Positions 1 through 22,704 of a DNA stretch of 22,704 bases are shown piece by piece. The notes below the pieces were generated by a model. That model made no database searches. It was not told where the DNA came from and worked only from the letters and a program-made list of their open reading frames with translations. The stretch is from a virus. The stretch is taken from positions 1 to 22,704 of the IMG/VR virus record IMGVR_UViG_3300021962_000698. One strand, given 5' to 3'. Numbering within the stretch: the stretch's first letter is position 1; the number at the start of each line of letters is the position of its first letter. The position numbers and the translations under genes are program-made.

Positions 1-2178
1 AATCTGACCAACGCCACTATCTATTTTCTTGATTGTGATCTTTCTACCATTATTTGACGAGATAGCTGGAAGGGTTACAGTTAACCCGCCGCTACCACCA
101 GTACATAGGTAAACATCTTGATCACCAGTTGCGGATACAGAAGTGGATGTTTGTAGAATTGATGTTACTACATTACGTGATTTGTATCCCGTTGCATCAA
201 TAAGATTAAATGCCGGTGTGGCATCAGAACCACCAAGAGCAACTGTAACTCCACCGTAACTTACGGTACTATTTGTAAGCTGACTATTACCAATATTACC
301 AAGAGTACCACCAAGAGTAATAGTGCCAGTAGTTGTAATAGGACCACCTGTAAGGGTGATACCATTAACTGTTCCAGTTGTTGCTACCGATGTTACAGTA
401 CCCGGTTGTGAACCATCTGCAACATTAAGAAGAGTTCTCACATCGCTTGCGGATAATTCTTGAACTGCTGACCCTGCTCCATTGTCGTTACCAAGAAGCA
501 CATTGTTGGATGCGACATTTTGAATCTTAGCGTAAGTTACATTATCATCAAGAATCTTAACAGTTGTTACCGCATTTGAAGCAAGTTGCGTTGCTGTGAT
601 ACCACCATTCTTAACATATAAGTAATCGCCGGTTATACCAATAGTGCTATTGTCAACACTTGCATTAACACCATTTGCATTTACATGTATACCTGATCCT
701 GGCACAACGGATAATGTTCTACTAGTTGTAATATTACCACCACCAGTAATACCATTACCATTAATAATAGATACAGTAGAATGATCTACATGCTCATTTG
801 CAACAAAATTAGTTAAAGCGTCGTGATCAATATTTATACCACTTGCGCCAGTAAGTCTACCCTTACTATCGACTGTAAAACTGGCAACCCCACTAGTACT
901 ACCATATGTCCCAGCGCTAACAGAGGTTGTTTTAAGTTCATAGGTAAGAGTGTTAGTATTTGTGTCAATGGTATTATCAATATCAGTAGCGGTAATCTGA
1001 TTAAGGAAGATAGTATCGCCATTGTTGACAACAAATGTACTACTACCATCGCCAACTAAGAATCCACTCATAACTGGACCGCCATCAATATGGCTAAGTG
1101 AATCAGCAAATGTTGAAAGACTAATTTTTCTTAGTATTTGTGCGCTAACATCAAAATATAGAAGTAGGTCATTCTCAGTAAAATCTAAGAAATCGTTAAC
1201 ACCAGTTTGGGAAGCGATAACGCCACTATTAACATTAAATGTCATGTTATCAGTATTGCTACCAACGACGGTAACGCCAGTGCCACCAATAAGATTTAAA
1301 GTATTTCCATCGCTAATAGATTGATCTGTACCTGTGTCACCAGCGACAGTAAAGGATGTCATAGTTCCTAAGCCAGAAACAAACACATTCCTATTGACTT
1401 TCTTCAGATCATTAGAACTATAGTCATAAATCATCAAGTAGTCATTAGCGGAGTCAATAGCTCCAGTAAGTGCAGTCTGCCCAGGTATATTAATGTCTAC
1501 ATTATCAGCACGAACCTGTATACCGCTACCAGCACCAACATTTAGAGTTGTTGAACTACCAAGAGCAGGAGATCCACCACCTGTCAAACCGGCTCCAGCG
1601 GTAACACCAATAGTAGAATTAGTAAGAGAAGAATTAGGTATATTTAATATACTATTGCCATAACCATTAAGATCAATTGTCTTATTTAAAAATGTCTGAA
1701 CACCAGAACGTGTTGCTAGTTCATACTCAACAGCGTCATCGTCTAGAATGGACCAATAATTATTATCTTCATCCCAGAAAATTCTTACATTATTATCACT
1801 ACCTCTTTCAACTTCAATACCAGCATCTTCAATAGCTGCGCCAGAAGCAGACCAGTTATTATTTAAAACAAGAATATTGTCGTCAATTGTGACGGTTTCG
1901 GTGTTTACCGTAACAGTTGTTCCATTGACAGTTAAATTACCTTCGATTACAACGCCAGTTGCAAAAGTTACCGCACTTGGCTCAAGCTTAATGAGTCCAG
2001 TGTTAGCTGGGATACCGATATTGCCAGTAGTAGCCAATACAATGTTTGGAACTTTAAGCTGTGAATTTGATTCATCAATATTAAAACTAGCAGAAGAATC
2101 ATATTTTGGACTACCAGGAGAAGTTCCAAAAAAGACTATACCAGAATGATTTATTGTTTCATATGGATCGAATGACAT
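1..2178 (-). CDS. Large tail fibre / virion structural protein, C-terminus cut by window edge
   Basis: I translated an uninterrupted frame of 726 codons from an ATG at 2178 to base 1; the stop lies outside the window. A GGGAG Shine-Dalgarno sits a few bases upstream of the ATG. Residues about 80-150 carry a module common in phage fibres: a VNGTT-type strand, then TVTIDDNILVLNN, then an acidic EDAGIEVERGS stretch and FWDEDNNYW. The middle is low-complexity Gly/Ser/Thr/Asn with alternating small and hydrophobic residues and repeated short elements such as GITGGG and LTGG, as expected of a fibrous beta-structured trimer. The last visible residues (VTLPAISSNNGRKITIKK) match the start of the C-terminal domain of the 436-residue fibre upstream, so perhaps 40-50 residues are missing. 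A promoter-like octamer lies just upstream. The fibre role is inferred from composition and modules; the receptor is unknown. Confidence 0.8.
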   Translation of the reverse strand, partial: MSFDPYETINHSGIVFFGTSPGSPKYDSSASFNIDESNSQLKVPNIVLATTGNIGIPANTGLIKLEPSAVTFATGVVIEGNLTVNGTTVTVNTETVTIDDNILVLNNNWSASGAAIEDAGIEVERGSDNNVRIFWDEDNNYWSILDDDAVEYELATRSGVQTFLNKTIDLNGYGNSILNIPNSSLTNSTIGVTAGAGLTGGGSPALGSSTTLNVGAGSGIQVRADNVDINIPGQTALTGAIDSANDYLMIYDYSSNDLKKVNRNVFVSGLGTMTSFTVAGDTGTDQSISDGNTLNLIGGTGVTVVGSNTDNMTFNVNSGVIASQTGVNDFLDFTENDLLLYFDVSAQILRKISLSTFADSLSHIDGGPVMSGFLVGDGSSTFVVNNGDTIFLNQITATDIDNTIDTNTNTLTYELKTTSVSAGTYGSTSGVASFTVDSKGRLTGASGINIDHDALTNFVANEHVDHSTVSIINGNGITGGGNITTSRTLSVVPGSGIHVNANGVNASVDNSTIGITGDYLYVKNGGITATQLASNAVTTVKILDDNVTYAKIQNVASNNVLLGNDNGAGSAVQELSASDVRTLLNVADGSQPGTVTSVATTGTVNGITLTGGPITTTGTITLGGTLGNIGNSQLTNSTVSYGGVTVALGGSDATPAFNLIDATGYKSRNVVTSILQTSTSVSATGDQDVYLCTGGSGGLTVTLPAISSNNGRKITIKKIDSGVGQI

Positions 2179-2220
2179 TGTAAGCTCTCCCTTGTATTTT
2201 GGTGTGGTGGTACTAATAAG

Positions 2221-2228
2221 TTATACAC
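2221..2228 (-). promoter_or_regulatory. Candidate late promoter octamer before left-edge fibre gene
   Basis: Minus-strand GTGTATAA followed by C. It begins at the last base of the upstream fibre stop codon and lies about 42 bases before the ATG at 2178. The same octamer occurs in three other gene leaders here. No convincing -35 hexamer is visible 16-18 bases upstream. Promoter function is inferred from position and recurrence. Confidence 0.5.
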
Positions 2229-3538
2229 TAAATCCTATACCAGTTAGAATTATCTGATATAATCGTCGTGGCTTCATTAGCATAAAACATGCTAAAATTA
2301 CTACCTCCGTCGATTTCTTCAGATCCTAACGCAGAAACAGTTAGTGAGTTACTTCCTCCAGTAGCCTTCCTTTTGATTATGATTTTTTTACCACCAACGC
2401 CAGAGGCGGTTGGTAGCGTTATATTTATTGAAGAAGAAGAACAATCTGCAAAAATAACATCATCTAGTGGATCTAGATTGGTTGACGATGTAATTGTTTT
2501 ATAGACTAGAGCGGTAGCCCTAAAGGCGGTTGATTGAATTGTATTGTCTGGAAAGCGAATGCTAGAAATATCTATCTGTCCACTCGCATTAACGCTAGCC
2601 ACAACGGAATTCGAATAATCTGTCCATTCTTGGACATTATCGGACTGAGCAGCAGCCGCTTTTACCGTTAGTGGAACTGTCGCAGGATTAATGCCGTTTA
2701 CAACAGTTCCAAAGTCTCTACTTAATGTTAATAAGCTATTAGACTTGTGAGTAAATGTTAACCCAGTTGTGTAATCTACTTTTATACTACTACTTGTATC
2801 AGAATTTATTGATATGGTCCCATTCTTACCTTCTATCCAACCTTGAGTTGGGGGAGTTGTAAAGTCAGTAGAATAAGGTTTTACACCAAGCTTCCACGTT
2901 GGGTTTGTAGCATTGTCAGAATACAACGCTATCATTTTGTCGTAAGTGTTATCTACATAGCCGTGAAAGAAACATCCAGCTGAATCTCTATAGAACGTTG
3001 TGTTACCAGATATTGTAACGTCGTCACCAACAAATAAATCACCATTAACAAATAGTCCACTAATAGAACTATCCCATGTGACCTCATCAATATATGATAT
3101 AGTTGAATTGTCTGACCAGTACGCAATGGCATTATTAGATCCATTTAATAGGCTTTGGGCAGCAGAAGTTTGAATAGTACCATCTGGAAACGCTACGCCG
3201 CTATAGTGTGGCATTTGTCCAGACGCATAACCACCTGGAGTTAAAAAGAATGAATGGCTTGCTGGATATGTACAGAATACAACAGAAACACCCTGAAGAC
3301 TTATTCTATTGTTATTATTACTACTGTCTAGAACTAAATCTCTTGAAAGAGTGTTTGAACTATATGTGCCTATTCCAACTTCATAATTAGATCCATTTTC
3401 AATTGTGTAATATGTACTATTTCCTTCTCCTATCCCATTTGCAAAAGACTCAAAACCGCCGTAGGTGTCAGCTAGCGTTATCGTTCCACTACCAGTGGTA
3501 ATAGAAGTCTGTTTGATTCTATCTGATAAAACTAGCAT
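2228..3538 (-). CDS. Tail fibre / baseplate-associated structural protein, 436 aa
   Basis: The N-terminal 95 residues follow a pattern seen in many phage tail proteins: LSDRIKQTS, TGSGTITLADTYGGFESF, TYYTIENGSNYEVGIGTY, TLSRDLVLDSS, VFCTYPA. This is probably the virion-attachment domain. Two copies of an FPDGTIQ-type element follow, at residues about 116-126 and 327-338. Between them lies an Asn/Ser/Thr-rich fibrous region. The final 70 residues have the TLPTASGVGGKKIIIKRK ... IDGGSNF ... ISDNSNWYRI layout typical of a fibre C-terminal domain. The start is the ATG at 3538, with a weak GGGAA upstream and a 70-base gap after the preceding gene. Its role in host contact is inferred; the receptor cannot be told from sequence. 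Confidence 0.82.
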   Translation of the reverse strand: MLVLSDRIKQTSITTGSGTITLADTYGGFESFANGIGEGNSTYYTIENGSNYEVGIGTYSSNTLSRDLVLDSSNNNNRISLQGVSVVFCTYPASHSFFLTPGGYASGQMPHYSGVAFPDGTIQTSAAQSLLNGSNNAIAYWSDNSTISYIDEVTWDSSISGLFVNGDLFVGDDVTISGNTTFYRDSAGCFFHGYVDNTYDKMIALYSDNATNPTWKLGVKPYSTDFTTPPTQGWIEGKNGTISINSDTSSSIKVDYTTGLTFTHKSNSLLTLSRDFGTVVNGINPATVPLTVKAAAAQSDNVQEWTDYSNSVVASVNASGQIDISSIRFPDNTIQSTAFRATALVYKTITSSTNLDPLDDVIFADCSSSSINITLPTASGVGGKKIIIKRKATGGSNSLTVSALGSEEIDGGSNFSMFYANEATTIISDNSNWYRI

Positions 3539-3608
3539 ATTTTAATTCCCATTTGTGCAGTTAAATTGCCTACCTATAATTACACTGAATAGCTTGCTGT
3601 CTCGATGT

Positions 3609-5462
3609 TTATGGGTCAGCCAAAAACAGTGGAGCATCGCAAATGTTCCCATAAACGTCATAGTAGTGATTGCCATCGTAAGTTGTCCAAATTTCTCTAA
3701 TTCTGTGAATCGAAATCCATCCACTTAGCGAAGTGTAAGGAGTAAAATCAAAAAAGCCAATACTACCGGGCTGGTTTATGTATGTAGTTTGCAATGTATT
3801 TTCACCATACAGAGAGCTTACAGTTGCTTCAATAGCAGAAAGATAGTATGGAGAGCTTCCAACAGCACCATTTGTTGCATCGCATCTTATAGGATCCCAA
3901 TTAGAACAGATAGCATTACAACTATTTGAAGAATACTGGATAATTCGTGAAGGGTAAGTAACTGAAAAAGGCTCCTGATCATTAGTTTGGATTATATATG
4001 GTTGGGACATTTGTACATAAGTGCCGGTTCCATGTTCATTGATTCCTGCTAGATAAAAAGTATAATAACCACATGGTACGCCGCTATATGTAATACTTGT
4101 GATAGAGGGGGGTAAAATTTGCGGGTTAAACATAAGACCGTCTTCAGGAACTCCACAATCAGGAGAATAAAATATACCACCGGGACCATCATTATACGTT
4201 ACAGGAATTCGATTGAATTGTTCATATGCAACAAGTCCTCTAAGAAGAGAGTATCCCGTGATGTCAGATGGGCTAGTTGCAGACCACTCAAATCGAATAT
4301 GTGCTCCACTATTTGCACATTCGGGTAAATTGTATAAACAATCCCGTACAGAGTACTCGTCAACATGAGCAGTAAACGAAGAAATTTGTGGAGTTAAAAA
4401 AGCGTTAGCGTTACACGCAGCTTCGCATTCTTCTTGGGTGTCAAATGGACCAGAAACAGAGCATCCAGGTGTAATTGGGCTTTCTTCAAAATATAAACAC
4501 GTTGGTGGATCGCATTCTGGACCAGAGACGCAGTAATATCCAGTATATGGATTAGCGGTGGTAGTAGGCGCAACAGTGGTCGTTGGTTCACCAGTAGTCG
4601 TTGGCTCACCAGTAGTCGTTGGCTCACCAGTGGTCGTTGGCTCACCAGTAGTCGTTGGCTCACCAGTGGTCGTTGGCTCACCAGTAGTCGTTGGCTCACC
4701 AGTGGTGGTAGGCTCACCAGTGGTGGTAGGCTCACCAGTGGTGGTAGGCTCACCAGTAGTAGTCTTCCAGTCGTCTGGGTCTACTTCTGGCAAACATTTG
4801 TCTGGATCAAAGTCACAAATACTATGAATTTCTAATATCAGTGTTTTGTCTTTTATGTTGATTTTTTTTATGAAATCTTGCTGACTCAATGTTAATTTCT
4901 TGAACAGAATAGTAGCAGTGTTTGCTCCAAAGTATTTCTCAGCAATAAGTAAATTGTCTTCTTTGACTCTTAAAGCCATTTTTATTCTGTTTTTGAGTTC
5001 AAAAAAGTTATCTCTATAATCATCACCAGTTTCATTTAACTGGTCAACAATTTGAATAGAATAATTATCTAAGTACAGATCATCTGCATTAGACATAGTT
5101 TCTGATATTGTTTTAAACACCTTACTAGATTGAAGATATACATCTTCTGAGTGCAGATAAGTTACAACAATTGAAGAATTACATGTACCTATAAGTGTTG
5201 GTAAGTCATAAATACCCCATGAGCCATTCTCATTTGTAATCTGACTATAATTAGTGCCGCTACTTTTGGCAATGTACAATTCTCCACATGGACAATCATC
5301 AATGTCTCTTGGGCATTCTACTCCACTTTCTGGAATAACTATATAAGAAGTTAAATCTTCTGAAGGGCTTAGAGTTGTAGTTGTGGTGGTAGTAACTGTG
5401 TCCGCTGGGGTGTATGATATATACGGCTTCCGTGGTTTAGCGCATCGTTTTGGTCTTCCCAT
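3609..5462 (-). CDS. Cys-rich virion protein with Thr/Pro hexapeptide-repeat linker, 617 aa
   Basis: The protein has a basic N-terminus and a short Thr run at residues about 23-31. An N-terminal domain of about 200 residues contains a CPRDIDDCPCGELY cluster. Residues 234-293 are ten perfect TTTGEP-type hexapeptides, followed by TTTVAPTTTANP. A Cys-rich segment at about 305-354 ends in GPFDTQEECEAAC, and an apparent Fn3-like beta domain (about 355-470) plus a long C-terminal region follow. The Thr/Pro tract should be an extended flexible stalk between an anchored N-terminus and displayed C-terminal domains. There is no signal peptide or membrane segment. It sits between two fibre genes, 12 bases after the stop of the 1033-residue fibre, so a role on the virion surface is likely. 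The start at 5462 has AAGGAT upstream. I do not recognise a specific family. Confidence 0.75.
   Translation of the reverse strand: MGRPKRCAKPRKPYISYTPADTVTTTTTTTLSPSEDLTSYIVIPESGVECPRDIDDCPCGELYIAKSSGTNYSQITNENGSWGIYDLPTLIGTCNSSIVVTYLHSEDVYLQSSKVFKTISETMSNADDLYLDNYSIQIVDQLNETGDDYRDNFFELKNRIKMALRVKEDNLLIAEKYFGANTATILFKKLTLSQQDFIKKINIKDKTLILEIHSICDFDPDKCLPEVDPDDWKTTTGEPTTTGEPTTTGEPTTTGEPTTTGEPTTTGEPTTTGEPTTTGEPTTTGEPTTTGEPTTTVAPTTTANPYTGYYCVSGPECDPPTCLYFEESPITPGCSVSGPFDTQEECEAACNANAFLTPQISSFTAHVDEYSVRDCLYNLPECANSGAHIRFEWSATSPSDITGYSLLRGLVAYEQFNRIPVTYNDGPGGIFYSPDCGVPEDGLMFNPQILPPSITSITYSGVPCGYYTFYLAGINEHGTGTYVQMSQPYIIQTNDQEPFSVTYPSRIIQYSSNSCNAICSNWDPIRCDATNGAVGSSPYYLSAIEATVSSLYGENTLQTTYINQPGSIGFFDFTPYTSLSGWISIHRIREIWTTYDGNHYYDVYGNICDAPLFLADP
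4584..4763 (-). repeat. 18-bp tandem repeat, 10 copies, coding for a Thr-Thr-Thr-Gly-Glu-Pro tract
   Basis: Ten in-frame 18-base units run without interruption (180 bases). Units 2-7, counted from 4584, alternate at one Thr codon (agtagtcgt then agtggtcgt on the plus strand), giving a 36-base higher-order period. Units 7-9 share a different agtggtggt codon set. The pattern points to at least two separate expansion events of different unit size. All differences are synonymous, so protein sequence is conserved while copy number can change. Confidence 0.95.
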
Positions 5463-5474
5463 ATTATCATATCC

Positions 5475-8400
5475 TTAATGCCCGCAACACTGACAAGCAG
5501 TTGACTCGCTACTCACCCAAAGAGGTCTATACTCCGATCCAATTTTTATAGCCACAACAAAATCATTATGATTAATTTGAAGAAATCTGTCCTTATTACT
5601 AACCAAAACTTCTTCACCAGTGCTAGTTAATATATAGCCAACTGTTGGTGAATTGTAATTTCCTGCTAGAATAGTTTGCTGCGCAATTCCCTCGATTAAT
5701 AATTCGTCTAATCTGCTCGCATTGTTAATTGCTAAAGAGTGCGCAAAACTAATCCCAGATGATGAATAGAGAGAAGTATTATCACTAAATCTTATAGCAC
5801 CCTGTAGTTTTAGATCGCCTTTAAGCTCTGCTGACGGTAAACCACTATTAGCAAACTCATAATTTCCAGAGTTAGAAAGTGGATCTCCACTATGACTTAA
5901 TAGTAGCAAATCTACGCTTTCATTGCCAGTGAATTTAAAAGAAAGTTGATTTTGTGGATAATCGTCACCACCAGCATCAATCACTTCAATAGTATTGTTT
6001 TTTATGAGTAATTTTTCAACGTTATCTTCACTCTGTATCTCGATTTTTCCATGTGGTAAGAACAAATGTCTTTCATCTGTTGATAAATTGCCGCTGATTA
6101 TCGGATGATCGCCATTTCCTATTAACAAAGTGTCATTAGAAGCTAAGTCTCTTCCTAGATAATTATTGCCAATTACTATATTTCCACTTATAGCTTCATT
6201 AGAATCATACAAAGCTTTGTAACCAATAGCTATATTATCTGTTCCGCTAGTAATATGCAGTAATGCAGAAGTACCAATCGCAACGTTTCTGTCACCTGAC
6301 GTAAGGTTTTGAAGTGCTAAAAATCCAAAACCAGTATTGTCATATGCTTTATTTTCTAGAATTGACCTATCACCATTACAATACATTCCACCTAAAGTAT
6401 TACCTTGGATATCTGAGTATACAAGGTTGTCGTTGCTGTCATATTTATTTAAAGCAAGATTAAACTGATTGCCACTAGAATCCATAAAATAAATCGAAGA
6501 TGATTGCTTATCATAAACCTGACGCTGTTTAACGTATAGCTTTCCGTACTTTTGTGTTGGAGAAATGGCGCCTGTAGTCTCACAAATACTAACTACCGAT
6601 TTACTATGACCTGATCCACCAATAGTAATCATATCATGCATTTGGCCACTTACAGCAAAAAAACCAATTTTGCTATCTTCGTCCATCCTAATGAAGATTT
6701 CTTTGTTTCCTTTTTTATACATACTTATATCAGCTATACCACTGTGGTTAAAGTATGTAATGTCTAGCCCACTATTGACACAATTTTCATGACCAAATAG
6801 CTGGAGTGAACTTTCATAGTATCCGTCGTTTTCGGCAGTTGCTCTTATTACAGCATTTCTGGCACTTCTTATATTTAGTGCAGTTTCTGGTAATTTTAGA
6901 TGACTTGTGCCTTCAAAGTCATTGATTCCAACAACACCTTCAGAATCCCCGCCCTTCATAAGAATTAGACTGTGTATTGGTTCTGAAGTGTTATCATACG
7001 AGCTAATTGCAAATCTGTCAGATAGAGGACCGTCATAATTAATATCAGAATCGTCAAAATACTTTACTTCAAAACCCTTTAACTTAGGCTTACTATTGTA
7101 TTGATCTAGCTCATTAACTCTTGTGTTACTTAAAAATCTATGGGATACATTTACTCCTGGTTGAAGCGCTCCAAATGTACATACGTAGTCACGAATATCA
7201 ACAACATTATCGTTTATAGAACCATGTAGAAAGTTTATATCACCAACACCGTTAATTGAATGATTTGCTGTTTTACCAAAGTATATTTTTTTACCAAGGA
7301 AATCATCTCTAATGTAGATACCCATGCCGCTTGGTTGGGTAACTAAAGAAAGGTGGCCGCTTCCTATAACTCTATCTGTTAAAAGGTGGCATCCTCCACT
7401 GATGTGAATGCTGATATTACTGTTCCAGCTAGAGCGTGAATAAACATTATCATTTTCTAACCAAGTTAATGTGCTATTGTATGGTTTAAATTTGAAATAG
7501 TAATTTCTTAAATATGAGTTATTATCTCCACTCGACTGAACAACAAAACCGGCGTCTACTAACTCTTGATCGTTTAGATATCCACACTCAGAATCGCCTT
7601 CACAAATTCCAGTTGCTGCTAAATACAGAGTTTTGCACTCATAATAACAGTCTGAAACAGTTCTATTGATTTCAGTATAAGACTCTGCTATAACATCTTT
7701 AAAGTAACCAACATTCCATCTATTATTTTCTGAACCAAGATTATACGTATTGGTTTGTAATGGTAAAACATTACCACTTACAGAAATGGCTTCTAAATCG
7801 TGAGAGTATGCAATGTTTCCACTTGGAAACTTTATACCACTAGATAAATAAAGTCTGTCAAACTGATAAGAATCTGAGCCTAAATTAAACTGAGCATTTT
7901 GAGACGGTGTTATATTTCCACTGACTTGCAAAGTACCGTCGCTGTGCAGGGTTTTAACGCCAATGCCAAATTTTACAGATGAAAAATCTCCGTATACTAG
8001 AGGAGTTAGTCCAATCCCAGATGGATTAGCGCAAATATATCCAGAATCAACAGGATGTGAAGCTATGTACAGTTTGTTGCTAGTATTTCTACCTACGTAA
8101 TAACCGGCAGCGTTTCCTATTGCTACATTATAGTTTCCAAACTTGTTTGATTCTAATGTATAGGTTCCTAGCCCAACATTTCCATAACCAGTAGTATTAG
8201 CTGAAACCGACTTAAATCCAACAGCAACATTGTCACCACCATAAACATTACAACTTAAAGCGCTAGATCCCAAAGCTGTGTTCTTTGTTCCTTGAAAATT
8301 GTTTCTCAAGGCAGAGTGACCAAAAGCTGAATTATCTTCATTATTACTATTGGTTACATAGTAATTTTTGAAAGTCTCTTTGCCAGCCCTGGTTGATCTA

Positions 8401-8576
8401 GTATCCAAAGATGCAAAATTATTAGTATCTAGATCCTTACCTTGTAATAGATTGTGCGCAGAGTCTATAATATCCAAAAGATTATGCCTAATATCACGGG
8501 GAGATATTAGGCCAGTAGAATTATCAGATAACTCTGTAACAATATTGGTGATAAGTTGTTGTTTGCTAATAATCAT
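5475..8576 (-). CDS. Large tail fibre with YadA-head-like beta-roll repeats, 1033 aa
   Basis: The N-terminal helical-looking region (residues 1-50, LISPRDIRHNLLDIIDS) resembles attachment segments of other phage fibres. Residues about 82-160 form one block of repeats of the type N-x-A-x-G-x-x-A-L (NSAFGHSAL, NTALGSSAL, DNVAVGFKSV, NVAIGNAAG), typical of the left-handed trimeric beta-roll of YadA-type heads. A second block of the same type sits at about 742-808 (RNVAIGTSAL, DNIAIGYKAL). Between them are modules such as GIKFPSGNIAYSHDLEA and a long beta-rich region with scattered Cys. The protein ends in a Cys-rich ACQCCGH tail and shows no recognisable S74 intramolecular chaperone. The start ATG at 8576 has only a weak AAGG upstream. 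It lies between the 227-residue virion protein and the Thr/Pro-linker protein, so a tail-tip or fibre role is inferred. Confidence 0.85.
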   Translation of the reverse strand: MIISKQQLITNIVTELSDNSTGLISPRDIRHNLLDIIDSAHNLLQGKDLDTNNFASLDTRSTRAGKETFKNYYVTNSNNEDNSAFGHSALRNNFQGTKNTALGSSALSCNVYGGDNVAVGFKSVSANTTGYGNVGLGTYTLESNKFGNYNVAIGNAAGYYVGRNTSNKLYIASHPVDSGYICANPSGIGLTPLVYGDFSSVKFGIGVKTLHSDGTLQVSGNITPSQNAQFNLGSDSYQFDRLYLSSGIKFPSGNIAYSHDLEAISVSGNVLPLQTNTYNLGSENNRWNVGYFKDVIAESYTEINRTVSDCYYECKTLYLAATGICEGDSECGYLNDQELVDAGFVVQSSGDNNSYLRNYYFKFKPYNSTLTWLENDNVYSRSSWNSNISIHISGGCHLLTDRVIGSGHLSLVTQPSGMGIYIRDDFLGKKIYFGKTANHSINGVGDINFLHGSINDNVVDIRDYVCTFGALQPGVNVSHRFLSNTRVNELDQYNSKPKLKGFEVKYFDDSDINYDGPLSDRFAISSYDNTSEPIHSLILMKGGDSEGVVGINDFEGTSHLKLPETALNIRSARNAVIRATAENDGYYESSLQLFGHENCVNSGLDITYFNHSGIADISMYKKGNKEIFIRMDEDSKIGFFAVSGQMHDMITIGGSGHSKSVVSICETTGAISPTQKYGKLYVKQRQVYDKQSSSIYFMDSSGNQFNLALNKYDSNDNLVYSDIQGNTLGGMYCNGDRSILENKAYDNTGFGFLALQNLTSGDRNVAIGTSALLHITSGTDNIAIGYKALYDSNEAISGNIVIGNNYLGRDLASNDTLLIGNGDHPIISGNLSTDERHLFLPHGKIEIQSEDNVEKLLIKNNTIEVIDAGGDDYPQNQLSFKFTGNESVDLLLLSHSGDPLSNSGNYEFANSGLPSAELKGDLKLQGAIRFSDNTSLYSSSGISFAHSLAINNASRLDELLIEGIAQQTILAGNYNSPTVGYILTSTGEEVLVSNKDRFLQINHNDFVVAIKIGSEYRPLWVSSESTACQCCGH

Positions 8577-8589
8577 TTAAAAGCCTTGC

Positions 8590-9273
8590 TTATTTGAGAC
8601 TGATTTCTAATGAGTTACCATTGAACTTAATACTGTCACCGATATACACATTCCTTGGATTTTGTAATTGAGCGTACATTAAAACGTTACCACTACCATG
8701 TAATGCGCTATCGACAATAGCAACACCAGAAACCCAGCCCCAATCAGTCAAAGCTGTATTGAAAACTAGATCTAATTTGTTTTTTATGAAACCATTACCT
8801 TCATACTGAGTATATCCACCATTTACTTCAGAACCACTAACATAAAGGTTTGTTGGTGAGTAAAAATTAACACCTGGGAATGTATTGGAAAATGTTACAA
8901 GAGCAGCTGAACTAGCTGACGATGCAGCTTCTCCAGAAGCCTGTAGCAAGTACAATGGATAAAAATACCCACTATGGTTGACTTCTTCGCTGTAGACTTG
9001 GTATATAGTGAAAGGGTCTGAACCAACAGTGTTCCAATTGATATCGCCACTATCTGCTGGAGGTCCAAGTTCAACTCTTGCATAATTGGTTGACACATGA
9101 TCAATGCCTTGATCAACACCTGAAGGAATTTCTGGAATTGTTCGACCCGTGTCTGAATCTTTTGGCACAGAAGAGGTCAAAGCAATAGCAATGTTTGCTG
9201 GTCTTTCAAAAGCAGTGTTTCTAAACAAATGACTAAGAAGACCAGATTCCAAATAATCTGATAGAGCGGCCAT
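8590..9273 (-). CDS. Phage virion structural protein (tail-fibre-associated type), 227 aa
   Basis: The N-terminus (DYLESGLLSHLFRNTAFERP then NIAIALTSSVP, then a Tyr-Ala-Arg-Val element near residue 64) follows a pattern seen in a widespread phage structural family, usually annotated as tail-fibre or structural protein. The rest is Gly/Ser/Asn-rich and beta-like, ending in VYIGDSIKFNGNSLEISLK. The ATG at 9273 has a strong AGGAG upstream. A promoter-like octamer and the capsid-module terminator lie just before it, so it begins a new transcription unit that continues into the large fibre. The exact place in the virion is not known; a connector or collar role cannot be excluded. Confidence 0.65.
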   Translation of the reverse strand: MAALSDYLESGLLSHLFRNTAFERPANIAIALTSSVPKDSDTGRTIPEIPSGVDQGIDHVSTNYARVELGPPADSGDINWNTVGSDPFTIYQVYSEEVNHSGYFYPLYLLQASGEAASSASSAALVTFSNTFPGVNFYSPTNLYVSGSEVNGGYTQYEGNGFIKNKLDLVFNTALTDWGWVSGVAIVDSALHGSGNVLMYAQLQNPRNVYIGDSIKFNGNSLEISLK

Positions 9274-9297
9274 ATTTTTCTCCTATAGAGTCCTAGA

Positions 9298-9323
9298 GTG
9301 TATACATCTACTATCTTATACAC
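9298..9323. repeat. Inverted repeat of the GTGTATA motif in the leader of the 227-aa gene
   Basis: GTGTATA occurs on the plus strand at 9298-9304 and on the minus strand at 9317-9323, separated by 12 bases. The minus-strand copy is the promoter-like octamer. The dyad could be an operator, a leader-RNA stem or a chance divergent copy; sequence alone does not decide. Confidence 0.45.
9316..9323 (-). promoter_or_regulatory. Candidate late promoter octamer before the 227-aa virion gene
   Basis: Minus-strand GTGTATAA followed by G. It lies directly after the T-tract of the terminator that closes the capsid module and about 42 bases before the ATG at 9273. No -35 hexamer is recognisable; its place is taken by the terminator stem. 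This placement fits a unit that stops one transcript and starts the next. Confidence 0.55.
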
Positions 9324-9357
9324 AAAAAAAGCCGCCCCCAATTAATGAGAGCGGCTT
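9324..9357 (-). terminator. Rho-independent terminator after the major capsid gene
   Basis: Reading the minus strand, AAGCCGCTCTC (9357-9347) can pair with GGGGGCGGCTT (9339-9329) as an 11-bp stem with two G-U pairs and a 7-base loop, followed by a run of seven Ts (the last two bases of the stem are also T). It lies just after the capsid gene stop, a classic intrinsic terminator layout. Confidence 0.92.
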
Positions 9358-9378
9358 GATTTTGTTTAGTAGTCTAGA

Positions 9379-10386
9379 TTAGAATGAGCCAAGAATGACT
9401 CTTCTATTATCTAGAACACCAAAGCCGAGTTCTGCAAAGCCATAGTAGCCAGCACGCTGCTGACGATGGAGAGTTGGGTCTTCGAAGACCTGTAACTGCT
9501 CCTTGACTGGCATTACAAAGCTATCATTTGTGGACTGATCAAGACCAACAACAAGCTCAACATCACTTGCCTGAACAGCACCTGAAAGCTCATTGGTGAA
9601 GAAGTCCTGATATTCCTGGCCTTCGCCTAGTTCATCGAGGTCATGAAGGTTAACACCAAAGATTCTGGTGATTGGAGCACCGTTTTCTGGAGCGGTGTAG
9701 ATCTCACGACGAGTTACTTCGTCAACCTGATCAAGACCCCAGTTACGGATATCCTCAAGAGCTTCTGGTGAAACATAGAGGTCAGTAAGACGACCACGAC
9801 CAACTGAAGCACTATTACCACCTGAATTACGACGCATTACAGTCTGCATAAGAGAAACGAGTCTCTTACTGAAAAGACCAGCAGTTGCGTCACCGTCATA
9901 AACGAGAAGATTACGATCAACACCGGCAGCAAGAAGTGTGTGCCAACCGTCATCGTTCATCTTCTTTGTGAAGCCAGCTTCCATAACCTGCATGGCACGA
10001 CCAACAATATCCCATCTTGCTTCACGGGCATAGCGAAGTAGATAGTCTACTGATGATGCAATGCTATAAGTTGGAATCATCACATAATCGCCTTCAACTG
10101 AACGCTCTGGAATTCTACCATGACCAGGATTGGTATAAGCAACATGCTCACCTTCAAGGCCAGGGGAGATAAGATCGAGAGGATATTCAGTTGTTGCCCC
10201 TGGTTCTACATTAATGGTTTCAAAAATGTTACCAAGGATATTACCGACAAGAACACCCTTACGAAGTGGGAGTTCAAGAGCTTTTGCAAACTCACGCTGT
10301 GCAGCCTGAGCTACATTGATGTCCGCATCCCCTGACTTACGTAGGAGACTTAGGAATTCATCACTAGGTCTAGTATTTAATGGCAT
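9379..10386 (-). CDS. Major capsid protein (HK97-fold type), 335 aa
   Basis: Position after portal, protease-scaffold and a decoration-type gene identifies this as the major head protein. The sequence fits an HK97-type subunit of usual size: a helical N-arm (residues 1-45), an EYPLDLISPG region, a long helix near 130-150 (DIVGRAMQVMEAGF), a surface domain with LTDLYVSPEALEDIRNWG, and a C-terminal FAELGFGVLDNRRVILGSF. I chose the ATG at 10386 because AAGGAG lies 9 bases upstream. The in-frame ATG 21 bases further upstream would place this ribosome-binding site inside the gene and has no site of its own. A strong terminator follows. The fold is inferred, not aligned. Confidence 0.92.
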   Translation of the reverse strand: MPLNTRPSDEFLSLLRKSGDADINVAQAAQREFAKALELPLRKGVLVGNILGNIFETINVEPGATTEYPLDLISPGLEGEHVAYTNPGHGRIPERSVEGDYVMIPTYSIASSVDYLLRYAREARWDIVGRAMQVMEAGFTKKMNDDGWHTLLAAGVDRNLLVYDGDATAGLFSKRLVSLMQTVMRRNSGGNSASVGRGRLTDLYVSPEALEDIRNWGLDQVDEVTRREIYTAPENGAPITRIFGVNLHDLDELGEGQEYQDFFTNELSGAVQASDVELVVGLDQSTNDSFVMPVKEQLQVFEDPTLHRQQRAGYYGFAELGFGVLDNRRVILGSF

Positions 10387-10418
10387 AGTTAAATTCTCCT
10401 TTTTCATGGAATTAAAAG

Positions 10419-10889
10419 TTAGGGGAGGTTGATTTCTACTTTTGCATAACCATCTTCGTCCTTTGAAGAAAGGAAGCGACCAACCTGTAGCACACCTGAG
10501 CTACCTGGAGAGTCTTTACGAAGATTGCCAGCAGTTACATGACAAGCATAAGCTGGATCACCAGCTGATGGTGTACCTGTAATGCTATTAGTTACAACAT
10601 ACCCCTTACGGAGAACTGTAACCTTCCCACCCTTCTGCACTTCGTCTTTGTGCTGATTTAGGTGAGTACGAGTAAGATCCTTGTTAACTACGTCGTTAAG
10701 AAGAATACCAACTGGAACCACTGCTGAAGTAGCAGCCTGATACTTAACAAGGTTTACACCCTGATCCATAGCTGCACCTGAACCAGCAGTTGAATCGTGA
10801 CTTACAACACCGCCACGGGTAGCCGTGCCAGCATTGTAGAAGAAACTGATATCAGTCTGTAGTTCAAATCTATCTGATTTTAGAGCCAT
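10419..10889 (-). CDS. Head decoration / capsid-stabilising protein, 156 aa
   Basis: This small beta-rich protein is encoded between the protease-scaffold and the major capsid gene, the standard place for a decoration protein. Features resemble DUF2190-like or lambda-D-like head proteins: a GGVVSHDS segment near residue 26, VVPVGILLNDVV at 57-68, KGGKVTVLRKGYVVT at 86-100, GDPAYACHVTAGNL at 110-123, and VGRFLSSKDEDGYAKVEINL at the C-terminus. The ATG at 10889 has AGGAGAT upstream with good spacing. It would bind the outside of the expanded capsid. No catalytic motifs are visible; the assignment rests on position and general pattern. Confidence 0.7.
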   Translation of the reverse strand: MALKSDRFELQTDISFFYNAGTATRGGVVSHDSTAGSGAAMDQGVNLVKYQAATSAVVPVGILLNDVVNKDLTRTHLNQHKDEVQKGGKVTVLRKGYVVTNSITGTPSAGDPAYACHVTAGNLRKDSPGSSGVLQVGRFLSSKDEDGYAKVEINLP

Positions 10890-10907
10890 AATTATATCTC
10901 CTTTTTA

Positions 10908-11558
10908 TCACTTATGTAGTACGTTGTTTTCTAGCCATTCGGCCACACTAGCTCTGGTAGCTTGTAACTCATCTGTGTCGTCAGACGCATCAACAAGTGT
11001 TGCTTCTGTTGACTTAACATCCTCAAAAAGTTCTTCTGATACTTCTTCTGCCTGAGCGTCCTCTTCTGCCTGAGCACATTCTTCCGCTTTGCCCTCTTCC
11101 ATCTTTTCATGCTTTTTAGCCTTCATCTTCTTGTTGTACATAGCAACAATCTGACTGAAAGCTTCATCTTCTAGGGCATCATAAAGAGCTAGTGACTGTT
11201 CTGCTTCTTCTGGCTCAAAACCAGCTTCTACAAGACTAGCTTTACGCATGTTGTCTCGCTGCTCTTTCTTCATCTTATTCATTTCCTCTTCCTTCTTTTT
11301 CATTTCTTCGTCCTTGGCGGCAATAGCTTCTTCAAGAGACTTTACGGCCTCTTCTGCTGATGCTACTTTTTCCTGAAGTAAAGAAATTTCCTCTGACTTG
11401 GCTGTTACATCGCTTTCAAGGCTAGCAATTGTATCAGCATATTCTTTATCTTTTGCAGCTTCAATCTGGGCACGAATGGCCTTGTTTTCTTCTTGAGCAG
11501 ATGCCAACTCTTGACGAGTTTCAGCTAACTGCTGCTCTAAAACATTGTTATCAGACAT
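10908..11558 (-). CDS. Nested scaffold protein from an internal in-frame start, 216 aa
   Basis: At codon 264 of the protease-scaffold gene there is an ATG at 11558 preceded by AGAAGGAG, 8 bases of A/T sequence away. This is a better ribosome-binding site than that of the full-length gene. Initiation here would give only the coiled-coil segment, starting MSDNNVLEQQLAETRQ, without the protease. Phage lambda makes its scaffold Nu3 from an internal start in the protease gene C, so the layout has precedent. The start falls exactly at the domain boundary. That it is used is an inference. Confidence 0.6.
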   Translation of the reverse strand: MSDNNVLEQQLAETRQELASAQEENKAIRAQIEAAKDKEYADTIASLESDVTAKSEEISLLQEKVASAEEAVKSLEEAIAAKDEEMKKKEEEMNKMKKEQRDNMRKASLVEAGFEPEEAEQSLALYDALEDEAFSQIVAMYNKKMKAKKHEKMEEGKAEECAQAEEDAQAEEVSEELFEDVKSTEATLVDASDDTDELQATRASVAEWLENNVLHK

Positions 11559-12347
11559 ATTAATATCTCCTTCTGATTCTACACTAGTAAACGTTTCATT
11601 TAAAGAGAAAGCTTTGCTAGCATCAAGGATAACACTTCTTGGATTAGCCGGTCTAGAAACTAAACCTTTACCAGAAAAAGAGATATCTCTTAATGATCTA
11701 CCAATTTTATAGCCTTCGTACTCTCCCGTACCACCATACGCCCTTAAATGTTTTGTTAAAAAGGATGATTCTTCTGATCTGGCAACTATTTTAGCGTTGC
11801 CTTTAGTATCTACTACTGAATAATCAAATCCAGCAAATAAACACTCCATAGAAACGAACCACTTACCTTCTTCTATTTCTGCTATGATTTGTTGCATACG
11901 TTGACGATTTTCTGCATTAGTCCAACTATTGTACAAAACCGCCTCGGTTATAATATCAAAACTTTCAGGAGCTTCTGTTGTATCTTGAGCTATAGCATTA
12001 CCTTCTCTATCTACAACATAACAACCAGTAATATGCCCGATGATATCATTTTCATCGTGCATAAAATTAAATTGTTTATCTTCTGGAGTTGTTCTAGCAG
12101 CCCAAGTTTCTGCTGGAGAAAAAACATCATCATTCTTGTTCCAACCAGTAGATACAAGAACTGATTTAAGATAATATAAATCAATCTGTTTTGGGTTTGC
12201 GCTTTCTGCTTTAATTTTTGCAAAAAACGCATCATCTGAACTTGCTGGTTCAGATAGAATAATAGCAGGAGAACAATACGCTACAGAAACATCTGCACGT
12301 ACCTTCTCCGCTACGCCATCTAGAATTTCTTGTTGATATATTTTCAT
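10908..12347 (-). CDS. Prohead maturation protease with C-terminal scaffold domain, 479 aa
   Basis: Residues 1-250 look like a phage prohead serine protease: the FNFMHDENDIIGH segment supplies a candidate catalytic His97, and WFVSMECLFAGF supplies candidate Ser166, as in S78/U35-type enzymes. SLRDISFSGKGLVSRPANP follows, a typical C-terminal element of that domain. Residues about 264-479 form a long charged coiled coil rich in Glu, Lys, Ala and Gln, expected of a scaffold that lines the procapsid and is digested on maturation. A GTG 33 bases upstream is in frame but lies inside the promoter-like octamer and has no ribosome-binding site, so I chose the ATG at 12347, preceded by GAGAGG at rather long spacing. 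The gene lies between portal and decoration genes. Confidence 0.87.
   Translation of the reverse strand: MKIYQQEILDGVAEKVRADVSVAYCSPAIILSEPASSDDAFFAKIKAESANPKQIDLYYLKSVLVSTGWNKNDDVFSPAETWAARTTPEDKQFNFMHDENDIIGHITGCYVVDREGNAIAQDTTEAPESFDIITEAVLYNSWTNAENRQRMQQIIAEIEEGKWFVSMECLFAGFDYSVVDTKGNAKIVARSEESSFLTKHLRAYGGTGEYEGYKIGRSLRDISFSGKGLVSRPANPRSVILDASKAFSLNETFTSVESEGDINMSDNNVLEQQLAETRQELASAQEENKAIRAQIEAAKDKEYADTIASLESDVTAKSEEISLLQEKVASAEEAVKSLEEAIAAKDEEMKKKEEEMNKMKKEQRDNMRKASLVEAGFEPEEAEQSLALYDALEDEAFSQIVAMYNKKMKAKKHEKMEEGKAEECAQAEEDAQAEEVSEELFEDVKSTEATLVDASDDTDELQATRASVAEWLENNVLHK
11556..11574 (-). promoter_or_regulatory. Internal ribosome-binding site and start codon for scaffold
   Basis: On the minus strand this reads AGAAGGAGATATTAATATG. 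A near-consensus Shine-Dalgarno lies 8 bases before ATG, inside the protease-scaffold reading frame and in the same phase. Chance placement of a site this good exactly at a domain boundary is unlikely. Confidence 0.65.
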
Positions 12348-12372
12348 AGTGTTTGATTTCCTCTCATCAACA

Positions 12373-12380
12373 TTATACAC
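12373..12380 (-). promoter_or_regulatory. Candidate late promoter octamer before protease-scaffold gene
   Basis: Minus-strand GTGTATAA followed by T (so it contains TATAAT), about 25 bases before the ATG at 12347 and just after the portal stop. A T-rich tract precedes it. With a 16-base spacer ACGACA is a partial -35 match; otherwise none is visible. It could add transcription of the capsid genes beyond read-through from the packaging operon. Confidence 0.55.
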
Positions 12381-12401
12381 AAAAAGAAAAATATGTCGTA
12401 A

Positions 12402-14414
12402 TTAAGACAATTTTTGCTCTATGTATAGCGCAACAATGTGTTTCCTATACGTATCAATAGTCATATCTTCAAAATTAATTTTCCTATCAATAAGCTCATC
12501 TGAAAAAGATTTTGGAGTTTTAGAATTTGAATGTAGTAAGTTTGCAACTAGTGCGCTATCTACGTATGACAGAGTAGAAATATTCGTAAATACATCTAAT
12601 TTTAGTTGCTCAAGGTCTTTTACATTAGCCTTTGTCAATTGCCTTAAATTCTTTTTACCTAGAGAGGAAATGAAAGCATTGCTTACAATTTCTGATGTCT
12701 TTTCCCAGGCATTTTCTGCCCAGACAAATAATTCAGCAACTCCAGGTTTTGATCTAGGTTGCTCAACACGTTGTTTACGTGGACCTTCATCCTGTTTTAA
12801 TGGCGGACGACCATTATCCTTTTGTTGTTGTTTTTGCTGCTTATCTCTAAGCTTCATATTTATATCGCCCTGCTTTTGAATCTTCTCAAGATCGCCCTTT
12901 AGATTAGCGTTGTGAAATGGACCGGCCTTATCTGGATATGCGTCATTTCCTCTTTCTTTAAGCTCTCTTTTAAGTCTGATTTTCTCAATTTCAGGAATTT
13001 CCTTAAATCTCTGAACGAGTGTTTCGTGACTGATAATATCTCTATCAGCAAGTTGAATAAGTAGGTTCTTCTCAGCTGCTTCGTCAGATAGTGTCATTTG
13101 ATCAAACTGAACATGAGCTTTGTATCTGAAACCCATAGCTTTTCTTACGATCTCTATTTCTTTTTCCCAGAAACGAATTAATTGATCTCTCCCATACTGT
13201 AATCTTTCAACAAGAGTCTTGAGAGAAATGAAATTGTTTGTAAAACCACCACCATTTGTAGCCATTCCCGTTAAAGTTGGTGGAACGCCAAGACCAGCAT
13301 AAATGCTATTGAGAACAGAAGTATATTTCTCAGAACCAAGGAATTTGTACACTTCACTACTTGATTCTTGGAATGATAATTCTGGACCCCATACTAATTC
13401 CATTGTACCGCCACCGACATTACTAGATAGGATATCACGTAGCTTATTGATTGCCGCCTTATTTGGTAGAATCTTGTGATCTAGATTACCAAGAGTCCAA
13501 AGTCGAATATTTGAGATGGCTCCATCTAATGCTGACATGTCTGCTAGACGCATTTTCTCTAACATGACAATATCATCTAGAATAGCATAAATCATCGGAT
13601 TTGCCCACTGTCTCCAGTCATCTTTCTTATAGTAAAATACTCCAAGTCTTTCTGGATCTAACGGTATATCCTTCTGTCCATCCATTAGCGACCTTTTGAT
13701 AGTTGGTGGCAATGTTTCTAGAACATGGCTTGGAATGTCTCCGCTAGTAAACTTGTCGAAAAATGAATTAGTTGTAATTGTGTAGTTGTTTAAACCCATA
13801 AATAAGGACAAATTACCATCTTTCATCTTAACAGTAAGAGGATTGAAGAAATTATATCTCCAAGGAATTTGATTTTCTGTAATATTTGGAACCTCTACCT
13901 TGATATCTTTAGATAGGGCTTTCATGTATTTATTAAGTTCTGGAGTTACCTGCGCATAGCTACGATACACAATAACATTTCCGCACTTATAGAGGTTATT
14001 GAGAAAACGCTCTGATCTTTCTTTGCCATTTATGCTTTTAAACCATTGTTGGTAAAATCTTTCTACACTCTTGTTCTGATGTACAATCTGAATACCTTGA
14101 CTCCCAAAATCACCCATAAGATCAATAATATTCCTGATAATACCCACTTTGTCATAGGCATCCATACACATCTTAATAATTCGACGTTGTTGATTTGGAA
14201 CGGCTTCGTTTGGTCTGAATGCATAGTAATCATTTTGTGTGAATCCGGGCCTAACTGAACGATTTGGTTCTATGTCGATAAAATTTCGATAAGTATTACC
14301 TACGCTTTTTGACAAGCCAGTGTATGAGTCAACGTTTTCAGAAAATTGAGACAGAGCATTAGCTTTGCTTGTAGAGTCATTATCATTCCACGTTATCATG
14401 TCTTTATCGTTCAT
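12402..14414 (-). CDS. Portal protein, 670 aa
   Basis: The portal forms the dodecameric ring at the DNA-entry vertex. Evidence is its place directly after the large terminase and before the protease, plus portal-type features: an N-terminal wing with RIIKMCMDAYDKVGIIRNII, a core with IYAGLGVPPTLTG near residue 395, the stem-like helix SLKTLVERLQYGRDQLIRFW, and LADRDIISHETLVQRF after it. A Gln/Lys-rich linker at about 530-570 leads to an extra C-terminal region of about 100 residues (VAELFVWAENAWEKTSEIV and following), making it longer than many portals. The ATG at 14414 has CGGGAAA upstream. No catalytic function is expected; the C-terminal region is unassigned. Confidence 0.93.
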   Translation of the reverse strand: MNDKDMITWNDNDSTSKANALSQFSENVDSYTGLSKSVGNTYRNFIDIEPNRSVRPGFTQNDYYAFRPNEAVPNQQRRIIKMCMDAYDKVGIIRNIIDLMGDFGSQGIQIVHQNKSVERFYQQWFKSINGKERSERFLNNLYKCGNVIVYRSYAQVTPELNKYMKALSKDIKVEVPNITENQIPWRYNFFNPLTVKMKDGNLSLFMGLNNYTITTNSFFDKFTSGDIPSHVLETLPPTIKRSLMDGQKDIPLDPERLGVFYYKKDDWRQWANPMIYAILDDIVMLEKMRLADMSALDGAISNIRLWTLGNLDHKILPNKAAINKLRDILSSNVGGGTMELVWGPELSFQESSSEVYKFLGSEKYTSVLNSIYAGLGVPPTLTGMATNGGGFTNNFISLKTLVERLQYGRDQLIRFWEKEIEIVRKAMGFRYKAHVQFDQMTLSDEAAEKNLLIQLADRDIISHETLVQRFKEIPEIEKIRLKRELKERGNDAYPDKAGPFHNANLKGDLEKIQKQGDINMKLRDKQQKQQQKDNGRPPLKQDEGPRKQRVEQPRSKPGVAELFVWAENAWEKTSEIVSNAFISSLGKKNLRQLTKANVKDLEQLKLDVFTNISTLSYVDSALVANLLHSNSKTPKSFSDELIDRKINFEDMTIDTYRKHIVALYIEQKLS

Positions 14415-14456
14415 TTTGTTTTCCCGTTAATTGAATTGGTAATTGGACTATACTGA

Positions 14457-16445
14457 TTAATACACATCTTTCATCTGATCAGTGAACCAGCTTGGTCCAG
14501 AGTAATAATTTTCGTTTTCAGCTTTAGACCTAAACTCTCCACCTCCAGCAAACCCGCCATAAAACTTATATTCCTGTTGTTCTGGGGTTCTCTGTATAAT
14601 TCTAGCCGCCATATTAGCCATAAGTAAAGCAGAATAACGGTCTTTTCTCATCTTGCTCTTTCTTCCTGTACCAATAACTAATTCAGGTGTATCCCATCTA
14701 TCTCTACCGCTATTGGTTTGTGTCATCTGTATCATAGCTAATTCATCTTTAAGCTCTTCTATATCCATAACGCAGTCTTCAAGCGTGTCAAACATCCTAT
14801 TCTTTATACCATCCTCTGATATTGACAATCCAATTGTTATTGAGTCAAAAAATGGAAAGATTAGCACTTTATCTTCAAAGTCCTTACGCATACCATGATT
14901 AGCTTCAGCTAGCCAGTCATACTTAGCAAACTGACACATTTCTATAATATGTAGACCACGCTCTCCATCTGTGTCTTTTGGCTTATTATCATCAATAACT
15001 GGCCAAAGTGCCAATTCTCCTTCACGTATCTTATCTTTATCGTGAAGAGACTCAGTAACAGCAACACCGCCACCCTGAGCGTCAATTGCTATATGTACAC
15101 ATGGAAAAAGTTTCATTAAATCTCTAATCTTACGCCCACAATAGGAATAGAAATCAGTTTCCGCTGAGTACCCCTTCTTTACCATCTCTTTATGTTCTGA
15201 TCTTGTTGTAGTCCAGCAGTAAACAATCCTTCGATGATCTGGATGAACTTCTAGAACAACAATGCTAAAATTATCCACTTCAGACGCAGGGTCAACACCA
15301 AAGATATACTTTCTCTCAGGATTTCCAATTAAAGCGGCCTGGAAGCTGATTTCACGCCCTTGGCTATCTTTAATGGTGTTTGAGTCATTGACAACACAAG
15401 ACTCGATTAAAGAGCGTTTAAAGAAACCCTGTGAGTCTCTTGTAAAACAAGCCCCATATTCCATTTGATAAATACCAGAATGTACAGTAGCTTTAGATCT
15501 GGCCACCTGATCAGCATCCATGAAGCCTTTTGGTAATAACTCATATGGTATACGTATAATAGAGTATTGTTTCCAGTCAAACGTGTCTGGAGCTTCTTCT
15601 CCACCAAAGATCTCCTTTAATCTTTGTCTATCACCCTTACTTTGAACTATAGCTTTCCATTTCTTCCAATATGTCGCAAAGTGGTTAAAATCATAGTATG
15701 CCGTGCCAGAAAGAATGATTTGATTGTCTTTCTTGTACTCTTTCTTTTCTTCGACTTCTAGTTCGACACCAAGCTCTTGAGCCTTTTTTTGCGCAGCTAA
15801 ACGCTTTACATTTTCTACTGGATCTGCGCTAACAGCTGCGAAACCAGCTACAACGTTCTCAAAAATTTCTCTAGGTATAGAAGCAAACTCGTCTGCAAGA
15901 ATATCATTTGCTCTCTGACCTCTAATTTTCTGACCATCACCAAGAGGTAAACATGTAATTGTGCTTTCGTTTAACCTTAGTACACATCTATCAGTATCTC
16001 TACGTGGACCGCTATCAGAATCGCACAAATCTCTAAGCATGGGTGAATTACGCCACATCGTCTCCATATATTCAAAAATAACCTTAGACTGTCTAAATGC
16101 AGCACCAACGACAACAATTTTTCTACGTGGCAGCACTAATGCTCTTAGAACGGCGTATAGAGAAAGCATAAAAGATTTACCAAACCCTCGACTAGCAATA
16201 AGCATCGGAAACTTCCTATTCCATATTTCGTTAAGAATCAGCGCTTGCGATGGAAGTAGATTTATTCCAAGTATGTGATGAGCAGTAAAGGAAAGATACT
16301 CTGGCCTCGTCATGAGGTAAGCTAATCTAAGATGAAAATCATCATCACTGGGATTGAGCATAGCCATAGGATTGAAAACATTTGTTTCAATCTCATCAAT
16401 ACCAAGCCAAGCTTCGTCAATTGTTTTTAGATTGTTTTTTACCAT
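14457..16445 (-). CDS. terL: Terminase large subunit (packaging ATPase and nuclease), 662 aa
   Basis: The motor pumps DNA into the prohead through the portal and cuts it. Motifs are clear: Walker A SRGFGKS at residues 85-91, Walker B with catalytic acid DILADE at 181-186, coupling motif ILSGTAYYDFN at 244-253, and a RNase H-like nuclease domain with D385 in FGVDPA, D455 in AIDAQGGG and D602 in KDRYSALLMA as the likely metal ligands. A helical insert rich in Lys and Glu lies at about 212-240. The ATG overlaps the end of the ClpP-like gene by 7 bases, so the two are probably translationally coupled, and the portal gene follows after 42 bases. Confidence 0.98.
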   Translation of the reverse strand: MVKNNLKTIDEAWLGIDEIETNVFNPMAMLNPSDDDFHLRLAYLMTRPEYLSFTAHHILGINLLPSQALILNEIWNRKFPMLIASRGFGKSFMLSLYAVLRALVLPRRKIVVVGAAFRQSKVIFEYMETMWRNSPMLRDLCDSDSGPRRDTDRCVLRLNESTITCLPLGDGQKIRGQRANDILADEFASIPREIFENVVAGFAAVSADPVENVKRLAAQKKAQELGVELEVEEKKEYKKDNQIILSGTAYYDFNHFATYWKKWKAIVQSKGDRQRLKEIFGGEEAPDTFDWKQYSIIRIPYELLPKGFMDADQVARSKATVHSGIYQMEYGACFTRDSQGFFKRSLIESCVVNDSNTIKDSQGREISFQAALIGNPERKYIFGVDPASEVDNFSIVVLEVHPDHRRIVYCWTTTRSEHKEMVKKGYSAETDFYSYCGRKIRDLMKLFPCVHIAIDAQGGGVAVTESLHDKDKIREGELALWPVIDDNKPKDTDGERGLHIIEMCQFAKYDWLAEANHGMRKDFEDKVLIFPFFDSITIGLSISEDGIKNRMFDTLEDCVMDIEELKDELAMIQMTQTNSGRDRWDTPELVIGTGRKSKMRKDRYSALLMANMAARIIQRTPEQQEYKFYGGFAGGGEFRSKAENENYYSGPSWFTDQMKDVY

Positions 16446-17062
16446 TTATTCACAACTCTATCAGCAAAGCCATAGTACACCGCTTCTTCCGGCTCCATAT
16501 ACCAATCGCCATCTTTAAACTTCTTTATCAAGTATTTTTTAGTCTTGTCTTGATCGTACTCTTTTTCTTTAAAGAATTTTCCACGACAACATCTTTCAGC
16601 ATAAATATCTAGCATTTGGTCAAAAATTTTCTGTTCAAAATTTATCCAGTTCTGCACATTTCTATACTCTCCGCTAATTCCACTCATTCCATTATGAACC
16701 ATGAAGTATGAGTGTGGTGTTAAAAGCCTCCTTGTGGCGGCTTGTAGTATTATACTACTCATAGACTCAGCTTGACCATACACAATAATTGAAACTTTAG
16801 AGTGACACATTTTTATTCCATCAAACATAGCCATTCCATCTGCCCACTCTCCACCAATACTGTGCATATGTACAGTTATTTCATCATGACTTTCTACTTC
16901 TAGTGATCTAAGATTTTTTATGAAGATATTCGACATTTTGTATTCAACGCCAGGATTTTCATCGAAAGCATGATGATTATGAAGAAATATCTCTCTAGTA
17001 TTTGTATAACAACCGTAATTGTGAACATCATGCAACATATCATTGTTACTATGCGGCATCAT
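16439..17062 (-). CDS. ClpP-like serine protease, 207 aa
   Basis: The fold and catalytic residues match the ClpP/crotonase-type protease family: SIGGEWADGMAMFD at 68-81 (oxyanion region), Ser100 in GQAESMSS, His123 in MVHNG, and Asp186 in GDWYMEPEEAVYYGFAD, which aligns with the E. coli ClpP element RDRFLSAPEAVEYG. An N-terminal extension of about 40 residues is His/Asn-rich. In some phages a ClpP-type enzyme is the head protease, but this genome also has a protease-scaffold gene, so the job here may differ, for example processing another virion protein or working with host Clp ATPases. ATGA overlap with the ERCC4 gene and 7-base overlap with terL point to one operon. The start may be either of two adjacent ATGs. 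Confidence 0.9.
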   Translation of the reverse strand: MMPHSNNDMLHDVHNYGCYTNTREIFLHNHHAFDENPGVEYKMSNIFIKNLRSLEVESHDEITVHMHSIGGEWADGMAMFDGIKMCHSKVSIIVYGQAESMSSIILQAATRRLLTPHSYFMVHNGMSGISGEYRNVQNWINFEQKIFDQMLDIYAERCCRGKFFKEKEYDQDKTKKYLIKKFKDGDWYMEPEEAVYYGFADRVVNKW

Positions 17063-17562
17063 TTTTTTCTCCCAATGGTATACATTTCATTAATTCTCTT
17101 GAGGATGCTACTAACAGCTAGAAATGCATTATATTTATCGCCACAGAATAAAACATGAACGTTGTTGTACAGTTCAAATTCAATAAGACATTTGAGCATA
17201 TACCTACCAGTTATTTTAACAGATGCTATATTCTTAATTGGGATTCTAGTCTCGTCTGGAAATTTTATGAGATCTTCTAGCGAAAATTCTAAGACGATAT
17301 ACTTATGGGGGAAGCTTGCCATTCTAGCAATCTCGTTTAAGAAAGCATGTTTCTTTTGCCCTAGATTAATTGCTAACTCTTCCACACAACCTTTACGCTC
17401 TATACATATCTTGTCTTCAAGACCGGCTATTGAATAATCTCCAGTATCAAGTTTTTGCTCTATCATCCCGTCACAAGTGTTAAACTTGCTAAAATGATAG
17501 CCATCTTGCTCTCTAGTATCTTTTATAACAGTAAACGATGGTGCTTGTATGTATTTTGCCAT
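17059..17562 (-). CDS. ERCC4-fold nuclease, 167 aa
   Basis: The XPF/Mus81-type nuclease core is visible: DTREQ at 15-19, GDYSIAG at 41-47 and IERKG at 54-58, corresponding to the D, GD and ERK metal-binding elements. The usual Asp a few residues after ERK is here a Glu (GCVEEL). The following NEIARMASFPHKYIVLEF fits the rest of the fold. There are no helicase or HhH domains, so this is a stand-alone nuclease domain that probably cuts branched or flap DNA, useful in resolving replication intermediates before packaging. The gene begins in a TAATG overlap with the HNH gene and ends in an ATGA overlap with the ClpP-like gene. The cellular target is inferred. Confidence 0.9.
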   Translation of the reverse strand: MAKYIQAPSFTVIKDTREQDGYHFSKFNTCDGMIEQKLDTGDYSIAGLEDKICIERKGCVEELAINLGQKKHAFLNEIARMASFPHKYIVLEFSLEDLIKFPDETRIPIKNIASVKITGRYMLKCLIEFELYNNVHVLFCGDKYNAFLAVSSILKRINEMYTIGRKK

Positions 17563-17816
17563 TATTTAACCAGTGTGTAAAAAAGTGATTCGTAGTGGTG
17601 TTCTTTGCCCTTTATGGAATTATGGCACTTTCTACACAATGTTATGCCGTTAGAGACTTCATATCTGAGAGCGTGTGCGTGTGCCCACCTCTTAATATGA
17701 TGAACTTGTAATGATGACTTAGAGTTGCAGTTTGGCATTTTGCACTTAAACTTATCTCTTTTAAGAACATCTTTGCGAAATTGCTCATACGCCGGATCGT
17801 TATAGTTTCTTTTCAT
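17562..17816 (-). CDS. HNH endonuclease, 84 aa
   Basis: A compact HNH nuclease: zinc-binding Cys25 and Cys30, the HH pair at 39-40, Asn56 in SNGITLC, and Cys61/Cys64-His65 (CRKCH). It has no extra DNA-binding domain. HNH proteins encoded near terminase genes can be needed for terminase cutting, as shown for HK97 gp74, and this gene sits a short distance upstream of terL in the same operon. A free-standing homing endonuclease is an alternative, but the tight overlaps on both sides (ATGA and TAATG) favour a conserved operon member. Confidence 0.92.
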   Translation of the reverse strand: MKRNYNDPAYEQFRKDVLKRDKFKCKMPNCNSKSSLQVHHIKRWAHAHALRYEVSNGITLCRKCHNSIKGKEHHYESLFYTLVK

Positions 17817-18061
17817 AGTTCTTGTATTTTGTCAAACCTAATTTTTTTCCTAATATTTCTACACAAAACTCTTGTTGTAATTGAATTATCTATTTTTAGT
17901 AGCTGGTTTATAATCCTAAGTAGTAATTCACAGCAAACTTCATCTGGATCATCAGCCTGTATAAAAATAGTTAAAAACGGTGCATCGAATTCTCTGAGTC
18001 TATACTTCTCTATTTCTCTGAAAATATTAGATAAGTCTAGGCTGACTTTAAAGTTTCTCAT
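17813..18061 (-). CDS. Hypothetical protein, 82 aa
   Basis: I do not recognise this protein. It is acidic in the middle (QADDPDEVCCELLLRI) and basic at the C-terminus (CRNIRKKIRFDK), with predicted helix and one or two beta strands and no signal peptide or membrane helix. The ATG at 18061 lies inside the end of the dehydratase gene, overlapping by 14 bases in another frame, and its stop overlaps the HNH start by 4 bases. This arrangement suggests a real, translationally coupled gene. It may be a partner of the HNH nuclease. Confidence 0.7.
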   Translation of the reverse strand: MRNFKVSLDLSNIFREIEKYRLREFDAPFLTIFIQADDPDEVCCELLLRIINQLLKIDNSITTRVLCRNIRKKIRFDKIQEL

Positions 18062-19109
18062 GCTCTAGCATCATTTCGATTAAACTTGTTAGATCGTTTT
18101 TAGGTTTCCATCCAAGTTTTGCTTGAGCTTTAGTAGAATCCCCTCTAAGGTAATCTACTTCTGCTGGCCTGTAAAACTCTGGATCTTGAACGACTAGGTA
18201 AGACCAATCGTCCAGCCCAGCCTTTTCGAAGGCTATATCTAAAAAATCTCTGATTTTGTACGACTGACCTGTACATATAACGTAGTCATCGCCGTGTTCC
18301 TGTTGCAGCATAAGCCACATAGCTTCGACATAATCGCCAGCATATCCCCAGTCTCTATATGCTTCAAGATTTCCCAAACGCAGCTTAGGAAAGCTATTCT
18401 GAACTCCAGAAGCGTATATCAGGTCGCCTTCCTTGCAAGATTCTGAAATATTATCGACACTTAGATTCATTTGTCTTAACCAAGTTGTGAATTCTCCAAT
18501 CCACTTAGTAATTTTCTTGGTAACGAAATTATCACCCCTTCGTGGACCCTCATGATTAAATAGAATACCAGTACTAGCATGAATTCCGTAAGCTTCACGG
18601 TATAACCTAACAGCGTAATGAGCGGCACATTTAGCAATTGCATATGGAGATTGAGGTAGGAATTTAGTATTTTCGTTTTGGTATTTTTTACCGTCTCTAC
18701 CGATGTCATAAGAAGCTCCAAACATCTCACTGGATGACGCTTGGTAGAACTTTACATTTAGCATATCCAAATCAACTAATGCCTGTAACAAATTAATACA
18801 TCCCTTACCCGTAACATCCCATGTTAATGCTGGTTGTTTGAAGGATGTTCCTACATGAGACTGCGCCCCAAGGTTGTAGATTTCATCTACATCGGCGTTA
18901 TCTTTAAGAATAAGCAAAAGACTAGACATATCGGTAAGATCACCTTCCACCAAAGTGAATCTAGGATTCGATATGATGTGCTTGATTCTTTGCGTATTGT
19001 CTGTACTAGACCTCCTAGATATGCCTACAACTTTATATCCCTTCTCAAGCAACAAGTCTGCCAGATGGCTTCCATCCTGCCCTGTTATTCCTGTAATTAT
19101 AGCTTTCAT
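18048..19109 (-). CDS. gmd: GDP-mannose 4,6-dehydratase, 353 aa
   Basis: This enzyme turns GDP-D-mannose into GDP-4-keto-6-deoxy-D-mannose, precursor of fucose, rhamnose, perosamine and related sugars. It is full length and well conserved: NAD(P)-binding GITGQDG at 7-13, SRRSS at 31-35, active-site ASSSEMFG at 124-131 with Tyr156 and Lys160 of the YxxxK pair, LFNHEGPRRGDNFVTKKI at 183-200 for nucleotide-sugar binding, and RDWGYAGDYVEAMW later. The start at 19109 has GTGAGG upstream and forms an ATGA overlap with the sulfotransferase. No epimerase/reductase such as fucose synthase lies in the window, so the product must be finished by the host or by genes elsewhere. Confidence 0.97.
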   Translation of the reverse strand: MKAIITGITGQDGSHLADLLLEKGYKVVGISRRSSTDNTQRIKHIISNPRFTLVEGDLTDMSSLLLILKDNADVDEIYNLGAQSHVGTSFKQPALTWDVTGKGCINLLQALVDLDMLNVKFYQASSSEMFGASYDIGRDGKKYQNENTKFLPQSPYAIAKCAAHYAVRLYREAYGIHASTGILFNHEGPRRGDNFVTKKITKWIGEFTTWLRQMNLSVDNISESCKEGDLIYASGVQNSFPKLRLGNLEAYRDWGYAGDYVEAMWLMLQQEHGDDYVICTGQSYKIRDFLDIAFEKAGLDDWSYLVVQDPEFYRPAEVDYLRGDSTKAQAKLGWKPKNDLTSLIEMMLEHEKL

Positions 19110-19726
19110 TTTTTCCTCACTTTTGAATATCCAAAACGTAAAAAATCCTGTTCATATAGTTCATACACTCGCTCAAGAGCTTGATCTGAGTAAGCATCTA
19201 AATAATTTTTCCATATTTTAGAAGCTTTTGTTATAGCGTGTTTGGCTGGACCAAGATAAATACCATGAGAAGCACAGTCACTAGATAGGTTCTCTAACCT
19301 AATTATATTCATTCCGTCTTCATAGAAATTAACCTGATGACCAAAATGATTTCTTGTATAATCCTTATTGTTCCGATCAATGTAAATTTGTAATTGTTCC
19401 ATAATGAAAGTTTCAAAATCAAACTTCTTATCTATACTATTGTAGTAGTAAGCTGATAATATTCTTTCGTATGGGCGACGAACTGTAATGTATTTTTTGT
19501 ATGTTTCATGATTTATGTTTTTGATTTTATAGAATCGTAAATCGGCATGATGTAAATATATGTTTGACTTTCTGCAAAGTCCGTACATAATGTCATAATT
19601 TGCCTGTAGTGGTGAAATTTCTTTGTGATTTTTACCCAAAAGAGTCTTCATTAGGGTATATTCTACACTTGTTCCTCCAGTTTTGCCTGGATGCATAAAT
19701 AAAATTTTGTGATCGTGGAAAATCAT
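19106..19726 (-). CDS. Sulfotransferase family protein, 206 aa
   Basis: Sulfotransferases move sulfate from PAPS to a sugar or protein hydroxyl. The PAPS-binding loops are visible: HPGKTGGTSVEYT at residues 12-24 (5'-phosphosulfate loop) and ITVRRPYERILSAYYYNS at 80-97 (3'-phosphate loop). The overall size fits the Sulfotransfer_2-like group. The stop overlaps the start of the dehydratase gene (ATGA), which suggests that both enzymes act on the same glycan. The substrate is not known; a deoxy-sugar on the cell surface or on the virion is a possibility. The ribosome-binding site is weak, so translation may depend on the upstream gene 21 bases away. Confidence 0.85.
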   Translation of the reverse strand: MIFHDHKILFMHPGKTGGTSVEYTLMKTLLGKNHKEISPLQANYDIMYGLCRKSNIYLHHADLRFYKIKNINHETYKKYITVRRPYERILSAYYYNSIDKKFDFETFIMEQLQIYIDRNNKDYTRNHFGHQVNFYEDGMNIIRLENLSSDCASHGIYLGPAKHAITKASKIWKNYLDAYSDQALERVYELYEQDFLRFGYSKVRKK

Positions 19727-19747
19727 CTTATTTATCTTTATTTGAGG

Positions 19748-20533
19748 TCATTCCCTGACTGTATCGGGTGTTAAAAATGGTTGATCTACAACTCCGTCCT
19801 CATATTTATGGTAAGATCCGAGTCTTTGTTCTTCTTTTTTCATTGCTATCTTCATTTTTTCCATTTCGATCCCGTACTTCTTCATTTTTTCTGGATCTTG
19901 CATCAAGCTTGCGACCCATGATACAAAACTTTGCTTACTATCTTCCAATCTTTTGATTCTTTGCTCTCTTGTGCCCTTCATTTCCTTTAACATGGACGAT
20001 TTTTTCGCTTGAAGCTCACGATAGTCCTTGTTTAGACTCTCTTGTGCTGCTCTAAGACTCGCCATTTGTCTTTCTAATCCAATAATTGTATCCTGATTCT
20101 GTTGGTCACGGTCAAGTTGCCGTTCTTCATCTAAAAGTTTCTCATAAACGTTGAGATATTCTATGTTATCCTTGTTTGCCTTTAGGCAGCGGTTCATGAG
20201 AAGCTCCAGTTTGATAACATCTATTACTTGTAGTTCTTCAGTGGGGAATACGTCGTCCTTGAACTGGGCGATTATGCGTGACCAATGATATTTGAACAGT
20301 TCAAGTTCATCGGATGTGAATTGATTTTGCAATTCTAACCAATATGGGCGATCCTCTAGTGAAAATGCGGCAGCTTCCTCCCCCGTAATACCTACTCTAA
20401 ACTTCCTTTTTATAAAATCAATGACAGATTCTACGTCACGATCAAGGTGTTTGGCTATATCTTCTGGTGTCATGCTATCTAAAAGCCTAGCAATTATCCG
20501 TTCTTCCTCTTTTGAGATTCTACCCTTCCTCAT
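19748..20533 (-). CDS. Helix-turn-helix / coiled-coil protein, candidate terminase small subunit, 261 aa
   Basis: The N-terminus has a homeodomain-like helix-turn-helix (residues about 6-45: SKEEERIIARLLDSMTPEDI, then AKHLDRDVESVIDFI). A middle helical region (FTSDELELFKYHW) precedes a long charged coiled coil (about 125-235). DNA-binding head plus oligomerising helices is the plan of small terminase subunits, which recognise phage DNA and present it to TerL. The match is only in layout: I see no diagnostic motif, and terL lies about 3.3 kb downstream, not next door. A scaffold-like or regulatory DNA-binding role is possible. The ATG at 20533 has AAGGA upstream. Confidence 0.6.
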   Translation of the reverse strand: MRKGRISKEEERIIARLLDSMTPEDIAKHLDRDVESVIDFIKRKFRVGITGEEAAAFSLEDRPYWLELQNQFTSDELELFKYHWSRIIAQFKDDVFPTEELQVIDVIKLELLMNRCLKANKDNIEYLNVYEKLLDEERQLDRDQQNQDTIIGLERQMASLRAAQESLNKDYRELQAKKSSMLKEMKGTREQRIKRLEDSKQSFVSWVASLMQDPEKMKKYGIEMEKMKIAMKKEEQRLGSYHKYEDGVVDQPFLTPDTVRE

Positions 20534-20546
20534 CGTTGTTAATTCC

Positions 20547-21164
20547 TTACTTTTTTAAGATTGCGATATATATTCCATTCCACCAACTACTAGTATCGCC
20601 GTTTCTAGCTGAAAATAATTTTCTTTCTTCGACAATTTTTAGGTTGGCTTTCTCTATTCCGCTTTTTGTTCCAGCTTGTACGTGTTCTGGATTGTAATCG
20701 TCACATATGTAGATAAATGTATCATCTAAAACATCGTAATAGTGAGTTAGCGCCCGCTCTTGGTCCTCAAAGCTATGCTCACCGTCATAGAAATACACAT
20801 TAAACTTAGATTTTAAGTTAGAAACATCGACTTTGAAACAATCTTCATCTAGAAAGTCAAAATTCACCCCAACATCTTTCATGTTTTCAAAGAAAATATT
20901 CTTTATAGATCTACCTCCAAACAAATTGTTTGAGAAATTGTCAATTGCAAGTGCATATTCTGGACTATTTCCTACAAGTGCAGAGTAAAGTGTAGAGCCT
21001 TTCCATGTTCCAACCTCTAAATATCTTAAATTGTCAATAGAGCACACTTTGTTTAGCAAGTTTCGAACATTTCTACTAGACATACCATCTATTTCAAGAG
21101 CTTTTGGTGTTAGTTTTGTGTTTGGTCCTTTAGAATATTCAATAACATCATCAAGAATTATCAT
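20547..21164 (-). CDS. Class I SAM-dependent methyltransferase, 205 aa
   Basis: A Rossmann-fold methyltransferase: motif I YLEVGTWKGST at residues 48-58 binds S-adenosylmethionine, AIDNFSN at 73-79 is the acidic ribose-binding strand, and FYDGEHSFEDQ at 125-135 with ICDDYNP at 153-159 give the D-H type metal/active-site pattern seen in Methyltransf_24-like O-methyltransferases. Such enzymes often modify sugars or small molecules rather than DNA; there is no DPPY-type DNA-methylase motif. It overlaps the end of the sigma gene by 14 bases and has a strong AAGGAG inside that gene. With the dehydratase and sulfotransferase downstream it may belong to a glycan-modifying set. The substrate is inferred only. 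Confidence 0.85.
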   Translation of the reverse strand: MIILDDVIEYSKGPNTKLTPKALEIDGMSSRNVRNLLNKVCSIDNLRYLEVGTWKGSTLYSALVGNSPEYALAIDNFSNNLFGGRSIKNIFFENMKDVGVNFDFLDEDCFKVDVSNLKSKFNVYFYDGEHSFEDQERALTHYYDVLDDTFIYICDDYNPEHVQAGTKSGIEKANLKIVEERKLFSARNGDTSSWWNGIYIAILKK

Positions 21165-21651
21165 ATCCGTTCTCCTTTAGTATATGTTTTATAACCTGTA
21201 TAAGATGAAGTTTTCTCTTCTTTGGAATATAGGCATCACTTGTGAATTTTAGGTAGTCAGATCGGAACTCAACGGGCAAAAACTTGTCTATTATATGTTT
21301 TATGTCGTCCGTGTCCAGAATATCGTCAATGTTTGTATTTTTTTGTACAATCTGATCGTCTTGAGGTAGAGGTTTTGGGGCCATTATCTTCTTTTTGTCT
21401 TCATCGTCTTTAACAAAGAAGTTATCACGGACAAAATTCTTCAACCTGTTAGACAAATGTACCGATAGAAAGTTCTCAAGAGGGCGACTTGTGTCATAAC
21501 GATCAAGGGCATCCATACATATAATAAAAGCCTCTTGTTTTATGTCATCAATTTCATACCCTAAGAATGTGTACCTTGGGCTTATTCTATCAACAACTAT
21601 TGTTATTTGTTCGATGACCTGTGTTTCTGTCATGCCTTTGGGTATTTTCAT
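21151..21651 (-). CDS. Phage late sigma factor, T4 gp55-like, 166 aa
   Basis: Residues about 28-80 resemble sigma-70 region 2 in the reduced form of T4 gp55: FLGYEIDDIKQEAFIICMDA, then LDRYDTSRPLENFLSVHLSN and RLKNFVRDN. This is the part that binds the RNA polymerase clamp and melts the -10 region. A charged linker (82-105) follows, then a C-terminal helical segment (108-162) with FLPVEFRSDYLKF and YIPKKRK, a possible remnant of region 4 or a sliding-clamp-type contact. It lacks a full region 4, which fits promoters with only a -10-like element. It would redirect host polymerase to late genes. The start forms a TAATG overlap with the preceding gene and has AAGGA upstream. Confidence 0.82.
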   Translation of the reverse strand: MKIPKGMTETQVIEQITIVVDRISPRYTFLGYEIDDIKQEAFIICMDALDRYDTSRPLENFLSVHLSNRLKNFVRDNFFVKDDEDKKKIMAPKPLPQDDQIVQKNTNIDDILDTDDIKHIIDKFLPVEFRSDYLKFTSDAYIPKKRKLHLIQVIKHILKENGYDNS

Positions 21652-22421
21652 TAATCATCCTTCTGCCACATCAATCTTCTCCAGCCTGTACCGTCATAGT
21701 ACTTTAGGCAGTCGTCTGACTCATCATAATAGATCACACCTTTTCTTGCGGGTGCGGTTTTCTTTGCGTTTAGTTGTAAATCATTAGCTGTGAGTCTTTT
21801 AACATCAACCTTCGGGCTTTTTAAAGATAAGTTTTTGTTGTGTTCTGTAACTGATTTGCGGACTATCTCTTCATCAATTAGTGAATCGAGGGGTATGGAG
21901 ACAAGACCGTCTGTATTCCTTCCCAGAACTGAGTTTTCTTGTAAAACTACAGATGTTGGTAGGTGCGGATGTTCCGAGGTAATAACTGAGTGTGACTCTG
22001 TTAGTACTTCCGTGAACGTAGAGGGGATGTATGAAGATACTACAATGTAGTCTTTATAGAGTTCTGAGCATGTAATCGGTCTTGCAATATGCGTTGGAGA
22101 TATGACATCCTTCTCAATAATATAGAAAGGGCGAAATCTATTTAAAAAGAACTTGCCTTCGTTTTCATATATGTATCCAAGTCCACGTTCAGTGAAGCCA
22201 TGTCTTTCGCACTCAAACCTAACTGAATAGAAGAACTTTACATTGATTCCAAATAGTGACAAGAAGCTGTTTTGTGACGAGCTAATTTTACCGGTTTCTA
22301 GAAATCTTTTGTAATCTGGGCTAATTGAGAGGGCTTCTGTTCCTAGTAATTCTATGTCCTTGGAATCTTTTACTGTTTTACCTCTTTCAATCGCTTGTAT
22401 TATTGATGTTTTTAGCTTCAT
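21651..22421 (-). CDS. Unknown protein with fibre-like C-terminal motif, 256 aa
   Basis: I do not recognise the bulk of this protein. The final 30 residues (KGVIYYDESDDCLKYYDGTG, then WRRL) match a short motif frequent in phage tail and fibre proteins, where G-x-I-Y-Y and Y-D-G-x-x-W flank a beta hairpin, so it may be a virion component. The middle has mixed alpha/beta character without enzyme motifs. I chose the ATG at 22421 because GTGAGG lies 6 bases upstream; an in-frame GTG at 22433 and an ATG at 22427 are alternatives without a well-placed site. It overlaps the preceding 57-residue gene and is coupled to the sigma gene through TAATG. Confidence 0.75.
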   Translation of the reverse strand: MKLKTSIIQAIERGKTVKDSKDIELLGTEALSISPDYKRFLETGKISSSQNSFLSLFGINVKFFYSVRFECERHGFTERGLGYIYENEGKFFLNRFRPFYIIEKDVISPTHIARPITCSELYKDYIVVSSYIPSTFTEVLTESHSVITSEHPHLPTSVVLQENSVLGRNTDGLVSIPLDSLIDEEIVRKSVTEHNKNLSLKSPKVDVKRLTANDLQLNAKKTAPARKGVIYYDESDDCLKYYDGTGWRRLMWQKDD

Positions 22422-22560
22422 CAGCATCCTCACTTCGTTCGTCGTTAATCAGAGATGAGAGGGGGCGGTCTGGTTTATCAAGGTCAGAAAGGGCGCCCAT
22501 AGTAAGAGCGGCGGTTGCCTTACAGTTCAATTGACAGTCGATTTGTTTTGGTGTATTCAT
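22387..22560 (-). CDS. Small hypothetical protein, 57 aa
   Basis: The reading frame starts at an ATG at 22560 with a strong AGGAG 7 bases upstream and a promoter-like octamer some 22 bases before the start. It ends at TGA (22389-22387) after overlapping the next gene by 35 bases in another frame. The product begins MNTPKQIDCQLNCKATAALT and has two N-terminal Cys residues, a Pro/Leu-rich middle and an acidic, Asn-rich tail. No domain is recognised. The good leader suggests it is translated; it is the first gene of the operon. Confidence 0.72.
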   Translation of the reverse strand: MNTPKQIDCQLNCKATAALTMGALSDLDKPDRPLSSLINDERSEDADEAKNINNTSD

Positions 22561-22582
22561 ATTGTTTCTCCTCTAGAGTTTA

Positions 22583-22590
22583 TTATACAC
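22583..22590 (-). promoter_or_regulatory. Candidate late promoter octamer at head of packaging operon
   Basis: Minus-strand GTGTATAA followed by T, so it contains TATAAT, 22 bases before the ATG at 22560. The 16-18 base upstream position shows no -35-like hexamer. It is the only promoter-like element found upstream of the packaging and accessory operon within the window. Confidence 0.6.
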
Positions 22591-22647
22591 GATTTGTTGA
22601 TATTTAGCAGCGTTTAGGTTCGATCTGGAGAGATTGGGTAATACATT

Positions 22648-22704
22648 TTAAATTGAATGGTTGAATTGTTTATAAACCACCCTGGCCTTTTCGCCTATTT
22701 CCCC
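22648..22704 (-). CDS. C-terminal end of an upstream gene, partial
   Basis: From the right edge one minus-strand frame stays open for 18 codons (GEIGEKARVVYKQFNHSI) and ends with TAA at 22650-22648; the other two frames stop earlier. The composition looks coding and the stop leaves an intergenic leader holding the promoter-like octamer. Too short to name, and chance cannot be excluded. Confidence 0.4.
   Translation of the reverse strand, partial: GEIGEKARVVYKQFNHSI

Follow-up and report, generated by a model that had tools for sequence, protein, structure and literature searches.

A conserved internal ribosome-binding site at the putative prohead protease/scaffold junction of an uncultivated phage family

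In phage lambda, the head protease C and the scaffold Nu3 are encoded in a single frame, Nu3 being made from an internal start, and the gene lies between those of the portal and the decoration/capsid proteins; lambda C is a protease of the S49/ClpP class. In phage Mu, the scaffold Z is nested in frame within the protease gene I. The UL26/UL26.5 pair of HSV combines a protease–scaffold fusion with a shorter scaffold of the same C-terminus, and UL26.5 is produced from its own transcript. An interaction between C and Nu3 has been described in lambda (PMC3224144). In HK97, the scaffold is not encoded separately but is one domain within the major capsid protein (PMC10275583).

Here we describe a locus of this kind in a stretch of phage DNA of 22,704 nt, the whole of which is referred to as the window (positions 1 to 22,704 of IMG/VR record IMGVR_UViG_3300021962_000698). 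The original prediction held that a ribosome-binding site located 8 nt 5′ of an in-frame ATG, at the junction of protease and coiled coil, would provide the scaffold separately, following the logic of lambda C/Nu3. Sequence and coordinates of the site are exact, and the nested frame and an internal start with its own ribosome-binding site are indeed present. The analogy did not extend to the protease itself, as the fused domain appears to be of the S78/herpesvirus rather than the S49/ClpP type. The features discussed below are as follows.

12372..12385, minus strand: TTTTTGTGTATAAT, promoter-like element ahead of the protease gene (family-wide match count)
12360..12365, minus strand: GAGAGG, a weak ribosome-binding site 12 nt away from the full-gene ATG (Shine–Dalgarno scoring)
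10908..12347, minus strand: full-length gene of 479 aa, with the scaffold fused in frame to a putative prohead protease (open frame; fusion in relatives)
11613..12347, minus strand: predicted protease domain, residues ~1–245, candidate catalytic H97 and S166 (alignments, fold match)
11559..11612, minus strand: low-confidence variable linker bearing the internal ribosome-binding site (pLDDT <50 for residues 246–268)
11567..11574, minus strand: internal Shine–Dalgarno sequence AGAAGGAG (GGAG kept in 228/229 relatives, two codon registers)
11556..11558, minus strand: internal ATG, predicted start of the short form, Met-Ser-Asp (residue 2 is Ser in 193/228 relatives)
10908..11558, minus strand: predicted separate scaffold protein, 216 aa plus stop (long helix and conserved C-terminal helix)
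11226..11543, minus strand: coiled-coil helix, residues 269–374 (AlphaFold2 model, pLDDT ~74–87)
10917..10976, minus strand: conserved C-terminal helix, residues 458–477, common to both forms (model; consensus TRASVAEWLxNNVLxK)
10419..10889, minus strand: cement/decoration protein gene (Phage_cement, E 1.3e-11), ribosome-binding site AAGGAG as at the internal start
9379..10386, minus strand: major capsid protein (MCP) gene (phrog_2522, E 3e-4), start probably ATG 10386
9315..9327, minus strand: second promoter-like copy, after the capsid gene (same position in 60% of 172 relatives)

The locus shares with lambda C/Nu3 a single frame with a predicted protease at its N-terminal end and a scaffold at its C-terminal end, an internal start and a common C-terminus, as well as the location between portal and decoration/capsid genes. 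Unlike in lambda C, the fused domain is S78-like by fold and a ClpP-like protein is encoded by a separate gene. No sequence homology to lambda C/Nu3 was found, and because the fused protease looks to be of the S78/herpesvirus type, the gene is regarded as a functional analogue of lambda C and not as a homologue. The likeness to Mu I/Z, drawn from the general organisation of that gene pair, lies in the in-frame nested scaffold. HSV UL26/UL26.5 offers a parallel in the combination of fusion and short scaffold, and the predicted protease fold matches herpesvirus proteases weakly; it differs in that the short form here has no family promoter-like element ahead of its start. The order of the His, Ser and PAN motifs resembles that of HK97 gp4 by eye, whereas HK97 lacks a separate scaffold. 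In Bacillus phage G, gp27 is a distant homologue of the major capsid protein and gp19 gives a structural match to the protease domain (E 5e-7), but gp19 stands alone with 300 aa; a profile comparison with gp19 found nothing.

The most likely start of the full-length gene is ATG 12347, which aligns with the starts of relatives, and not GTG 12380 as picked by the ORF lister. The internal ATG 11558 shares its frame with the 490-codon ORF given by that program. The minus-strand sequence at the junction is GTAGAATCAGAAGGAGATATTAATATGTCTGATAAC; 5′-AATCAGAAGGAGATATTAAT-ATG-3′ comprises the internal Shine–Dalgarno sequence, a spacer of 8 nt and ATG 11558. In the AlphaFold2 model of the full-length protein, a globular part extends to about residue 245 and is followed by the linker at the site of interest (residues 246–268) and a helix of 106 residues (269–374). 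Beyond residue 374 the model contains two shorter helices, an acidic stretch of low confidence and the conserved C-terminal helix, which would be a candidate capsid-binding tail. Position and helix content suggest that the short form functions as a scaffold.

The fused N-terminal domain is likely a protease, as judged from its modelled fold and motif order. The candidate catalytic His and Ser (H97 and S166) are conserved in the same motif order as in HK97 gp4; together with H105, they are invariant in alignments A1 and A6 and in the divergent A8. Foldseek comparison of the protease-domain model (pLDDT 70.7, pTM 0.58) with viral prohead proteases gave E ~1e-7 to 1e-5 at prob 1.00, with TM values to the listed matches mostly of 0.3–0.5. 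In BFVD, 86 matches reached E ≤1e-3; the matches listed had prob 1.00, and several carry the name prohead protease or head maturation protease. In the PDB, several of the best fold matches of this moderate-confidence model are herpesvirus proteases, at E 0.1–0.8. By sequence, Peptidase_S78 (PF04586) remained below the family cut-off (2/28 members, best E 0.08), and no S49/ClpP-class match to the fused domain was found in Pfam or PHROG. A PDB profile search returned nothing useful, and a search by fold with the model of the whole protein was not informative, probably owing to the coiled coil.

With regard to the strength of the internal site, its duplex with the anti-Shine–Dalgarno sequence was calculated at −8.1 kcal/mol, the strongest among the starts scored in the window, compared to −5.8 kcal/mol for the start of the full-length gene; it should be noted that the anti-Shine–Dalgarno sequence used may not be that of the host. 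That the internal site is stronger than the full-gene start, as had been proposed, thus holds for the window and also for 145/192 relatives. The cement and MCP starts (the latter at ATG 10386) both scored −8.0 kcal/mol, equal to the internal site within error, and the portal and terminase starts scored −4.3 and −4.0 kcal/mol. The MCP ORF as listed (9379–10407, minus strand) starts at 10407, where there is no Shine–Dalgarno sequence; ATG 10386, preceded by AAAAAGGAG (AAGGAG), is the likelier start. The fraction of unpaired mRNA at the internal site was 0.473 versus a background of 0.459, a slight opening that is not persuasive.

A comparison with related phages had been proposed in the original prediction. 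Viral contigs were scanned five times and genome contigs once, which yielded 353 sequences with 229 distinct protease domains. The scans after the first used only peptide patterns within the protease domain; the first scan alone would be biased, because one of its patterns, DINMSDNN, overlapped the internal site. Where the protease domain ends, 228 of the 229 distinct relatives have an in-frame ATG with GGAG 5–12 nt 5′ of it. Loss of the site, which would have spoken against the prediction, is hence limited to one of these 229 relatives, which reach down to ~50% protease identity, and lineages that use another codon register keep it as well. The exception, L256 (3965–4700), is the sole relative without GGAG; its internal ATG is kept (MSIEID), and upstream of it there is only GAGAG. 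The spacing between GGAG and ATG is 8 nt in 137 of the 228 sequences, 6 nt in 61, 9 nt in 25, and 5, 11 or 12 nt in the remaining 5. It shifts through in-frame insertions and deletions, with GGAG retained. By comparison, of 1923 other internal Met codons in 196 related ORFs, just 19 (1%) have GGAG at a distance of 4–12 nt. When synonymous codons were shuffled at fixed protein sequence and with the codon usage of each gene, 52 of 228 sites were expected to carry the motif, and all 228 did. The occurrence of the internal ribosome-binding site is therefore, at the level of sequence, far above chance. No p-value is attached to the shuffling test because the sequences are related, and the register switches described below are the stronger argument. 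The fusion of protease and scaffold is intact in all 219 complete unique ORFs, and a search for split genes in the five viral scans and the genome scan found none.

The site is read in two registers. In register A, to which the group of the window belongs, it is read as xxA-GGA-G and encodes Gly-Glu/Asp (Gly-Gly in four cases). All 140 sequences use GGA for this Gly, although GGA accounts for 25% of the Gly codons elsewhere in these genes. A second group uses register B, in which the reading is xxG-GAG and the encoded peptide mostly Lys/Arg-Glu; here the Glu codon is GAG in 88/88 versus 24% elsewhere, and the preceding codon is AAG in 75/88, whereas at other positions AAG provides 45% of Lys codons. 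On a tree built from 149 protease domains, the register must have changed at least twice. The hexapeptide preceding the internal Met occurs in 135 distinct versions among the 228 relatives. As the ribosome-binding site persists while codons and peptide differ between the registers, conservation acts on the RNA. Downstream of the ATG, Ser occupies the second position of the short form in 193/228 relatives, compared to 2.8% after other internal Met residues. This position holds Ser, Ala, Thr or Pro in 219/228, whereas the wider set of Ser, Ala, Thr, Pro, Gly, Cys and Val follows 21% of other internal Met residues. Such a bias for Ser is as expected for a true N-terminus.

The order of the genes, TerL–portal–protease/scaffold–cement–MCP, does not vary among the relatives. 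Among their starts, GGAG is present at 100% for cement, 100% for MCP, 23% for protease and 16% for portal; the figure of 100% for the internal site is in part due to its definition, so that 228/229 is the fair value. Mean Shine–Dalgarno energies in the relatives are about −7.8 kcal/mol at the internal, cement and capsid starts, and weaker for protease and portal. For protease, portal, cement and MCP the best of the nearby ATGs was taken, which favours these four. Of 225 relatives, 80% have a family-specific promoter-like element, TTTTGTGTATAAT (≥11/13 match), before the protease gene; it precedes the portal gene in 46% of relatives, and cement and MCP in 0%. At the internal ATG its frequency is 0.4%, versus 1.9% at random positions. 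Since the element almost never precedes the internal start, the short form is most likely of translational origin, and the protease, scaffold, cement and MCP genes look like one transcription unit. Elsewhere in the window, a protein of 166 aa with sigma-70 region 2 (21151–21651, minus strand; Pfam E 2e-5) is a candidate phage late sigma factor, and one may guess that it reads the promoter-like element. The ClpP-like gene (16439–17062, minus strand) matches head maturation proteases of PHROG (phrog_94, E 5.8e-31) and is present in 12/17 long relatives; the family may thus carry two head proteases. Cargo-like genes upstream of the head genes (18048–21164, minus strand) encode GDP-mannose 4,6-dehydratase, sulfotransferase-family and methyltransferase-domain proteins. 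The ORF at 3609–5462 (minus strand) contains ~10 tandem TTTGEP repeats near 4558–4827 and is probably a tail or fibre protein.

These data need to be weighed against readings other than internal initiation. The motif could be a protein-level signal at the domain boundary, e.g. a self-cleavage site of the protease, that merely resembles a ribosome-binding site. The predicted flexible linker would suit such a signal, as would the conservation of Gly-Glu/Asp and Met within the main group. Selection on the peptide does not, however, account for the invariant GGA in that group, for the Lys/Arg-Glu with fixed GAG in the other, for the variety of hexapeptides before the Met or for the retention of GGAG across indels that alter the spacing. 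A protein signal as the sole explanation is very improbable and strongly disfavoured, yet it could coexist with an internal start. We consider it equally improbable that the short scaffold derives from its own transcript begun inside the gene, as for HSV UL26.5. A weak −35/−10-like pair at 11604–11576 is in line with this scenario but stays at chance level (7 found, 5.7 expected), and the family element, so common at the protease gene, is rarer than random at the internal start, even if other promoter types are possible.

The location at a domain boundary would also agree with a Shine–Dalgarno-like sequence that pauses elongating ribosomes, giving the protease time to fold ahead of scaffold synthesis, with no initiation taking place. 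Pausing needs no ATG at a set distance, and yet an in-frame ATG follows within 5–12 nt in all but one relative, mostly with Ser next to it; the strength of the site moreover equals that of the true starts of abundant proteins. Hence this explanation is given hardly any weight. Somewhat more credit, albeit still little, is due to a variant in which the short form is real but not a scaffold, the head being shaped otherwise and the separate ClpP-like protein acting as the maturation protease. The PHROG match of the latter and its presence in most long relatives fit such a division of labour. What makes it unlikely is the position between portal and cement/MCP, the long coiled coil, the conserved terminal helix and a ribosome-binding site equal to that of the MCP.

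We therefore regard it as highly probable that one transcript and one frame (12347–10908, minus strand) give two products, a protease–scaffold of low copy number and a scaffold of high copy number. Translation from the weak start at 12347 would yield few protease–scaffold chains (479 aa, ~53 kDa by residue count), and the strong internal start at 11558 would yield many scaffold chains (216 aa, ~24 kDa). Both forms share the coiled coil and the C-terminal helix, so the protease copies would be expected to co-assemble into the scaffold core. The fusion copies would then be carried inside the procapsid with this core, and the putative protease would digest the scaffold ahead of DNA packaging.

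The family is known from uncultivated phages, its longest related contigs measuring ~120–165 kb. No relatives of the protease domain were found in isolated phages (tblastn, INPHARED), and phage G provided the only distant capsid match among isolates. A host assignment from the genome-contig matches was dropped, as these involved three MAGs of unrelated phyla (SAR202, Flavobacteriales, Gemmataceae) and are probably mis-binned phage contigs. The consistent presence of GGAG throughout the family speaks for hosts that employ Shine–Dalgarno initiation.

A description of an S78 protease with a nested scaffold start was not found in the literature searched, the coverage of which was partial and which is weak evidence accordingly. 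Nesting of the lambda C/Nu3 type appears to occur in an uncultivated phage family with a different kind of protease. It is conceivable, if somewhat short of probable, that these phages combine a protease of the herpesvirus/S78 type with lambda-style translational nesting, and that four starts (weak for the protease; strong for scaffold, cement and capsid) set the stoichiometry under a single late promoter. If true, the locus would be a phage-side translational counterpart of UL26/UL26.5. The type of protease bears on the relation between head assembly in phages and in herpesviruses. Although not a new principle, nesting is legible here from sequence alone over ~230 distinct phages, in which the ribosome-binding site is fixed while codons and peptide vary. 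The operon offers a testable link between the strength of ribosome-binding sites and copy number. Gene callers that assign one ORF overlook the scaffold, which probably ranks among the late proteins that these phages make in the largest amounts.
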